Shown piece by piece: positions 1-64,000 of a stretch of 64,000 nt of DNA. The stretch is taken from contig NZ_JAIWPJ010000001.1 of assembly GCF_020515625.1 (NCBI RefSeq), forward strand, positions 248,001-312,000, given 5' to 3'. Numbering within the stretch: the stretch's first letter is position 1; the number at the start of each line of letters is the position of its first letter. Position numbers and translations under genes: made by a program. This stretch comes from Natrinema amylolyticum. Lineage in GTDB: Archaea; Halobacteriota; Halobacteria; Halobacteriales; Natrialbaceae. The notes beneath the pieces were generated by a model. That model saw only the letters and a program-made list of their open reading frames with translations. It was not told the DNA's origin and did no database searches.

Positions 1-494
1 CGACGCCCGGGCCGCGAAACTCGCTGGCCCACTGGACCGCCGCTCGCAACCCGCTTCGGGTCGCGATCAACTACGTCGTCGTCTGGCTCGTCCGGATCTC
101 GCCCAGCCTCAGACTCAAGCGCTGGCTCCTCCGCCGGATCGGCGTCACGGTCGGCGAGGGCGTTTCCTGGGGGCTCGAGGCCACGCCGGACGTCTTCTGG
201 CCGGATCTGATCACCGTCGAGGCGGACGCAATCGTCGGCTACGACGCGACGCTTCTCTGTCACGAGTTCTTACAGGACGAGTACCGGACGGGCGAGGTCG
301 TCGTCGGCGAGCAGGCGATGATCGGGGCCGGTGCGATTGTCCTCCCGGGCGTCGAGATCGGCGAGGGGGCCAGCGTCGCGGCGAACTCCCTCGTGACGCG
401 CGATGTCCCGCCCGGAACGACGGTCGCGGGCGTCCCGGCCCGGCGGATGAGCGAGGAGAGCGACGACGAGGAGGGAATCTCGCCGGCGACGTAA
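1..494 (+). CDS. Acyltransferase with left-handed beta-helix (hexapeptide repeats), 5' truncated
   Basis: This open frame enters from the left edge and stops at TAA 492-494, leaving about 163 residues. The C-terminal half has hexapeptide-repeat character (IGAGAIVLPGVEIGEGASV), then the usual closing turn with VPPGTTVAGVPARRM. This is the fold of maltose/galactoside O-acetyltransferases and related acyl-CoA or acyl-ACP transferases that modify sugars or amino sugars. A basic, hydrophobic stretch (NYVVVWLVRISPSLRLKRWL) precedes the helix and may contact membrane. The acceptor cannot be read from this fragment. The fold is clear, the substrate is not, and the start codon lies outside the window. 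Confidence 0.85.
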   Translation, partial: TPGPRNSLAHWTAARNPLRVAINYVVVWLVRISPSLRLKRWLLRRIGVTVGEGVSWGLEATPDVFWPDLITVEADAIVGYDATLLCHEFLQDEYRTGEVVVGEQAMIGAGAIVLPGVEIGEGASVAANSLVTRDVPPGTTVAGVPARRMSEESDDEEGISPAT

Positions 495-604
495 CGGATT
501 CCCGTCGGTGACGTGACGGACTCCGTCTCGGTCGACTGGCCGCGGTCTCCTCAGTACACCTCCCGTCCACCTTCGTTCAACCGATGTAATTATAGAAAGC
601 AGAA

Positions 605-613
605 TTATTATAT
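605..613 (+). promoter_or_regulatory. TATA-like box of the zinc-ribbon membrane protein gene
   Basis: An AT-only run (TATTATATC context) lies about 23-30 nt before the ATG at 636, in otherwise GC-rich DNA. This spacing suits a leaderless haloarchaeal transcript and supports the 636 start over upstream in-frame codons. Confidence 0.55.
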
Positions 614-635
614 CACCGTGAACGAATCCCCGTCC

Positions 636-1709
636 ATGTCGTACTGTCACGACTGTGACGAGGAATTCGAACCGGGGACGATCCTCTGTCCGGAGTGCGG
701 ATCGAAACTGGCTGGGGGAAGCGACGGCACGGAATCGTCGTCCGGGTGGTCGAGCGACGGTTCTGCGGCTGACGACGCCGAGTGGTCGAGTGACGATTCC
801 ACGGCTGACGATACCGGGTGGTCGAACGACGGATCCGCGAGTACCGACGCGGCGTCCGGCTGGTCGAGCGACGACTCGAGCGGGGGAGAAGCCGGCTGGT
901 CGAGCGGCGACTCCGCGGGGAGCAGCGGGGCAACGACAATTCAGCAGAATCCGATTCCAACGGCGTCGGAATCGGGGAGCAGCGACCCGTCGGAGCCGCG
1001 ATACCACGATACGGATATCTTCGAGTTCTCGTTTGCGTTCCCGCTCGGGAAGGGCGGCAAGCCGTTACTGATCGACTCCGCCCTCGTCCTCTTCTCGTTT
1101 CTCCTCGTGACGCTGCCCTTCACCTACGGCTACTCCTACCGAGTCGGCCGCGCGGCGGCGCGGGGCGACGGCGAGGTCCCGTCGTTCGACGACTGGGGCG
1201 GGCTGGGAAGGGACGGACTGCTCCTCATCGGCGTCTACCTCGGCGTCGTGATCGGGCTCGGTGCGGTGACGGCCGCGTTCGTCGGCGCGATCGCTGCGGT
1301 CGGGGAGTCCTCGTCGCTCGTGTTGCCACTCATCGGAATCGCGACGCTGATCCTCTTGGCAGGCGTCTACGTCGCCGGCGCGATCGTCCCGGTACTGATC
1401 GGAACCGGTAGCGTCAGAGAAACGTTTTCGAACGGCCGCATCCTCGAGTTCGCGTTCTCGATCCACTATCTCAAGGGAGTGGTGCTCCTGTTGGTGTTCT
1501 CGACCGTGCTGTCGATCGCGGTCTGGATCGTCGCGGTGGTCCTCGTAATCACCGTCGTCGGTATCTTCCTGTTGATCCCGCTGTACTTCGTACTCTCGGC
1601 GTACATCGCGAACCTCACGTTCGCCATGTGGGGATATATCTACAACGACGCGGCGTCGGCCGGCGACGTCGAACCCGTTGAGCCCGACGCACCGCTGGGC
1701 CTGCAATAG
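636..1709 (+). CDS. Zinc-ribbon / DUF4013-like integral membrane protein
   Basis: A 357-residue protein in three parts. Residues 4-22 form a four-cysteine zinc ribbon (CHDC ... CPECG). Residues about 30-100 are a Ser/Gly/Asp linker with five regularly spaced Trp-Ser motifs (W38, W50, W62, W76, W88). The rest is a polytopic membrane domain with about five to six hydrophobic segments and the pattern GRAAARGDGEVPSFDDW, which is characteristic of DUF4013 proteins. The start at 636 is chosen because the zinc ribbon begins there and a TATA-like box precedes it; the frame is open further upstream to 513. Function is unknown. It is probably a cytoplasmic-membrane protein with a soluble N-terminal sensor or adaptor. 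Confidence 0.85.
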   Translation: MSYCHDCDEEFEPGTILCPECGSKLAGGSDGTESSSGWSSDGSAADDAEWSSDDSTADDTGWSNDGSASTDAASGWSSDDSSGGEAGWSSGDSAGSSGATTIQQNPIPTASESGSSDPSEPRYHDTDIFEFSFAFPLGKGGKPLLIDSALVLFSFLLVTLPFTYGYSYRVGRAAARGDGEVPSFDDWGGLGRDGLLLIGVYLGVVIGLGAVTAAFVGAIAAVGESSSLVLPLIGIATLILLAGVYVAGAIVPVLIGTGSVRETFSNGRILEFAFSIHYLKGVVLLLVFSTVLSIAVWIVAVVLVITVVGIFLLIPLYFVLSAYIANLTFAMWGYIYNDAASAGDVEPVEPDAPLGLQ

Positions 1710-1851
1710 CGGCCCGGCCCCGCCCTGCTCGAGTAGCGACGAACGCACGACCGGCCCATTTTAAGACGTGACCGACCGCGAGACAGCGGTTCCGATCGCA
1801 CTGATCGGGACCACGATACGCTGACAAACGCGGTTCAGAAGAGAAAGAGAC

Positions 1852-3021
1852 CTACAGCGACGACCAGGACTTCCGCGCTTCGTTCCAGGAAGTGATGTCG
1901 GCGATCCAGCGGGCGGCGATCATCTTCTTCAGGTTCTGTGCCGGGCGGCCGCCGAAGGTATCGACGGGCAGGGAAATCCCGAAGGCCGGCTTGACGTCGT
2001 GGGCGACCGCCTTTTCGCCGACGGAGATGACGGTCCCCTTGTCCTCGTGTTCCCAGGTCCGGAGCGGCCGGTTCTCGATCGCACGCGCGATGTTCTCGCC
2101 GGCGACGTCCGCGGCCTGCCAGGCGGCCTGTGCCGTCGGCGGTGCGGGCCGGTCGCCCTGGTCGATGATCGCCGAGTCACCGATCGCGAACACGCGCTCG
2201 TCGGAGGTCTGGAAGTTCGCGCCGGTGTTGACGCGGTTGTGTTCCTTCTCGAGGTCGGCATCGTCCATCGCGTCCCGGCCGGTGATGCCGCCGGTCCAGA
2301 CGAGGACGTCGTAGTCGAGGGGTTCGCCCTCGTCGAACTCGATGTGGTCCGCGGTGGCCTCGGTGATCGGGTCGTCCGTGTGAATCTGGACGCCGGCTTC
2401 CTCGAGCAGGTCGCGCAGGGCCTGCTGGATCTCCGGATCGTTTCCGGGGAAGATCTCCTCGAGCGCCTCGACCAGGTGGATCTCGATGGGTGCGCGGTGT
2501 TCGTCGCGGAACTCGGCGATCTCGCCGGCGGTCTGGATACCGGAGAGGCCGGCACCGCCGATAACGACCTGTGCGGGCTCGCCGCGAGTCGCGTCCCGGC
2601 TGGCCTCGCTCACGGCCTCGTGAATCTCGAGAGCGTCGTCCAGGCTCTTCAGAGTCAGGGAGTGGTCCTCGAGACCGGGGATACCGTAGTAGGCGGTCTG
2701 GCTGCCGAGGCCGACGAGGACGTAATCGTATTCGACATCCTCGCCGTCCGCGAGTTCGACGAGCTGCTCGTCGACATCGAGACCGGTGACCTCGTCCTGA
2801 ATGAAGCGGGTCGACGGGTCGGCGATCTGATTGACCGGGAACGTGATATCGGACCGAACGTCCGGATCCCGAATGACGCGGTGTGATTCGTGAAGTACGA
2901 GGTGATAGTCGACGTCTGCGATCCAGGTTATCCGCGCGTTGCCCCCGAGCTCCGACTGGAGCTTGTTGATTGCACCGGTACCGGCGTATCCAGCACCAAG
3001 CACGACGACGTTCTCAGTCAT
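1852..3021 (-). CDS. Type II NADH dehydrogenase-like FAD-dependent oxidoreductase
   Basis: A 389-residue flavoprotein of the pyridine nucleotide-disulfide oxidoreductase fold, most like Ndh-type (non-proton-pumping) NADH:quinone oxidoreductases and sulfide:quinone-type enzymes. The N-terminal VVVLGAGYAGTGAI binds FAD. A second dinucleotide fold (VVIGGAGLSGIQTAGEI) lies near residue 155, and a late ERVFAIGDSAII matches the second FAD contact. No redox CxxC or paired catalytic cysteines are visible, which argues against a disulfide reductase or a classical sulfide:quinone reductase. The C-terminal amphipathic tail could attach it to the membrane. Start: the ATG at 3021 (MTENVVVLG) is preferred over the one three codons upstream because it places the GxGxxG at the usual distance. 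Confidence 0.85.
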   Translation of the reverse strand: MTENVVVLGAGYAGTGAINKLQSELGGNARITWIADVDYHLVLHESHRVIRDPDVRSDITFPVNQIADPSTRFIQDEVTGLDVDEQLVELADGEDVEYDYVLVGLGSQTAYYGIPGLEDHSLTLKSLDDALEIHEAVSEASRDATRGEPAQVVIGGAGLSGIQTAGEIAEFRDEHRAPIEIHLVEALEEIFPGNDPEIQQALRDLLEEAGVQIHTDDPITEATADHIEFDEGEPLDYDVLVWTGGITGRDAMDDADLEKEHNRVNTGANFQTSDERVFAIGDSAIIDQGDRPAPPTAQAAWQAADVAGENIARAIENRPLRTWEHEDKGTVISVGEKAVAHDVKPAFGISLPVDTFGGRPAQNLKKMIAARWIADITSWNEARKSWSSL

Positions 3022-3135
3022 ATCCCACACTGGGAAACACTATGATACAAAGCTGTTGAAACAGGAACCAGTGTGTTCACGGTTCTCATTCCGCCGGTCG
3101 GTCGCGAACTCGCGGTGAACTCGTCGTCGCACCGC

Positions 3136-4056
3136 TCAGAGGATCCGCTCGCCGAACGCGCTCGCCGTCAGTTCCGCCGCCAGCGTCGCCGTTTCGTTCG
3201 CTTCGTCCAAGATCGGATTCACCTCGACGACGTCCATCGATCGGAGAAGTCCCTCGGCCTCGTCGCGTCGGGAGAGCGCCTCGAGCGCGGCGTGGGCTTC
3301 CCGGTAGGTGACGCCACCGCGAACGGGGGTACCGACCCCCGGTGCCGTCTTCGGGTCGAGCCAGTCGAGGTCGAGGCTGACGTGGACGCCGTCGGTGCCG
3401 TCGGTCGCGACCGCGAGGGCGTCGTCGACGACCGCGGAAACCCCCTGCTGGTCGATATCGGACATGGTAAAGGCGGTCATGTCGCTCTCTCTGATCAGTT
3501 CGCGCTCGCGGTCGTCGATGCTCCGGAGGCCGACGTACGCGATCGACGACTCCCGGAGTCCGGGCGCAGGTGCCCATTCCGTCTCGCCGAACGCGCCGCG
3601 GCCGAGGGCCGCGGCCAGTGGCATTCCGTGGACGTTTCCGCTGGGAGACGTCTCGGGCGTATTGAGGTCGGCGTGAGCGTCGAACCAGATCGTACCGAGC
3701 TCGGCGTCGCGCGCCGAACCGCCGAGCGAGCCGATCGCGACCGAGTGGTCCCCGCCCAGAACGAGTGGGAACTCCCCGTCCGCGAGCGTCGCGGCGACCT
3801 GATCGCTCACCCGTTGACAGACGTCCTCGACCTCTCGGAGGAACTTCGCGTTCCCCCGGCTGGGCTGGTCGGCATCGGGATCTCGCTCTTCCGCTCGCGG
3901 CATCGTCAGGTCGCCGTCGTCGACCGGTTCGACACCCGCCCGCTCGAGGCCTTCGGCCAGATCGGCGTACCGAATCGCGGACGGCCCCATGTCGACGCCG
4001 CGGCGGTTCGCCCCGTAGTCCATCGGCGCACCGATGATTCTGACGGTCCGTTCCAT
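3136..4056 (-). CDS. rocF: Arginase (ureohydrolase family)
   Basis: A 306-residue ureohydrolase that should hydrolyse L-arginine to ornithine and urea using a di-manganese centre. The metal-binding signatures are all present: GGDHSVAIGS, WFDAHADLNTPETSPSGNVHGMP and SLDLDWLDP. The GNVHGMP loop and the C-terminal SMDVVEVNPILDE are typical of arginases rather than agmatinases, although substrate assignment within the family is never certain from sequence. The gene is divergent from a DtxR/MntR-type regulator with only about 100 bp between them, and a palindrome lies in that gap, so metal-dependent control is a reasonable inference. Confidence 0.88.
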   Translation of the reverse strand: MERTVRIIGAPMDYGANRRGVDMGPSAIRYADLAEGLERAGVEPVDDGDLTMPRAEERDPDADQPSRGNAKFLREVEDVCQRVSDQVAATLADGEFPLVLGGDHSVAIGSLGGSARDAELGTIWFDAHADLNTPETSPSGNVHGMPLAAALGRGAFGETEWAPAPGLRESSIAYVGLRSIDDRERELIRESDMTAFTMSDIDQQGVSAVVDDALAVATDGTDGVHVSLDLDWLDPKTAPGVGTPVRGGVTYREAHAALEALSRRDEAEGLLRSMDVVEVNPILDEANETATLAAELTASAFGERIL

Positions 4057-4127
4057 ACGTTCGATACGCGGTCGCTCCGTTTGGTCGTGGCGGTCGCAGC
4101 GCGGTCTCCCCGGCGACAGGTTTAGGG

Positions 4128-4141
4128 TTAGACCCGTCTAA
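4128..4141. promoter_or_regulatory. Palindromic operator candidate TTAGAC-CC-GTCTAA
   Basis: Two perfect 6-bp inverted arms are separated by 2 bp, 13 bp before the ATG of the DtxR/MntR-type gene and between it and arginase. It is embedded in a broader TTTAG...CTAAA context (4121-4142). Palindromes with TTAG/CTAA ends are the kind of site bound by DtxR-family dimers. Autoregulation, and possibly control of arginase, is inferred. Confidence 0.5.
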
Positions 4142-4153
4142 ATTCGGCACAGC

Positions 4154-4834
4154 ATGATGCTGAGCGACGTGATGGAAGACTACCTCAAAGCGATCTACCA
4201 GCTCCAGCGCGAGACCGACGATCGGATCAAGACCTCCGAGATCGCTGACGAGCTGGACGTCACGTCGCCGACGGTCACCAGCATGCTCGACAAACTCGAG
4301 GAACGGGAACTGGTCGACCGCGAGAAGTATCGCGGCGTGACCCTGACCGACGAGGGTGAGACCGTCGCCCTCGAGATCGTCCGCCACCACCGACTGCTCG
4401 AGGCCTACCTCACCGAGCACCTCGATTACGACTGGTCGGAGGTCCACGCGGAGGCCGACCGACTCGAACACCACATCAGCGAGGACTTCGAGGCGCGCGT
4501 CGCCGACGCCCTCGGCGAACCGGACGTCGACCCGCACGGGTCGCCGATTCCGAGCGCCGATCTCGAGCCCCCCACGCGGCCCGACGGGAACTCGATCGCC
4601 GCGTTCGAAGCGGGCACCGTCGTGACCGTCGCCGAGGTCGCCGACCGTGATCCGGACGTCCTCTCCTATCTCGCCGACCACGGCGTCGAACCCGGCGTCG
4701 AACTCGAAATCCTTGAGGTCGCGCCCTTCGGGATGGTGACCGCGCGCTCGAGCGAGGCCGACGAACCCGTCTCACTGCCGGAATCGGTCGCGAACCACGT
4801 CTGGGTCGCAGCGCCCGCGGAACCCGGGCCGTAG
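4154..4834 (+). CDS. DtxR/MntR-family metal-dependent transcriptional regulator
   Basis: A 226-residue regulator with the standard three-part layout. Residues 1-65 are a winged helix (MEDYLKAIYQLQ, then TSEIADELDVTSPTVTSMLDKLEERELV). The middle is a dimerisation/metal domain (VRHHRLLEAYLTEHLDYDWSEVHAEADRLEHHISEDF) carrying the usual Glu and His metal ligands. The C-terminal part (about 150-226) is an SH3-like FeoA domain. Family members sense Mn2+ or Fe2+ and repress uptake genes. A palindrome ends 12 nt before the start codon, so autorepression is likely. ATG codons occur at 4154 and 4157; the second is equally possible. Whether it senses Mn or Fe cannot be told from sequence. Confidence 0.88.
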   Translation: MMLSDVMEDYLKAIYQLQRETDDRIKTSEIADELDVTSPTVTSMLDKLEERELVDREKYRGVTLTDEGETVALEIVRHHRLLEAYLTEHLDYDWSEVHAEADRLEHHISEDFEARVADALGEPDVDPHGSPIPSADLEPPTRPDGNSIAAFEAGTVVTVAEVADRDPDVLSYLADHGVEPGVELEILEVAPFGMVTARSSEADEPVSLPESVANHVWVAAPAEPGP

Positions 4835-5023
4835 CCGGTGCCCGTCTGCACTTCCGGCAGGGCGGCATACGCCCGAACGAGTTCGGCCGCGGTCACTGAA
4901 CCGGTAGAAGACGGGGGTGAATGCGAAAACGCGACGCGCTCCGCAGAAACCGAAGAGAAACACCTTCCCGTACCCGACGCAAACGTCGCAACACTGGCGA
5001 AACTATCCGGCAGACCCGCCGGG

Positions 5024-5029
5024 TTTAAG
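5024..5029 (+). promoter_or_regulatory. TATA-like box (TTTAAG) of the winged-helix regulator gene
   Basis: TTTAAG lies 25 nt before the ATG at 5054, the spacing expected for a leaderless transcript. The sequence between it and the gene is AT-rich compared with its surroundings. Confidence 0.5.
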
Positions 5030-5053
5030 GAATCCAAATACGAATAAATACCT

Positions 5054-5587
5054 ATGTCATCCATCGAACTCACACCGAGTCAGAAGAAAATCCTCCGCGC
5101 GCTCACGAACCTCCACAAGGAGACCGAAGATGCCATCAAAGGCGAGGACATCGCCGAACAGGTCGACCGCAATCCGGGGACGATCCGCAACCAGATGCAG
5201 AGTCTCAAAGCCCTCCAACTGGTCGAGGGCGTACCGGGGCCGAAAGGCGGCTACAAACCGACGGCCGCCGCCTACGAGGCGCTCGAGATCCAGCAGATGG
5301 ACGAGCCCGCGGCGGTTCCGATGCAACACGAGGGCGAACCGATCGACGACACGATCATCGAGGAGATCGACCTCTCGAGCGTCCACCATCCGGAACTCTG
5401 CCGCGCGGAGATCCACATTCAGGGCACGCTCAGCAACATTCACGAGGACGACTCCGTCACCGTCGGCCCGACGCCGCTCTCGAAACTCCTCATCGAAGGG
5501 ACGGTCGACGGGAAAGACGACACGAACAACATCCTCATCCTGCGCATCGACGACATGATCGCGCCCGCCGAAGAACCGGCCCACTGA
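5054..5587 (+). CDS. Winged-helix transcriptional regulator (Rrf2-like)
   Basis: A 177-residue protein. Residues 5-80 are a winged helix: LTPSQKKILRALTNLHKE, then IKGEDIAEQVDRNPGTIRNQMQSLKALQLV as the helix-turn-helix, and a wing ending GPKGGYKPTAAAYEAL. That ending is characteristic of Rrf2-type and related archaeal regulators. The C-terminal half (about 95-165) is a small beta-rich domain with no cysteine cluster suited to an Fe-S centre; only one Cys is visible, in PELCRAEIHIQG. It may therefore sense something other than a cluster. The gene stands alone between the DtxR-type gene and the convergent gyrA. Its target is unknown. Confidence 0.75.
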   Translation: MSSIELTPSQKKILRALTNLHKETEDAIKGEDIAEQVDRNPGTIRNQMQSLKALQLVEGVPGPKGGYKPTAAAYEALEIQQMDEPAAVPMQHEGEPIDDTIIEEIDLSSVHHPELCRAEIHIQGTLSNIHEDDSVTVGPTPLSKLLIEGTVDGKDDTNNILILRIDDMIAPAEEPAH

Positions 5588-5689
5588 TCGGACGATCGGC
5601 CGGGTTCTCTCCATCTTCTAGTCTTCGCTCTCACGGTCGTCGAACGAGTCGACCGCCGGCCTCGAGTGGTGGCGTCCGAACGGAACGCG

Positions 5690-8188
5690 TTACTCGGCTC
5701 CGGTTTCGGCTGCCTCGGGGGCCTCGTCGTCGGTCGTCGCCGACGCCGGAATGTCGTCGACCGCAGCGACCGCGTCGCCGTCTTCGACCTCCATGACGAT
5801 CACGCCCATCGTGTTCCGGCCGACGGTCGAAATCTCGTCGACGCGGGTCCGGACGATCTGGCCCCGCTCGCTCATCATCACGAGCTGATCGTCGTCGGAG
5901 ACCGCCTTGACGGCCGTCACGGGACCGTTTCGCTCGCCGGTCTTGATGTCGATCAGTCCCTTCCCGTACCGGGACTGCGTGCGATACTCGGAGAGCAGCG
6001 TCCGCTTGCCGTAGCCGTTCTCCGTGACCGTCAACAGCGCCTGTTCGTCGCCCTCGTCGGTCGCGACCAGCCCTGCTACAGCGTCGTCTTCTTGCAGTTT
6101 AATGCCGTTAACGCCGCGGGCGTTCCGCCCCATCGAACGGACTTCGTCCTCGTCGAAGCGGATGGTCATCCCGCCCTCGGTCGCGATGACGAGGTCCTGC
6201 GAGCCGTCGGTGACCTCGACGTCGACGAGCTCGTCACCCTCCTCGAGATCGGCGGCGATGATCCCCGTCGAGAGGATGTTGTCGAACTCCTCGCCGGCGG
6301 TGCGCTTGACGTAGCCGTTCCGGGTGGCCATCGTCACGAACTCGTCGTCGCCGAAGGCGTCGGTGTCGACGATGGCCGTGATGTCCTCGCCGGGGTCGAG
6401 ATCGAGGATGTTGACCGCGGACTTCCCGCGCGCGGTCCGGCCCATCTCCGGGATCTCGTAGGTCTTGAGCCGGTAGACCTCGCCCTGATTCGTAAAGCAG
6501 AGCAGGTAGTCGTGAGTATTAGCCCGGAAGACAGTCGAGACGCGGTCGTCTTCCTTGACGTCAGCGCCGATGATGCCCTTGCCGCCGCGACCCTGGGGAT
6601 CGAAGTTCTCGATCGGCATCCGCTTGACGTAGTCGTCCTCCGTCATGACGACGAAGACCTCCTCTTCGGGGATGAGGTCCTCGTGCGTGACCGTTCCCTG
6701 ATCTTCGATGATCGAGGTCCGGCGGTCGTCGCCGTACTCGTCTTTGATCTCGCGGAGTTCGTCCTTGATCACCGAGAGGAGTTCCGACTCGCTCTCGAGG
6801 ATCGCGGTCAGTCGCTCGATTTCGGCCTGGACGTCCTCGTACTCCTCGTTGATCTCGGCGGCTTCCATCGAGGTGAGGCTGCCGAGTTGCATTCGGACGA
6901 TGTGGGTCGCCTGCTCTTCCGAGAACTCGTAGGCCTCCTGTAGCGCCGCTTTCGCGGCCGATCGGTCCTCGCTGTTGCGGATCAGTTCGACGACGTCCTC
7001 GGCGTTCTCGACGGCCGTCAGCCGGCCCTCGAGGATGTGGGCGCGGTCCTCGGCCTCCTCGAGATCGTACTCGCTGCGCCGACGGACGACCTCGCGGCGG
7101 TGGGAGATGTACTCCGCTAAGGTCTCCTTGAGCGAGAGCACTCGCGGTTGGCCGTCGACCAGCGCGAGGTTGATGACGCCGAACGTTCGCTCTAAGTGAT
7201 TCTCGAGCAGTTTGTTTTTGACGACCTCGGCGTTCGCGCCGCGCTTGAGTTCGACGACGATGCGGACGCCGTTGCGGTCGGACTCGTCGCGTAGGTCGGA
7301 GATGCCCTCGATCTCGCCCTCGTTGACGTCCTCGGCGATCCGCTCGACGAGGCGGGCCTTGTTGGCCTGGAAGGGGAGTTCGGTGATGACGATCCGCTCG
7401 CGGTTCGATTTCCACTCCTCGACCTCGAACTCGGCGCGGACGCGGATGCGGCCGCGGCCGGTCTTGTATGCCGAGTAGATGGCGTCCCTGCCGACGATAT
7501 TCGCACCGGTCGGGAAGTCCGGGCCCTTGACGTGTTCCATCAGGTCGTCGACGGTCGCGTCGGGAGTATCGATCAGCTCGATCGTCGCGTCGATGACCTC
7601 GCCCAAGTTATGCGGCGGGATGTTCGTCGACATCCCGACTGCGATCCCCGAGGAACCGTTCACGAGGAGGTTCGGGAACGCCGCCGGGAGCACGTCCGGC
7701 TCTCGCAGGCGGTCGTCGTAGTTCGCCGAGAAGTCGACCGTGTCCTTGTCGATGTCCTCGAGTAACTCCTCAGCGACGGGGGCCATCCGCGCCTCAGTGT
7801 ATCGGGGCGCGGCGGCCGGATCGCCGTCCATCGAGCCGAAGTTTCCCTGACCGTCGACCAGCGGATACCGCATCGAGAAGTCCTGGGCCAGCCGGACCAG
7901 GGTGTCGTAGATCGCGCTGTCGCCGTGGGGGTGGTAGTCACCCATCGTCTCCCCGACGATCGAGGAGGACTTGCGGTGGCTCGAGCCGCTCGAGACGCCC
8001 ATCTCGTGCATCGCGTACAAGATGCGCCGGTGGACGGGCTTGAGCCCGTCGCGGGCGTCCGGGAGGGCGCGACCCGCGATGACGCTCATCGCGTAGTCGA
8101 TATAACTCTGCTCCATCTCGTCTTCGATACGGACGTTTTCGACTGACCGTGCCTCTACGTCCGTCGGTTCGGGTACGTCTGAACTCAT
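5690..8188 (-). CDS. gyrA: DNA gyrase subunit A
   Basis: An 832-residue breakage-reunion subunit of the A2B2 type II topoisomerase that introduces negative supercoils. The N-terminal part holds [14 protein letters not shown], the quinolone-determining stretch [14 protein letters not shown] (Ser91, Asp95 in the positions of the sensitive enzyme) and the catalytic Tyr130 in [10 protein letters not shown]. The C-terminal half is the DNA-wrapping beta-pinwheel, including the GyrA box QGRGGKG that separates gyrase from topoisomerase IV. It starts 18 nt downstream of the gyrB stop codon, so the two form an operon. An AT-rich stretch overlapping the end of gyrB could be a minor internal promoter. 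Confidence 0.97.
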
Positions 8189-8206
8189 GTAGCTATCTGT
8201 TCTATA

Positions 8207-10138
8207 TTATATGTCGATCCACTCGGCTTCGGGCGCGTGGTCCTTGATGAACTGCTTGCGGGGTTCGACGGCGTCGCCCATCAGGACGGAGAACATCTTG
8301 TCCGCCGCGGCCGCATCCTCGATCGTGATCTGCTTGAGGATGCGGTTGTCGGGGTTCATCGTCGTCTCCCAGAGCTGTTCGGGGTTCATCTCGCCAAGTC
8401 CCTTGAACCGCTGGACCTGCGAGGGGTTGCCGTTGCACTTCTCCTCGACGATCCGATCGCGTTCGGCCTCCGTCATCGCGTCGTAGGTCTCACCGCGATA
8501 TCGGATGCGGTACAGCGGCGGCTGGGTCGCATAGACGTAGCCGCCCTCGAGCAGTGGCCGCATGTGCCGGTAGAAGAACGTCAACAGGAGCGTCCGGATG
8601 TGGGCCCCGTCGACGTCGGCGTCGGTCGCCATGATGATCTTCTTGTAGCGGACGTCGTCGACGTCGAACTCGTCGCCGATCCCCGCACCGATCGCGGTGA
8701 TCATGTTCCGGATCTCGTCGTTCTCGAGGATGCGATCCAAGCGATGTTTCTCGACGTTCAGAATCTTCCCCTTGATCGGCAGGATGGCCTGGAAGTCCGG
8801 ATTTCGGGCCTGTTTCGCGCTGCCGCCCGCGGAGTCACCCTCCGCGATGAACAGTTCGGCCTCCTCGGGGTCTTTGGTCTGGCAGTCCGCCAGCTTCCCG
8901 GGGAGGGAAGTGGACTCGAGGGCGGACTTCCGTCGCGTCAGCTCCTCGGCCTTCTGGGCGGCCATCCGGGCCTTCGCGGCCTCGACGGCCTTGGCGACGA
9001 TGGCCTCGGCGGTGTCGGGGTGTTCCTCGAAGTAGGTGCCGAGTCCCTCGTGCATCGCGCTCTCGACGATCCCGCGAACTTCCGAGTTGCCGAGTTTGGT
9101 CTTCGTCTGGCCCTCGAACTGGGGATCGGGGTGTTTGATCGAGATGACCGCGGTGAGCCCCTCGCGGATGTCCTCGCCCGAGAGGTTGTTGTCGAGGTCG
9201 GAGAGCAGGTCGTTTTCGTTCGCGTAATCGTTGACCGTTCGCGTCAACGCGGTCTTGAACCCGGTGAGGTGGGTGCCGCCCTCGCGGGTATTGATGTTGT
9301 TCGCGAAGGCGTGGATCGATCCCTGCAGTTCCTGGGTGGCCTGCATCGCGACCTCGATCTGGATGTTCTGTTCTTCGTCCTCGAAGTAGATGACGTCCTC
9401 GTGCATCGCCGAGCGCGTCTCGTTCAGATAGTTGACGAACTCGCGGATGCCGCCTTCGTACTCGTAGGTCTCGGCGACGGGCTCACCCTCGTCGTCGTTC
9501 TTGCGCTCGTCGCGGAGCGTAATGCGGACGCCGGAGTTGAGGAAGGCCAGTTCCCGAAGCCGGTTCGACAGCGTCGAGAACGAGACCTCGCCCGTCTCGA
9601 AGATGCCCGTATCGGGCCAGAAACGGACCTGCGTGCCGGTCTCCTCGTCCGGCTTCATGTCGCGGACGCGCTCCATGTCGCCGACGGGTTCGCCGCCCTC
9701 GAACGCGTGGCGGAAGACGCCGCCGTCGCGTTTGACCTCGGCCTCGAGGCGCTCGGAGAGGGCGTTGACGACGCTGACGCCGACGCCGTGGAGGCCGCCG
9801 GAGACCTGATAGGACTTGTTGTCGAACTTGCCGCCGGCGTGGAGGACGGTCAGAATGACCTCGAGTGCGGGGCGGTCGTACTCTTCGTGTGTGTCGACGG
9901 GGATACCGCGGCCGTCGTCCGCGACGCTCACCGAGCCGTCCTCGTGGATGGAGACGGTGATGTCGTCGCAGTGGCCGGCCAGCGCCTCGTCGATCGAGTT
10001 GTCCACCACTTCGTAGACCAGATGGTGGAGTCCTCGAGAATCGGTAGAGCCGATGTACATCGCCGGTCGCTTTCGCACAGCCTCCAGGCCCTCTAAGACC
10101 TGAATCTGTCCGGCTCCGTACTCGCTTTCCTGGGACAT
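8207..10138 (-). CDS. gyrB: DNA gyrase subunit B
   Basis: A 643-residue ATPase/TOPRIM subunit. The GHKL ATPase has EVVDNSIDEALAGH and DDGRGIPVD plus GGLHGVGVSVVNAL. The TOPRIM domain has EGDSAGGSAKQARN, LPIKGKILNVEK and the metal-binding DADVDGAHIRTLLL. The C-terminus EPRKQFIKDHAPEAEWIDI is the standard gyrase ending. The start at 10138 (MSQESEYGAGQIQVLEGLEAV) fits family length; the frame is open another 15 codons upstream, but a TATA-like ACTTTTATTAG lies in that extension around 10171-10180. It is the first gene of gyrB-gyrA. Confidence 0.97.
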   Translation of the reverse strand: MSQESEYGAGQIQVLEGLEAVRKRPAMYIGSTDSRGLHHLVYEVVDNSIDEALAGHCDDITVSIHEDGSVSVADDGRGIPVDTHEEYDRPALEVILTVLHAGGKFDNKSYQVSGGLHGVGVSVVNALSERLEAEVKRDGGVFRHAFEGGEPVGDMERVRDMKPDEETGTQVRFWPDTGIFETGEVSFSTLSNRLRELAFLNSGVRITLRDERKNDDEGEPVAETYEYEGGIREFVNYLNETRSAMHEDVIYFEDEEQNIQIEVAMQATQELQGSIHAFANNINTREGGTHLTGFKTALTRTVNDYANENDLLSDLDNNLSGEDIREGLTAVISIKHPDPQFEGQTKTKLGNSEVRGIVESAMHEGLGTYFEEHPDTAEAIVAKAVEAAKARMAAQKAEELTRRKSALESTSLPGKLADCQTKDPEEAELFIAEGDSAGGSAKQARNPDFQAILPIKGKILNVEKHRLDRILENDEIRNMITAIGAGIGDEFDVDDVRYKKIIMATDADVDGAHIRTLLLTFFYRHMRPLLEGGYVYATQPPLYRIRYRGETYDAMTEAERDRIVEEKCNGNPSQVQRFKGLGEMNPEQLWETTMNPDNRILKQITIEDAAAADKMFSVLMGDAVEPRKQFIKDHAPEAEWIDI

Positions 10139-10237
10139 GTAAAACCTGCTTTCGCATAGCGGTCCGGCCCTAATAAAAGTCACGTGTACGCGCGCGAGCG
10201 CGAGCAGGTAGCCCCGAACGAACGGCCCGAGGTGAGC

Positions 10238-10954
10238 CTAGATGACCGCGTCGAAGTCGTCGTGACCCTGGATGTCGACGCCCTCGTCCGTGACCTCGGC
10301 GAGGAAGACGCCGTTCCCGGAGCCGGTGTCGCGCTCGACGGCGCTCTTGATCGCGCGAGCCGCGACCGACTGCGCCTCGTCCAGCGAGAGGTCGTCCTCG
10401 TACTCCTGCTCGAGGAGCCCGTAGGCGAGTTGCATCCCGCTGCCGGTGACGGTGTAGTCGTCGGCCATGACGCCGCCGGCGGGGTCGATGCTGTAGACGT
10501 GGCTGCCCTCGCTGTCGACGCCGCCGAGGATGGGGTTGATCGCTCGGAACGGGCCGCCGCGGGCGAAGTTACCCGCGAGCGTCGCCAGCGCCTCGATGGG
10601 CATCGGCTCGCCGCGGCGCGACTCGTAGAGGTTGACCTCGGAGCGCAGCGTTCGGATGAACGACTGCGCGCCGCCGACCGAGCCGACCAGCGTCAGCGCA
10701 CCCGTGGGGTGGATCTGCTCGACCTTCTGGACGTCCTTGTTCGAGACGAACCGCCCGCCGAGGCTGGCGCGCATGTCCGTCGCGATGACGACGCCGTCGT
10801 CGGTCGTGATGCCGATGGTCGTCGTCCCGGTCTTGTTGACGGTATCGCCGTTATCGTCGCCCCGGCTGCCGTCGGGGAGCGAACCCAGTTCGGGTTCGTA
10901 CGGCGACGGGTCGTCGTTCCCCTGCGGGGTCGCCCCCTGATTCCAGTTATTCAT
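10238..10954 (-). CDS. psmB: 20S proteasome beta subunit
   Basis: A 238-residue precursor of the catalytic proteasome subunit. A propeptide of 43 residues ends in KTG, and autocleavage there would expose Thr44 of TTTIGI, the N-terminal nucleophile. The mature part has GVVIATDMRASLGGRFVSNKDVQKVEQI, which supplies the conserved Asp and Lys of the active site, and a GSVGGAQSF turn. The start overlaps the end of psmA by 8 bp, so translation is likely coupled and alpha and beta chains would be made together. The frame is open upstream of 10954 inside psmA, but that extension is low-complexity and is rejected. Confidence 0.95.
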   Translation of the reverse strand: MNNWNQGATPQGNDDPSPYEPELGSLPDGSRGDDNGDTVNKTGTTTIGITTDDGVVIATDMRASLGGRFVSNKDVQKVEQIHPTGALTLVGSVGGAQSFIRTLRSEVNLYESRRGEPMPIEALATLAGNFARGGPFRAINPILGGVDSEGSHVYSIDPAGGVMADDYTVTGSGMQLAYGLLEQEYEDDLSLDEAQSVAARAIKSAVERDTGSGNGVFLAEVTDEGVDIQGHDDFDAVI

Positions 10955-11690
10955 CGCTCTCCTCCGGCTGGTCGATCTCCGTGACGATCGACTCGAGGCG
11001 GTCGGTCTCGACCGATCGGAACGATTCGTCGTCGGTCGTGACCGTCGCGACGTCGACGTCCTCGGCGTCGACGACTTCTTCCTCGGCGGCGCTGAGTGCA
11101 CTCAGCGCGACTTCGATGCCGCCGTCGACGTCGAGATCCTCGCGGTAGTGCTCCTCGAGGTAGCCCTGGATGGTGTCGCGGTCGCCGCCGATGGCGGCCG
11201 CCTTCCACTCGTAGTCCGTCCCGGAGGGGTCGGTCTCGAACAGTTTCGGCTCGCCGTCGTCGATGCCGCCGACGAGGAGGGCGACGCCGAACGGGCGGGC
11301 ACCGCCGGTCTGGGTGTACTCTTGGATGTGGTCAGTGACCGCTCGCGTCAGCGTCTCGACGCCGATCTGCTGGCCGTAGCGGAGCTGTTCGCCCTGTGCG
11401 CGGCGACGGGCGAGGTCGACGAGCTGGCGTGCGTCGGCGACGTGGCCGGCGCTCGCGACGCCGACGTGGTCGTCGGCCTTGTGGATCTTTTCGACGCTCT
11501 CGCGCTCCATGAGCGGTGAGTTGACCTGCCGGTTGGCGGCGAGGACGACGCCGTCGGGCGTGCGGAGACCGACGCTCGCGGTTCCGCGCTTGACGGCCTC
11601 GCGGGCGTACTCGACCTGGTAGAGGCGTCCGTCCGGGGAGAAAATGGTGATCCCCCGATCGTACGCCTGCTGATTGGATTGTCCTTGCAT
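10947..11690 (-). CDS. psmA: 20S proteasome alpha subunit
   Basis: A 247-residue alpha-ring subunit of the proteasome. The N-terminus MQGQSNQQAYDRGITIFSPD followed by GRLYQVEYAREAVKRGTASVG is the conserved gating H0 helix and alpha-type signature. The chain ends in an acidic tail (DQPEESDE), as is usual in haloarchaea. It is the first gene of psmA-psmB, overlapping psmB by 8 bp. A strong TATA-like box and a full Shine-Dalgarno match lie upstream, so unlike many neighbours it appears to have a leadered transcript. Confidence 0.96.
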   Translation of the reverse strand: MQGQSNQQAYDRGITIFSPDGRLYQVEYAREAVKRGTASVGLRTPDGVVLAANRQVNSPLMERESVEKIHKADDHVGVASAGHVADARQLVDLARRRAQGEQLRYGQQIGVETLTRAVTDHIQEYTQTGGARPFGVALLVGGIDDGEPKLFETDPSGTDYEWKAAAIGGDRDTIQGYLEEHYREDLDVDGGIEVALSALSAAEEEVVDAEDVDVATVTTDDESFRSVETDRLESIVTEIDQPEESDE

Positions 11691-11702
11691 AGATTTCGGT
11701 CT

Positions 11703-11709
11703 TCACCTC
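11703..11709 (-). promoter_or_regulatory. Shine-Dalgarno site GAGGTGA before psmA
   Basis: GAGGTGA on the minus strand, complementary to the 3' end of archaeal 16S rRNA, sits 12 nt before the psmA ATG at 11690. Such a complete match is uncommon among genes in this window, many of which look leaderless. Confidence 0.6.
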
Positions 11710-11720
11710 TGGTAAGGGAT

Positions 11721-11733
11721 AGAAATATATAGG
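11721..11733 (-). promoter_or_regulatory. TATA box of the psmA-psmB operon
   Basis: CCTATATATTTCT on the minus strand, 31-43 nt before the psmA start. With the Shine-Dalgarno site downstream it implies a short 5' leader. Confidence 0.65.
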
Positions 11734-11739
11734 CCTTCT

Positions 11740-12189
11740 TCTGAAGGCAACTTCGTCTGTGTGCGATCGTTCGCTCCTGACGCACATGAATCTAGTGCCA
11801 GCATGCACCGAGAACGTGGATTCGCGCGGAACGGTCACTCGAGGTCGACAGTGATTCCCGTTCGGGTGAGCGGGTCGCTCGAACGGTTGTCGACGGTCCG
11901 CCTCGGTGTAGGCTCTCGTTGTTCGCCCGCACAGATCCCAGAAACGGGACTCTCGCCCGTATTTCACGTATCGCGGCCCGGTAAATACGATATTACTCGA
12001 CTCGCCATCTGAAGGGGTGTCTGCTATCTCAAGCTTTCCGCTCAACCGAATCCCAGTCCTTGCTTCTGGTACAGAATTCCGTACAAGAGTACACAGGTGA
12101 CAGCGGATCGGCCGAGCTGCCTCGGGATCCACGGCCGTCCGTGGCTCGAGGGGCCGAGACACCTGCCGCTTTTCGGGAAACTACCACAC
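11740..12189. other. Intergenic stretch without a supported gene
   Basis: Open frames exist on both strands here, but their codon use and amino-acid composition (Arg/Ser/Pro-rich, no motifs) are those of non-coding shadows. No tRNA-like structure was seen. An AT-rich patch around 11980-11998 could be a promoter for the downstream transporter. Confidence 0.5.
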
Positions 12190-12453
12190 ATGGAAGAACA
12201 CTGTACCGCGGTCGATGTCCCTGTCGAAACGGCGAACGAAACCCTTCTCCAACGCGGGCTCGGGCTCCACTTCACGGCGACGTTCGGGGCCGGGTCCGCT
12301 TCCGCGCTGAGAGAACCCGATGGGGGGTCCGGATTCGGCCCGTCGACGTCCCTCCCGCCGTCGGTCAGCGGTCAGCTGGCGGTGCACGAGCCGTCCGCTC
12401 GAGGCGCAGCGACCCTCGAATCCGCGCTCGAGTGTCGGGGTGATCGCGCATGA
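12190..12453 (+). CDS. Possible small protein overlapping the transporter start (87 aa)
   Basis: An 87-residue frame beginning MEEHCTAVDVPVETANETLL and ending in an ATGA overlap with the next gene. Codon third positions are GC-rich, as in real neighbours, and the overlap would allow translational coupling. No domain is recognised. The first half looks like a compact alpha/beta segment and the second half is low-complexity Ser/Gly/Pro. It could be a small accessory protein of the transporter, a decayed gene, or a spurious frame, and the call is weak. Confidence 0.35.
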   Translation: MEEHCTAVDVPVETANETLLQRGLGLHFTATFGAGSASALREPDGGSGFGPSTSLPPSVSGQLAVHEPSARGAATLESALECRGDRA

Positions 12454-13706
12454 GCGGTGAGTCGGCCTCGGCGTCGGCGTTCGTCAAGGCCATTCCCGGC
12501 GGTGAAACGATACACGGTGCGCTCTACAGATACGGCCTGGGAATCATGTTCGCTGCGAACGTGTTCGGTGCGGGGTCGGTGTACATCCTCGCCGACACGG
12601 GCGCGAACTTCGCGTACTCCCTGTTGTGGGTGCTCCCGCTCGCGTTCCTCATCGATATCGCACTGCACGACATGAGTGCCCGCCTCGCCGTCGCCGACGA
12701 ACCGCTCGCCGATTACATCGTCGACGCCGTTCCGATCGGGGGTCAACCGCTCCTCATCGGGGTTTCACTGATGTCCGCTCTGTGGGCCGTGTCGAACTAC
12801 GCCGTCGCCGGAGCGGCGCTCGCCTGGCTCGTTCCGTTCTTCGACAACGTGATCGTCGGCATCGTGCTCGCAGCCGGGTTCGGCATCGCCATCGTGCAGA
12901 TGAAGGTCTACGATCGGATCGAAGCAGTGATCGCCGTGATGGTGTTCGCCGTCTTCGGTTCGTACGGCCTGCTCCTCGCGGGGCTCGACGTTCCGTGGCA
13001 ATCCGTAGCAGCGGGACTTCAGCCGGCGCTCGCGACCGATATCGGCTACCTCACTGCAGTCATCGCCCTGCTGGGGACGACGGTCTACTGGCCGAACTTC
13101 TTCATCCAGTCGAGCATCCAGCCGACGAAGGAGTGGTCGGACATCTGGGATTACCGCCGGGACAACGCCGCCGGGATCGCGACGACGCTCACCATCGGCA
13201 GCTTCGTGATGATCGTCTCGGCAGTCACCCTCTCCGAGGGGAACATGACGCTGACGGGCCCCGGTGTCCCGCTCGCGGAGATCATCGGTCACGGAGCGCT
13301 CGTCGTGTTCATGATCGCGGTGCTCTGTGCGACCATCACGTCGGCGACCGGGACGCTGTTCGGTGCCGGGTTCATCATTCCGCAGTCGCTCGGGCGACAC
13401 ACGGTCTTCGGTGATACCGCGTTCCGACGAACGGTCATCGCACTGGTCGTCCTCTCGGCCGCGACCGCCCTGCCGATGCTGCTCTACACGGGATTCGGTC
13501 CCGTCGAGATGGCGATCATCATGCCGGCCGTCAACGGCGCGATCGGGCTTCCCCTGACCGTCTTCGCGCTCATCGGAGCCGTGAACAAGTACTACGACAT
13601 CGATTGGTACGAGAACCTCGGCTTCCTGGCCGCGGGGATCGTCCTGCTGATCGGGAGCCTGATGACGGTCCAGTCGCTCTACGAGACGATCATGGGCATC
13701 CTCTAA
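12450..13706 (+). CDS. Nramp-related transporter with non-canonical metal site
   Basis: A 418-residue inner-membrane protein with about 11 hydrophobic helices, laid out like Nramp/SLC11 transporters (APC fold). The two metal-site motifs differ from the family norm. Helix 1 reads AANVFGAGSVYILADTG where Nramp has a DPGN core, and helix 6 reads YWPNFFIQSSIQP where Nramp has MPHN. The flanking pattern after helix 6 still matches the family. Loss of the Asp/Asn and Met ligands suggests a substrate other than Mn2+/Fe2+, as in the Nramp-related magnesium transporters, or an altered coupling ion. The start overlaps the preceding small frame. The family call is reasonable; the substrate is open. Confidence 0.7.
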   Translation: MSGESASASAFVKAIPGGETIHGALYRYGLGIMFAANVFGAGSVYILADTGANFAYSLLWVLPLAFLIDIALHDMSARLAVADEPLADYIVDAVPIGGQPLLIGVSLMSALWAVSNYAVAGAALAWLVPFFDNVIVGIVLAAGFGIAIVQMKVYDRIEAVIAVMVFAVFGSYGLLLAGLDVPWQSVAAGLQPALATDIGYLTAVIALLGTTVYWPNFFIQSSIQPTKEWSDIWDYRRDNAAGIATTLTIGSFVMIVSAVTLSEGNMTLTGPGVPLAEIIGHGALVVFMIAVLCATITSATGTLFGAGFIIPQSLGRHTVFGDTAFRRTVIALVVLSAATALPMLLYTGFGPVEMAIIMPAVNGAIGLPLTVFALIGAVNKYYDIDWYENLGFLAAGIVLLIGSLMTVQSLYETIMGIL

Positions 13707-13881
13707 TCCCGGATCCGCTCTCCGTGTCCCCGCTGTGTCGACTCCGATCGAGAGCGTCCCACTGCGGCCCGTTCGTTCGCTTTCGCGAGAGTGTATTCGA
13801 CTATTTGATCGGTAGCTGACCCGAGAGGGCCGAGATCAGAAGAGTTAGTTCCAGTGCCACGGACCACTGGATACCTCCTCG

Positions 13882-14661
13882 ATGCTCGAGTTGCCCTTCG
13901 AACTCTCGCTGGTCCTGTTGCTCGTCTCGATCGCCTTCTTCTCGGGGATCGGTATCACCACCATCGGCCCCGGGGGAATCTTCGTAACGATCGCGCTGTA
14001 CTCGCTGACGCCGCTGGCCTCGAGCCAGGTCGCCGGCACCGCCCACGCCACGTTCGTCGTCACGGGGCTCGTCGGCAGCGCCGCCTACCTCCACTCCGGG
14101 GAGATGAACACCGGCGAGAGCCGCGCGATCGCGATCATCCTCAGCGGCTCGAGCGTCGTCGGCGCGCTCGTCGGCGCGTACGTGAACACCTTCGTTCCGC
14201 GCTCCGTGTTCGGACTCTTACTCGGCGGCGTCGCGATGGCCGTCGGTGGCATCATCCTCTACCGAGAGCGTCGGGGCTTTAGCCCGATTTACGACCTCGA
14301 GCCGCTGACTCGGTCCGGTCGACTCGTCTTGGCGGGGCTCGGGTTCGTCCTCGGCGTCTGTAGCGGTCTGTTGGGGATCGGCGGCCCCGTCCTGGCCGTC
14401 CCCGCGCTGGTACTCGTCGGCGTCCCCATGCTGCTCGCCGTGGCCGTCGCGCAGGTCCAGTCGATCTTCATCGCGACGTTCGCGGCGTCGGGCTACTTCC
14501 TCCAAGGGAACGTCCTCGTCCCGCTCGCGGTCGTCGTCGGGACGCCGCTGCTGCTCGGCGTCGTCGTCGGCTGGCGAGTCGCTCACGCGATCGATCCCGA
14601 GAAGCTGAAGGTCGCGCTGGGAGTCGTCCTGCTGGGCGTCGGACCCTATCTCGCTCTCTGA
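13882..14661 (+). CDS. TauE/SafE-family sulfite/sulfonate exporter-like permease
   Basis: A 259-residue membrane protein with about eight helices in the two-repeat layout of the TauE/SafE (DUF81) family. Each half has the family's glycine-rich pattern: GIGITTIGPGGIFVTIALY near residue 20, and GVCSGLLGIGGPVLAVPALVLVGVP near residue 165, the second being the most diagnostic. Members move sulfite, sulfonates or other organic anions across the cytoplasmic membrane, but substrates are mostly unproven. A universal stress protein gene follows after 57 nt and may be co-transcribed. Confidence 0.85.
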   Translation: MLELPFELSLVLLLVSIAFFSGIGITTIGPGGIFVTIALYSLTPLASSQVAGTAHATFVVTGLVGSAAYLHSGEMNTGESRAIAIILSGSSVVGALVGAYVNTFVPRSVFGLLLGGVAMAVGGIILYRERRGFSPIYDLEPLTRSGRLVLAGLGFVLGVCSGLLGIGGPVLAVPALVLVGVPMLLAVAVAQVQSIFIATFAASGYFLQGNVLVPLAVVVGTPLLLGVVVGWRVAHAIDPEKLKVALGVVLLGVGPYLAL

Positions 14662-14718
14662 GACCGGCCCCGATCGGAACCAGACTGAAGGGCAGGGACG
14701 TTGATCTCGACGTATCTC

Positions 14719-15153
14719 ATGCCATCGCGGATCCTGATCCCGTTCGACGACACCGAGCCCGCCCGCGACGCCCTCGAGTACGCGTTCGATCTGTTTCCCG
14801 ACGGCGAGTACGTCGTCCTGATCGTCGTCGATACCGCGTCGCTGCCGTACATCCCGAACACCGCCGACGACGCCGAACCCAGCGACGAGACGCGGGAACT
14901 CTTGTCCGAAGCCGAGGAGGTGCTGTCGGCGGCCGAGGCCGTCGCCGATGACCGCGGCGTCGACGCCGACATCGAAACGCGAACGCGACTGGGAACGCCG
15001 GCTCAGGAGATCGTCGAGCACACCGAAAACGAACCGATCGACCACGTCGTCATCGGTAGCCACGGTCGGTCGGGTATCACGCGGATTCTCCTCGGGAGCG
15101 TCGCGGAGGTCGTCGTCAGAAACTCGCCCGTACCGGTCACGGTCGTTCGATGA
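14719..15153 (+). CDS. Universal stress protein (UspA family)
   Basis: A 144-residue single-domain Usp. The N-terminal strand RILIPFDDTEPARDALEYAF and the C-terminal nucleotide-binding signature GSHGRSGITRILLGSVAEVV, then NSPVPVTVVR, match ATP-binding Usp proteins. These form dimers and respond to stress; the ligand-dependent role here is unknown. The ATG at 14719 (MPSRILIPFDD) is preferred to a TTG six codons upstream, because the first beta strand starts there. Confidence 0.9.
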   Translation: MPSRILIPFDDTEPARDALEYAFDLFPDGEYVVLIVVDTASLPYIPNTADDAEPSDETRELLSEAEEVLSAAEAVADDRGVDADIETRTRLGTPAQEIVEHTENEPIDHVVIGSHGRSGITRILLGSVAEVVVRNSPVPVTVVR

Positions 15154-15266
15154 CGGCCCCGCCGTGACGGGGCTGTGACGGAACCGTCCTCGTTCCGCCT
15201 CCCGGCCCTGCAAGCACGGGCAGCGGACTCTTCCCGCCGAGAGACAGATCTCGAGTCGAGAGCCAC

Positions 15267-15794
15267 ATGAGCGATTACGACGGAACCGAGAACCCCGAGA
15301 CACCCTGGCGGGGCGACGAAGACGGCGCGTCCGAACACGACGGCCGCGGGGACGAAGAACTGACGGGCCGCGATCGAACGCCCCACGAACCCAATCCGGA
15401 CGAACGTGGCACGTGGCTCGCGGCGCTCGTGGGCCTGCTCGGGCTCGCTCTGCTCGTCGAGGCCGTCGTCCTCGACCTCGCCGCGAGCCAGTTCTGGAAC
15501 GACGTCTTCGTGGGCGCGACGCTGTTCCTCGCCGGCGCGTACAACTACTACTCCCGATCGAACCGCGAGTTCGGGAGCCTCGGCGTCGCCTCGCTCGTCG
15601 CACTCCTCGGACTGTGGCTCGTCGCCGCCCCGTTCCTGCTCGGCACCGGATCGGGCGCGACGGAGACGGCGAGCGACGTCGGCTTCTGGACCGATATCGT
15701 CGTCGGCCTGCTCGCGTTCGGACTCGGTACTTACAGCGCCTATGCGATCCGCGACCGACGCCGGCGAGCGGACGTGCGCGGAACGGCGACCTGA
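15267..15794 (+). CDS. SPW-repeat membrane protein
   Basis: A 175-residue protein with an acidic, disordered N-terminus (residues 1-48) and four transmembrane helices. The pattern FWNDVFVGATLFLAGAYNYYS followed later by FWTDIVVGLLAFGLGTYSAYA is a duplicated two-helix unit typical of SPW-repeat proteins. The family is widespread and uncharacterised. It lies in a run of plus-strand membrane-protein genes but has its own 110-bp upstream gap. Confidence 0.75.
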   Translation: MSDYDGTENPETPWRGDEDGASEHDGRGDEELTGRDRTPHEPNPDERGTWLAALVGLLGLALLVEAVVLDLAASQFWNDVFVGATLFLAGAYNYYSRSNREFGSLGVASLVALLGLWLVAAPFLLGTGSGATETASDVGFWTDIVVGLLAFGLGTYSAYAIRDRRRRADVRGTAT

Positions 15795-15892
15795 TTCGCC
15801 GCCCTCGAGAGCCTCGATCTTCCTGCCCAACGTCGTGACTGTGGCATACTCCGGCCCAATCCACTTATTCCGCGTTCTGGTATGGTGGTCCG

Positions 15893-17152
15893 ATGCTTCC
15901 GCTCGTCGCGCTAGTGCTCGCTCTCGTCGGTATCGCGGTCGTTCTCGAGGTCGTGTCGTATCGGGCGCTCGAACGAATTCCCTCGGTCGCCACCGAAGAG
16001 TTCCCCGAGATCGATCGGGAATTACTCGGGAAGTTCAGCAGTTTCGATCCCGAACTGGGCTGGTGCCCCCAGCCGAACCGGGAGAAACAGAAAGATACGG
16101 GCGATCACCTCCCCGGCGAGGAGGTCCGCAGCGTCGTGACGTACTCGACCGACGAGTACGCGAGTCGGGTCTGCCCCGCGAGAGACCGCGACCCCGATGC
16201 GGACGTCACCGTCTCGACCTACGGCGACTCCTACTGTTTCTGCCGGGAGGTCGACAACGACGAGACCTTCCAGAACTACCTCGCGCAGGAACTGGACACC
16301 CACGTCGCAAACTACGGCGGCGGAAACTACGGCCTCGATCAGGCGCTCATGCGGCTCAAGCGCCAGTATCCCGAGGATCCGACCGACCACGTCTTCATGG
16401 TCGTCACCGCCTCCTCGATCGCTCGCATCCTGAGCGTCTGGAAACACTACCAGGAGTTCGGCAACATCTTAGCGGTCAAACCCCGGTACGTGCTGGAAGA
16501 CGGTGAACTCGAGCGCGTCGACAGTCCCGTCGACGAGAAGGAAGACCTGCTCGACCTCGAGTCGAAGGCCGACTTCCTCCGGGAGTACGACTTTCACTAC
16601 GAACACTGGTTCAAGCCCCACTTCGCGTCGCGACCCTACACCGCTGACTTCCTCGAGAAGGACGAACACGTCCGGTACGCGGCGTATACGGCCGGTAAGG
16701 AGCTCGAACGCCGTCTCGGCCGGTCGATTCCGGGGATCGACTTCGACTTAGAACAGACCCAGTCTGCACTGCGACTTGAACGGCCCCGCGTGCGCTATCA
16801 CGAGCGACTGTTCGACACGCACGAGTATCTCTTCGACGCGCTCATCCAGGAGTTCGTCGACTACGCGAACGAGCAGGACTTCGAGCCGACCTTCGTGATG
16901 GTCCAGCAGCTCCGGTACGCGACGTACGAGTCCGAACACGGGCCGATCTACGGCGACCTGATGGAGCGACTCGACGAGCGCTACGACGAGCTGACGACGA
17001 TCGACATGGCCACGCATCTCTCGCCCGACGACGGCGACGTCGAGTCGCTGTACGTCGAGCGCGGGGAAGGCGGCCACTACAGCCCCGAGACCAACGCGGA
17101 AATCGCGCAGGTGCTGGCCGAGGTCGTCGAGGAGCGGGCAGTCGTGGAATGA
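15893..17152 (+). CDS. Membrane-anchored SGNH-hydrolase-like protein
   Basis: A 419-residue protein with a single N-terminal membrane helix (residues 1-22) and a soluble domain. GDS at 111-113 in VSTYGDSYCF matches block I of SGNH hydrolases. NYGGGNYGLDQAL (from about 136) fits the next conserved blocks, and GGHYSPETNAEIAQVL near the C-terminus supplies a block V-type His. SGNH enzymes are esterases, lipases or acyltransferases, and many act on extracellular glycans. The stop codon overlaps the start of the channel-like gene (ATGA), so the two are translationally coupled and probably work together. Topology suggests the domain faces outside, but this is inferred. Confidence 0.65.
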   Translation: MLPLVALVLALVGIAVVLEVVSYRALERIPSVATEEFPEIDRELLGKFSSFDPELGWCPQPNREKQKDTGDHLPGEEVRSVVTYSTDEYASRVCPARDRDPDADVTVSTYGDSYCFCREVDNDETFQNYLAQELDTHVANYGGGNYGLDQALMRLKRQYPEDPTDHVFMVVTASSIARILSVWKHYQEFGNILAVKPRYVLEDGELERVDSPVDEKEDLLDLESKADFLREYDFHYEHWFKPHFASRPYTADFLEKDEHVRYAAYTAGKELERRLGRSIPGIDFDLEQTQSALRLERPRVRYHERLFDTHEYLFDALIQEFVDYANEQDFEPTFVMVQQLRYATYESEHGPIYGDLMERLDERYDELTTIDMATHLSPDDGDVESLYVERGEGGHYSPETNAEIAQVLAEVVEERAVVE

Positions 17153-18147
17153 ACCCGTTCTATCTCGTCGCCGGGATCGTCATTCTCGTCGCTGCGATCG
17201 TGGACATCATCTGGACGACCCTCTGGGTCGACGGCGGTTCCGGTCCCGTTTCCGGTCGGCTCACGACCGGCGTCTGGCACGGCCTCCGGACCGTCAGTAG
17301 GGATCACGACAGAGCGCTCAGTATCGCCGGACCGCTCATCCTCATCCTCACGCTCGCGATGTGGATCGGCCTCATCTGGCTCGGGTGGACGCTCGTCTTC
17401 GCCAGCTATCCTCACTCCCTCATCAGTACGCGCACCGGCGCAGTCGCCGACTGGTCGGGACGGTTCTACTACGTCGCCTACACCATGTTCACGGACGGCA
17501 ACGGCGACTACACGCCCCTCGGTGACGTCTGGGAGATCGCCAGCGCGTTCACGACGGCCTCCGGAATGGCCTTCGTCACGCTCGGCGTCTCCTACATTCT
17601 CACCGTTCTCGGAGCCGTCTCGAATAAACGCTCCTTTGCCAGTACCGTCACGGGACTGGGAGAGCGAAGCGAAGCGCTCGTCCGATCGGGCTGGACCGGC
17701 GAGGACTTTCAGGGCCTCGATCTGGCCCTCGAGTCGCTCGCGTCGGATCTGAGCATGCTGGCCGAGCAGCACAAATCCTATCCGATCCTCCACTACTACC
17801 ACAGCGAGCAGGCCGATCGAGCGTCGGCCGTCGCGGTTCCCGTCTTCGACGAGGCGCTCGCACTCTTTCGCTACGGCGTTCCGGACGACGCCAGCCCGGA
17901 TCCCGCGATCATCGAGAACGGCCGCTCGAGCGCCGAGAGCTACATCGAGACGCTCGACGCCGCGTTCATCGAAGCCGCCGACGAGGTGCCGCCCTCGCCC
18001 GACCTCGATCGACTCCGGGAGGACGACATCCCGACCGTTTCCGACGCCGAGTTCGAGGCCGAACTCGAGGAGATGATCGAGCGCCGCCGGCACCTACTCG
18101 GCATCGTTCGCGGTGACGCCTGGGAGTGGCCGCCGGTCGGGGAGTGA
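17149..18147 (+). CDS. Two-TM ion-channel-like protein with atypical filter
   Basis: A 332-residue protein. Hydrophobic helices lie at about 4-22, 58-84 and 130-158. A re-entrant pore-like segment between the last two reads FYYVAYTMFTDGNGDYTPLGD. This aligns with K+-channel pore helices and the TVGYGD filter, except that the filter here is TDGNGD (115-120). The C-terminal 170 residues are cytoplasmic, largely helical and acidic, with no RCK dinucleotide motif. The ATG overlaps the stop of the SGNH-like gene. It could be a divergent cation channel or a protein that reuses the pore fold for another purpose. Confidence 0.65.
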   Translation: MNPFYLVAGIVILVAAIVDIIWTTLWVDGGSGPVSGRLTTGVWHGLRTVSRDHDRALSIAGPLILILTLAMWIGLIWLGWTLVFASYPHSLISTRTGAVADWSGRFYYVAYTMFTDGNGDYTPLGDVWEIASAFTTASGMAFVTLGVSYILTVLGAVSNKRSFASTVTGLGERSEALVRSGWTGEDFQGLDLALESLASDLSMLAEQHKSYPILHYYHSEQADRASAVAVPVFDEALALFRYGVPDDASPDPAIIENGRSSAESYIETLDAAFIEAADEVPPSPDLDRLREDDIPTVSDAEFEAELEEMIERRRHLLGIVRGDAWEWPPVGE

Positions 18148-18257
18148 CCCCGACGGCGGTTTCTCGATCAGTTTTCGACCACGTTCGGGGAGTATTCAGC
18201 TCACACTGCGCGGAAACGCAGACCGGTATTCTTTGCGCTCCGGACCCACCCATATCC

Positions 18258-19688
18258 ATGGAGGAGTACGATTTTCTCGTCATCGGTTCCGGATCAGGCC
18301 TCGACGTGGCGAACGCAGCGGCGAATCAGGGGCAGTCGGTCGCGGTCGTCGAGAAGGGACGGCTCGGCGGGACCTGCCTCAACCGCGGCTGTATCCCCTC
18401 GAAGCAACTGTTGTACCACGCCGACGTGATGGAGACGATCCAGCAGGCCGACGAGTTCGGGATCGACGCGACCGTGAACGACGTCCAGTTCGCCGACATC
18501 GTCCGGGAGGTCACCGAGGACGTCCACGGCAGTTCGGACTCGATCGAACGCGGACTCGCGTCGTCGGACCGGATCGATCTGTATCGGGCCGAAGGCCGAT
18601 TCGTCGACGAGCGGACGCTCGAGCTCTCCGGCGGGGACCGGGACGGCGAGCGCCTCGCCGCGGACACCGTCCTCGTCGCGGCGGGGACGCGCCCGGCGAT
18701 TCCGCCCATCGACGGCATCGAGACCGTCGACTACCTCACCAGCCGGGAGGCCCTCCAGTTAGAGACCCCGCCGGATCACCTCGTCATCGTCGGTGGCGGC
18801 TACATCGCCGCCGAACTGGGACAGTTCTTCGGCACGTTCGGCAGCGACGTGTCGATCGTCGGCCGGCGGCCGAATCTCCTCCCCGACGCCGACGAGGAAG
18901 TAGCGGCCGAGTTTACCGAACGGTACGAGGACCGGTTCGACGTGTACACCGGCTACGAGGCCACCGCGGCCATGCAGTCCGACGGATCGATCACCGTCGA
19001 GGCACGGCCCTTCCCGGAACCGGAGGGCGACGCGGCGAACGACGTCGATCCAGTCTCCGTTACCGGCGACGAACTGCTCGTCGCGGCCGGTCGGGTTCCG
19101 AACACGGACACGCTGAACGTCGAGACCGCCGGCATCGAAACCGATGCGGCCGGGTTCGTCGAGACCGACGAGTACCTGCGGACGACCGCCGACGGCGTCT
19201 GGGCGCTCGGCGACATCGTCGGCGAGTACCTGCTCAAACACAACGCGAATCACGAGGCGCGGGCCGTCGCGCGGAACCTGTTCGGCGACGAGCTCGAGCC
19301 GGTCGACTACTCCGCGATGCCCTTTGCCGTCTTCGCCTCGCCCGAGGTCGCCGGCGTTGGTCTCACCGAACAGGAACTGCGCGCCGCCGACCGCGAGTAC
19401 GCCAAACGAACCTACCGCTACGAGGAGACCGCCCGCGGGAGCGCGATGAAAGCGGAGGGATTCGTCAAGCCGATCATCGATCTCGAGGGCGAGATTCTGG
19501 GCTGTCACATCATCGGCCCCGAGGCCTCGGATCTGATCCAGGAGGTCGTCGTCGCGATGACGGCCGGCTCCGGGACGGTTCGGGACATCCGGGAGTCGAT
19601 TCACATCCACCCCGCGCTCTCGGAGGTCGTCCAGCGGGCGTTCTCCGGACAGTTCACTCGGGGCGGCGGGCACGACCACGGTCACTGA
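18258..19688 (+). CDS. Dihydrolipoamide dehydrogenase / mercuric reductase-like flavoprotein
   Basis: A 476-residue class I pyridine nucleotide-disulfide oxidoreductase. FAD binds at DFLVIGSGSGLDVANAA, the redox disulfide is in GGTCLNRGCIPSK, NAD(P) binds at LVIVGGGYIAAELGQFF, and the C-terminal IHIHPALSEVV supplies the His-Glu couple of the partner active site. All catalytic features of dihydrolipoamide dehydrogenase are present. No dehydrogenase-complex genes are adjacent and there is no N-terminal metal-binding domain, so the true substrate (lipoamide, Hg2+ or another disulfide) is undecided. The frame is open upstream to 18126, but the start at 18258 gives the family N-terminus. Confidence 0.85.
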   Translation: MEEYDFLVIGSGSGLDVANAAANQGQSVAVVEKGRLGGTCLNRGCIPSKQLLYHADVMETIQQADEFGIDATVNDVQFADIVREVTEDVHGSSDSIERGLASSDRIDLYRAEGRFVDERTLELSGGDRDGERLAADTVLVAAGTRPAIPPIDGIETVDYLTSREALQLETPPDHLVIVGGGYIAAELGQFFGTFGSDVSIVGRRPNLLPDADEEVAAEFTERYEDRFDVYTGYEATAAMQSDGSITVEARPFPEPEGDAANDVDPVSVTGDELLVAAGRVPNTDTLNVETAGIETDAAGFVETDEYLRTTADGVWALGDIVGEYLLKHNANHEARAVARNLFGDELEPVDYSAMPFAVFASPEVAGVGLTEQELRAADREYAKRTYRYEETARGSAMKAEGFVKPIIDLEGEILGCHIIGPEASDLIQEVVVAMTAGSGTVRDIRESIHIHPALSEVVQRAFSGQFTRGGGHDHGH

Positions 19689-19836
19689 AAACGGCCTCCA
19701 GTGGATCGATACCCGCTCGCGCCTTGATTCGCGCGTGCGTTCATATCGCTGAAATATCGCGGCCGGCGACGGGTTTGTGCCCGCCACGCACGACCGCATT
19801 CCCCTTTTCTGAGCCCGCGGCGTACGACAGTCCGTA

Positions 19837-20193
19837 ATGACGAACGCAGCGATCATCATTCTGGCAGGCACCGAATCTCACAGCGACACCGGGCGACTCG
19901 TCAACGGTCTCGAGGCGGCACGGGAGTTCGCCGAGAACGACGACGACGAACTGGAACTCATCTTCGACGGAGCCGGGACGCAGTGGATCCCGGAACTGGA
20001 AGACGAGGATCACGACTACCACGACCTCTATCAGTCCGTCAGCGACGAGGCCGCCGCCTGCGATCACTGTGCGGGCGCGTTCGGCGTCGACGAGGCGATC
20101 GACGACGCCGGCGTCGTCACCATCGACGAGAACGACGGCCACCCGAGTATCCGATCGCTAGTCGACGACGACTACGAGATCATCACCTTCTAA
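19837..20193 (+). CDS. DsrE-like small protein
   Basis: A 118-residue acidic protein with a Rossmann-like alpha/beta pattern: AAIIILAGTESHSDTGRLVNGL, LELIFDGAGTQWIPEL, then a Cys pair in AACDHCAGAFGV and a C-terminal strand. This is the layout of DsrE/DsrF-like proteins, some of which carry sulfur on a conserved Cys. Here CDHC could be the reactive site or a metal site. It stands alone between the flavoprotein and top6B. The family call is fairly good; the role is unknown. Confidence 0.7.
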   Translation: MTNAAIIILAGTESHSDTGRLVNGLEAAREFAENDDDELELIFDGAGTQWIPELEDEDHDYHDLYQSVSDEAAACDHCAGAFGVDEAIDDAGVVTIDENDGHPSIRSLVDDDYEIITF

Positions 20194-20286
20194 TCGGGAG
20201 ATAGAACCCGCCGGTTGCCCGTCACACGCCCGTCGAACCGTCACGGACCGCGGTGCGGAATCACTTTCACTCCGGTAGCACACACC

Positions 20287-20292
20287 TTTTAG
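20287..20292 (+). promoter_or_regulatory. TATA-like box (TTTTAG) of top6B-top6A
   Basis: TTTTAG lies 25 nt before the top6B ATG at 20317, consistent with a leaderless transcript. Confidence 0.45.
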
Positions 20293-20316
20293 CCTCCCCG
20301 TTAGTAAGGGTAGACG

Positions 20317-22830
20317 ATGACGTCGTTCCAGTCGACACTCGGTGACGACGCGGGGATCGCCGAGGAGCTGGCCGAAAGCCAGCAGTCGATCTCCATCGCC
20401 GAGTTCTTCGAGAAGAACAAGCACATGCTCGGCTTCGACAGCGGCGCTCGAGGCCTCGTCACGGCCGTCAAGGAGGCCGTCGACAACGCCTTAGACGCCG
20501 CCGAGGAGTCGGGCATTCTCCCGGACATCTACGTCGAGATTCAGGAGGCCGGCGACTACTACCGCCTGATCGTCGAGGACAACGGTCCGGGACTCACGAA
20601 AGAATCGCTCCCGAAGGTTTTCGGGAAGCTCCTCTACGGCTCTCGCTTTCACGCACGCGAACAATCCCGCGGACAGCAGGGGATCGGTATCTCTGCCGCC
20701 GTTCTCTACGCCCAGCTGACCAGCGGGAAACCCGCCAAGATCACCAGCCGAACGCAGGGCTCGAGCGAGGCCGAGTACTTCGAGCTCATCGTCGATACCG
20801 ACAGTAACGAGCCCGAAATCAGCGTCGAGGAGAAGACCACGTGGGACCGCCCCCACGGGACGCGCATCGAACTCGAGATGGAAGCCAACATGCGCGCCCG
20901 TCAGCAGCTCCACGACTACATCAAGCACACGGCGGTCGTCAACCCTCACGCCCGCCTCGAGCTGCGCGAGCCGCAGGAGCACTTCAAGTTCGAGCGCGCG
21001 ACCGACCAGCTCCCGGAAGAGACCGAGGAGATCCGGCCCCACCCTCACGGCGTCGAACTCGGCACCGTGATGAAGATGCTCGCGGCGACGGACTCCCAGA
21101 CGGTGTCGGGATTCGTCCAGGAGGAGTTCACCCGCGTCGGAAAGAAGACCGCCGACTCGATCATCGACGAGTTCCGCGACCGATACTACGGCCGCGAGAT
21201 GCGCTGGCGACCGCCGGCGAGTCACGAGGAGATCGACCTCCACGCCGCAGTCGAGGACGCGACGGCGAACAAGGGTCCCGACGCGACGGCCGCGTTCGCC
21301 GAGGCTATCACCGAGGCGGTCGCGGACCGCGATCGCATCGCCCATCACGAACTGCTCGCAGCCGTGGAATCGGCCGCCGAGACGGTCGAAGACGACCACG
21401 GAACGACGTTCGGCGACACCGTCCGCGAGAACGCCGTCGAGGCCGTCTGGCTCGAGCTGGTCGACGCCGTGGAGGCGGCGGGTGACGCCGCCGCGGACGC
21501 AGCCGACAGCGAAGACGGGCCGGAGACCGAACCGGCGGTCGACGGTGACTCGCGGCTGGTCGCAGACCTCTACGACCTCGCCGACGACGCGACGAGCACC
21601 CGCAAGGACGACGAGGTCATCCACGCCTTCGCCGACCGGCTCGCGGCCAAGTTCGAGGACGAACTCGAGAGCGGCGACGAGGACGACGGGAATGTCCGTC
21701 ACCGGCTCACCCGGAAGGAGCTTCGGACGCACGTCGACCGGGCCGCCGACCTCACTGAGGAGTACGACGACGTTTCCTTCGGCGAGACAGCCCGCGAGAA
21801 CGTCGCCGACGCGATCTGGGGCGTGATGGCCACCGTGCCGGACGATCCGCCGCTCGTCCGGGAACTCGACGGCGACCGCGACGCGACCAGCAACCTCGTC
21901 GACGCGATGCGCGCGACCGACATCATGGCACCGCCGACGCGGTGTCTCGCGCCCATCTCCGAGGATCTCATCACCGCCGGCCTCGAGAAGGAGTTCGACG
22001 CCGACTTCTACGCCTCGGCGACGCGGGACGCCGGCGTCTCCGGCGGCGATCCGTTTATCGTCGAGGCCGGGATCGCCTACGGCGGCGACCTGCCGGCCGA
22101 AGGAACCGGTGAAGTCATGCGATTCGCGAATCGGGTACCGCTGGTCTACCAGCGCGGTGCCTGTGCGACGACGGACGTGGTCAAGTCGATCGGCTGGCGA
22201 AATTACGGGCTCGACCAGCCCGGCGGCTCCGGGCTGCCGAACGGACCGGTCGTGATCATGGTCCACGTCGCCTCGACCAACGTCCCCTTCACGAGCGAAT
22301 CGAAAGACGCCGTCGCGAACGTCCCCGAGATCGAAGACGAGATCGAACTCGCGATCCGGGAGGCGGCCCGCGACCTCAAGAGCTACCTCAACAAGCGCCG
22401 GTCGATGCAAAAGCGCCGGAAGAAACAGAACGTTCTCGGGAAGATTCTCCCGGAGATGGCCACGAAGGTCGCCGAAGTCACCGACCGCGAGGAGCCCGAC
22501 ATCGACGATGCGATCGCGCGAATCATGAACAACGTCCTGGTCGAGCGCGACGTCGAAGCGAACGGCGACGGGAAGGCGGTCTCGGTCGTCGTCGAGAACA
22601 ACTCGAGCACGAACGAGTCCCTCGAGATCACCGACATCGTCTCGGCCGAGCCCACCGATCTCTCCGACGGTGCGACCGTCGTCGAGATGGACGGCGAGTG
22701 GTTCGTCAAGTGGGAACCCGAGGTATCGAGCGACGACGAGGCGGCCCTCGAGTACGAGGTGCCGGACGATGCGACGTTTGATCTGGACGTCAAAGGCGTC
22801 GAAAGCGAGAAACTCACGGTGAAACAATGA
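20317..22830 (+). CDS. top6B: DNA topoisomerase VI subunit B
   Basis: An 837-residue ATPase subunit of topoisomerase VI, the type IIB enzyme that relaxes and decatenates DNA. The N-terminal GHKL domain has [37 protein letters not shown] and [17 protein letters not shown]. Then come the H2TH and transducer domains (from about residue 580, [17 protein letters not shown]) with the conserved [13 protein letters not shown] segment. An acidic segment of roughly 200 residues (about 300-540) between them makes it longer than crenarchaeal homologues. A C-terminal Ig-like extension follows. It overlaps top6A by 4 bp (ATGA). Confidence 0.96.
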
Positions 22831-23918
22831 GCGCAGACGATACCGAACAGGCACGAGAGCAGTTGATCGATCTCGCGGCGCAGTTCTACGACCAGTTCGA
22901 ACTGGGCGAGATCCCCCACATGTCCGTGCCGACGCGGACGAAGAACAACATCGAGTACGACGAGGAGATGGACGTCTGGGTCTACGGCGACCGCGAGTCG
23001 ACCCGGTCGGCAAACTCCGTCCGCGGGGCCCGCAAACTCCTGAAGGCGATCTACACCATCGAATTCCTCGCCGATCAACTCGAGGAGGACCGCTCCTCGA
23101 CCCTGCGTGAACTCTACTACCTCTCGGAGAGCTGGGACAACGAGGAGGCCCAGTTCACCAGTCAGGACGAGTCGAACAGCATGGTCGAGGACTTGGAGAT
23201 CGTCTCGGGAATCACCCGCGAGGACTTCCACATGCGCCCCGAGGAGTCGGGGGCGACGATCATGGGGCCGCTGTATCTGCGAGAGCAGACCCGCCGCGGC
23301 GAACGGAAGATCCACTGTCAGGAGGACGTCGGCGAGGGGGGCTATCAGATTCCGAACAACCCCGATACGATCGAGTTCCTCGACAGTGACGCCGACTTCA
23401 TCCTCGCGGTGGAGACCGGTGGCATGCGCGACCGGCTCGTCGAGAACGGCTTCGACGAGGAGTACAACGCTCTCGTCGTCCACCTCAAGGGCCAGCCCGC
23501 GCGGGCGACTCGTCGGATCACCAAGCGCCTGCACGACGAACTCGATCTCCCCGTTACTGTCTTTACAGACGGTGACCCGTGGTCGTACCGCATCTACGGC
23601 TCCGTCGCCTACGGCTCGATCAAGTCCGCCCACCTCTCGGAGTATCTGGCGACGCCCGAGGCGGACTTCATCGGCATCCAGCCCGCCGACATCGTCGAGT
23701 ACGAACTGCCGACCGACCCGCTCTCGGATTCGGACATCAACGCCTTAGAGAGCGAACTCGAGGACCCGCGCTTCCAGACCGACTACTGGGAGGAGCAGAT
23801 CGAACTGCAACTCGACCTCGGGAAGAAGTCCGAACAGCAGTCACTGGCGTCTCACGGGCTTGACTTCGTGACGGACACCTACCTCCCCGAACGTCTCAGT
23901 GAGATGGGCGTCCTCTGA
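22827..23918 (+). CDS. top6A: DNA topoisomerase VI subunit A (Spo11-like)
   Basis: A 363-residue DNA-cleaving subunit. The CAP/winged-helix domain carries the catalytic tyrosine in [12 protein letters not shown] (most likely Tyr98, the second of the pair, by alignment with Spo11). The TOPRIM domain has AVETGGM and the acidic [12 protein letters not shown] that binds Mg2+. Length is normal for the family. It is translated in overlap with top6B, as expected for partners in a 1:1 A2B2 complex. Confidence 0.96.
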
Positions 23919-23963
23919 AATAATTCCGTCGGGCGCGATCGAGCGTCGTGAGCGATCGCGATC

Positions 23964-24965
23964 TCAGGCTCGGTCCGAGTCCGACTCTCGGTCCGACCGC
24001 GACGCCGTCGATGACGCGTCGACCGTCGGGTCCGTGACCGCCGTGCGATCGGCCGCGCCGGTCGCGGCCGACTCCGCGTTCGCACACCGCCGACAGTAGT
24101 AGTTTTGTCCGTCGGTGGCGGTCACCGGCACGCCGAGCACGCAAAACTCCTCGCGGTAGGTCCGCTCGAGCCCGCGGTCGATGGGGCCGGCACACGCGAC
24201 ACACGGGGTCTCCGGCCCGACGACGGGTCGTTCGTCTATCGTATGCGTTCGTCCGTTCGTCAGCACCGAGTGGCGGGCCTCGAGGCGGCGACTGACCGAC
24301 GGGAGGACGCTCGTTCCCGCGACCGCGAGGAGGAGTCCGAGCGTCACCAAGACGAGACTCACCGCCGAGAGCCCCAGTTGGACGCCGAGCGCGACGGTCA
24401 TCGCCGCCAGCAGCCACCCGACGGCTGCGGTCGCCCGCGGACGGAGCGTCGACGCGGCGGTGGCGTCGTTGGGTTCGTCGACGTCGACCCGCTCCGCTCG
24501 CACGACCATCCGCTCGGCGTCGTCGAAATAGCGGTACGCGCCGTAGAGGACGTTCCCGAGCCCCATCGTCCACCAGACGGTCACGAGCGCGACCACCAGG
24601 TGATCGGCGACGTCCCCGACCGTCCGTCGGACTACCACGGCGTGGTCGCCGCAGTCGCGCTCGAGTCGCCACCCCTCTCGCGAGGCGGCGGCGATTCGAC
24701 GTTCGAGGCGGTCGCGGTCCGTCCGATCGGTCACAGTGCGGTCGATCGTCCGACTCGCGTCGCGGTTCGCGTCCGTTCGCGGTCGGCGTTCGGTACCCGA
24801 CCGCGACGTCGATGTCGCCGATCGCGACCGCCCGCTCGAGCGACCGATCGCGACGCCGCAGTTCGGACAGTAGCGCATCGAGGGCTCGAGGGACGCTCCG
24901 CAGTCGGTGCAGTACGACGGGCCGGGTCGACCGCGGCCCCGGCGTCGAGAGCGGTCACCGCGCAT
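23964..24965 (-). CDS. Zinc-ribbon membrane protein
   Basis: A 333-residue protein. A double-CxxC ribbon (YCTDCGASL ... YCPNCG) lies near residues 18-36, then a basic Ser/Arg-rich linker. A folded segment (LERRIAAASREGWRLERDCGDHAVVVRR) is followed by hydrophobic helices around 150-170 and 205-245. A second metal site follows (CVACAGPI ... FCVLGVPV ... YCRRCA). It has no recognised family beyond zinc ribbon. The frame stays open 438 bp upstream into a membrane-like segment, but the start is placed at 24965 because zinc ribbons usually open such proteins and codon use just upstream looks non-coding. Confidence 0.6.
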   Translation of the reverse strand: MRGDRSRRRGRGRPGPSYCTDCGASLEPSMRYCPNCGVAIGRSSGRSRSATSTSRSGTERRPRTDANRDASRTIDRTVTDRTDRDRLERRIAAASREGWRLERDCGDHAVVVRRTVGDVADHLVVALVTVWWTMGLGNVLYGAYRYFDDAERMVVRAERVDVDEPNDATAASTLRPRATAAVGWLLAAMTVALGVQLGLSAVSLVLVTLGLLLAVAGTSVLPSVSRRLEARHSVLTNGRTHTIDERPVVGPETPCVACAGPIDRGLERTYREEFCVLGVPVTATDGQNYYCRRCANAESAATGAADRTAVTDPTVDASSTASRSDRESDSDRA

Positions 24966-25403
24966 AGTCGACACGTCGCCGACTGCGACACTAACTCTTT
25001 GGAGCCGTCGGAATTCCAACTCAGATGGTAGGGAGGTGTCGCCCAGTCGATCGCTCACGGTCCGCTGTTCGACGATCGGAACGCCTACGCGGTACCACCG
25101 TGGGTACCGAATCGAGAATGCGGAGACGGCGTTAGCCGATGATCCGAGCCGAACCGCCGCACCCATCGCCCCGAAGAGCAACACCAGAATCAGACTGACG
25201 ACGTAGTAGGCGTGCCAAGCGCGCGAGGGGCGAAACGGTTCGGGAAGGTTCTTCTCGACGACGTACCAGTTGGCCGGGTAGAAGAAGATCTCGGTGACTG
25301 CGAGGACTGCAGCGACGTAGAGCAGCAGCGTCACCGGGACCTCGCCCAGCGCGAGGACCATCGCGCTGCTGACGGCGACGACGCCCTGTGACTGCAGGTG
25401 CAA
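24966..25403 (-). other. In-frame two-helix membrane segment upstream of the zinc-ribbon gene
   Basis: Directly upstream of, and in the same frame as, the zinc-ribbon gene is an open stretch of 146 codons starting near 25403. It has two convincing hydrophobic helices (VTLLLYVAAVLAVTEIFFYP and YYVVSLILVLLFGAMGAAV) separated by a short polar loop. Codon bias fades toward its end. It could be a real N-terminal extension, a separate small membrane gene that lost its stop by frameshift (another frame stops at 25132), or a remnant. Confidence 0.35.
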
Positions 25404-25446
25404 CCGGTTCCCGTCTGTGGCGGGTTCTATCCGCTAGACTGGTGAC

Positions 25447-25752
25447 ATGGCGAACGATAACGACAGCGAACAGCCGTTGCACAGTGAGCCAGACGAAGAA
25501 GCGATAGACGAGCCGACGACCACCAACGCACAGGAGGCCGACGAGGCCGCGTGGATGATGAAAGAGGGCGTCACGATCGGCCTGATCGCCATCGGTGCCA
25601 TGGTGGTACTGGGCCTCGGCCTCCTGCAGGGGAGCGGTCTCGTTGATTTCTTCGCACCGATCGCGGAGACCGGGTTCGGACAGTGGGCGGCGTTCGCAGT
25701 GCTGATACTCGTCGGTATCGCGGTGTTCGCCTGGTCGCGGATGGGCGTCTGA
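25447..25752 (+). CDS. Small two-TM membrane protein
   Basis: A 101-residue protein. An acidic disordered N-terminus (residues 1-38, rich in Asp/Glu/Asn) is followed by WMMKEGVTIGLIAIGAMVVLGLG and a second helix WAAFAVLILVGIAVFAW. Composition and codon use are typical of real haloarchaeal genes. No function is known. It lies divergent from the membrane-like segment on the minus strand and convergent with the MBL hydrolase gene. Confidence 0.7.
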   Translation: MANDNDSEQPLHSEPDEEAIDEPTTTNAQEADEAAWMMKEGVTIGLIAIGAMVVLGLGLLQGSGLVDFFAPIAETGFGQWAAFAVLILVGIAVFAWSRMGV

Positions 25753-25862
25753 TCGCGTCTCGAGTCGGTGTCCCGACCGTCTCCGCCGCTCCCGTGACCG
25801 CCGGACGACCGCGACCGTCGCTCGAGCGACCGAACGGGTCTCGGCACGGTCGTCTCCGCTGT

Positions 25863-26564
25863 CTATTCGTCGAGAGCGACCGGGATACCGCGTCTCGCGA
25901 CGTCGACGACGAACGCGTCCGCGTCGGCTTCGATCGCGGGGACGGTATCGTAGTGGACTGGAACCACGAGGTCGGGCTCGATCCGCTCGACCAGCGACGC
26001 GGCCCCGTGACGGTCCATCGTACACGTCCCTCCGATCGGCGGGAGAACGCAGTCGGCGTCGACGGCGTCGTGAACCGGAAGGACGTCGGTATCGCCGGGC
26101 CAGAACGCGGTGATGCCGTCGATCGTGACGCCGAAACCACATCCCCGTCCCTCGGGGTGATAGGGAATCCCGTCGTCCGTGTGCGGACCGGCGGGGTCGT
26201 TGTACGCCGGCGTCGTGAACAGGTCGAGCGGTCCGAGGACGAACGATTCGTCCGCGCGGACGCGTTCGACCGCGAACGGCAGGTCCGCCGGAGGCTCGGC
26301 GACGCCGTCGATCTCGCTCGCATCGATCGCCTCGTGGACGACGACCAACGCGTCCTCGCGCGCGACGCGTCGAATCGACTCGGGATCGTAGTGGTGGCCG
26401 TGGCTGACGAGAATCAGATCTCCGTCTCGAGGCTCGCGACCGTCCAGCACGCCGTATTCCTCGGGACCGGGATCCATATACACGACGACGCCGGTCTGGC
26501 CCTCGAGTCGGACCGTCGCGAGACCGAACCAGTCGACGGTTACCGCGTCGAATCGGATCGTCAT
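25863..26564 (-). CDS. MBL-fold metal-dependent hydrolase
   Basis: A 233-residue metallo-beta-lactamase-fold protein of the UlaG/'L-ascorbate lactonase-like' group. The metal motif is SHGHHYDPESI (HxHxxD), followed by FWPGDTDVLPVHD and the C-terminal VPVHYDT. The reaction is unknown; relatives hydrolyse phosphoesters, lactones or amides. It starts 73 nt after the FAH-family gene on the same strand, so it may be the last gene of the ebo-like operon. Confidence 0.8.
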   Translation of the reverse strand: MTIRFDAVTVDWFGLATVRLEGQTGVVVYMDPGPEEYGVLDGREPRDGDLILVSHGHHYDPESIRRVAREDALVVVHEAIDASEIDGVAEPPADLPFAVERVRADESFVLGPLDLFTTPAYNDPAGPHTDDGIPYHPEGRGCGFGVTIDGITAFWPGDTDVLPVHDAVDADCVLPPIGGTCTMDRHGAASLVERIEPDLVVPVHYDTVPAIEADADAFVVDVARRGIPVALDE

Positions 26565-26637
26565 CAGTGGTCCGTTCCCCGAGCGGGGTGAAAAGCGTTC
26601 GACTCGCGATCGATCACGTCCCGCATCTCGAGCGGCC

Positions 26638-27375
26638 TCAGGGGAGTCGAATCGAGTGCTCGAGCGTGCCGACGCCCTCGACTTCGATCTCGATCTCGTC
26701 GCCGTCGGAGAGCGGGCCGACGCCCTCGGGCGTTCCGGTCGCGATCACGTCGCCTGGCTCTAAGGTGAGATAGGTCGTGATCTCTGCGATCAGTTCGGGG
26801 ATCGAGAAGATGAGCTGCTCGCGGGAGCCGTCCTGTTTCAGTTCGCCGTTGACGCGCGATCGGACGAACGCGTCGTCGGGAACCTCGTCGGGGGTCGCGA
26901 GCACCGGTCCGATCGGTGCGGCCCCGTCGAACGCCTTGCCGCGAATCCAGTTCTGCTCCCGATTCTGGTCCTCGCGGTTCGACACGTCGTTGAGGCAGGT
27001 AAAGCCCTCGACGACGTCCATCGCGTCGGCTTCGGGGACGTGGCGACACTGTTCGCCGATGACGACGCCGAGTTCGGCCTCGTAGTCGATCCGCTCTTTC
27101 CCGGCCGGCGCGGTGACGGTGTCGCCGTGACCAGCGAGCGCGTTCGGCGGCTTCAGGAAGAGCAGCGGTCGGTCGGGCAGGTCCGACCCCATCTCGTCGG
27201 CGTGGTCGGCGTAGTTGCGTCCGATACAGACGACCTTCGAGGGCTCCGACGGCGGCAACACGTCGATATCGTCGCTCGCGAGCGCGTAGCTCTCGTTCGC
27301 GAAGTGAACCGTCCCGTTCTCGTACTCGCCGCGGCGGACCGCACCGGCCGGATCGCGAAAGCGGACGTATTTCAT
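26638..27375 (-). CDS. Fumarylacetoacetate hydrolase (FAH)-family protein
   Basis: A 245-residue FAH-fold enzyme. It has an N-terminal cap (MKYVRFRDPAGAVRRGEYENG), the metal site IDYEAELGVVIGE, NREDQNREQNWIRGKAFDGAAPIGP, and the C-terminal GDVIATGTPEGVGPLSDGDEIEIEVEG. Members act on beta-diketo acids or 2-hydroxy-diene acids, or decarboxylate oxaloacetate, using Mg2+ or Mn2+. It lies 76 nt downstream of the TIM-barrel gene but has its own TATA-like box, so it may be co-regulated or independent. Confidence 0.85.
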   Translation of the reverse strand: MKYVRFRDPAGAVRRGEYENGTVHFANESYALASDDIDVLPPSEPSKVVCIGRNYADHADEMGSDLPDRPLLFLKPPNALAGHGDTVTAPAGKERIDYEAELGVVIGEQCRHVPEADAMDVVEGFTCLNDVSNREDQNREQNWIRGKAFDGAAPIGPVLATPDEVPDDAFVRSRVNGELKQDGSREQLIFSIPELIAEITTYLTLEPGDVIATGTPEGVGPLSDGDEIEIEVEGVGTLEHSIRLP

Positions 27376-27397
27376 GCTCGATGGAATGGTCGCAGGG

Positions 27398-27405
27398 GGT
27401 AAAAA
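27398..27405 (-). promoter_or_regulatory. TATA-like box of the FAH-family gene
   Basis: TTTTTACC on the minus strand, 23 nt before the ATG at 27375, in a GC-rich gap. It is compatible with a leaderless transcript. Confidence 0.45.
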
Positions 27406-27451
27406 GGATTGAGAAGGCGGTCAGTCCGGGGGCGTTCGAAACGCCGGCGAG

Positions 27452-28300
27452 CTAGACGTACGCCTCGAGCGCTTCGAAGGCCTCCCGCGCCGCGCTGTCG
27501 GGCTCGTCGGGGTAGGTGTAGAGCTCCAGCGTGGCGAAGCCGTCGTAGCCGACGTCCGCGAGCGCGTCGAAGATCGCGCGGAAATCGAGGTCGCCCTCGC
27601 CGGGGATTCGGTGGTAGTGTTTCCCCCGGCGGCCGCCGACGATGTCCTCGAGGTGGACGCCAGTGATCGAGCCGGCGCTGGCGCGGATGCTCTCCGGGAC
27701 GTCCTCGCCGTAGACGGCGGCGTGGCCGACGTCGAGATTGACGCCGAGCGAGTCCCGGCCGATCTCGTCGATCAACGCGAGCACCTCGTCGGTGTTCTCG
27801 ATCAGCAGTTCGGGTTCGAACTCGATGCCGACCTCGATATCGCGGGCCTCGGCGTAGTCGAGGATTTCGTGCAGCGACTCGCGGAGATAGTCGCGCGCCT
27901 CGTCGGGCATCGTTCCCGGCAGCGGGCGGCCGGTCGCCAGACAGACCGCCGGCGAGTCGACCGTCTCCGCGAGGTCGATCGCCCGTTTCGTGTACTCGAC
28001 GCGCCACTCGCGGGCCTCGTCGTCGGCGCGGATCACGCTCGGCTCGAAGAAGGCCGACGGCGGCGCGTCGTCGTAGTAGCCCATCGCCGTGTTCGCGTTG
28101 ATATTCGAGACGGCCAGGCCGGTGTCCGAGAGGGCCTCGAGAACGGCGTCGCGATCGGCGTCATCGAAGTCGGGGAAGTAGGCGTGGGGATCGTCGCCGA
28201 GCAGTTCGACGCCGGCGTAACCGTGGTCGGCGATTCGGCGGACGGCTTCGGGGAGGGAGCGGCGCGTGTACGCGTTCGTCGAAAAAGCGAGTTTGACCAT
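27452..28300 (-). CDS. Sugar phosphate isomerase/epimerase-type TIM barrel (EboE-like candidate 1)
   Basis: A 282-residue AP-endonuclease-2/xylose-isomerase-like barrel. It opens MVKLAFSTNAYTRRSLPEAV with HGYAGVELLGDDPHAYFP. Metal-binding Glu, Asp and His residues fall at the barrel ends: GIEFEPELLIENTDEVL, LGVNLDVGHAAVYGEDV, ITGVHLEDIVG, then HYHRIPGEGDLDF. The start at 28300 is preferred over one ten codons earlier because the first barrel strand begins there. It shares the STNA(Y/F) opening and overall plan with the barrel gene at 29431, so the two are paralogues. It is on the same strand as, and downstream of, the EboC-like prenyltransferase. Confidence 0.82.
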   Translation of the reverse strand: MVKLAFSTNAYTRRSLPEAVRRIADHGYAGVELLGDDPHAYFPDFDDADRDAVLEALSDTGLAVSNINANTAMGYYDDAPPSAFFEPSVIRADDEAREWRVEYTKRAIDLAETVDSPAVCLATGRPLPGTMPDEARDYLRESLHEILDYAEARDIEVGIEFEPELLIENTDEVLALIDEIGRDSLGVNLDVGHAAVYGEDVPESIRASAGSITGVHLEDIVGGRRGKHYHRIPGEGDLDFRAIFDALADVGYDGFATLELYTYPDEPDSAAREAFEALEAYV

Positions 28301-28448
28301 CGGTCTGCGCCTCGTACACCGGACGGCCACTAATTCGTTGGCCCGTCATACTCGAAGCGCGCTCAGCGACCGGTCGTACGTCGTGCGCCACCGCAGCGTC
28401 ACAGTGCGCCGCCACGCGTGGGTAGTCACGTCTGCCAACGTGGGTTAG

Positions 28449-29429
28449 TCACGTCACGTCGAAGACGCGAGCGAGGCCCACCGCGGGAACGAGAAAGACG
28501 GCGGCAGCGATCCCCCACTGGATCCCGACCACCGCGGCGAAGGCCGCGTCGAGTAACACGAGCCCGAGGACGCACGCCCCGACCGCCGGCCCGACGGTGC
28601 TCGGCACCGGATCGGCGTACGCGGCTCGCAGGGGTCGGCCGACCCACCAGCAGAACGCGGCGGCGAACGCGATTGCAGCTACCGTCTCGAGCGCGGCCGG
28701 ACCGACGGCGACGAGAACCCAGCCGACGGCGAGCGCCGCTGCGCCCGCACCCAGAGCGGCGACCGCGACGGCCCCACGATTCCCGCCTTCGGTCTCTCGA
28801 GCGGCGATGAACGTGACGGCAGCGATGTAGCCGGTAACGACGGCGGGGACGGCGAGCAGTCGAACCGGTGCCCCGAGTACCACACCCCCGGCCGCGGTCG
28901 TGCCCAGCACGACGTTCAGCCCGCGCGTCGTCCCCATCGCGAGGAAACCGGCGGCGGTCCCCTTCAGGAGGCCGTCGTAGGCGACGATGGCGACGGCGAC
29001 CAGCCCGGCGGCGACGGCGGCGGGGCCGCCCGCGACGGCGAACGCGATCCCGACCGCGAGAACCAGGAGCGCGAATCCGAGTCCGAACGCGGTGGGCCGA
29101 GAGACGCGACCGGACGGAATCGGACGTTCGGGCCGCTCTCGAGCGTCGACGGGCGCGTCGAAGGCGTCGTTGAGCGTCGTCCCAGCGGCGTAGAGGAGCA
29201 CCGAACTGGCCGCGAGTCCCGCGACCGTGACCGGCAGCGGCTCGTGGCCGGCGGCGGCGACGAGCGCGGCCCCGAGGAGCACGTCCGGCGGCGCCGTAAA
29301 GAGGTTCGGCAGGCGGACCAGTTCGGCGTACGCGCCCGCGATGGCTCGGCCGCCGGTGTCCCGATCCGTCTCCTCGAGCGCGCCCGAGTCGCCGTCTCCG
29401 TCGGTTCCCGATCGGACGCCGCCGGCCAC
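28449..29429 (-). CDS. UbiA-superfamily prenyltransferase, EboC-like
   Basis: A 326-residue membrane prenyltransferase with about nine helices after a polar N-terminus of about 35 residues. The first Asp-rich motif is TLNDAFDAPVDARERPERPIP (N87, D88, D91, D95), which binds Mg2+-prenyl diphosphate. The second conserved region is VAYDGLLKGTAAGFLAMG followed by TTRGLNVVLG; its MGxxRxLNxxLG pattern resembles the EboC branch rather than quinone or lipid UbiA enzymes. The start is GTG at 29429, one base after the stop of the barrel gene at 29431, so the two are in a tight operon. The acceptor is unknown. Confidence 0.82.
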   Translation of the reverse strand: MAGGVRSGTDGDGDSGALEETDRDTGGRAIAGAYAELVRLPNLFTAPPDVLLGAALVAAAGHEPLPVTVAGLAASSVLLYAAGTTLNDAFDAPVDARERPERPIPSGRVSRPTAFGLGFALLVLAVGIAFAVAGGPAAVAAGLVAVAIVAYDGLLKGTAAGFLAMGTTRGLNVVLGTTAAGGVVLGAPVRLLAVPAVVTGYIAAVTFIAARETEGGNRGAVAVAALGAGAAALAVGWVLVAVGPAALETVAAIAFAAAFCWWVGRPLRAAYADPVPSTVGPAVGACVLGLVLLDAAFAAVVGIQWGIAAAVFLVPAVGLARVFDVT

Positions 29430-29430
29430 C

Positions 29431-30261
29431 CTACGCCCACCCGCGTTCCTCGAGGTAGTCCATCGCTTCCCGCGCGGTCTCGATCGGCGTCTCCTCGTAG
29501 GGGTAGAGTTCGACGGTGACGAAGCCGTCGTAGCCCCGTGTCTCGAGTTCGCCCAGGAAGGCGTCGATGTCCATCGCCCCGTCGCCGAGTCGGGTGTGCT
29601 CGTGGGTCCGGTCGGCGGGGATGTCCTCGAGGTGGTAGTGGCTCGTGTGGTCCCAGAGCGGTTCGACGAGTTCGGCCGGGTCCTCGCCGACGCAGTAGAA
29701 GTGGCCGGCGTCGAAGTTACAGCGCACGCGTGGCGAGTCGACGCGCTCGAGGAGGGCGAGGAACTCGTCTGCGGTCTCGATCAGCAGGTCGGGTTCGGGC
29801 TCGACGAGCAGGTCGACGTCGAGGTCCTCGGCCGTGGGGATGAGTTCCTCGAGACTGTCGACGAAGGTATCCATCGCCCACTCGCGGGACTTGCCCTCGG
29901 GAATCGGCCCGCCGGGTTCGATCGAGATGTAGGGGAGGCCGAGGTCGGCCGCGGTCTCGAGCGCCGCGAGGGTGTAGTCGATCCGTTTCCGTCGGTACTC
30001 CTCGTCCGGTTCGATATAGGAGGGGTGGTGAAAGCCCTCGATCGCGGTCAGCATGAAGGCGTTGCCGTTGCTGACGGCGATGTCGTTCCGCTCGAGGACT
30101 TTCTCGACGCGCTCGCGCTCGTCGTCGGTGCAGTCGGGCGGATAGAGGTGCGGCTCGTCGAGCAGCAGTTCGACGCCATCGTAGCCCGCGTCGGCGATGG
30201 CCTCGATCGCGTCCTCGAGTTGGTACTCCCGGAAGGCGTTGGTGGAGAAGCCGAACTGCAT
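29431..30261 (-). CDS. Sugar phosphate isomerase/epimerase-type TIM barrel (EboE-like candidate 2)
   Basis: A 276-residue barrel with MQFGFSTNAFREYQLEDAIE and GYDGVELLLDEPHLYPPD. Metal-ligand stretches are ISIEPGGPIPEGKS, LLVEPEPDLLIETADEFL, VRCNFDAGHFYCVGEDP, HYHLEDIPADRTHEHTRLG and FVTVELYPYEETP. The repeated Glu/Asp/His at strand ends is the usual di- or mono-metal isomerase site. It starts 2 nt after the TatD-like stop codon and ends 1 nt before the UbiA-type gene, so it is in the middle of a compact operon. The sugar or cyclitol substrate cannot be assigned. Confidence 0.85.
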   Translation of the reverse strand: MQFGFSTNAFREYQLEDAIEAIADAGYDGVELLLDEPHLYPPDCTDDERERVEKVLERNDIAVSNGNAFMLTAIEGFHHPSYIEPDEEYRRKRIDYTLAALETAADLGLPYISIEPGGPIPEGKSREWAMDTFVDSLEELIPTAEDLDVDLLVEPEPDLLIETADEFLALLERVDSPRVRCNFDAGHFYCVGEDPAELVEPLWDHTSHYHLEDIPADRTHEHTRLGDGAMDIDAFLGELETRGYDGFVTVELYPYEETPIETAREAMDYLEERGWA

Positions 30262-30263
30262 CG

Positions 30264-31064
30264 TCAGGCCTCGTAGTCGAAGTTCGGCGATTGGTCGAAG
30301 AACTCGTAGGGGTTCTCGAAGACCACTTTGCGGACCTCCTCGCGATCCCAGCCCCGGTCGAGCATCGTGTCGCGGGCCTTCGGCACCGCCAGCGGATCGG
30401 ACGGATCCCAGTCGGCCGCGCTGTTGAAAATCATGTTGTCGGTGCCGTACTCCTCGAGCAGGTCGATCGCCGACTCGGTCTCGATCTTCCCGGGATAGAG
30501 CGTGAAGCCGATCCAGCAGTCCGTCCGCGTCGAGATGTCGATCGTGTTTTCGGTGTTGTGGTCGATGATGATCCGCTCCTGGGTGACGCCCATCTCCTCG
30601 ATGATCTCGACGATGCGTTCGGTGCCCGACGGCTTGTCGGTGTGGGGCGTGTGAATGATGACCGGGAGTTCGCGCTCTTCGGCGATCTCGAGTTGCCGGC
30701 GGAACGCCCACTCCTCGTCGTCGGTGACCTGATCGAACCCGATCTCGCCGACGCCGACGACCGGGTCTCGGTCGAGGTACTCCGGAATCCGGTCGACGAC
30801 CGCCTCGGCCATGTCGCGGTAGTTGGCTTCCTTCGGCTCGAGGCCGATCGTCACGTAGTGGTCCATGCCGGCGGCCCGGTCGGCGCGGTCGGTCTCGTGC
30901 TCGATGATCTGCTCGAAGTAATCGAAGAAAGAGCCGGCGTTGCGTTTGTCCTGACCGCTCCAGAACGCGGGCTCGATACAGCACTCGATACCCGCCCGCC
31001 GCGCTCGCCGGTAGTCGTCGGCCGAGCGCGAGACCATATGCATATGCGGATCGATAATTCGCAT
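30264..31064 (-). CDS. TatD-family metal-dependent hydrolase (EboB-like)
   Basis: A 266-residue TatD-type amidohydrolase barrel. MRIIDPHMHMVSRS supplies the HxH metal motif, VVGVGEIGFDQVTDDEEWAFRRQLEIA the conserved Glu, LPVIIHTPHTDK a His, and IIIDHNTENTI the later His. It ends EEVRKVVFENPYEFF, the C-terminal pattern of this family. TatD relatives are 3'-exonucleases or deacylases, but the EboB subgroup lies in metabolite clusters and its reaction is unknown. The start at 31064 removes an upstream extension of 49 codons that lacks family similarity. It is the first gene of the minus-strand operon. Confidence 0.82.
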   Translation of the reverse strand: MRIIDPHMHMVSRSADDYRRARRAGIECCIEPAFWSGQDKRNAGSFFDYFEQIIEHETDRADRAAGMDHYVTIGLEPKEANYRDMAEAVVDRIPEYLDRDPVVGVGEIGFDQVTDDEEWAFRRQLEIAEERELPVIIHTPHTDKPSGTERIVEIIEEMGVTQERIIIDHNTENTIDISTRTDCWIGFTLYPGKIETESAIDLLEEYGTDNMIFNSAADWDPSDPLAVPKARDTMLDRGWDREEVRKVVFENPYEFFDQSPNFDYEA

Positions 31065-31366
31065 ACAGGCCGTGCCACGAGTAAACGGTTTGGTGCTGCC
31101 GGTCGTTCGACCGACAAACTCGAGGTTGATGACGGGCCGTTGACTGGTCCCGGCGGCGGAATACGGTGTTACGACCGGGCAAAACCGTGTTACTTCCGCT
31201 ACGCGAGTCATAACGAAAGCCGTCCGCCCACCACTCTCGTGGGAATGCTCCCAATCGAACCAGCGATGGCCGCGGGACGGTGGCGTGTGGCCGAATCCGG
31301 TAGTCCCGGGGACCGACGGAGGTCGGAATTCGACTGTACCCGCCCGTCCAGACGGAACGATTCCCG
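31065..31366. other. Divergent control region of the ebo-like cluster
   Basis: 302 bp without a gene between the TatD-like gene (minus) and the MIPS-family gene (plus). It must carry both promoters. A direct repeat with 20-bp periodicity lies at 31167-31193. A GTTTAC at 31081-31086 (minus strand) is a weak TATA candidate for the leftward operon; no clear TATA box was seen for the rightward one. Confidence 0.5.
31167..31193 (+). repeat. Direct repeat GTGTTAC spaced two helical turns apart
   Basis: GTGTTAC occurs at 31167-31173 and again at 31187-31193, each preceded by a similar ACGG/ACCG. The 20-bp period puts both on one face of the helix, as expected for a tandem regulator site serving the divergent genes. 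The function is inferred. Confidence 0.4.
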
Positions 31367-32581
31367 ATGAGCCAGGGGACGGAGTCGGCGGACGACGAGC
31401 GAACCGGCGTCTGGCTCGTCGGCGCTCGAGGGAACGTCGCGACGATGTCCATCGTCGGTGCCCGCGCCATCTCCCAGGGGCTGACCGACACGACCGGGAT
31501 GGTCACGGAACGCGACCCGGTCTCGAGTCTCGATCTCCCGCCGGTCGAGGGACTCGTCTTCGGCGGTCACGACATCGAATCGGAGTCGCTCGTCGCACGG
31601 GCCGAGCGCCAGCGCGATCGGAACGGCGTTCCCGACGCCGACACGCTCGAGTCGGTCCAGGACGATCTGGCCGCCATCGACGAGCGGATCGAAGTCGGGA
31701 CGGCAGTCAACTGCGGTGCGGCCGTCTCCGAGGAGAGCGAACGGTTAGACGAGAGCCTGTCGATCCGGGACGTCGTCGATCAGATCCGGGACGACTACGA
31801 GACCTTCCGCGACACGCACGACCTCGATCGCCTCGTGGTCGTCAACGTCGCCTCGACGGAACCCGAACTGGCGGAGCCGGAGCGCTACGACACTCGCGAC
31901 GCCCTCGAGCGAGCGATCGACGATGACGACCGCGACCTCCCGGCGAGCGTCCTCTACGCCTACGCCGCGATCGTCGATGACCACCCGTTCGTCAACTTCA
32001 CGCCGAGTACGGGCAACGCACTCGGCGGCGTCCGCGAACTCGCGGCCGAAAACGGCGTCCCCCACATGGGCCGCGACGCGAAGACCGGCGAGACGCTCGT
32101 CAAATCCGCGCTCGCGCCCATGTTCGCCGGGCGCAACCTGCACGTAATGAGCTGGGAGGGCCACAACATCCTCGGCAACGAGGACGGCCTCGTCCTCGAG
32201 GACGAGGCGAACGCCGCGGGCAAGCTCGCGAGCAAGGGTGACGTGCTCGATTCGATCCTCCCCGACATCGGCCACAACCGCGTTCGAATCGACTACACCC
32301 CGTCGCTGGCCGACTGGAAGACCGCCTGGGACTACATCCACTTCGAGGGCTTTCTCGAGACGGAAATGAAGATGCAGTTCACCTGGGAAGGGTCCGATTC
32401 CGCGCTGGCCGCGCCGCTCGTCCTCGATCTGGTGCGGCTGGTCGCCCACGCCGACGAACACGACGACGGCGGGCTCCAGCCCCACCTCGCGTCGTTCTTC
32501 AAGGCCCCGATCGGCGTGGACGAACACGACTTCTCTCGGCAGCTGGATCGACTATACGACTACGCCGAGCGGCATCGCTGA
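31367..32581 (+). CDS. Inositol-3-phosphate synthase (MIPS)-family protein
   Basis: A 404-residue protein of the myo-inositol-1-phosphate synthase family, which isomerises and cyclises glucose 6-phosphate through an NAD-dependent mechanism. The nucleotide-binding turn is GVWLVGARGNVATMS, and LVVVNVASTEPE lies on the next strands. The catalytic region shows FVNFTPSTGNALGG, then HMGRDAKTGETLVKSALAPMF (lysines in the place of the MIPS active-site lysines), and LHVMSWEGHNILGNEDG. It is shorter than yeast INO1, as archaeal members are. It is divergent from the TatD-isomerase-UbiA operon and 84 nt upstream of the phosphatase gene. It may make myo-inositol phosphate or another cyclitol phosphate. 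Confidence 0.85.
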   Translation: MSQGTESADDERTGVWLVGARGNVATMSIVGARAISQGLTDTTGMVTERDPVSSLDLPPVEGLVFGGHDIESESLVARAERQRDRNGVPDADTLESVQDDLAAIDERIEVGTAVNCGAAVSEESERLDESLSIRDVVDQIRDDYETFRDTHDLDRLVVVNVASTEPELAEPERYDTRDALERAIDDDDRDLPASVLYAYAAIVDDHPFVNFTPSTGNALGGVRELAAENGVPHMGRDAKTGETLVKSALAPMFAGRNLHVMSWEGHNILGNEDGLVLEDEANAAGKLASKGDVLDSILPDIGHNRVRIDYTPSLADWKTAWDYIHFEGFLETEMKMQFTWEGSDSALAAPLVLDLVRLVAHADEHDDGGLQPHLASFFKAPIGVDEHDFSRQLDRLYDYAERHR

Positions 32582-32665
32582 CGACGACCGTCCGCTCTCC
32601 CGTTCCCGCATCGAACCCGAACGCCATGACCGTCACCCCCACCCACATCGCCCATACCGCGAACG

Positions 32666-34060
32666 ATGACTGAATCACCGAGTACAGAGACGACCGACAC
32701 CGCTGGCCGCGCGATCGTCCTCGACGTCGTCGGCCTCCAACCCCACCATATCGACGCCGAGCGAACGCCGACCCTTGAGTCGCACTTCCCGACCGAATCG
32801 GTGACCGACCTCCGGCCGCCGTTCCCCGCCGTCACGGTGCCCGCCCAGACGACGCTCGCGACCGGGCGCGGTCCCGGCGAGCACGGCGACGTCTCGAGTG
32901 GCGAGTACGACCGCGAGCGCGACGCCGCCGAGTTCTGGGAGCGCGACCGCAACGGTCGCGACCGGATCTGGGAGACCGCCAGCGACGAGGCGGGGCTGAC
33001 CACCGGCGTCCTGAACTTCCAGCACCTGATCGGGACGAGTGCCGACGTCGCGGTCACCCCCTCGCCGATCGAGGACGAGAACAACGACATCCTCGAGATG
33101 AACTGCTGGACCAATCCGGACGGCTTCTACGACGACCTCCGCGAGGAGCTGGGCCACTTCCCGCTGCACAACTACTGGGGCCCCGGCGCGAACGAGGAGG
33201 GGAGCCGTTGGATCCTCGCAGCCGCGCGAGAGGCGATCGATCGCTTCGATCCCGATCTGCTGTGGATCTACGTCCCGCATCTGGACTACGTCGGCCAGAG
33301 CGACGGACCCGAAAGCGACGCCTTCCAGGAGGAACTCGCCGTCGTCGACGATCTGCTCGCGGCGTTTCTCGACGACCTCGCCGAGACCGACCGCTGGGAG
33401 GAGACCGTCCTCACGCTCGTCAGCGAGTACGGCTTTCACGACGTGGATCGGCCGGTGTTCCCGAACCGCGCGCTTCGCGAGGCCGACCTCCTCGAGACCG
33501 ACGGGGACGGCGACGTCGACGTCGCCGCCTCGGACGCATTCGCCATGGTCGACCATCAGATCGCCCACGTCTACGCCGACGACGGGTCGACCGACGCCGC
33601 TCGCGACACGCTCGCAGGACTCGAGGGGGTCGACGCCGTTCTCGATGAATCGAGCAAGGCCGAGCGCGGGATCGACCACCCGAACGCGGGCGAGTTCGTC
33701 CTCGTGGCCGATCCCGACAGCTGGTTCCAGTACTACTGGTGGACGGACCGCGCGAACGCACCGCCGTACGCGACCGAGATGGACATCCACGCCAAACCCG
33801 GCTTCGATCCCTGCGAACTGTTCTTCGGCGACGAGGGACTCGTCTCGCTCGACGCCTCGAAGGTCAGCGGCTCTCACGGCCGCGTCGACGAGTCCGCATT
33901 CGGGACGTTCGGCCTCGGCGGCCCGGCCGCACCTGCGCTCGAGGGCGACGAGCCCGTCGACGCCACTGACGTGACGCCGACGCTCGTCGATCTGTTAGGG
34001 CTCGAGGGGGCGCTCTCGACGGACATCGCCGGCTCGTCGATTCGTCCGGACCGAGAGTAA
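32666..34060 (+). CDS. Alkaline phosphatase / nucleotide pyrophosphatase-family protein (EboF-like)
   Basis: A 464-residue member of the alkaline phosphatase superfamily, phosphodiesterase branch. Metal and nucleophile residues fit: Asp20 in AIVLDVVGLQPHH, and Thr57 in PAVTVPAQTTLATGRGP as the nucleophile. LLWIYVPHLDYVGQ supplies Asp and His, FHDVDRP the Asp/His pair, and SGSHGRVDES the last His. No signal peptide is seen, so it is probably cytoplasmic. Relatives cleave phosphodiester or phosphonate bonds or nucleotide sugars. It follows the MIPS-family gene by 84 nt on the same strand and matches the EboF position in bacterial clusters. Confidence 0.83.
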   Translation: MTESPSTETTDTAGRAIVLDVVGLQPHHIDAERTPTLESHFPTESVTDLRPPFPAVTVPAQTTLATGRGPGEHGDVSSGEYDRERDAAEFWERDRNGRDRIWETASDEAGLTTGVLNFQHLIGTSADVAVTPSPIEDENNDILEMNCWTNPDGFYDDLREELGHFPLHNYWGPGANEEGSRWILAAAREAIDRFDPDLLWIYVPHLDYVGQSDGPESDAFQEELAVVDDLLAAFLDDLAETDRWEETVLTLVSEYGFHDVDRPVFPNRALREADLLETDGDGDVDVAASDAFAMVDHQIAHVYADDGSTDAARDTLAGLEGVDAVLDESSKAERGIDHPNAGEFVLVADPDSWFQYYWWTDRANAPPYATEMDIHAKPGFDPCELFFGDEGLVSLDASKVSGSHGRVDESAFGTFGLGGPAAPALEGDEPVDATDVTPTLVDLLGLEGALSTDIAGSSIRPDRE

Positions 34061-34253
34061 GGGGCGATCGGTCGCCGTTCTCGAAGGAAACACCGGTTGA
34101 TGTCGGTGAAATAACGGGTCAACGTGCGTGATATCGTGCCACTGCGGGCCCGGAACGGAACGTTTTTCATTAGGCCTCGGCAACAACCAGTTGCGAAGCA
34201 CGCCCCGACGGTTCGCTGAACGCGGTGACGCGAGCCCGGTGCGAGCACAGATC

Positions 34254-34328
34254 GCTCCGTTGGTGTAGTCCGGCCAATCATTTCGGCCTTTCGAGCCGAT
34301 GACCTGGGTTCAAATCCCAGACGGAGCA
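34254..34328 (+). tRNA. tRNA-Glu (anticodon UUC)
   Basis: A 75-nt cloverleaf. The acceptor stem GCTCCGT pairs with ACGGAGC (34321-34327), with discriminator A at 34328. The anticodon stem TCGGC/GCCGA encloses loop CTTTCGA with anticodon TTC. The T arm is CTGGG-TTCAAAT-CCCAG. CCA is not encoded, as is usual in archaea. No intron is present. Copies of its 3' end lie downstream. Confidence 0.95.
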
Positions 34329-34439
34329 CTACAGCGAACGAACGTTTGTGAGTGAGCGAAGCGCGCACGGATGGGATTTGAAGTAGAGAAACGCGAGCGA
34401 TAGAGAGCGTTTCGCGTGGTTCAAATCCCAGACGGAGCA
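34307..34439 (+). repeat. 22-bp direct repeat of the tRNA-Glu 3' end (att-like scar)
   Basis: The last 22 bases of the tRNA gene (34307-34328, from GGTTCAAATCCC to GACGGAGCA) recur exactly at 34418-34439, 111 bp away. Duplication of a tRNA 3' end is the hallmark of site-specific integration by tyrosine-recombinase elements. Only 89 bp lie between the copies and no integrase is present, so this is best read as a scar. The spacer contains an inverted repeat (GAAACGC 34388-34394 / GCGTTTC 34407-34413) and an inverted partial copy (CTTCAAATCCC on the minus strand near 34372-34382). Confidence 0.75.
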
Positions 34440-34717
34440 TTTCTCAGCAACCCATTTCGTGAGCCGGAAATGCAACCCTGGATTTGAAAGAGATCAGTTG
34501 CGTGCAGCGTAGCGAACACGTTTGGGAGTAGTTCAAATTCCAAATCGGATTCACAGTCAGACAATGCTCGAGTCTCTCCCGGCCGGAACACACGGAGTCT
34601 CTCGAAGCGAGTGTCGATACTTTCGTCACTCCAGTCTACGGTTTCGATCTGTACGTCGTACCTGGATAGCGATTCGATCGAAACGAATACGAGTCCGAGG
34701 AGCAGCAGTCGAGCGTC
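34440..34717. other. Intergenic stretch after the tRNA scar, no supported gene
   Basis: The sequence is AT-richer than the surrounding genome. Short open frames lack motifs and typical codon bias. Apart from the degenerate tRNA-end copy nothing recognisable is seen. Confidence 0.5.
34531..34551 (+). repeat. Degenerate third copy of the tRNA-Glu 3' end
   Basis: GTTCAAATTCCAAATCGGAT resembles the tRNA 3' end (GTTCAAATCCCAGACGGAGC) with a few changes and one insertion. It lies about 90 bp beyond the exact copy and suggests an older, decayed attachment site. Confidence 0.45.
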
Positions 34718-35035
34718 TCACTCGAGTTTCCGAAAGCAGTTCTGACAGAACGACGCGACCGAGTCGTTGTCAGCGGCACACGCGGAACACTGATCGGCGC
34801 GAGTCGCCGGTGTCTGCGAATCGGATGGGGGCCCAAAGAGGCGTTTCTGTGGATCGGCGTACGCGTCGATAACGTCGCCCCACGTGACTGCGGGATCAGT
34901 GTGACCCGCGCGATCGCTCGTGCGGGCGATCAGTGAACTCCGCTGCATGCGGACGAGCCCGTACCAGAATCCGAGGAAACAGACCGACGGGAGGAGGCAG
35001 AGTGACAGGATCGCCCCCACGAATATCAGGGTCAT
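34718..35035 (-). CDS. Small membrane protein with C-terminal zinc ribbon
   Basis: A 105-residue protein: one or two N-terminal hydrophobic helices (MTLIFVGAILSLCLLPSVCFLGFWYGLV), then a polar region and a four-cysteine C-terminal site (QCSACAADNDSVASFCQNCFRKLE). The Cys spacing suits a treble-clef or zinc-ribbon metal site on the cytoplasmic side. An upstream ATG at 35092 would add 19 polar residues; the start at 35035 is preferred because it begins the helix. It has no recognised family and lies in the AT-richer zone beyond the tRNA scar, so it may belong to an old insertion. Confidence 0.65.
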   Translation of the reverse strand: MTLIFVGAILSLCLLPSVCFLGFWYGLVRMQRSSLIARTSDRAGHTDPAVTWGDVIDAYADPQKRLFGPPSDSQTPATRADQCSACAADNDSVASFCQNCFRKLE

Positions 35036-35092
35036 ACCGGCCGTTTCTTCGCCCGATCTATGACTGCGCTCATGGAATTGTCCGCGAGTCAT

Positions 35093-35483
35093 AACCGTCT
35101 CCCAGCGGTCACTGATATCGCGCGGTTCTCCGGCGATCGAACTTGAGAGACAGCGCCTCGTTACGACTCCGTCTCCGTGAACCCGGTTGCGACGGGTGTA
35201 AAGTGGCGTATGACCCGTTCGCTATGAAATAATGTCAGAAATATAATCTTTTTTGGAGAGGTTTTTTCATGAGTTCGAAGACCGAATTCCCCCATCGTCG
35301 CTCTCGTTTCGGAGACTTCGTCGAAGTTCGTCTCCGGCAACCGTCGACGAGCGGGTCAGTGTTCTTTCACCAATTCGCACCTCTGCACGACTTGTGCGCA
35401 CACATTACAACACCGTCTCAAAAGAAGCGGATAGAACTGGATATTCGTAAACCCCTAGTATGAGGAGTGCTTCATACCGAACA
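35093..35483. other. AT-rich intergenic stretch upstream of lrp, no supported gene
   Basis: This holds T-rich runs around 35243-35270 and a 64-codon open frame (35269-35463) with no motif or codon bias. The promoter of the downstream Lrp gene must lie here, but no clear TATA box was assigned. Confidence 0.45.
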
Positions 35484-35939
35484 ATGACCTACGAACACCT
35501 GGATTCAGATCTGGTAAACGAACTGCTCGACGACGGCCGCGCGAGTCTGCGAAGTCTCGCCGAGGAACTCGACGTCTCCGTCACCACCGTGTCGAACCAC
35601 CTCTCCGATCTCGAGGACGAGGGCGTGATCGAGGGCTACACGCCGAAGATCGACTACGACGCGGTCGGCTACGACGTGACCGCCGTCATGCAACTCAAAG
35701 CCGAAGGGAACGCGCTCCCCGAGATCACGGAGACGCTGAAGGATCACCGCCAGATGATCTCCGTCTACGAAGTTACGGGAGATTACGACGTGATCGCCAT
35801 CGGGAAGTTCAAAGATACGGACGACATGAACGACCAGATCAAGACGCTAATCACCGATCCGGATATCAATCAGTCGAATACGAGCATCGTTCTCAACGCC
35901 GTCTCCGAGAACGAACAGTTCGAACTCGACACCGAGTGA
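35484..35939 (+). CDS. lrp: Lrp/AsnC-family transcriptional regulator
   Basis: A 151-residue regulator with an N-terminal helix-turn-helix ([45 protein letters not shown]) and a C-terminal RAM ligand-binding domain ([21 protein letters not shown] ... [23 protein letters not shown]). In haloarchaea close relatives sit beside glutamine synthetase and answer to amino acids, but no glnA is next to this one in the window. The start at 35484 gives the family N-terminus MTYEHLD; eight upstream codons are excluded. Confidence 0.92.
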
Positions 35940-36039
35940 GCAACGGGATACCGCCGGTATTCAACTCGACCCGAGATCGCGACGGTACCATTAGCCGGCG
36001 CGTCTGGCAATGACCACGGCGATCGAACGTTCCGCAAGC

Positions 36040-36048
36040 TATTAATAG
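36040..36048 (+). promoter_or_regulatory. TATA box (TATTAATAG) of the HalOD1 gene at 36071
   Basis: An AT-only nonamer 22 nt before the ATG, giving leaderless spacing. Confidence 0.55.
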
Positions 36049-36070
36049 AGCGATGTGGCGGTAGCTACCA

Positions 36071-36325
36071 ATGGGCCAATCCCTCGCAGTCGACACCGAC
36101 GAGGTGCACGAGCGGATCGTCACCGGCGTCGCGACGCTCGAGGACGCCGATCCACTGTCGTTACCACCGTTGTTCGAGGCGGTCGATCCCGATGCGCTCG
36201 CAGCGATCTTTGCGACGACGGAATCCGGCGAGCGTCGATCCGGTCGAATCGGATTTTCGTACGCCGACCACGAGATAACGGTCGAGTTCGATCAGCGCGG
36301 CGATCCCGTCGTGACGATCGACTGA
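36071..36325 (+). CDS. HalOD1-domain protein
   Basis: An 84-residue stand-alone HalOD1 (haloarchaeal output domain 1) protein. The core pattern ADPLSLPPLFEAVDPDALAAIFA, then GRIGFSYADHEITVEFDQRGDPVVTI, is the full domain. HalOD1 occurs at the C-terminus of haloarchaeal response regulators and as single-domain proteins, and is believed to be a signalling output module of unknown partner. It has its own TATA box and stands between lrp and the MOSC gene. Confidence 0.82.
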   Translation: MGQSLAVDTDEVHERIVTGVATLEDADPLSLPPLFEAVDPDALAAIFATTESGERRSGRIGFSYADHEITVEFDQRGDPVVTID

Positions 36326-36482
36326 GCGCGGCGCGGGAGTCCCCGCGAGTAGTCACTCTCTGGGATCGATCCGGCCGCTGATCGATAGCCGGCAGTGGGA
36401 GACCGCCGAGCCGTGAACGCGCGTTGCAATTCGATCCCGTTCGAAAGAAGACTGATAGGGGACCGGCCGGTACGTGGCGGTA

Positions 36483-37262
36483 ATGGCACGACTCAACCGG
36501 CTCAGGGTCTATCCGGTGAAGGGGCTCGACGGCATCGATCTCGAGGCGGCCGACGTCCTCGAGGGCGGAACGCTGGCCCACGACAGGGAGTTCGCGCTGT
36601 TCGATCCCGACGGCGATGTTTTCAACGGCAAGCGGACGGATCGAGTGCACGCGCTCGATACCGAGTACGATCCCGTGACGGGCACGCTCGCGGTCGAGAC
36701 GCCCGACGGCGAGGAACGGCAGTTCGATCTCGAGGCCGACCGTGAGACCGCCGAATCCTGGTTCAGCGAGTTCTTCGACGCGGAGCTCTCGCTCGAGCGG
36801 GACACGTCGCTGGGGTTCGTCGATCGGCGTGAGATGGGGCCGTCAGTCGTCAGTACGGCGACGCTCGAGACGGTCGCGTCCTGGTTCGACGAAATGAGCG
36901 TCGAGAGCGCTCGGCGGCGAATCCGGGCGAACATCGAGGTGTCAGGCGTCGACCCGTTCTGGGAGGATCGGTTTGTCGGCGCGGACGCGCCGGCGTTCGA
37001 GATCGGTGACGTTCGGTTCGAGGGGGTGACGCCCTGTGGACGGTGTGTCGTCCCGCAGCGGGATCCCGATACCGGGGAGCCGATCGCGGAGTTTCAGTCG
37101 CAGTTCGTTCGAAAGCGGGAGGAAACGTTCCCCGAGTGGGCGGACGCCGACGCGTTCGACCACTACTACTCGCTGATGATCATCACGCGCGTTCTCGAGG
37201 CCGATCGCGGCGAGACGCTCCGCGTCGGCGACCCGGTCGAAATCGAGTCGGCGGCTCAGTGA
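36483..37262 (+). CDS. MOSC-domain protein (YcbX-like)
   Basis: A 259-residue protein with an N-terminal MOSC beta-barrel domain (RLNRLRVYPVKGLDGIDLEAADVL) and a C-terminal MOSC domain. It has the diagnostic cysteine segment FEGVTPCGRCVVPQRDPDTGEPI and ends in LRVGDPVEIE. Relatives in the YcbX/mARC group bind molybdenum cofactor through the conserved Cys and reduce N-hydroxylated compounds. No ferredoxin domain is fused here, so a separate electron donor would be needed. Its 3' end overlaps the convergent small gene by 7 bp. Confidence 0.88.
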   Translation: MARLNRLRVYPVKGLDGIDLEAADVLEGGTLAHDREFALFDPDGDVFNGKRTDRVHALDTEYDPVTGTLAVETPDGEERQFDLEADRETAESWFSEFFDAELSLERDTSLGFVDRREMGPSVVSTATLETVASWFDEMSVESARRRIRANIEVSGVDPFWEDRFVGADAPAFEIGDVRFEGVTPCGRCVVPQRDPDTGEPIAEFQSQFVRKREETFPEWADADAFDHYYSLMIITRVLEADRGETLRVGDPVEIESAAQ

Positions 37263-37585
37263 TCGATTCCGGGCCGCTGGAACGTCGTCTCTGCGTCCCC
37301 TCGGTGCTCGGTCGAACCGTCCAGCGCGTCCTCGAGTTCCGGCGCGGCCAGCACGCCGTTTCGCTCGGGGCCGTCCGGTCGGCGGAAGTAGTAGGTCTCG
37401 GCACAGCCGGCGACCAATTCGGAGAGCGGTCGGTCCTCGTCGTGGACGACCGAGACGAGATCACCCGTCACCGCGACCAGCGCCGCGTCGTCGGGTTTGT
37501 AGAGCGCGTCTCGGAGTTCGCTGACAGTGCTATCGGCCGGCAGTTCGAGGGTAACGCCGTCGACGGTCGCCCATCGCGTCTCCAT
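37256..37585 (-). CDS. Small protein with beta-grasp-like pattern, unknown function
   Basis: A 109-residue protein. Residues 1-70 read like a ubiquitin-type beta-grasp fold: two strands around ATVDGVTLELP, helix STVSELRDALYKP, strand ALVAVTGDLVSVVHDED, then LSELVAGCAETYYFRRP. The C-terminal 35 residues are polar. It does not end in a Gly-Gly motif, so it is not an obvious conjugated modifier. The structural suggestion is inference. It overlaps the MOSC gene tail to tail by 7 bp. Confidence 0.6.
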   Translation of the reverse strand: METRWATVDGVTLELPADSTVSELRDALYKPDDAALVAVTGDLVSVVHDEDRPLSELVAGCAETYYFRRPDGPERNGVLAAPELEDALDGSTEHRGDAETTFQRPGIDH

Positions 37586-37762
37586 ACCCGATCGTTCGGG
37601 CGTGACGTTCTATACGATTGTGCCCGCAGACACAGGCCGATCGCGGCGTCCCGGTCGATGACAGCGCTCGCTCGTGCCGATCGGTCGGATCGCCGGCATG
37701 CGGTCGGAGCCCCCAGCAGGGCCAGTGCGATAAAGTAGACGCAGTTGGAGAACCGAAACGTG

Positions 37763-38560
37763 ATGGGTGATCGAACGGGGGACGAGATCGAGATGCTCGA
37801 GTACGTCACACGCTCACCGACCCGAGTACGGATCCTCGAGACGCTGGCAGCGGAGGGTGACGTTTCGAGAGACGCGTTGCGAACGGTTGTCGACGTCGTG
37901 CGAACGACGCTCCAACGGAATTTAGACGGGTTGGCGGAGCGGGGGCTGCTCCGCGAACGGGACCGACGATACGAGCTCACGTCGGCCGGTGCCCTCGTGG
38001 CGACGGCAGTGACGACGGCCGTCGACCGGGTCGGAGCGGCGATTCGGTTGCGGCCGGTGCTCGAGCGAATTCCGGCGACCGAACTCGGGTTCGATCTCGA
38101 GCGGCTGGTCGACGCGACGGTCGTCGAGTCCACTACGGCGAACCCCTACGCTCCGGTCGAGCGTCACGCGGCGAGCCTGGCCGACGCGGCACACGTCAGA
38201 GCGATACTGCCCGCGACGGGGGCGAACCCGCTCGAGACGTCACGGGAGGCCATCGAATCGGGGGCCGTGTTCGAGTTGCTGGTCACGGAGTCGGTTGCCG
38301 AGACGCTGCGGACGGACCCAGCGATCGCGGACACCTTCGCGGCGATGGTCGATGCGGAGTCGCTTTCCGTCTCGATCGTCGAGGACGAGATCCCGTTCTA
38401 TCTGGGGGTCGTCGACGACGCCGTCCAGATCGGTGTCCACGACGAGAGCGGACTGCCGACGGCGCTCTTGGAGTCGACCGACGCGCGAGTCAGAGAGTGG
38501 GCGATCGGTCGGTTCGAGACCCTCGCGGAGCGAGCGACCGAGATGGATATCGACGAGTAG
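37763..38560 (+). CDS. HTH regulator with C-terminal DUF1724/FilR1-like domain
   Basis: A 265-residue regulator. Residues about 5-75 are a winged helix (EMLEYVTRSPTRVRILETLAAEGDVSRDALRTVVDVVRTTLQRNLDGLAERGLLRE). The rest is the alpha/beta domain seen in haloarchaeal and methanogen regulators of the DUF1724 group (HAASLADAAHVRAILPATG, VSIVEDEIPFYLGVVDDAVQIGVHDESGLP, REWAIGRFE). Its ligand is unknown. The ATG at 37763 is chosen over a TTG six codons upstream. It is flanked by a convergent small gene and a 370-bp intergenic stretch, and no target is suggested by context. Confidence 0.8.
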   Translation: MGDRTGDEIEMLEYVTRSPTRVRILETLAAEGDVSRDALRTVVDVVRTTLQRNLDGLAERGLLRERDRRYELTSAGALVATAVTTAVDRVGAAIRLRPVLERIPATELGFDLERLVDATVVESTTANPYAPVERHAASLADAAHVRAILPATGANPLETSREAIESGAVFELLVTESVAETLRTDPAIADTFAAMVDAESLSVSIVEDEIPFYLGVVDDAVQIGVHDESGLPTALLESTDARVREWAIGRFETLAERATEMDIDE

Positions 38561-38929
38561 CCGCCGGCGGCGAGTATCGGCGACGGATAGCAGTCGGTGG
38601 CGGACCGATCGCGGCGCGTGCACGCCGTGCACGCGGTGTACGGAATACACTGATACCGTTTCGTCCCGACGACTACGATGCGGTAGGTGGAGATCCTCGA
38701 ACGCCGCAGACGGCCACCGGATGGGGGAGGCAGGCCGACGGATACGGCTGGCCGGTGCGACGCCGATCTCCGGTTCCGACCCGCCCCGGAACCGCCTTTC
38801 GTTCTCAGCAGTCGTCGGTGAATCGGTCGTTCGTTCCGAGCCGAACCGAGAGCGCATCAGCCGCGAGTCCGCCTCGAGGCGGCGATCGGATCAGGAAACG
38901 CTTAGGGCATCGCGTCCGGTATCCCGAGT
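38561..38929. other. Intergenic stretch without a supported gene
   Basis: Long open frames cross this region on both strands but are Arg/Ser-rich shadows. It contains an inverted repeat at 38636-38650 and a short GTGCACGCCGTGCACG tandem palindrome just before it. Confidence 0.45.
38636..38650. repeat. Inverted repeat GTGTA-CGGAA-TACAC
   Basis: 5-bp arms with a 5-bp spacer, 76 bp after the HTH gene, next to a GTGCAC-rich palindromic run (38618-38633). It could be a terminator hairpin or a regulator site. Confidence 0.3.
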
Positions 38930-39157
38930 GTGAGCGAAAATCGCGTCGTTCAGGGGAGAATGGTGACGGCCGAAAAACTCGCGGAGCTCGTCGAGGGCGA
39001 CTCCGTGATGGAAGTCGATTCGATCGAGGAGGCCGACGAGGAGTGCCCGGAGTGCGGCGGGAACGTACTGAAGGTCGTCTACATGCCGTCGGTCACCGAA
39101 CTCGTCACCGGCTGGAAGTGCCAAGACTGCGACTGGAGCGAATCTGATCGCGATTGA
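38930..39157 (+). CDS. Small zinc-ribbon protein
   Basis: A 75-residue protein with GTG start. The N-terminal part is VVQGRMVTAEKLAELVEGDSVMEVDSIEEA. The C-terminal zinc ribbon is CPECGGNVLKVVYMPSVTELVTGWKCQDCDW, with two CxxC knuckles 25 residues apart. Haloarchaea carry many such single-ribbon proteins, probably nucleic-acid or protein adaptors. The start is supported by good codon use from the GTG on and by the absence of a better ATG. Confidence 0.75.
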   Translation: MSENRVVQGRMVTAEKLAELVEGDSVMEVDSIEEADEECPECGGNVLKVVYMPSVTELVTGWKCQDCDWSESDRD

Positions 39158-39422
39158 GCCGACCACGCCGAGTATCGACGGCCGAACGATAGCGACCGCT
39201 GTCCTCGCGAGAACACGCCTCGCCCGAACTGACTGCGACGCCGTCCCCTTCCCGATCCGCGACCGACGCCGACATCGACGGTCGCGCGTCGAGCTAAATC
39301 TATCCGACGAGTGACCCGTCACCCGAGTTCACCGACGATTCTCATCACGGGGAAGGGCACCGGGATCGTCCGCTCGAGGCGGCGAAGCCGCTCCTATAGC
39401 AGCGGCCAGAGAGCCGGGATCG

Positions 39423-39692
39423 TCAGGGTTTCAACGGGAGTTCGGCTCGCCCGTCGGTGCGCATGACCGCTCTGTTGCGATCGGGCCACGCCAGCAATCG
39501 GTTTCGCAGGAGAGCGCCGTCGTCCGTCTCCGGATCGTAGCCGCCGAACGTCGCCGTAAGCGTCAGGACGATCCAGCCGCCGTACCCCAGAAACACGGTT
39601 ACGGGCACCAACACGACGATCGAGACGACCGCCTTCACCACCCGCTCGACGAACGGATCATCCGCCGTCTCCGATTCGCCAGTGGTTGCCAT
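39423..39692 (-). CDS. Small membrane protein, unknown function
   Basis: An 89-residue protein: acidic N-terminus, one long or two short hydrophobic helices (VVKAVVSIVVLVPVTVFLGYGGWIVLTLTATF), then a polar tail DGALLRNRLLAWPDRNRAVM. The start is ATG at 39692; the frame continues upstream with no likely coding content. It ends the minus-strand pair with the UbiA-type gene 103 bp upstream. Confidence 0.65.
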   Translation of the reverse strand: MATTGESETADDPFVERVVKAVVSIVVLVPVTVFLGYGGWIVLTLTATFGGYDPETDDGALLRNRLLAWPDRNRAVMRTDGRAELPLKP

Positions 39693-39795
39693 ACGCTTCG
39701 TTCGCCGTCCTCGAGTAACAATCCGGGTGCGTCCCGTCGCGGCGCTCCGTTCCGAGGGCTGACCTATCGCGTCCGCAGTCGACTGACCGCGGGCG

Positions 39796-40668
39796 TCACC
39801 AGACCAGCCACTCGAGCGCGAGGACGACGGCGGCGAGAAAGACGTGTTCGCCGTCGACGACGAACCCGTAGTACAGCGGGCCGCGGTCGGTGGTCGCGAA
39901 GGGGACGTACGCACAGACGTAGGCGTTCATCGCGAGCACGACGAGGAACTCGCGCGGAACCGCGCCGCCGACGACGAGGGCGACCACCGCCGCTGCGACG
40001 GCGACGGTCGCCAGCAGCGACAGGATGCGGGTCCGGTGCGGACCGAACAGGTTGGGGACCGTCGGGATCCCCTCCGCGCGGTCGCCCTCGATGTCCTTCA
40101 CATCGAAGATCACCGCGGCGATGGTGATCATGGTCGTGATATAGGCGAAGAGAAACAGGATCTCCGGCGAGCGCAACTGACCGTAGTAGTAGCCGACGCC
40201 GAGCGGGATCGCGCCCCAGGCGAATCCGACCACGAGGTTTTTCACGAGAAAGATCTGCTTGACCCCGCCGACGGAGTACAGGAACACGACCGCGAGCGGG
40301 AGGAGCATGTACACCGCACCGGGGAGCGCGAGCGCGACGGCGATTCCGACCGCGGCGACGTAGAGCGCGATTCCCGCGGACAGCCAGAGCGTCCCGTACC
40401 GCTTGGTAAAGGCCGCGCGCTGTGGCACGTTCTGTTCGTCCTCCTCGAGGTCGGTGAACCGGTTGACGGTGTAGACGAACATCGTCGCCGCGAAGACGAT
40501 GAACAGCGGCAGGGGCTCGAGGGGCAGGTCCGCGAGGAGGACGGTCGTGACGGCGACGCTGACCGTCGCCAGCGAGATGAAGAGGTTACTGTGGACCAGA
40601 AACCGAAGGGCGGTCGTTATCGATGACACCCAACCCGACGTTCGATGCGTTGCGGTAGGGTTCCTCAC
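39796..40668 (-). CDS. UbiA-superfamily prenyltransferase (second, not EboC-like)
   Basis: A membrane prenyltransferase of about nine helices. The first Asp motif is TVNRFTDLEEDEQNVPQRA and the second DVKDIEGDRAEGIPTVPNLFG, both in classical positions for UbiA enzymes that join a prenyl diphosphate to an aromatic, glycerol-phosphate or carotenoid acceptor. The motifs differ from the EboC-like gene at 28449. No quinone or carotenoid genes are adjacent. The start is uncertain: ATG at 40761 overlaps a TATA-like box, so GTG at 40668 (used here) or 40629 is more likely. The catalytic part begins near LRFLVHSNLF. Confidence 0.8.
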   Translation of the reverse strand: MRNPTATHRTSGWVSSITTALRFLVHSNLFISLATVSVAVTTVLLADLPLEPLPLFIVFAATMFVYTVNRFTDLEEDEQNVPQRAAFTKRYGTLWLSAGIALYVAAVGIAVALALPGAVYMLLPLAVVFLYSVGGVKQIFLVKNLVVGFAWGAIPLGVGYYYGQLRSPEILFLFAYITTMITIAAVIFDVKDIEGDRAEGIPTVPNLFGPHRTRILSLLATVAVAAAVVALVVGGAVPREFLVVLAMNAYVCAYVPFATTDRGPLYYGFVVDGEHVFLAAVVLALEWLVW

Positions 40669-40760
40669 GACGGTGCGCCTCGTCTCGAGGTAGCGGCCGG
40701 CAGACGTTTGAATGCTGTGTCGATCCCGTCGATCCGTCGTTCGGTCGACTTCCCGAACCA

Positions 40761-40770
40761 TAAAATACGA
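40761..40770 (-). promoter_or_regulatory. TATA-like box (TCGTATTTTA) upstream of the UbiA-type gene
   Basis: An AT-rich decamer on the minus strand. It overlaps the most upstream ATG candidate of the downstream gene, which argues for a later start codon. Confidence 0.45.
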
Positions 40771-41016
40771 TGAGATCGTGCGAGCTTCACCCACGACGGA
40801 CCGATCGATCGGAATTTACTCGGATTCGTACTACTGGAAAAACGACTACTCGTAGTGGGAATTCGGGACCGAGTTCGGACGTGCGGGAAGGTCACACCCA
40901 CCTTCAGTTGAAAACCCACACAAAGAGGGGCGATGAGAAAACGGTACGGCGGTAACGCACCCGGTGTAGTCGATACACGTCGATCGATCTCCGGTGGCGA
41001 GTGGAAACTGGCAGGA

Positions 41017-41022
41017 TTTAAG
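41017..41022 (+). promoter_or_regulatory. TATA-like box (TTTAAG) of sucC-sucD
   Basis: TTTAAG lies 28 nt before the sucC ATG at 41050. It matches the box and spacing seen before the regulator gene at 5054. Confidence 0.5.
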
Positions 41023-41049
41023 CAAGGTCGGCACGCCCGTTCGAATGGC

Positions 41050-42201
41050 ATGAAATTACACGAGTATCAGGCGAAGAACGTCTTCGCCGATGCCGGGATT
41101 CCGACGCCGGACTCACAGCTCGCGTCCGACGTCGACGGCGTCGTATCCGCGGCTGAGGAGATCGGGTATCCAGTCGCAGTGAAAGCGCAGGTACAGGTCG
41201 GCGGCCGAGGCAAGGCCGGCGGAATTAAACTCGTTGAGGACGCAGACGAGGCTCGGGACGCGGCCTCCCAGATCCTCGGCATGGATCTGAAGGGGTATCA
41301 CGTCGATCGCGTCCTCGTCGAGGAAGCGGTCGACTTCGTGAACGAACTCTACGTTGGGATCACGATGGACCGCGGCGAGGGCAAACCCGTCGCGATGGTC
41401 TCGACCAAGGGCGGCGTCAACATCGAGGAGGTCGCCGAGGAAGATCCCGAGGCGATCGCCCGCGAACACATCGATCCCTCCTTCGGGATGCATCCCTACC
41501 AGGCCCGCAAGGCCGTCTACGACGCCGGCGTCGATCAGTCGATCGCGCGCGACGTCTCGAGCGTTCTCACGACGCTCTACCAGCTCTGGGACGACAAGGA
41601 CGGCGCCGACGCCGAGATCAACCCGCTGATGGTCACCAGCAATAACGAGGTCATCGCGGCCGACGCCGTGATGAACATCGACGAGGACGCGCTGTTCCGC
41701 CAGCCCGAACTCGCCGAGATGGAGGAGGAAGCGGCCGGCGGCGACGAACTCGAGCAGAAGGCCGACGAGTACGGCTTCGACTACGTCCGCCTCGACGGCA
41801 ACGTCGGCATCATCGGCAACGGTGCGGGCCTCGTGATGACGACGCTCGACCTGGTCGATCACTACGGCGGCAAACCCGCCAACTTCCTGGACGTCGGTGG
41901 CGGCGCGAAGGCCGCCCGCATCGCGAACGCGCTCGACATGGTGTTCTCCGACGACAACGTCGATTCGGTCGTCTTCAACATCTTCGGCGGCATCACGCGC
42001 GGCGACGAGGTCGCCCGCGGGATCAACGAGGCGCTCGAGCAGTTCGACGAGATCCCCAAGCCGGTCGTCGTCCGACTGGCCGGGACCAACTGGGAGGAAG
42101 GCATGGAAATTCTCAACGAGGACCTCGTGACGGTCGAACAGACCCTCGAGGACGCGGTCCAGCGTGCCGTCGAGTACGCTGGGGAGGTGAACGACCAATG
42201 A
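41050..42201 (+). CDS. sucC: Succinate-CoA ligase (ADP-forming) beta subunit
   Basis: A 383-residue ATP-grasp subunit of succinyl-CoA synthetase, which makes ATP from succinyl-CoA in the citric acid cycle. [18 protein letters not shown] is the standard opening. The nucleotide site is [21 protein letters not shown], Mg2+ ligands lie in DAEINPLMV, and the CoA-facing segment is [31 protein letters not shown] followed by [15 protein letters not shown]. The frame is open 39 codons upstream, but the start at 41050 is fixed by family alignment and by a TATA-like box 28 nt before it. It overlaps sucD by 4 bp. Confidence 0.96.
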
Positions 42202-43070
42202 GCGTACTAGTCGACGACGACACGCGCGTCGTGGTACAGGGCATCACCGGCGGGGAAGGCAAGTTCCACGCCGAACAGATGATGGAGTACGGCACCAACG
42301 TCGTCGCCGGTGCGGTCCCCGGCAAGGGCGGCCAGGAGGTCAGCGGCGTGCCGGTCTACGACACGGTCCACGAGGCCGTCGACGAGGAGAACGCGGACAC
42401 GTCCGTGATCTTCGTCCCGCCGGCGTTCGCCGGCGACGCGGTGTTCGAATCGCTCGACTCGGATCTCGACCTCGCGGTCGCGATCACGGAGGGCATTCCG
42501 ACCCAGGACATGGCGCGAGTCAACAAGCGCCTCTCCGAGACCGATACCCGACTCATCGGTCCGAACTGTCCCGGTCTCATCACGCCCGGCGAGGCCAAAC
42601 TGGGCATTCTCCCCGGCAACATCTTCGCCGAGGGGAACGTCGGTCTCGTCTCCCGCTCGGGGACGCTGACGTATCAGGTCGTGGACAGCCTGACCAACCG
42701 TGGTATCGGCCAGACGACCGCCATCGGTATCGGCGGCGACCCGATCATCGGCACCGACTTCGTCGACGCCCTCGAGCTGTTCGAGGACGATCCCGACACC
42801 GACGCCATCGTCATGTGCGGTGAGATCGGTGGCGAGGACGAGGAGGAAGCGGCCGCGTTCATCGACGACTACGTCGACACGCCGGTCGCCGGCTTCATCG
42901 CCGGCCGTACCGCACCGCCGGGCAAGCGGATGGGCCACGCCGGTGCGATCGTCTCCGGCTCCGGAACGGGCACTGCAGAGAGTAAGATCAGCGCCCTCAA
43001 CGACGCCGGCGTCCCCGTCGGCGACACTCCCGAGGAAGTCGCCGACCAGATCGAAGAGTTCCTCGCGTAA
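42198..43070 (+). CDS. sucD: Succinate-CoA ligase (ADP-forming) alpha subunit
   Basis: A 290-residue CoA-binding subunit. [23 protein letters not shown] begins the CoA-binding Rossmann domain, and [22 protein letters not shown] and [12 protein letters not shown] continue it. The phospho-acceptor histidine is in [22 protein letters not shown]. Length and motifs are normal. It is coupled to sucC by an ATGA overlap. Confidence 0.96.
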
Positions 43071-43250
43071 CGCTGCCGTCTCGCGCTCGCGTCCGCCGCG
43101 CGGTCGCGAGCAGTCGCGCGGTATCTCGTCTTTTTCGACGCGACTCGACTCGAGCCACGTAGTTCCCGAGTCGCCGGTACCGAGACTGCCGAGGGCTCCC
43201 CGTCACTCTCTCGCAGTACGATCATAGTCGCCCGGCGCGTCACCGTCGGT

Positions 43251-43406
43251 ATGCCAGTCTGGCTCGAGTGTGATCGCTGTGGCTCCGAGCAGACGATCCC
43301 GGAGCGACCGGACGATCCGGAAAGGGGCGGGACGCAGTGTCCCGAGTGCGGTGGGAAGTCGTACACGGTCCGGCGGGCCGGACTCGCGTGGCATCCCGAG
43401 GGGTGA
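43251..43406 (+). CDS. 51-residue zinc-ribbon protein
   Basis: A short gene starting at ATG 43251 and stopping at TGA 43404-43406. The product opens [20 protein letters not shown] and continues to a second knuckle in [17 protein letters not shown], giving CxxC ... CxxC with 18 residues between. This is a compact zinc ribbon of the rubredoxin/'TFIIB-like' size, and codon third positions are GC-rich. The gene is easily missed because of its length. Its role is unknown. Confidence 0.65.
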
Positions 43407-43528
43407 CGCGCTCGAGAGCGACGAGTCGAGGCGGTCGAGACGCATCGGTACGGACCGCCGCGGACGGAAGCGCCGCGACGTCGGCATCGAAAACAGTCCG
43501 TTCGGTGGGAGAGCGACCGAGGGTGAAT

Positions 43529-44533
43529 TCAGAACAACCCGCCGAGCAGCGATCGCAGCCGGCCGAGTAGTCCCGACGGTTCGTCGTCGGCTGCGGTCGC
43601 GTCCTCTGTCTCGTCGACCGCAGTCTCGGTTTCACTTTCAGTTTCAGTCTCGGTCTCGGCGTCTGCAGCCTCGGTCTCCTCAGTGACGGTATCGCTCTCC
43701 GCGTCGTCACCATCGCAGTCGGTCGGCCCTGGGTCGACTGCTGGCGCGTCCGACTCGGGGTCGAGACTCGAGCCCGCGTCGTCGCTCCGGGCCGCCGTGT
43801 CGGCGCTCGGGTTCGACGGCGTCTCAGGAGCGGCGTCGGCATCGACCGCAGTTGCGGTGTCGCTCCCCGAGTCTGTGTCAGTCACAGTAGCGACATCGGA
43901 CTCGATGGCATCGGCGGACCCGTTTCCAATGGCGGACTCGCTATCAGCGGACCCGTTCTCGACGCCGGACTCGCCGTCGGATGACTCGTCGACGGTTCCG
44001 GGAGCAGTCGCTGTCGGTGCGTCCGAGTCGTCGTCACCGTCGACGGACGGCGTTTCCGCGTCGGCTCGCTCGAGTTCTTCGTCCGTCCCGGTGAGATCAG
44101 TGGACTCGTTGTCCCGTGGATCGTCGGACTCGTCGGCGTCGACCCAGAGGAACTCCTGATCTTTCGTGCGGTCGGTGAGCAGCAACTCTGTCAACTCTCC
44201 GTCATCGACCACGAACTCGTCGTCGACTGACGTCGCCGGGTTGGACTCCGGTTCGTCCGCGCTCGCGATGATGTCGTCCGGACTCTCGTCCGCGAGTACA
44301 TCGTCGGCACCGCCTTCATCAGCCCCTTCAGTCCGGAGCTGATCGAAGACGGCGGCGGCCGTCCTGTCCTCGATACCACCCGTTTCCGGCCGGTCGGTTT
44401 CGTCCTCCACCGCCGACTCCGTCCGGTCCTGGTCACCCATGTCGGTCTCCTCGAACTCTCCGAACAGTTCGTCGGCGCTCGAGCCCACGTCGAACCCGCC
44501 GTCGCCCGGACTGTCTGTTGTACTGTCTGTCAT
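43529..44533 (-). CDS. Highly acidic, disordered protein with hydrophobic C-terminus
   Basis: A 334-residue protein dominated by Asp, Glu, Ser, Thr and Ala, with almost no predicted fold except around residues 80-130 (FDQLRTEGADEGG ... VVDDGELTELLLTDRTKDQEFLWVD). It ends in GLLGRLRSLLGGLF, an amphipathic helix able to bind membrane or a protein partner. Alternating Thr/Glu and Ser/Asp runs indicate repeat expansion. No signal peptide is seen. An AT-rich box (AAAATTAAAG, about 40 nt upstream on the minus strand) may be its promoter. No known family was recognised. Confidence 0.65.
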   Translation of the reverse strand: MTDSTTDSPGDGGFDVGSSADELFGEFEETDMGDQDRTESAVEDETDRPETGGIEDRTAAAVFDQLRTEGADEGGADDVLADESPDDIIASADEPESNPATSVDDEFVVDDGELTELLLTDRTKDQEFLWVDADESDDPRDNESTDLTGTDEELERADAETPSVDGDDDSDAPTATAPGTVDESSDGESGVENGSADSESAIGNGSADAIESDVATVTDTDSGSDTATAVDADAAPETPSNPSADTAARSDDAGSSLDPESDAPAVDPGPTDCDGDDAESDTVTEETEAADAETETETESETETAVDETEDATAADDEPSGLLGRLRSLLGGLF

Positions 44534-44805
44534 GGACCCGTTCTCTCCTAGTAGATTATCACACGACTTTAATTTTCGGAATTTTCTCAGTCAGGATAGA
44601 TGAGAGAAGTGACGTATTAGTGTACCGGCCGTCAGCGGCTCTCGACGGTAGCGGAAGTTGACAAATAAACAGTATTCGGGATTCAGAGACGACGATTAGA
44701 AAAATCACGGTTCGAGACAGGACGCAGCAGCGACGTTCCGATCGACGGCCGTTCGCGGGCCGGCACAAGCACTATTACTGGATACGGTGTACGTGGGATG
44801 GTACC

Positions 44806-46056
44806 ATGACTGGGATCGAGTACGACGACTTCCTGGACCTCGGATACGAGCCCGCGGCGACGGAGTTGGTCTGTGAGTTCGCGATCGAGCCGGCCGACGG
44901 GATGTCGATGGAGGCGGCGGCCAGCCGCGTCGCCTCGGAGTCCTCGAACGGCACGTGGGCCGCTTTGCACGTCGACGAGGACGAACTGACGGATCTCGGT
45001 GCAGTCGCCTGCGGTATCGACGGACGGACGGTCACCGTCGCCTACCCAGTCGAACTGTTTGAGGCCGGCAGCATGCCACAGATCCTCTCGTGTATCGCCG
45101 GCAACATCCTGGGGATGAAGGCCGTCGACTCGATCCGACTCGAGGACTGCGACTGGCCGGAATCGATCACGAGCGGGTTTCCGGGACCCCAGTTCGGGAC
45201 GAGCGTCGCCCGCGAGAAACTCGACGCCGGCGAGCGGCCGGTGTTGGCGACGGTGCCGAAACCAAAGGTGGGTCTCTCGACCGACGCCCACGCCCGAATC
45301 GGCGAGGAAGCCTGGCGCGGCGGTATCGACCTGCTGAAAGACGACGAGAACCTCACCGATCAGGACTTCAATCCCTTCCGGGATCGACTCGCCGAGAGCC
45401 TCGCCGCCCGCGACCGCGTCCAGGAGGAGACGGGCGAGCGCAAGGACTACCTCGTGAACGTCACCGCAGAGACCACCGAGATGCTCGAGCGCGTCGACCT
45501 CGTCGCCGAACACGGCGGCGGCTTCGTCATGGTCGACGTGATCACCTGCGGCTGGGCGGCCGTCCAGAGCGTCCGCGAGCGCTGCGAAGATCACGGGCTG
45601 GCGATCCACGCCCATCGAGCGATGCACGCCGCCTTCGACCGGCTCGACCATCACGGCGTCTCGATGCGCGTCATCGCCCAGATCGCCCGCCTCTGTGGCG
45701 TCGATCACATCCACACCGGGACCGCGGGACTGGGCAAACTCGCAAACGAGGACACCCCGGGGATCAACGCGTGGCTCACCGGCGACTGTCACGGACTGCA
45801 GCCCGTCCTTCCGGTCGCCTCCGGCGGGCTCCATCCCGGCGTGGTCGACCAGTTGCTCGACGCGCTCGGGACGGACATCATCGTCCAGGCCGGTGGCGGG
45901 GTCCACGGCCACCCCGACGGCACGCACGCGGGCGCGAAAGCGCTCCGACAGTCCGTCGAGGCCTCGATGGCGGGCGAGGACCTCGAGACCTACGCCGACG
46001 ACCATCCGGAACTGGCGACGGCCCTCGAGAAGTGGGGTGCCGAAACGCCGCGATAG
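44806..46056 (+). CDS. rbcL: Ribulose-bisphosphate carboxylase large chain, type III
   Basis: A 416-residue RuBisCO. All catalytic segments are present: LATVPKPKVGLS (Lys152), GGIDLLKDDENLTDQDFNPF (Lys178 as the carbamylated lysine with the DDE metal ligands), AIHAHRAMHAAF, HIHTGTAGLGKL (loop 6 lysine), ASGGLHPG and AGGGVHGHPDGTHAGAKALRQS. Length and sequence fit the archaeal type III group, which consumes ribulose 1,5-bisphosphate from nucleotide breakdown (AMP phosphorylase, ribose-1,5-bisphosphate isomerase) rather than a Calvin cycle. Those partner genes are not in the window. An upstream gap of 270 bp holds its promoter. Confidence 0.93.
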   Translation: MTGIEYDDFLDLGYEPAATELVCEFAIEPADGMSMEAAASRVASESSNGTWAALHVDEDELTDLGAVACGIDGRTVTVAYPVELFEAGSMPQILSCIAGNILGMKAVDSIRLEDCDWPESITSGFPGPQFGTSVAREKLDAGERPVLATVPKPKVGLSTDAHARIGEEAWRGGIDLLKDDENLTDQDFNPFRDRLAESLAARDRVQEETGERKDYLVNVTAETTEMLERVDLVAEHGGGFVMVDVITCGWAAVQSVRERCEDHGLAIHAHRAMHAAFDRLDHHGVSMRVIAQIARLCGVDHIHTGTAGLGKLANEDTPGINAWLTGDCHGLQPVLPVASGGLHPGVVDQLLDALGTDIIVQAGGGVHGHPDGTHAGAKALRQSVEASMAGEDLETYADDHPELATALEKWGAETPR

Positions 46057-46088
46057 CGAGTCGGCTCGGTTCGACCGTCTCGCTCGAT

Positions 46089-46988
46089 TCAGGTTCGATC
46101 GACGAAGTCGACGATACGTTCGGCGATTTCCTCGCCGGCGTCTTCCTGCAGGAAGTGTGCGGCCTCGTCGATCCAGATGTCGGGTTGCTCGGTCGCGGTC
46201 GGAATGTGGTGTCGGAGCGGATCGCGGTCGTGAGACGTGATCGGATCCTCTCTCCCGAACAGCACGAACGCCGGTTTCTCCCACTCGCCGAGGCGCTCCT
46301 GCGTTTCGGCCATCAGCTCCGCCCCGGGATCGTCGGGCGACGTGGGAACGAGGCCGGGAAACGTCCGCGCGGCGGCCATATGCCGTTCGTCGGGGAACGG
46401 CGCCCGGTAGGCGTCGACTACCTCTTCGGAGAGGTCGCGGTAGCAGCCGTTGCGAACGAGTCTACCGATGTCGAGGTCGTCGGCGGTCGCGACCATTTCG
46501 GCGAACTCGTGCCACCTGTCGCTCATCTCCTGTGTGCCGTCCGGCACGCCGGTGTTCATCGGGACGAGGCGCGCGAACCGCTCGGGCTGGTGGGTCGCGA
46601 GCGGGAGCCCGAGGACGCCACCCCAGTCCTGGCAGACGAGCGTGATATTCGTCAGATCGAGTTCCTCGACGAACGTCTGTAACGCGTCGTAGTGCATCTC
46701 GACGGAGTACGCGTCCCGGTCCTCGTATCGGTCGGACCGCCCGCAGCCGATCAGGTCGGGGACGACGACGCGGCCGCGTTCGGCCAAGGTGGGCATCATC
46801 TTCCGATAGAGGAACGACCACGTCGGTTCGCCGTGGAGGCAGAGAAACGTTTCGTCGGACTCCTCGCTCTCTCCATCACCGCCGGTTTCCACGTACGCCA
46901 TCCGTAGATCGCCGACGTCGACGTACTGCGGTTCGTAGTCGAAATCCGGAACGTCCTCGAATCGATCCTCGGAGATACTGATTGCCAT
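46089..46988 (-). CDS. Haloalkane dehalogenase-like alpha/beta hydrolase
   Basis: A 299-residue alpha/beta hydrolase. The oxyanion/halide region is LCLHGEPTWSFLYRKMM (with Trp57), the nucleophile elbow is LVCQDWGGVLGLPL (Asp121, with halide-binding Trp122), and the late acid and base are in LFGREDPITSHDRDP and DEAAHFLQED. An Asp nucleophile in the QDWGG setting is diagnostic of haloalkane dehalogenases, which cleave carbon-halogen bonds hydrolytically. Substrate range cannot be predicted. It is divergent from bioB and convergent with rbcL. Confidence 0.82.
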   Translation of the reverse strand: MAISISEDRFEDVPDFDYEPQYVDVGDLRMAYVETGGDGESEESDETFLCLHGEPTWSFLYRKMMPTLAERGRVVVPDLIGCGRSDRYEDRDAYSVEMHYDALQTFVEELDLTNITLVCQDWGGVLGLPLATHQPERFARLVPMNTGVPDGTQEMSDRWHEFAEMVATADDLDIGRLVRNGCYRDLSEEVVDAYRAPFPDERHMAAARTFPGLVPTSPDDPGAELMAETQERLGEWEKPAFVLFGREDPITSHDRDPLRHHIPTATEQPDIWIDEAAHFLQEDAGEEIAERIVDFVDRT

Positions 46989-47157
46989 ACTTCACGATAC
47001 CATACAACACTATTCAAACGTTAGGGAACCGACGTGAACGTCCCGATAGTTTGCCGAGGACGGGCTGATTCCGCGACGTCAGTGTCGATCACGCGCTCCG
47101 AAGTCGGCCAGCCAGAACGACTCTCGAGGACCGTCCGATCAGAACGACCATCCAAAA

Positions 47158-47168
47158 ACATTATATTT
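47158..47168 (+). promoter_or_regulatory. TATA box of the biotin operon
   Basis: ACATTATATTT lies 22-32 nt before the GTG start of bioB at 47190. This supports that start and a leaderless operon transcript. Confidence 0.6.
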
Positions 47169-47189
47169 CCGTTAACCGCGTCTAGAGAT

Positions 47190-48293
47190 GTGGTTTACGA
47201 GACTGGCAACGAGACGGTCGACGACGCGCTCGAGCGGGTGATGGCCGGCGAGCGACTCGATCGGACCGACGGACTGGCGCTGATGGCCCAACCGGTCGAC
47301 GCACTCGCGGAGGCCGGCGCGGCCGTGCGCGATCGCTTCGGAGACGGCACGGTCGACGCCTGCTCGATCGTCAACGCGAAGGCGGGCGACTGCGCCGAGG
47401 ACTGCGGCTTCTGTGCGCAGTCGGTCCACTTCGATACCGGCATCGACACCTACGGCTTCCTCGGCCCCGAGAAGATCCTCGAGGCCGCCAAACGCGCCGA
47501 ACGCGACGGTGCCCAGCGCTTCGGCATCGTCGTGGCCGAAAAGGGCGTCTCGAAGGAACATCGCCCCGGAGAGTGGGCGGAGGTCCTCGAGTCGATCCGC
47601 CGCGTGCGCGATGAGTGCGACCTCGAGGTTGACGCCTCCCTCGGTATCCTGACCGAGGAGGAGGCCGCGATCCTCGCCGAGGAGGGGATCAATCACTACA
47701 ATCACAACATCGAGACCTCGCCGAACTACTTCCCCGAGATCATCGGGAGCCACAGCTTCGAGGATCGAGTGAAGACGCTCGAGGTCGCCAAGGAGGCCGG
47801 TATGGACCTCTGTGCCGGCGTCATCCTCGGCATGGGCGAGACCCCAACCGATCGCGTCGAGGCGGCCATCGCCCTACAGGACATCGGCGTCTCCTCGCTG
47901 CCGGTCAACGTCCTCAACCCAGTCGCGGGGACGCCGCTGGCCGAGGAGGGCGTCGATATCACGACCGAGGAGATCGTCAAGACGGTCGCGGTGTACAAAC
48001 TGCTCCACCCCGACGCACGGGTGCGCCTGACCGGCGGCCGCGAGGTTAATCTCGAACCCGACGAGCAACACCTGCCGCTCGAGGCCGGCGCGGACGGCAT
48101 CCTCACCGGCGACTACCTCACGACCGAGGGCCAGTCGCCCGGCGACGACTTGGAGATCGTCGAGCGCGCGGGGCTGGAACCCAATATGGACGCGAACGAG
48201 TTCGACCCCGAAGCGGTCAAGGACCGTCACAGCGACGCTCCGGAGTCGTCGACCGAGACGGCGAGCGCGGGCGTGGAACCGAGCGACGACTGA
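47190..48293 (+). CDS. bioB: Biotin synthase-family radical SAM enzyme
   Basis: A 367-residue radical SAM protein expected to insert sulfur into dethiobiotin. The [4Fe-4S]/SAM motif is GDCAEDCGFCAQS (C68, C72, C75). NHYNHNIETSPNYF and RVRLTGGREVNL are typical of BioB. Of the four residues that hold the [2Fe-2S] sulfur-donor cluster in E. coli BioB, C188 and R260 are kept (C208, R279). C97 and C128 align with Gly112 and Asp148. An extra Cys58 lies just before the SAM motif. The start is GTG at 47190, placed by the TATA box and family N-terminus. The C-terminal 45 residues are an acidic tail. It is the first gene of the biotin operon. Confidence 0.9.
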   Translation: MVYETGNETVDDALERVMAGERLDRTDGLALMAQPVDALAEAGAAVRDRFGDGTVDACSIVNAKAGDCAEDCGFCAQSVHFDTGIDTYGFLGPEKILEAAKRAERDGAQRFGIVVAEKGVSKEHRPGEWAEVLESIRRVRDECDLEVDASLGILTEEEAAILAEEGINHYNHNIETSPNYFPEIIGSHSFEDRVKTLEVAKEAGMDLCAGVILGMGETPTDRVEAAIALQDIGVSSLPVNVLNPVAGTPLAEEGVDITTEEIVKTVAVYKLLHPDARVRLTGGREVNLEPDEQHLPLEAGADGILTGDYLTTEGQSPGDDLEIVERAGLEPNMDANEFDPEAVKDRHSDAPESSTETASAGVEPSDD

Positions 48294-48329
48294 CGACTCC
48301 CGATCACGAATTCACCGACATCGATACAC

Positions 48330-49388
48330 ATGGACGAAATCACGTATGCGGTACTCGGAACCGGAGGCATCGGCCGACGAGCACTCGAAGTGAGCCAGCA
48401 CAAGGACGCGCTGACGCCCGTCGCGGCGTGTGACCGCCACGGCGTCGCCGTCGACTTCGACGGCCTCGACGTCGACGAACTGCTGGCCGCGACGGAAGGG
48501 AATATCGACAGCGAAGTGGCGACGGACGGAGGAACGGGGACGGCGTCCACGGAAGGCGGCGTCAAACGACACGGCGAACAGCGGGGCGTCGTCGCCTCGA
48601 GCCAGGCCCGCTCCAGCGAGGATCCGATTCAGGATATCATCGACCGCGGCGACCGGATCGACGCGGTCCTGCTCGCTCTCCCGAACTACGAACACGACTT
48701 CATTCCGCGGACGGCCGACCGATTCGCCGAGGGCGGCTACTCCGGGGTCATGATCGACGTCCTCAAGCGCTCACGCGTGATCGACATGCTCGACGACCGG
48801 AGCGAGGAGTTCGAGGACGCCGGTATCACCTTCATCTGCGGCGCGGGCGCGACGCCCGGCCTGCTGACCGGTGCCGCCGCGCTGGCCGCCCAGTCGTTCG
48901 TCGAGGTCACCGACGTCGACATCTGGTGGGGCGTCGGCCTGAAATCGGGCTACGAGGACAACCGCGGCACCGTCCGCGAGGACATCGCGCACCTCCCCGA
49001 GTACGACATCGAGACCGCCCGCGACCTCTCCGAATCCGAGATCGAGGAGATCATCGACGACCACGACGGCGTCATCGAGTTCGAGGACATGGAACACGCC
49101 GACGACGTCCTGCTCGAGCGCGCCGGCGTCTGCGACGCCGAGGACGTCACCGTCGGCGGGATCCTCGACGTGCGCAACGACGAGAAGCCGACGACGACGA
49201 CGGTCCGCGTGACCGGACGCACGTTCGACGGCGAGACGGCAACCAACACCTTCCAACTGGGCGACGAGACGAGCATGGAAGCCAACGTCAACGGGCCCGC
49301 GCTGGGCTACCTGAAAGCCGGCGTCCGACGGAATCGCGCGGGCGAGTACGGCGTCTTCGGCCCGGCCGACCTGATGCCCGGCTTCTGA
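48330..49388 (+). CDS. bioU: Saccharopine dehydrogenase-like oxidoreductase, BioU candidate
   Basis: A 352-residue NAD(P)-dependent protein. The dinucleotide fold is TYAVLGTGGIGRRALEVSQ. A catalytic-lysine candidate, Lys146, lies in VMIDVLKRSRVIDML, followed by TFICGAGATPGLLTGAAALAAQ. The C-terminal domain (WWGVGLKSGYEDNRG ... GYLKAGVRRNRAGEYGVFGP) is of the saccharopine dehydrogenase-like type. It sits between bioB and bioF in an operon without bioA. Cyanobacterial BioU, a single-turnover enzyme that uses its own lysine to aminate 8-amino-7-oxononanoate, belongs to this family. A polar insertion at about 58-98 is unusual. The family is clear; the BioU role is inferred from context and family. 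Confidence 0.72.
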   Translation: MDEITYAVLGTGGIGRRALEVSQHKDALTPVAACDRHGVAVDFDGLDVDELLAATEGNIDSEVATDGGTGTASTEGGVKRHGEQRGVVASSQARSSEDPIQDIIDRGDRIDAVLLALPNYEHDFIPRTADRFAEGGYSGVMIDVLKRSRVIDMLDDRSEEFEDAGITFICGAGATPGLLTGAAALAAQSFVEVTDVDIWWGVGLKSGYEDNRGTVREDIAHLPEYDIETARDLSESEIEEIIDDHDGVIEFEDMEHADDVLLERAGVCDAEDVTVGGILDVRNDEKPTTTTVRVTGRTFDGETATNTFQLGDETSMEANVNGPALGYLKAGVRRNRAGEYGVFGPADLMPGF

Positions 49389-49534
49389 TCCCGTCCAACT
49401 CTCGTTTCGATGCAAGACCATCCACGATACCCGAGCCCGCCGCGTATCGACTGGCTCGAGCCGCAGATACGCCGAATCGGCCGAGCGATCCGAACCGTGA
49501 GAGTCAAACCGTGGCGCTGAGACCGTTTAGCCGA

Positions 49535-50758
49535 ATGGCCGACCGCGGGTTCGACCTCGAGGGCCGACTCGAGACCCTCGAGGAAAACGACTTGAAACGC
49601 GCCCTCTCGCCCGTCGATCGGGTCGCCGAGCGCGGCTACTTCGCCGAGCCCTCGGGCGGCGAGTTACCCGTCCTCGACGCGGCGGAGGCGCTGGTCTTCG
49701 CTTCGAACAACTACCTAGGACTGACCGACGACCAGCGGATACAGGACGCGGCCAGACAAGCCGCCGCGACCGTCGGCACGGGTGCCGGCGCGAGCCGACT
49801 CGTCACGGGCGACACGATGGTCCACCGCGATCTCGAGCGCCAACTCGCCGAGGTCAAGGACACCGAGCGCGCGCTGGCATTCTCGTCGGGGTACGCCGCG
49901 AACGTCGGCACGATCACGGCGCTCGAGCCGGACGTCGTCTTCTCCGACGAGTTGAACCACGCGAGCATCATCGACGGCTGCCGACTCACGGACGCCGAGA
50001 CGGTCGTCTACGACCACTGTGATGCGGCGAGCTTGCGATCGAAACTGGAGGACCGAGCCGAGCGGGCGGCTCGAAACGGCCGCGAGCCGGCCGACGAGTC
50101 CTGGCTGATCGTCACCGATTCGGTGTTCAGTATGGACGGCACCGTCGCGCCTCTCGAGGCGATCTGTGACGCCGCCGAGGAGCACGGCGCGTGGGTGATG
50201 GCCGACGAGGCCCACGCGACGGGCCTCTACGCGGACGGCGGCGGCGTCGTCCAGGCGGAGGGGCTCGAGGACCGGATCCACGTTCAGATGGGGACCCTTT
50301 CGAAAGCGTTGGCGAGCCAGGGCGGCTACGTCGCCGGCAGCGCGGACCTGATCGAGTGCATTCTCAACGACGCGCGCTCGTTCGTCTTCTCGACCGGGCT
50401 CGCGCCGCCGGCGGCCGCGGCGGCGAGCGAGGCGCTCCACGTCGCCCGCCACGGCGGTGTGCGAGAGGAGCTCTGGGAGAACGTCGCCCACCTCCGCGAC
50501 GGGCTCGAGTCGATGGGGTTCGAGGTATGGGGCGACTCACAGATCCTCCCCGTGATCGCGGGCGATCGGCGGGACGCGATCGCTCTCGCCGACGGGGTCC
50601 GCGAACGCGACGTCGTCGCGCCCGCGATTCGACCGCCAACGGTTCCGGAGGGAAGTAGCCGCCTCCGCGTAGTCCCGATGGCCACCCACGACCGGAGCGA
50701 CATCATCACCTGCCTCGAGGCGTTTCGCGCCGCGGGCGAGGAGGTGGGTCTGCTGTGA
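49535..50758 (+). CDS. bioF: 8-amino-7-oxononanoate synthase
   Basis: A 407-residue PLP enzyme of the alpha-oxoamine synthase family that condenses pimeloyl-CoA (or -ACP) with L-alanine. It shows VFASNNYLGLTDDQRIQDAA, GAGASRLVTGDTMVHRDLERQLA, ELNHASIIDG, VTDSVFSMDGTVAPL, MADEAHATGLYADGGG, and the PLP-lysine in GTLSKALASQGGYVAG. The start is ATG 49535 (MADRGFDLEGRL); the frame is open far upstream through the preceding gene but without similarity. It overlaps bioD by 4 bp (GTGA). Confidence 0.95.
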   Translation: MADRGFDLEGRLETLEENDLKRALSPVDRVAERGYFAEPSGGELPVLDAAEALVFASNNYLGLTDDQRIQDAARQAAATVGTGAGASRLVTGDTMVHRDLERQLAEVKDTERALAFSSGYAANVGTITALEPDVVFSDELNHASIIDGCRLTDAETVVYDHCDAASLRSKLEDRAERAARNGREPADESWLIVTDSVFSMDGTVAPLEAICDAAEEHGAWVMADEAHATGLYADGGGVVQAEGLEDRIHVQMGTLSKALASQGGYVAGSADLIECILNDARSFVFSTGLAPPAAAAASEALHVARHGGVREELWENVAHLRDGLESMGFEVWGDSQILPVIAGDRRDAIALADGVRERDVVAPAIRPPTVPEGSSRLRVVPMATHDRSDIITCLEAFRAAGEEVGLL

Positions 50759-51462
50759 GCGCCGAGCGGCCGATCGCCGTCGTCGGCACCGGAACGGGCG
50801 TCGGAAAGACGGTCATCACGGCCGGAATCACCCGTCTCCTCCGAGAGGAAGGCTACGACGCGCGGGCGATCAAACCGGCCCAGACCGGGCACCCGCCCGA
50901 CGATGACGCGGGATTCGTCGCCGCGGCCTGTGACGATCCCGCGGCCGCGACCTGTCCTCGCTATCTCGAGCCGGCGCTCGCGCCGCGCGTCGCGGCCGAG
51001 GTCGCCGAGGAAGACCTCGAGTACGAGGCGATTCGTGCGGCCTGCGAGCGCGAGATCGAGTCGACCTCGGTCCCGATCGTCGAGGGGATCGGCGGCCTGC
51101 GGGTCCCGCTGGCCGGCGATCGGGAGGTGATCGACCTCGTCGCCGACCTCGAGGCCGCGGCGGTCGTCGTCACGCGGTCGGGGCTGGGCACGCTCAACCA
51201 CACCGCGCTCTCGGTTGACGCGCTTGAGGACCGCGGAATCGACGTCTGCGGGATCGTCGTCAACGAGTACGCCGGCGAAACCATCGCGGAACGCACCAAC
51301 CCCGACGAACTCGAGCGGATGACCGGCTCACCCGTCGAGACGGTCCCGCCGCTGGACGGGACTGAAATCGGTGGAGATACCGAACCGCGTGCCCTCGCTG
51401 CGGGCGTCAGCGATGCGCTGTCGTCGTCGTTTCTCGATCGACTCCCGGTAGAAGATCGCTGA
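50755..51462 (+). CDS. bioD: Dethiobiotin synthetase
   Basis: A 235-residue P-loop enzyme that closes the ureido ring of dethiobiotin from diaminopelargonate, CO2 and ATP. The P-loop is VVGTGTGVGKTVITAGI, followed by AIKPAQTGHPPDDDAGF (substrate lysine and Thr) and VEGIGGLRVPLAGDREVIDL, VTRSGLGTLNHTALSVDAL and GIVVNEYAG. The GTG start overlaps the bioF stop. It is the last gene of bioB-bioU-bioF-bioD. No bioW, bioC/H or other pimelate-forming gene is present nearby. Confidence 0.94.
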   Translation: MSAERPIAVVGTGTGVGKTVITAGITRLLREEGYDARAIKPAQTGHPPDDDAGFVAAACDDPAAATCPRYLEPALAPRVAAEVAEEDLEYEAIRAACEREIESTSVPIVEGIGGLRVPLAGDREVIDLVADLEAAAVVVTRSGLGTLNHTALSVDALEDRGIDVCGIVVNEYAGETIAERTNPDELERMTGSPVETVPPLDGTEIGGDTEPRALAAGVSDALSSSFLDRLPVEDR

Positions 51463-51479
51463 TCCGTTTTCGCACTCGA

Positions 51480-51677
51480 TCAGGCGGACGGTGCCTGTGG
51501 CTCTTCGTCGACGGTCGTCGACTCGTGATCGGACGAGATATCGGTCACCGCCGCGTCGAGTTCGACCAGATAGGAGACGACTTCCGATTTCCGGTGTTTC
51601 ACCTCGAGGTGGACGCGAAGGTCGTTGCGGTCGTCGTACGTCTCCGAACAGAGCGGGCAGCTATGTGGGTCAGTCAT
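51480..51677 (-). CDS. Small C2H2 zinc-finger protein
   Basis: A 65-residue protein with a single classical C2H2 finger, SCPLCSETYDDRNDLRVHLEVKH, near the N-terminus, then a short helix (EVVSYLVELDAAV) and an acidic tail. Single-finger proteins of this size are common in haloarchaea and some act as regulators. The start at 51677 (MTDPHSCPLC) is preferred to one five codons upstream. An AT-rich run around 51735-51760 is a possible promoter on the minus strand. Confidence 0.72.
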   Translation of the reverse strand: MTDPHSCPLCSETYDDRNDLRVHLEVKHRKSEVVSYLVELDAAVTDISSDHESTTVDEEPQAPSA

Positions 51678-51834
51678 TCGGCGGGTCACCAAGAGTCACT
51701 CTCACCGTTCATCGACGTAATAGTGTCGATCATTCAATATATAGACATATTTTGGGGATAGAAACCGAACGCAGGTCTCTCGATCCCCTGAGCCGCCGAG
51801 CCCTCGAGTCGGCGCTCCGACGCTCGGCGGGGCG

Positions 51835-53340
51835 TCACATGAAGTCGCTCAGGCCGGACTGATCGTCGTCGGGTTCGTCGGTCGATGCCGTCCCGTCCGC
51901 CGCGGCTTCGGCGTCGTCGCCGTCGTCCGACGTCGTCGCCGTGAGCGCCTGCTGCTCGCTCGAGTCGTCGGCGTCGTCGCCGCTCTCGTCGGTCGCAGCG
52001 GTGACTGTCTCACCGTCGCCGCTCGACCGATCGGCCTCGAAGAAGGCGTCGCCGGAGTGCTCGACCGCTTTCTCGGCTTTCAGTTCGTCGGCGTCTTCGA
52101 CGATCGACTGGACCTTGTTGGTATCTTTCCCGCTACCGGTGACGAACGAGACCTCCGATTCGTCGAGGTCGTAGGCCGCGGCCATACGGACGGTCAGATC
52201 GCGGTTCTTGCAGTGGTGTGTCATCGCCGAGAGGAACGGCAAGATCTCTCGGCGGGCCGTGGCGACGCTCGCACCCTCTCGCTCGGCGATGCGTTCGGCG
52301 ATCGAATCGCGGGTATTCCGCGTCCCCTTGGTGCGACCGAGTTTCGACCAGTAGCTCGGCGGGCCGTACCGGGTCCAGCCGCCCTTGTCGCCCCGGCGCG
52401 AGGCGGCGACGCCGGCGGTCATGTTGTCCGTCGCGTACCGCCAGTAGGAGTAGTTCTGTGTGGCCCGAACGCGACCGAGCCAGCGGTCGGCGTTCGAGAG
52501 GAACTCGTAGGCGTCGGCCAGTTCCGCGCCCTCGTAGTCCTTCGGGACGTTGTCCTCGATCCAGTTGAGCAGATCGTCGGGCGTCTCGTCGACGTCGTAG
52601 GAGGCCCGCAGTGCGCCCTCGGCGTCCTTCTCCTTGATAAGTTCGTCGAGGAAGTCGAAGATCCCCTCGGTGGTGTCGCGCTCGCTGGTCACTACGTCGT
52701 CGACGGTCAGTCGCTCGGCCTCCTCGGCGACCGCCTGCAAGTCGTTGACCGCCGACCGCAGGTCGCCGCTGGTCGACTCGGCGATCTTCTCTAAGGCTTC
52801 CTCCTCGAAGTCGATCCCCTCGCGGCGACAGATGTCCCGCAGGACGGGGACGATCGAGCGCTTCGACACGTCGCGGAACTCGATCGTCTCACAGGAGTTC
52901 CGCAGCGACTGACTCATGTCGTAGAACTCGTTCGCGACGAGAACGATCGGCTGATTCGCGTCCTTGACGACGCGGGTAACCTCCCGCGAGCCACCGTAGT
53001 CGGCGTTGCCGTGGAAGTTGTCCGCCTCATCGAGGATGACCAGCCGACGGCCCGCTTCGCCGGCGGTGAGCGTCCCACTCTTCGCGGCCTCGCCGGCGAC
53101 CTTCTCGATGACATCTGCCCCCCGGCTGTCGCTGGCGTTGAGCTCCATCACTGGCCACCCCATGTCGGCGGCCAGCGCGTGGGCAGCCGACGTCTTCCCG
53201 ACGCCGGGGCTGCCGTAGACGATCACCGACTTCCGGTGGTCGTCCCAGCTCTCGGCCCACTCCTCGAGCTCGTCGCGGGCCTTGTTGTTGCCGCGTACCT
53301 CCGACAGCGTCGTCGGGCGGTACTTCTCGGTCCAATCCAT
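51835..53340 (-). CDS. rfcL: Replication factor C large subunit
   Basis: A 501-residue AAA+ clamp-loader subunit that opens the PCNA ring at primer ends. It starts MDWTEKYRPTTLSEVRGNN. Walker A is VYGSPGVGKTSAAHALA and Walker B LVILDEADNFHG, with sensor motifs in VLVANEFYDM and the small-subunit-contact lid after ESTSGDLRSAVNDLQ. A long acidic linker precedes the C-terminal DQSGLSDFM, which fits a PCNA-interacting (PIP) box. Its promoter region overlaps the left 28-bp repeat of the signalling island. Confidence 0.96.
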   Translation of the reverse strand: MDWTEKYRPTTLSEVRGNNKARDELEEWAESWDDHRKSVIVYGSPGVGKTSAAHALAADMGWPVMELNASDSRGADVIEKVAGEAAKSGTLTAGEAGRRLVILDEADNFHGNADYGGSREVTRVVKDANQPIVLVANEFYDMSQSLRNSCETIEFRDVSKRSIVPVLRDICRREGIDFEEEALEKIAESTSGDLRSAVNDLQAVAEEAERLTVDDVVTSERDTTEGIFDFLDELIKEKDAEGALRASYDVDETPDDLLNWIEDNVPKDYEGAELADAYEFLSNADRWLGRVRATQNYSYWRYATDNMTAGVAASRRGDKGGWTRYGPPSYWSKLGRTKGTRNTRDSIAERIAEREGASVATARREILPFLSAMTHHCKNRDLTVRMAAAYDLDESEVSFVTGSGKDTNKVQSIVEDADELKAEKAVEHSGDAFFEADRSSGDGETVTAATDESGDDADDSSEQQALTATTSDDGDDAEAAADGTASTDEPDDDQSGLSDFM

Positions 53341-53352
53341 ATATTTCTACTC

Positions 53353-53380
53353 GGTGCGTGCCGCGTTTAGTGGTTGCGGA
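53353..53380 (+). repeat. Left 28-bp direct repeat flanking the AT-rich island
   Basis: GGTGCGTGCCGCGTTTAGTG followed by GTTGCGGA. It matches 55281-55308 in 26 of 28 positions, with the last 19 identical. It lies just upstream of rfcL and includes its probable TATA region (ACTAAA on the minus strand). It is interpreted as an attachment or duplicated target site. Confidence 0.7.
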
Positions 53381-53439
53381 GCCAAAAACGCTCCCGACGG
53401 AAGTCAGAGTGAAGGCGTATGTTATTAGTTGGACTATGG

Positions 53440-53458
53440 ACTAGCAGAAAAAGCTAGT
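53440..53458. terminator. Hairpin at the end of the HalOD1 gene
   Basis: ACTAGC and GCTAGT form a 6-bp stem around an A-rich 7-nt loop, straddling the stop codon of the minus-strand HalOD1 gene. It is plausible as a transcript-end hairpin. Confidence 0.35.
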
Positions 53459-53717
53459 TCGGCACCCTTTCCGCATCAACGAAAATAGTTCCATCGGCGC
53501 GGATCACGAGATGGGAGTTATAATAGTCGAATTCAACAGCACCTTCGCTCAATTGAGAAGAGAGTGTGTTGAGGGCTTCTGGGTTGACTCCTTCGTTGTA
53601 CAGCGAAGGAAGAGCCATAATGGATTCATCATGGAGAGCGGCAACGATCCGAAGAACGGCCATCGTTGTGGTCTCCGATTCATCAACCGTATACACGTAC
53701 TTGTTGACTTCGTCCAT
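53454..53717 (-). CDS. HalOD1-domain protein of the island
   Basis: An 87-residue protein. YVYTVDESETTTMAVLRIVAALHDESIMALPSLYNEGVNPEALNTL, then GAVEFDYYNSHLVIRADGTIFVD, matches the HalOD1 domain, preceded by the short helix that often accompanies it. It is AT-rich compared with the HalOD1 gene at 36071 and thus probably acquired. Its upstream region carries a TATA-plus-palindrome element that is shared with the receiver gene of the same island. Confidence 0.75.
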   Translation of the reverse strand: MDEVNKYVYTVDESETTTMAVLRIVAALHDESIMALPSLYNEGVNPEALNTLSSQLSEGAVEFDYYNSHLVIRADGTIFVDAERVPN

Positions 53718-53756
53718 CGTGAACCAACTAATCTAGTAGGACGGGTAACGAACAAG

Positions 53757-53779
53757 ATTCCATGTGGAATGGGACTATA
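53757..53779 (-). promoter_or_regulatory. Shared TATA/palindrome element, copy 1
   Basis: On the minus strand: TATAG, then TCCC, then the palindrome ATTCCA-CA-TGGAAT. It ends 39 nt before the HalOD1 start. It matches the plus-strand element at 54590-54612 in 21 of 23 positions. Confidence 0.6.
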
Positions 53780-53812
53780 AGTGCTCACGCTGGCAATCAA
53801 ACGAAGCCTCTC

Positions 53813-54460
53813 TTATTTCTCAGGTGGAAGTAATGATTCCCTGATAAGGTTTCGGGTTCCGCGTCGGAGACGCGCAGAGACTGCACGATGTGAGATATCG
53901 AACTCCTCACCGAGTTCTTCCTGTGTGGTTTGCCTCGGTTTCTCGTAGTAACCTTCTTGGTAGGCTGCTATCAACGTTTCTCGCTGTTCCGATGTTAATG
54001 ACTGCAAATTACTTTCCACTAGTTCTGTAAGATCATAGATTCGCTTCAACTCAATGGGAATTCCTTGCTCTTCGAAAATTTCCTGAAAATCATTAAACGT
54101 ATCCTGTTCTTGCGTTCGAACTTCGAAACGCCAGTGTTCAGACGTGCCGGTGGCTTCGATGATGGTCGCATCCAGACGTTTGATTCCTCTGATTAGTTTT
54201 GCATTCGGAGCCCATTGAGCCTGAAACAGGGCTCCGTTTTCAACGCGGGCTAGTAATTGGACATGCGAGATATCTTGTTCTGTTTCAGCATCCTCTATAA
54301 ATACCTCTGGATCACACCCCAAAATCCAAAAGAACGGTAACGCTGACTCCTGCGTCGGGACGATTCGCTCAACTTCAATTTCCGCGTCTGGTGTTGCTAC
54401 GAGTGTATCTCCGAATGGCAATGCCTCCGCCGGAATTGTGAACTCAGCGACGACACTCAT
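53813..54460 (-). CDS. HTH_10 (Bat-like) transcriptional regulator
   Basis: A 215-residue regulator. The N-terminal 150 residues are the sensor domain of bacterio-opsin-activator-like proteins (MSVVAEFTIPAEALPFGDTL, IVPTQESALPFFWILG, HWRFEVRTQEQDTF). The C-terminal HTH_10 domain (about 155-205) reads LTSEQRETLIAAYQEGYYEKPRQTTQEELGEEFDISHRAVSARLRRG. A TATA-like CTTATAAG lies 21-28 nt before the start. It is located between the two copies of the shared promoter element and is the natural candidate to bind it. Confidence 0.88.
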   Translation of the reverse strand: MSVVAEFTIPAEALPFGDTLVATPDAEIEVERIVPTQESALPFFWILGCDPEVFIEDAETEQDISHVQLLARVENGALFQAQWAPNAKLIRGIKRLDATIIEATGTSEHWRFEVRTQEQDTFNDFQEIFEEQGIPIELKRIYDLTELVESNLQSLTSEQRETLIAAYQEGYYEKPRQTTQEELGEEFDISHRAVSARLRRGTRNLIRESLLPPEK

Positions 54461-54480
54461 GGTTCGGTCTTCAACGCGTT

Positions 54481-54488
54481 CTTATAAG
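54481..54488 (-). promoter_or_regulatory. TATA-like box (CTTATAAG) of the HTH_10 gene
   Basis: A palindromic octamer 21-28 nt before the start at 54460 on the minus strand, giving leaderless spacing. Confidence 0.5.
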
Positions 54489-54589
54489 GCATCTGGGGGG
54501 TGAGCGTTGGCTTGGTCATCCTTCCTATTGACATCTGTCTGGATATCAGGAGTTACAAAGTTGCTATCAGACCAGAGCGTTCGTACTCA

Positions 54590-54612
54590 TATAGACCCCT
54601 TCCACATGGAAT
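54590..54612 (+). promoter_or_regulatory. Shared TATA/palindrome element, copy 2
   Basis: TATAG, then ACCCC, then the near-palindrome TTCCA-CA-TGGAA followed by T. It is oriented toward the receiver gene, whose ATG is 113 nt downstream. It differs from copy 1 at 2 of 23 positions. Confidence 0.55.
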
Positions 54613-54725
54613 TTCCAACGTCATCCGTCTGAAGAACCCATCATACTGTTGACGGTGCATTTACCACTACAGAACGAAATCCGGCATAATCCATCTACTG
54701 AACTATCATCAATGGTGTCTCTCCT

Positions 54726-55178
54726 ATGAGCGGCCAAAGCCGCAATGAACCCTTTGACATCCTGCTCGTCGAGGACAATCCTGGAGACGTTCGTCTCACA
54801 CAGGAGGCGTTCAAGGAAGCAGAACCCACTATCTCGCTTCACGTGACCATGGATGGTAACGAAGCACTTGAATTCCTGTTTCAGCGAGGGAAATATGAGG
54901 GAGTCACCTATCCGGATCTCGTGCTGTTAGATTTGAACCTACCGAAGAAAGACGGCCATGAAGTTCTCAAGGAGATCAGAGATGAGGAAGAATTAACGCC
55001 AGTTCCTATACTCGTATTAACTAGTTCTGAGACTGAAGAAGACGTACGAGAAAGTTACGAGTTAACCGCAAACGCGTATCTTACTAAATCGGCCGATCCT
55101 GACGAGTTCGCCTCGTTGATGCAGTCAGTTGCGGACTTTTGGCTCAGATCTGCCCAGCTTCCACCAGTTCCAGCGTAA
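54726..55178 (+). CDS. Single-domain response regulator (CheY/Rcp1-like)
   Basis: A 150-residue receiver domain with no output domain. The acidic pocket is Glu16-Asp17 in ILLVEDNPGD, phospho-acceptor Asp69 in LVLLDLNLPKKDG, the switch Thr99 in VLTSSETEED and Lys121 in AYLTKSADP. The LNLPKKDGHEVL segment is typical of receivers paired with bacteriophytochrome- or PAS-type histidine kinases in haloarchaea. No kinase gene is near, so it must be served in trans. It lies inside the repeat-flanked island. Confidence 0.92.
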   Translation: MSGQSRNEPFDILLVEDNPGDVRLTQEAFKEAEPTISLHVTMDGNEALEFLFQRGKYEGVTYPDLVLLDLNLPKKDGHEVLKEIRDEEELTPVPILVLTSSETEEDVRESYELTANAYLTKSADPDEFASLMQSVADFWLRSAQLPPVPA

Positions 55179-55280
55179 TTTGAAACGGTTTGATTATAGC
55201 TCCGAGCAGATTCGGCGGTACATCAATTTGGGGTCACAATTCAGAGACTTCTCTGTCCAGTCGGTCATTGGGAACTGATT

Positions 55281-55308
55281 GGTGCGAGTCGCGTTTAGTG
55301 GTTGCGGA
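55281..55308 (+). repeat. Right 28-bp direct repeat flanking the AT-rich island
   Basis: GGTGCGAGTCGCGTTTAGTG followed by GTTGCGGA, the second copy of 53353-53380. GC-rich host-like sequence resumes immediately after it. Confidence 0.7.
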
Positions 55309-55426
55309 CTCGTCGGCTATCGCGACGTTTCCCCTCTCCCGGCAGCACCGACGTTCGTCGGCGGGTCGTGTGACCTCGAACGACAGGACCGACCCTACCT
55401 CTAAGCGACTGGACCGCCTTATTCCG

Positions 55427-56944
55427 ATGATGGCGGCGTTCATCGACCTCGTCGCGCGGTCGCTCAGCGACGAGGCACGCAGCGAGTTCGATCGTCGCGT
55501 CGACGAGCAGGCTGCCCGTCTCACCGATGCCCTCCGAGCGGGCCGACTCGACAGCCCCGGCTTCGGTCTCGGAATCGAACTCGAGGCCTACGCGATCGAC
55601 GAGGACGGCCGACTGGCTCGAGTGCCCGACGCCGTCTTCGAGAGCCGTTGCGAGAAGGAACTCGGCGTGCACAACGTCGAGCTGCACACTGATCCGAGCC
55701 CGTTCGACGGCGAGGGAATCGCGGCGCAGGCGGCGGCGCTCCGCCGCGATTACCGGACCGTGCAACGGGCCGCCGAGCGAGCGGGACTCGAGATCGTTCT
55801 GGACGCGATGTGGACGACACCGCCGCCGGAGGGCAGTGACGACTACCTCACGGACGGCGACGAGAGCGAGGGAATGACGGTCGCGGAGAACATGACGCCC
55901 TCACCGCGATACTGTGCGATCGACAACGACGTTCTGCAGCGAACCGGAGGATCGATCACCCTCTCAGTGCCGGGCCTCGAGCGGGCGTTTCCGTCGATCC
56001 TGTTCGAGTCGCTGGCGAGTTCGATCCAGCCACACGTTCAGGTTCCCGATGTCGACGCGTTTCCTCGCTACTACAATACCGCCCTGCGGACGCTCGGTCC
56101 GGTACTCGCGTTAGCGACGAACTCGCCCCTGCTACCGCCGGACCTGTACGATATCGACGATCCGCATCGCTTGCTCGAGGACACGTATCACGAACTCCGA
56201 GTTCCCGTATTCGAGCAGTCGATCAACCGGGCGTGGGAGAAGGTTCGCTTCCCGGACGGGATCGAGAGCGCGACAGATACCGTCGACAGGCTCGTCGACG
56301 ATCCGACGTGTGCGCCGTTTCTCCGCGAGTGGCTCGCGGACGGCGATCGCGAGACGTTCGAGGACCGGTTCTGGGAACTCGACCACAAGCGCGGGACGTA
56401 CTGGCGGTGGCTCCGCGCCGTCATCGGCGGCCAGCCGGTCGATCGGGGCGACCGCTGGTCGATTCGTCTCGAGTACCGTCCGTTACCCACCCAGCCGACG
56501 ATCGCCGAGAACGTGGGGTTCCAGCTGTTGGTCGCGGGGCTCGTCCGCGGTCTGTGTGTAGCCAATCATCCGCTCCCGGCCCTCGAGCAAGATGCAGCGG
56601 AACGGAGTTTCTACGGTGCGGTCGAGGACGGGATCGACGCCGACCTCGCGTGGGTCACCGCCGACGGTGATCGAACGACCGACTCGGCCGAGATCTACGA
56701 GGAACTCTTCGAGTTCGCCCGTCGGGGCCTCCGCGAGCAGGGCGTTTCGTCGGACGCCATCGAGGGATATCTCACACCGCTCGAGGCGCGCTGGAGCGAA
56801 CGGACGACACCGAGTCGGTGGAAACTCGACCGCGTGGCCGACCACCTCGAGGCGGGCGAGCGATTCGACGACGCGGTCTCCGAGATGCAAACCGAGTACA
56901 TCCGTCGGGCCGGGACCGACGACCCGATCGTCGAGTGGTCCTGA
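55427..56944 (+). CDS. GCS2-like (glutamate-cysteine ligase family 2-like) protein
   Basis: A 505-residue protein with GFGLGIELEAYAIDEDGRLARVPD near residue 45, which resembles the ExE metal/ATP motif of GCS2-type carboxylate-amine ligases. It continues with VHNVELHTDPSPFDGEGIAAQ, NDVLQRTGGSITLSVPGLERAF, YYNTALRTLGPVLALATNSPLL and WSIRLEYRPLPTQPTIAENVGFQLL; the last is a typical late GCS2 segment with conserved Arg and Glu. It is longer than the haloarchaeal gamma-glutamylcysteine ligase and may use another acid and amine. Starts at 55427 and 55430 are both possible. It is divergent from rfcL once the island is removed. Confidence 0.6.
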   Translation: MMAAFIDLVARSLSDEARSEFDRRVDEQAARLTDALRAGRLDSPGFGLGIELEAYAIDEDGRLARVPDAVFESRCEKELGVHNVELHTDPSPFDGEGIAAQAAALRRDYRTVQRAAERAGLEIVLDAMWTTPPPEGSDDYLTDGDESEGMTVAENMTPSPRYCAIDNDVLQRTGGSITLSVPGLERAFPSILFESLASSIQPHVQVPDVDAFPRYYNTALRTLGPVLALATNSPLLPPDLYDIDDPHRLLEDTYHELRVPVFEQSINRAWEKVRFPDGIESATDTVDRLVDDPTCAPFLREWLADGDRETFEDRFWELDHKRGTYWRWLRAVIGGQPVDRGDRWSIRLEYRPLPTQPTIAENVGFQLLVAGLVRGLCVANHPLPALEQDAAERSFYGAVEDGIDADLAWVTADGDRTTDSAEIYEELFEFARRGLREQGVSSDAIEGYLTPLEARWSERTTPSRWKLDRVADHLEAGERFDDAVSEMQTEYIRRAGTDDPIVEWS

Positions 56945-57049
56945 ATCGGTAAAGATCGGCCACCGACCGATCGGTCGCGCGTTTCAGGCTGTAATCGGCG
57001 AGCGGCGCGGTTCGGGCTGTAAATCGGAGATCGGCGCGGTTCGGTGGTC

Positions 57050-57997
57050 TCAGTTCGTTCCGTAGACGAGCACGGATCGTTCGGCCGCGTCGTCGTCCGA
57101 CTCGATGCGGACGGGAAACTCCTGATCGGTATTGACGGGCGGCGTTTCGTATCCCGTCGTGAGCGTCGTCCGCTCGCCGGCCTCGAGGCTCACTGCCTGC
57201 CGTTCGACCCGTTCCGAACTGTGACCGACGATCAGCACGAGGTCCTGTGTGCCGTCGGCCCCGCCGGTGTTCTCGATCGTCGCGCTCACCTCGAGGAATT
57301 CGCCGGCGTCGATCGGCGTGTTCGTCTCGAGACTCGATATCTCGAACGTCGCGCTCGCTTCGTCGGCAGTGTCGTCGCCACCGTCGTCGGGTTCGATCTC
57401 GCGCAGGCACTCGCGACCGTTCGGGTTCCCGTGCGTGGAACCGCCCGTGAGATAATCCTCTCGCTCGGTCGTGAGCGACGAAATGACGGTCCCGTCGCTG
57501 CCGTACTCGGGAATCTCGACGGTTATCTCGTCGGCCCCTTCCTGAACGGCCGAGGTATCACTGATCTCGAACACGACCGTCCCCGAAAACGGTGCGGCCA
57601 CGTCTTCGCCGAACACGACCCCGTCCTCTATCATGGTGTTTCCGTACAGCCCGTCCTCGTAGAAGTCCGTGCTCGCGAAGGCGACGTCGTCCGCTTCGAA
57701 CGTCCCCGTAACCTCTGCTCGAGTACAGGAGGGGAACGTCACGGTTCGCTCCGAACCAGTGCTCTCGTCGACGGATTCGTCGCCGGTCTCCTCGGAATCC
57801 GTCTCAGTCTCGGAATCCGTCGACGAATCGGTCTCGTTGCCCGTCTTCTCGGCGGATTCATCTGTCTCGTTCTCGGTAGCTAAGTCGGTTTCGCTGCGTG
57901 ACTCGTTCGTATCGTCTGATTCAGTAGAATTCATGTTGAGACATCCCGCGAGACCGAGTCCGATACCGGAGACACCGATGAATGCCCGACGTTCCAT
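57050..57997 (-). CDS. Tat-exported lipoprotein with CARDB-like domain
   Basis: A 315-residue precursor. MERRAFIGVSGIGLGLAGC carries a twin-arginine signal and a lipobox ending at Cys19, so it should be exported folded and lipid-anchored outside. Residues 20-80 are a Ser/Thr/Glu/Asp linker. The C-terminal part (from about 215) resembles a CARDB cell-adhesion domain (SSLETNTPIDAGEFLEVSATIENTGG ... TDQEFPVRIESDD). The middle beta-rich domain is not recognised. A perfect 6-bp palindrome overlaps its probable TATA region. Confidence 0.78.
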   Translation of the reverse strand: MERRAFIGVSGIGLGLAGCLNMNSTESDDTNESRSETDLATENETDESAEKTGNETDSSTDSETETDSEETGDESVDESTGSERTVTFPSCTRAEVTGTFEADDVAFASTDFYEDGLYGNTMIEDGVVFGEDVAAPFSGTVVFEISDTSAVQEGADEITVEIPEYGSDGTVISSLTTEREDYLTGGSTHGNPNGRECLREIEPDDGGDDTADEASATFEISSLETNTPIDAGEFLEVSATIENTGGADGTQDLVLIVGHSSERVERQAVSLEAGERTTLTTGYETPPVNTDQEFPVRIESDDDAAERSVLVYGTN

Positions 57998-58018
57998 ACC
58001 CGGTCGAAGTATATCTCA

Positions 58019-58034
58019 CGACATAAAGATGTCG
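58019..58034. promoter_or_regulatory. Palindrome CGACAT-AAAG-ATGTCG in the lipoprotein promoter
   Basis: Perfect 6-bp arms with a 4-bp spacer, 22-37 nt before the lipoprotein start. On the minus strand it contains CTTTAT, the probable TATA element, so a bound dimer would block the promoter. Confidence 0.5.
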
Positions 58035-58274
58035 AATATATGTTATGTCTGATTACAGTCATCGATTCGTGAGTGAACGTCTGCAACATCGAACCGTCGT
58101 CTCGAGACCCGAGACTCCGCGTGGTACCGGCCGACTGGGTCCCTACTGATCGCGGCATCTCTACGGATGAGACTCGAAAATGTCTCCGGGACGAAATGAG
58201 GGAAAATTCGATTCGGGCGATCCGGCAGCCGAGGCCTCAGCGAAAAGAGGAGCGGTGAATGGGCTCGGCGACGG

Positions 58275-59642
58275 TCAATCGGACGACCCTTCGGCCTCCG
58301 GAACGGCCTCGCTGACGGTCACCCGCGAGATGCGAGTTCCCTCCACGTCCTCGACGGTCAACTCGTAGCCGCCGGCTTCGATCGAGTCGCCGACTTCGGG
58401 CGCGCGACCGAGACGGCTCAACACCAGACCGCCGATAGTGTCGAACGCATCGCCTTCGAATTCGGTTCCGAGCGTCTCGTTGACGTCTTCGAGCGGGACG
58501 CCGCCGTCCATGGCGTAGCGGCCGTCCGGGAGTTCGTCGACCGAGGGTTCCATCGACGCGACGTCGAACTCGTCCTGGATCTCGCCGACGACCTCCTCGA
58601 TGACGTCCTCGATGGTCAGGATGCCCTCGAAGGCACCCCACTCGTCGATGACGACGGCCATCTGGACGTTCTGTTTGCGGAACTCCGCGAGGATACTGTC
58701 GATTCGACGGGTCTCAGGGACGATGAGGACCTCTCGAGCGAGGTCGCGAGCGGTCGGTTCACCGGCCGGTTCGTCGCCCGCGTCGTCCCCGTCTGCGGCC
58801 TCGATGGCCTGAAGGACGTCCTTCGCGTGGACGAACCCGATGACCGGTTCGTCGGCATCCTCGTCGACGACGGGGAACCGCGTGTAGTTCCCGCTGGCGG
58901 CGACGCCGCGGAGTTCCGAGAGGGGCATGCCGGCGCGGACGGTGACGACGTCCGGACGCGGCACCATGATCTCGCGGGCGACCGTCTCGCCGAGGTCGAA
59001 GACGGATTCGACCATCTCGACTTCGTCCATGTCGACGGCTCCCTGTTCGCCGGACTGGGCGACGATCCGGAGGATCTCCTCCTCGCTGTGGCTCTCGTCG
59101 CGTTCGGAAGCCGGCGCGACGCCGATGAGCCGCGTGAAGAAGTTCGCCGTCCCGTTGAACACGATGATCCCGGGGATGAAGATGTAATAGAAGAACTTCA
59201 TCGGCGCGGCGACCAATAGCGCGATCCGTTCGGCGTCCGCGATAGCGAGGGTCTTCGGCGCGAGCTCCCCGAAGACGACGTGCAGGAACGTGATGATGCT
59301 GAACCCGATCACGATAGAGACCAGGTGAAGCGTCCCAGCGGGAAGCACCGGTCCCAGTACGGGCTCGAGAAGCGAGGCGATGGCCGGTTCGCCGACCCAC
59401 CCCAGCCCCAGCGAGGCGATCGTGATACCCAACTGGGTCGTCGCGAGGTAGTCGTCCAAGTTCTCCTCGGCCTCCTGGACGAGCTTCGCCGACGACCGCC
59501 CCTCCGCGACGAGCTCTTCGATCTGCGTCGGTCGGATACGGACGTACGCGAACTCCGCGGCGACGAAAAAGCCGTTCAGGAAGACCAGGAAGAGGGCGAA
59601 GAGGAGTCGCCCGAACGAGAAGGCGAGGTCGACAGCTACCAT
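58275..59642 (-). CDS. CNNM/CorC-type membrane protein with CBS domains
   Basis: A 455-residue protein of the hemolysin/CorC family. The N-terminal DUF21 membrane domain runs from MVAVDLAFSFGRLLFALFLVFLNGFFVAAEFA to about residue 180 and has the family's TTQLGITIASLGLGWVGEPA and HVVFGELAPKTLAI. Two CBS domains follow (IMVPRPDVVTVRAGMPLSEL ... FVHAKDVL; VLIVPETRRIDSILAEF ... GILTIEDVIEEVVGEI), then a CorC/HlyC domain. Homologues move or regulate Mg2+ or Na+ ions. ATG at 59642 is used; another ATG lies three codons upstream. It stands alone on the minus strand. Confidence 0.92.
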   Translation of the reverse strand: MVAVDLAFSFGRLLFALFLVFLNGFFVAAEFAYVRIRPTQIEELVAEGRSSAKLVQEAEENLDDYLATTQLGITIASLGLGWVGEPAIASLLEPVLGPVLPAGTLHLVSIVIGFSIITFLHVVFGELAPKTLAIADAERIALLVAAPMKFFYYIFIPGIIVFNGTANFFTRLIGVAPASERDESHSEEEILRIVAQSGEQGAVDMDEVEMVESVFDLGETVAREIMVPRPDVVTVRAGMPLSELRGVAASGNYTRFPVVDEDADEPVIGFVHAKDVLQAIEAADGDDAGDEPAGEPTARDLAREVLIVPETRRIDSILAEFRKQNVQMAVVIDEWGAFEGILTIEDVIEEVVGEIQDEFDVASMEPSVDELPDGRYAMDGGVPLEDVNETLGTEFEGDAFDTIGGLVLSRLGRAPEVGDSIEAGGYELTVEDVEGTRISRVTVSEAVPEAEGSSD

Positions 59643-59651
59643 CGACCCCAC

Positions 59652-59999
59652 CCCGGTCGCCGCGAGGGATCTCGCGTCATCGGTATCGCGTCCGATCCGT
59701 CTCGCGTTCGATCACCGATTCGCTCTCCCACCGCGGCAGCGCCAGTGGGTCGACGGATATCGCTTGGCGACGGGGACACAGCGGGCCGCTCGTCGCCGGT
59801 GAAGACTTCCATACGGCCACTTGGCACAGGACTTACAAAATCGTGGCGCTGGCGACCGACGACGGGCGGCGGTTCGGACGGCCTCGAGCGCGTTTCGAGT
59901 CGGATTTGCGGTTCCCGGTGACCACTCACGCGGTACCGTTCCCTCTCGACTGACGACCGGAACCCGAGCCGATAACTGGCCGGGCGTCGAACCCCGGCT
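59652..59999. other. Intergenic stretch without a supported gene
   Basis: 348 bp between divergent genes, GC-rich, with only shadow frames. A short AT-rich patch (ACTTACAAAATC, 59831-59842) may belong to a promoter. Nothing else was recognised. Confidence 0.45.
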
Positions 60000-60749
60000 A
60001 TGAACGTCGCGATCGTCACCGTCGGCGACGAAATTCTCGCGGGATCGACGACCAACACCAACGCGTCGTGGCTGGCCGAGCGGATCACCGACCGAGGCAG
60101 CACCGTCCGGCGAATCCTGACGATTCCCGACGACCGCGACCTCATCGCGGACTACGTCGACCGCTGGAGCGACGCGTTCGACGCCGTGATCGTCACTGGC
60201 GGCATCGGCGGCACCCCCGACGACGTGACCGTCGAAGCCGTCGCCGACGGCTTAGAGCGCGAGTTCGTCGTTCACGGAGAAATCCGAGAGCGACTGGTCG
60301 AGAAGGCGGCCGCGTTCCGGGACGAGAACCCGGACATGGTCGAGGAGTACGACCTGCAACTCGACATCGATGCGGCGGCCTCGATCCCCGAGGGCGCGAC
60401 GCCGATCGTCACCGACGAGGGGTGGGCCCCGGGCTGTATCGTCGAGAACGTCTACGTCTTCGCCGGCATTCCCGACGAGATGAAAGCGATGTTCGACGCG
60501 GTCGCCGACGAATTTCAGGGAGCGTCGACCGCGGAAACGCTGTACACGCCGGCACCCGAGGGATCGCTCCACGAGGCGCTCGAGGGCGTCACCGAGCGCT
60601 TCGACGTTTCGGTCGGCAGCTATCCCCGGAGCGAGAACCGCCCCGGTCGGATCCGCGTCTCGAGTACCGATCCGGAAACGGTCGAGGCGGCGATCGCGTG
60701 GCTCCGCGAGCGGGTCGAGACGACTGCACCGCCGGCCGCGAGCGAGTAG
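60000..60749 (+). CDS. CinA-like molybdopterin-binding-domain protein
   Basis: A 249-residue protein of the competence/damage-inducible (CinA N-terminal) family. MNVAIVTVGDEILAGSTTNTNASWLAERI is the diagnostic MoaB/MogA-like opening. It is followed by DAVIVTGGIGGTPDDVTVEAVA and PGCIVENVYVFAGIPDEMKAMF. Only the N-terminal domain is present; the NMN-deamidase domain of bacterial CinA is absent. Bacterial relatives hydrolyse ADP-ribose or act in pyridine-nucleotide salvage; the archaeal role is not established. It stands alone. Confidence 0.9.
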   Translation: MNVAIVTVGDEILAGSTTNTNASWLAERITDRGSTVRRILTIPDDRDLIADYVDRWSDAFDAVIVTGGIGGTPDDVTVEAVADGLEREFVVHGEIRERLVEKAAAFRDENPDMVEEYDLQLDIDAAASIPEGATPIVTDEGWAPGCIVENVYVFAGIPDEMKAMFDAVADEFQGASTAETLYTPAPEGSLHEALEGVTERFDVSVGSYPRSENRPGRIRVSSTDPETVEAAIAWLRERVETTAPPAASE

Positions 60750-60831
60750 CCGTCCGTCCCGCTGGCCCCCACAGCGACACGGCCGAACCGCCGACCGCGG
60801 CCGATTCGCCGATCGCATTGGCCCGCTACTC

Positions 60832-61476
60832 TCAGTCGGTTCGCCGGTCTTCGACGATTCGAACGAGCACCGTTCCGAACCCGGCGACGACGAGCACGAA
60901 CCGTTCACCGGTCGCCGCGATGGGGAAGATCCGCTCGACGGCGGTCGCCGGCTCGTCCCGCGCGGGATCGAACCCGGTTCTGTAGTGGGTGTTCTCGGTG
61001 GTTCCGCGGACCGTCGACTCGGCCAGGGTTCCGGCGTCGAGTTCGACGAACGTCTGGACGAGGCCGCGCTGATCGGTCACGAGCAGCGATCCCGACAGGT
61101 CGTAGAACCGGTCGTGGAGCGGCCAGAAGAGGTTGACGCCGTTGAAGAAGGCGTCGAACAGAACGTGTGCGAAGAGCACCCCGGCCAGACTGGCCCACGC
61201 GACGCGGTGACCGTAGGTCCCCCACCGCGCTCGGAGGACCGATTCCTCGCGGATCGCACCGTCCCACAGCAACGCGGCGGCGGGGACGACGACGATCCAG
61301 ACGTTGTGTAACGCCGCGCGATGCGTGCCGGGGACGACGATGCCGATCAGCGTATCGAGATCCATGAGGGCGGCACAGCCCATCACGAGCAGGATCGCGC
61401 GGGTATCGAACTCGTCGCCGAGCAGCGCGACCCCGAGCAAGCCCGCGAACGCGACGTGGACGACGGTCGATGGCAC
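60832..61476 (-). CDS. YdjM/DUF457-like membrane-bound metal-dependent hydrolase
   Basis: A 214-residue membrane protein with about five helices. MPSTVVHVAFAGLLGVALLG, CAALMDLDTLIGIVVPGTHRAALHNVWIVV and LFAHVLFDAFFNGVNLFWPLHDRFY contain the His/Asp pattern of the DUF457/YdjM family (H7, D38-D40, H51, H57 and the later HVLFD). Family members are called metal-dependent hydrolases, some with phospholipase-like annotation, but activity is largely unproven. It is divergent from the Xre-type regulator. Confidence 0.85.
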   Translation of the reverse strand: MPSTVVHVAFAGLLGVALLGDEFDTRAILLVMGCAALMDLDTLIGIVVPGTHRAALHNVWIVVVPAAALLWDGAIREESVLRARWGTYGHRVAWASLAGVLFAHVLFDAFFNGVNLFWPLHDRFYDLSGSLLVTDQRGLVQTFVELDAGTLAESTVRGTTENTHYRTGFDPARDEPATAVERIFPIAATGERFVLVVAGFGTVLVRIVEDRRTD

Positions 61477-61623
61477 ATTCCGCGGACTCGAACCGGGAGG
61501 GCTTGATTGTTTGGACCGTCGAACCGCGAGCGCTCGCCGCTCGAGTCAGGATCGATTACCGCCTCGCCTGACCGGGCGGTCGGTCTCCGGTAGCTACTTG
61601 GCCCGACCGGGCGACCGTCGGGT

Positions 61624-62334
61624 ATGAGCGGACGCGGACCGAAACGGGAACTCGCGGAGAAGATCGCCGGGGAGATCACGCTGAGCGAAGACCCCGGTGC
61701 CACGCTGCGCAAGTGGCGAACCGACTTCGACGTGTCACAGACGGATCTCGCGGCCGAACTCGAGGTCTCGTCGTCGGTCATCTCCGACTACGAGAGCGGT
61801 CGCCGCGAGAGCCCCGGCATCGGCGTCGTCGGACGACTCGTCGACGGGCTGCTCGCGATCGACGAGCGCCGCGGCGGCGAGCGCATCCGGCAGTACGGCC
61901 GGGTCCTCTCGGCGGGCTTTGAGAGCGACGTCGTCTACGACCTCCGAGAGTACGCCACGTCGCTCCCGCTGCGCCGGCTGTACGACGACCTCGAGGCGAC
62001 CGAAGTGGCCTCGAGCGGCACCGAGCAGGTCAGCGGCCACACGGTCATCGACAGCATCGAGGCGATCACGCGCCTCTCGAGCGAGGAGTTCTTTCGCCTC
62101 TACGGCCAGAGCACGAACCGCGTCCTCGTGTTCACGAACGTCACGCAGGGCGAGGGCGTCGGCATCGCGCTGCGAGTGATCAATCCGACGCCGAACGCCG
62201 TGATCCTCCACGGGCTCGAGGAGGAGGACCTCTGGGATCACGCGAAGGAACTCGCGCGCATCGACGGCTACTCGCTGGCCGTCACCTCGGCCCCGCTCGA
62301 CGACGTGCTCGAGCATCTTATGACGCTTGAGTAG
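61624..62334 (+). CDS. Xre-type HTH transcriptional regulator (archaeal, two-domain)
   Basis: A 236-residue protein. Residues about 20-70 are a lambda-repressor-like helix-turn-helix (GATLRKWRTDFDVSQTDLAAELEVSSSVISDYESGRRESPGIGVVGRLVDGLL). The C-terminal 130 residues are an alpha/beta domain found in conserved archaeal regulators (SGHTVIDSIEAITRLSSEEFFRLYGQSTNRVLVFTNVTQGEGVGIALRVINP). The ligand and targets are unknown. Wide conservation in euryarchaea suggests a core function. Confidence 0.88.
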   Translation: MSGRGPKRELAEKIAGEITLSEDPGATLRKWRTDFDVSQTDLAAELEVSSSVISDYESGRRESPGIGVVGRLVDGLLAIDERRGGERIRQYGRVLSAGFESDVVYDLREYATSLPLRRLYDDLEATEVASSGTEQVSGHTVIDSIEAITRLSSEEFFRLYGQSTNRVLVFTNVTQGEGVGIALRVINPTPNAVILHGLEEEDLWDHAKELARIDGYSLAVTSAPLDDVLEHLMTLE

Positions 62335-62556
62335 GATCCCCCGGTTCTTTGCTGCGGTGTTCGGGTCGCCTCCTGTCGAGAATATTTCCGTCTCACGCGT
62401 CTCGCGTGTCTCGCTCGCGTTCGGCCCCCTCTCGAGCGGGCGAGCGCCTCGGGAGCGGGGAAGGCGAGAGAGTGAGAGTCGGCGGGGAGCGAACGACGGA
62501 ACGGCGCGATCGCTACGGAACTGAGAGGGAATCAGAATCGAAGACGGAACCGCAGG

Positions 62557-62940
62557 TCAGGCGATCTGGTCTTCGTACTCGTCAGCGGTCAGCAGGTCCT
62601 CGAGTTCGTCGAGGTCGTCGGCCTCGATCTCGAGCATCCAGCCCTCGCCGAAGGGGTCCTCGTTGACGAGTTCGGGGGCGTCGAAGAGGGCCTCGTTGAT
62701 GGCCGTGACCTCGCCGCCGACGGGCGCGTAGAGATCGGAGACGGCCTTGATCGATTCCACGACGCCGAACTCCGCTTCTTGGTCGAGTTCGTCGCCCTCG
62801 TCGGGGAGTTCGACGAAGACCACGTCGCCGAGTTCGTCCTGTGCGAAGTCGGAGATGCCCACGCGGACGAGGCCGTCGGTCTCGAGTGCCCACTCGTGCG
62901 ATTCCAGGTACCGTCTATCGTCGGGAACGTCGAAGCTCAT
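62557..62940 (-). CDS. gcvH: Glycine cleavage system H protein
   Basis: A 127-residue lipoyl carrier. [20 protein letters not shown] is the standard opening, [20 protein letters not shown] the first half, and [21 protein letters not shown] the lipoyl site (Lys65). The C-terminal part ([33 protein letters not shown]) is normal. It shuttles the aminomethyl group between P, T and L proteins. Its ATG overlaps the stop codon of gcvT by one base (TAATG), so the two are an operon. Confidence 0.96.
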
Positions 62941-64000
62941 TATACTGTGTCGATGAAAGGTGTGGTTTCGACTCTCGCTTTCTTCGATTGACCGCGGACG
63001 ACGACCTGCAGGGTGGTCCCCGGCTCCGCGTACTCGACCGGCACGTACCCGAGGCCGATCGGCTGCTCGAGGGTCGGGCTCATCGTCCCGCTGGTGACGG
63101 TGCCGATCACCCGGCTCTCGGTCGTCGTGATGTCGTAGCCGTGTCTAGGGACGCCGCGGTCGATCAACTGGAAGCCGACGAGTCGCTCGTCGACGCCGGC
63201 CTCCTCGATCGCCGCCAGTGCGTCCCGGCCCACGAACTCGGTCTCGAGCGCGACGGTAAAGCCGATGCCGGCCTCGTATGGCGTCCGCGGGTTCGAGTCG
63301 GGGTGGAAGTCCTGTCCGGCGAGCAGCAACCCGGCCTCGATGCGGAGCGTATCGCGTGCACCCAACCCGCAGGGTTGACAGTCGAACGCCGTCCAGATGT
63401 CCGTCGCCGCCGCCCAGGGAACGATCAGTTCGAAGCCGTCCTCGCCCGTGTAGCCCGTCCGGGCCGTCCAGCAATCGACGCCATCGATCGCCGCGTACCG
63501 GGCCTCGAACCGGTCGAGGTCGGCGACGGATTCCGCAGTGACGCCCTCGACGATGCCGACCGCGTTCGGCCCCTGCACGGCGAACATGGCGTACTCGTCG
63601 GTCCGGTTGTCGACGGTCGCCTCGAGACCCCACTCGTTGCGGTAACTGATCCACCGTTCGTGGGTCGCCTCGTCGGTGCCGGCGTTGGGGACGAACAGGT
63701 ACGTCGCGGTGGCGTCGCCGTCGCCGCGGGATTCCGGCGTCTCGCCCTCGTCGGGCAACCGATAGACGACGGTGTCGTCGATGATGATCCCGTCCTCGTC
63801 GGTGATCGCCGCGTACTGCGAGTCGCCGACTGCGAGCCGGGAGACGTCGTTCGAGGTGAGCCGCTGCATCAACTCGGTCGCGTCGGGGCCGGTGACGTGA
63901 ATCTGGCCCATATGCGAGACGTCGAAGATCCCGACGTCCTCCCGCACGGCCGCGTGCTCCGTCTGAATCGAATCGAACTCCACCGGCATGTCCCAGCCGC
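62940..64000 (-). CDS. gcvT: Glycine cleavage system T protein (aminomethyltransferase), 5' truncated
   Basis: The tetrahydrofolate-dependent T protein, visible for about 353 residues. The frame continues through the right edge: codons before the ATG at 63989 read GWD, giving [20 protein letters not shown], the usual N-terminal motif, so the true start is outside. Folate and aminomethyl features include [52 protein letters not shown] and [19 protein letters not shown]. It is first in the visible order gcvT-gcvH; gcvP is not in the window. Confidence 0.95.

Follow-up and report, generated by a model that had tools for sequence, protein, structure and literature searches.

A six-gene module spanning positions 27452-34060 of the window (the whole 64,000-nucleotide stretch of Natrinema amylolyticum DNA that was analysed) is an altered, non-standard haloarchaeal relative of the ebo clusters, and we put the probability that its genes form one functional unit homologous to ebo at roughly 0.93. 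Clusters of this kind are found across numerous bacterial phyla as well as in the plastids of algae, and we know of no product for any of them. Published descriptions concern bacteria and eustigmatophyte plastids (PMC5133447, PMC6282210, PMC9235831), and the limited literature covered contained no archaeal example. An earlier note on this DNA had taken the locus for an archaeal counterpart of ebo, which stands with respect to the co-conserved EboB, EboC, EboF and cyclitol-phosphate synthase components and falls with respect to an EboE barrel and the FAH gene.

Gene layout and boundaries of the module

The module is organized in two divergent arms. The minus-strand arm comprises the genes for a TatD-fold metallohydrolase of EboB type (30264-31064; Pfam TatD_DNase), a xylose-isomerase-like TIM barrel of the epimerase/isomerase type, here TIM1 (29431-30261; Pfam AP_endonuc_2), an EboC-type membrane prenyltransferase of the UbiA superfamily with a GTG start (28449-29429; NCBIfam NF035940) and a paralogous xylose-isomerase-like TIM barrel, TIM2 (27452-28300; recognized by its identity to TIM1 and an HMM match). 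These genes are separated by 2 nt (TatD-TIM1), 1 nt (TIM1-UbiA) and 148 nt (UbiA-TIM2). The plus-strand arm carries a myo-inositol-phosphate-synthase-family cyclase, MIPS (31367-32581; Pfam PF07994 and PF01658), followed after 84 nt by an EboF-type phosphodiesterase/phosphatase of the alkaline-phosphatase fold (32666-34060; recognized by its identity to bacterial EboF). The 302-nt intergenic region between the arms (31065-31366) is presumed to be the promoter region for both. A FAH gene (26638-27375, minus strand) lies next to TIM2, and a tRNA-Glu gene (34254-34329) lies beyond the phosphodiesterase gene. This layout agrees with that read earlier from the sequence, namely TatD, TIM-barrel and UbiA genes with gaps of 2 and 1 nt, a second TIM barrel and a FAH gene on the same strand, and a cyclitol-phosphate-synthase-family gene and an alkaline-phosphatase-fold phosphodiesterase diverging from them.

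The boundaries are fixed by empty sites in members of the same genus. In congeners that have no module, topoisomerase VI A, MBL, FAH and tRNA-Glu are still in place, with Lrp and MOSC after them in most cases, and exactly six genes are absent: TIM2 is missing together with UbiA, TIM1, TatD, MIPS and the phosphodiesterase. Because FAH and MBL are retained at these sites, both are flanking genes; each is thereby rejected as a cluster member, and the earlier inclusion of the FAH gene in the cluster is not borne out. Decayed remnants persist between FAH and tRNA-Glu in two congeners: G028 retains phosphodiesterase residues 333-460, and G321 retains fragments of both the phosphodiesterase and TIM2. 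The module has therefore been lost in at least these two genomes.

Relationship of the module proteins to ebo families

The TatD protein is 46% identical over its full length to Streptomyces EboB and 44% to Azospirillum EboB, and its metal ligands (HxH, E, H, H and D) are retained in haloarchaeal and bacterial rows alike; in a plasmid search with this protein (E<=1e-25), the matches listed came mostly from organisms with ebo clusters. The phosphodiesterase shares 39% identity with Streptomyces EboF and 38% with Azospirillum EboF, and has in common with bacterial EboF an SEYG motif, an unusual change at a metal site of the alkaline-phosphatase fold, where four paralogues in its own genome have SDHG. 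On these sequence grounds the two proteins are assigned as orthologues of EboB and EboF, in line with the earlier assignment.

For the UbiA protein, the best NCBIfam profile is NF035940 (EboC), matched over its full length at 194 bits, a score below the equivalog cut-off of 250 bits, and SCO3242 comes second at 170 bits; the N-terminal ~30 residues following the GTG start show no homology. In a tree that includes the UbiA paralogues of the genome, haloarchaeal and bacterial EboC fall together (88/85), with a deep order that is unsure owing to long branches, the haloarchaeal EboC rows form one clade (97/90), and the quinone, heme and lipid paralogues fall apart from the EboC clade. The earlier note had called this protein EboC-like and would have regarded a grouping with quinone or lipid enzymes, together with a lack of co-conservation of the other genes, as evidence of a coincidental cluster; it sides with bacterial EboC instead. 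The motifs NDxxDxxxD and YDxxxK are present, and the predicted model (pLDDT 85) has the DGGGP synthases 6m31 and 7bpu as its closest folds. DGGGP synthase, the archaeal lipid member of the UbiA family, shares with the module UbiA its fold and the layout of NDxxDxxxD and the second motif, but it forms a separate clade, and the genome keeps a DGGGPS-like paralogue of its own besides.

The MIPS protein matches the Archaeoglobus fulgidus MIPS structure 1u1i at 281 bits, and the six catalytic positions mapped from the latter (D237, K286, K290, K318, D344 and K379) are all conserved. It is encoded by the sole PF07994 gene in the genome and is 45% identical to the MIPS of the Streptomyces cluster. 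In the tree, it groups at 98/98 with MIPS from Pirellulales and from actinobacteria (the Streptomyces cluster) and stands apart from the MIPS of other Halobacteriota (methanogens), with Gemmatirosa MIPS unplaced; a housekeeping archaeal MIPS is ruled out by this tree together with the distribution described below. EboD gave 0 HMM matches in the haloarchaeal loci examined, and its slot is filled by MIPS. Distant structure matches of MIPS include 6k96, a five-membered-cyclitol-phosphate synthase, as an instance of MIPS-family members that can make cyclitols other than inositol.

TIM1 and TIM2 both match an HMM of the TIM barrel from the Streptomyces cluster (118 bits), and TIM2 is 39% identical to TIM1 and 32% to the Streptomyces-cluster protein. 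The E-D-H-E metal ligands are retained in TIM2 and, for TIM1, in 38 haloarchaeal rows. The EboE profile scores only 23-25 bits on the module barrels against a cut-off of 250, and EboE forms a clade separate from TIM1 and TIM2 (100/100). The separate clade and the Streptomyces-cluster match rule out either barrel as EboE, so the equation of a TIM barrel with EboE in the earlier note does not hold; both belong to the Streptomyces-cluster TIM lineage, and the two paralogues take the place of EboE. A Pirellulales TIM1 orthologue nests among the haloarchaeal TIM1 rows. Art22, a TIM-barrel structure, is a distant match.

Co-occurrence in Halobacteria and comparison with known ebo clusters

Among 391 haloarchaeal genomes surveyed, an orthologue of the EboC-type UbiA, set off from other UbiA proteins by a wide gap, occurs in 55, and the EboB-type TatD occurs in the identical set of 55. 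MIPS is found in 53 genomes, 51 of them shared with the EboC/TatD carriers; it lies within 6 kb of EboC (<=6 kb) in 46 genomes and is co-present yet unlinked in 5, and four EboC/TatD carriers have no detectable MIPS. Within the genus of the window, the same seven genomes have both UbiA and MIPS, and the same remaining ones lack both. The association of UbiA, TatD and MIPS is far above chance, with a Fisher value for EboC-MIPS co-occurrence that is inflated by the kinship of the genomes. Presence is patchy (19/86 genera), copies reside on plasmids in four genera, and the genes around the module differ between genomes. Of the first 18 loci, 17 show TatD-TIM1-UbiA with a divergent MIPS-phosphodiesterase pair, and most haloarchaeal loci retain the divergent arrangement; gene order is rearranged in other haloarchaeal loci, and a Natronococcus plasmid carries the same gene set with all genes co-directional. 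Some genomes have inserts between UbiA and TIM2, with ORFs that differ from genome to genome.

This co-conservation across Halobacteria, the absence of which, combined with a UbiA of quinone or lipid type, the earlier note would have read as coincidence, bears on the possibility that the genes lie side by side by chance or form an operon for sugar or cyclitol breakdown that includes an unrelated UbiA. Catabolic operons do often contain TIM-barrel and FAH genes; however, the identical 55-genome sets, the EboC clade, the bacterial clusters built from the same parts and the position of FAH outside the module refute coincidence and leave such a breakdown operon exceedingly improbable. The distribution likewise bears on the proposal that MIPS feeds ordinary archaetidylinositol-type membrane lipids, with the other genes as accessories. 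Myo-inositol-headed haloarchaeal lipids have been discussed, with the Haloferax volcanii gene HVO_B0213 assigned to them (PMC8305020), and the module MIPS is the only one in its genome. Nevertheless, halobacterial MIPS is nearly confined to genomes with EboC and TatD while most haloarchaea lack MIPS, it groups with bacterial ebo-cluster rather than methanogen MIPS, and a Pfam scan of the module and flanking genes found no CDP-alcohol phosphatidyltransferase, all of which makes this proposal quite unlikely.

The closest bacterial counterparts of the ebo-related module are the SCO3242-type clusters of Streptomyces and Nonomuraea, which share with haloarchaea MIPS, an EboC-type enzyme, a xylose-isomerase-like TIM barrel, TatD and an EboF-type protein. 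The Streptomyces cluster (in the order MIPS, EboC, TIM, EboA, TatD, EboE, EboF) also has EboA and EboE, whereas haloarchaea have neither and carry two TIM barrels and genes in two divergent arms. Classic EboA-F clusters, found in Azospirillum, Aureibacter, Deinococcus, Roseivivax, Mycetohabitans, Nostoc and eustigmatophyte plastids, share with haloarchaea the EboB, EboC and EboF orthologues and some sugar-phosphate cyclase, but have EboE and an EboD of the DHQ-synthase fold and lack both MIPS and the second TIM family; they usually have EboA as well, although none is annotated in Deinococcus. A Gemmatirosa plasmid combines EboE, EboB, EboF, EboC, MIPS and a TIM barrel. In a Pirellulales MAG (L051), a TIM1 orthologue, EboC, a second TIM barrel, an EboF-type protein and TatD are present as in haloarchaea, and EboA and EboE were not found at the locus; it differs in gene order and strand, in a second TIM barrel of bacterial type and in a MIPS that is unlinked, elsewhere in the genome. 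The extra TIM barrel is present in every MIPS-type cluster sampled and in none of the EboD-type clusters sampled. The lack of EboA remarked on earlier is confirmed: no match was found in haloarchaeal loci with a profile able to find bacterial EboA, and NF035938 (EboA), which gives 150-170 bits with two known EboA proteins, matched 0 of 391 haloarchaeal genomes and no control genome.

A proposed pathway and its product

EboD and MIPS have unrelated folds, both cyclize a sugar phosphate and substitute for each other between ebo clusters of different types, and this interchange is the best clue to a shared intermediate, as it points to a cyclitol phosphate. With MIPS, a family of known chemistry, as the cyclase, the likely precursor narrows to an inositol-type cyclitol phosphate. 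From the protein families present, we infer substrates and a possible order of steps. Starting from glucose 6-phosphate, MIPS would form inositol 3-phosphate or a closely related cyclitol phosphate by cyclization, and TIM1 and TIM2 might then act on the cyclitol, or on its keto form, by epimerization, isomerization or dehydration. The EboC-type enzyme would add a prenyl chain, probably C20 or C25, to the cyclitol, much as DGGGP synthase acts on a glycerol-phosphate ether. Either before or after the prenyl chain is attached, the cytosolic EboF- and EboB-type hydrolases may cleave off phosphate or some other group. A prenylated cyclitol, i.e., an isoprenoid-cyclitol compound, has about an even chance of being the product. 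More tentatively, and with odds somewhat short of even, the module may represent a minimal ebo pathway without EboA, in which MIPS and the TIM barrels replace EboD and EboE, that yields a hitherto undescribed archaeal isoprenoid-inositol lipid or a signalling or protective compound. If so, this minimal archaeal pathway would reveal the chemistry of all ebo clusters, including those of plastids and cyanobacteria.

Several observations run against a prenyl-cyclitol: the aromatic acceptor of Ubi-297, the carriers without MIPS, the sub-cut-off EboC score and the MIPS-family members that make other cyclitols. Ubi-297, the only EboC homologue assayed, farnesylates 8-hydroxyquinoline-2-carboxylic acid in vitro (PMC9235831), and scytonemin, which the Nostoc ebo cluster serves, is likewise aromatic, being a pigment of that class (PMC6282210); both points favour an EboC that prenylates an aromatic or quinoline-like compound, with the cyclitol path merely feeding or decorating it. 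Yet no aromatic-biosynthesis gene lies in, or consistently near, the module at the haloarchaeal loci examined, and DGGGP synthases, which act on a non-aromatic acceptor, are among the closest UbiA folds; we consider an aromatic product unlikely.

The alternative that the module moves a metabolite across the membrane on a lipid carrier, a role put forward for the Nostoc cluster, draws on the Nostoc deletion phenotypes, which point to precursor transport (PMC6282210), and a prenylated cyclitol could itself serve as such a carrier. However, a simple hydrophobicity and twin-arginine check found no secretion signal in the five soluble module proteins, which places the chemistry in the cytosol and on the inner face of the membrane, the module has no transporter, and its neighbouring genes vary between genomes. 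Transport, one of the roles suggested earlier, is thus not supported and is very unlikely.

Synthesis of an isoprenoid-cyclitol compound is a question that can be approached genetically. Among 14 control genomes, the EboC profile (E<=1e-30) matched in H. volcanii only, where HVO_B0213 is the MIPS gene (PMC8305020); with both an EboC match and MIPS, this genetically tractable organism makes the identity of the product testable, and the module offers a candidate role for HVO_B0213, whose assignment to lipid head groups has been tentative.

Module decay and inserts

Decayed remnants persist between the FAH gene and tRNA-Glu in congeners that lack the module, comprising the phosphodiesterase at one locus (L093, 2301-4000) and both the phosphodiesterase and the TIM barrel TIM2 at another (L095, 3358-3515), which indicates that the module has been lost in these organisms. 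In several Natrialbaceae (L036, L047, L048, L049, and L100), the interval between UbiA and TIM2 carries inserts of 2.4-4.7 kb, which occupy a common position and contain differing large acidic ORFs.

EboB-type protein and second UbiA-family gene

The nearest solved structure to the EboB-type protein (window 30264-31064) is that of AF_1765 (3guw), an uncharacterised Archaeoglobus protein. A second, very divergent UbiA-family gene is located 10 kb away (window 39796-40794) and shows no relation to EboC in the UbiA tree (row own_L006).

Uncoupling of MIPS and EboC

MIPS was not detected in four genomes encoding EboC and TatD (G298, G368, G324, and G315), and the three corresponding loci read (L123, L124, and L107, respectively) retain the TIM barrels and the phosphodiesterase; such carriers may import the cyclitol or produce it by another route. 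Haloarchaeal-type MIPS also occurs without nearby EboC on a Halomarina plasmid (L140, 8001-9245), where glycosyltransferases adjoin it, and at L108 and L109, representing a second use of this cyclase in haloarchaea. In bacteria, Roseomonas and Hymenobacter plasmids (L141 and L142) harbor clusters of MIPS, Gfo/Idh/MocA, YcaO, and sugar isomerase genes, apparently another MIPS-based pathway.
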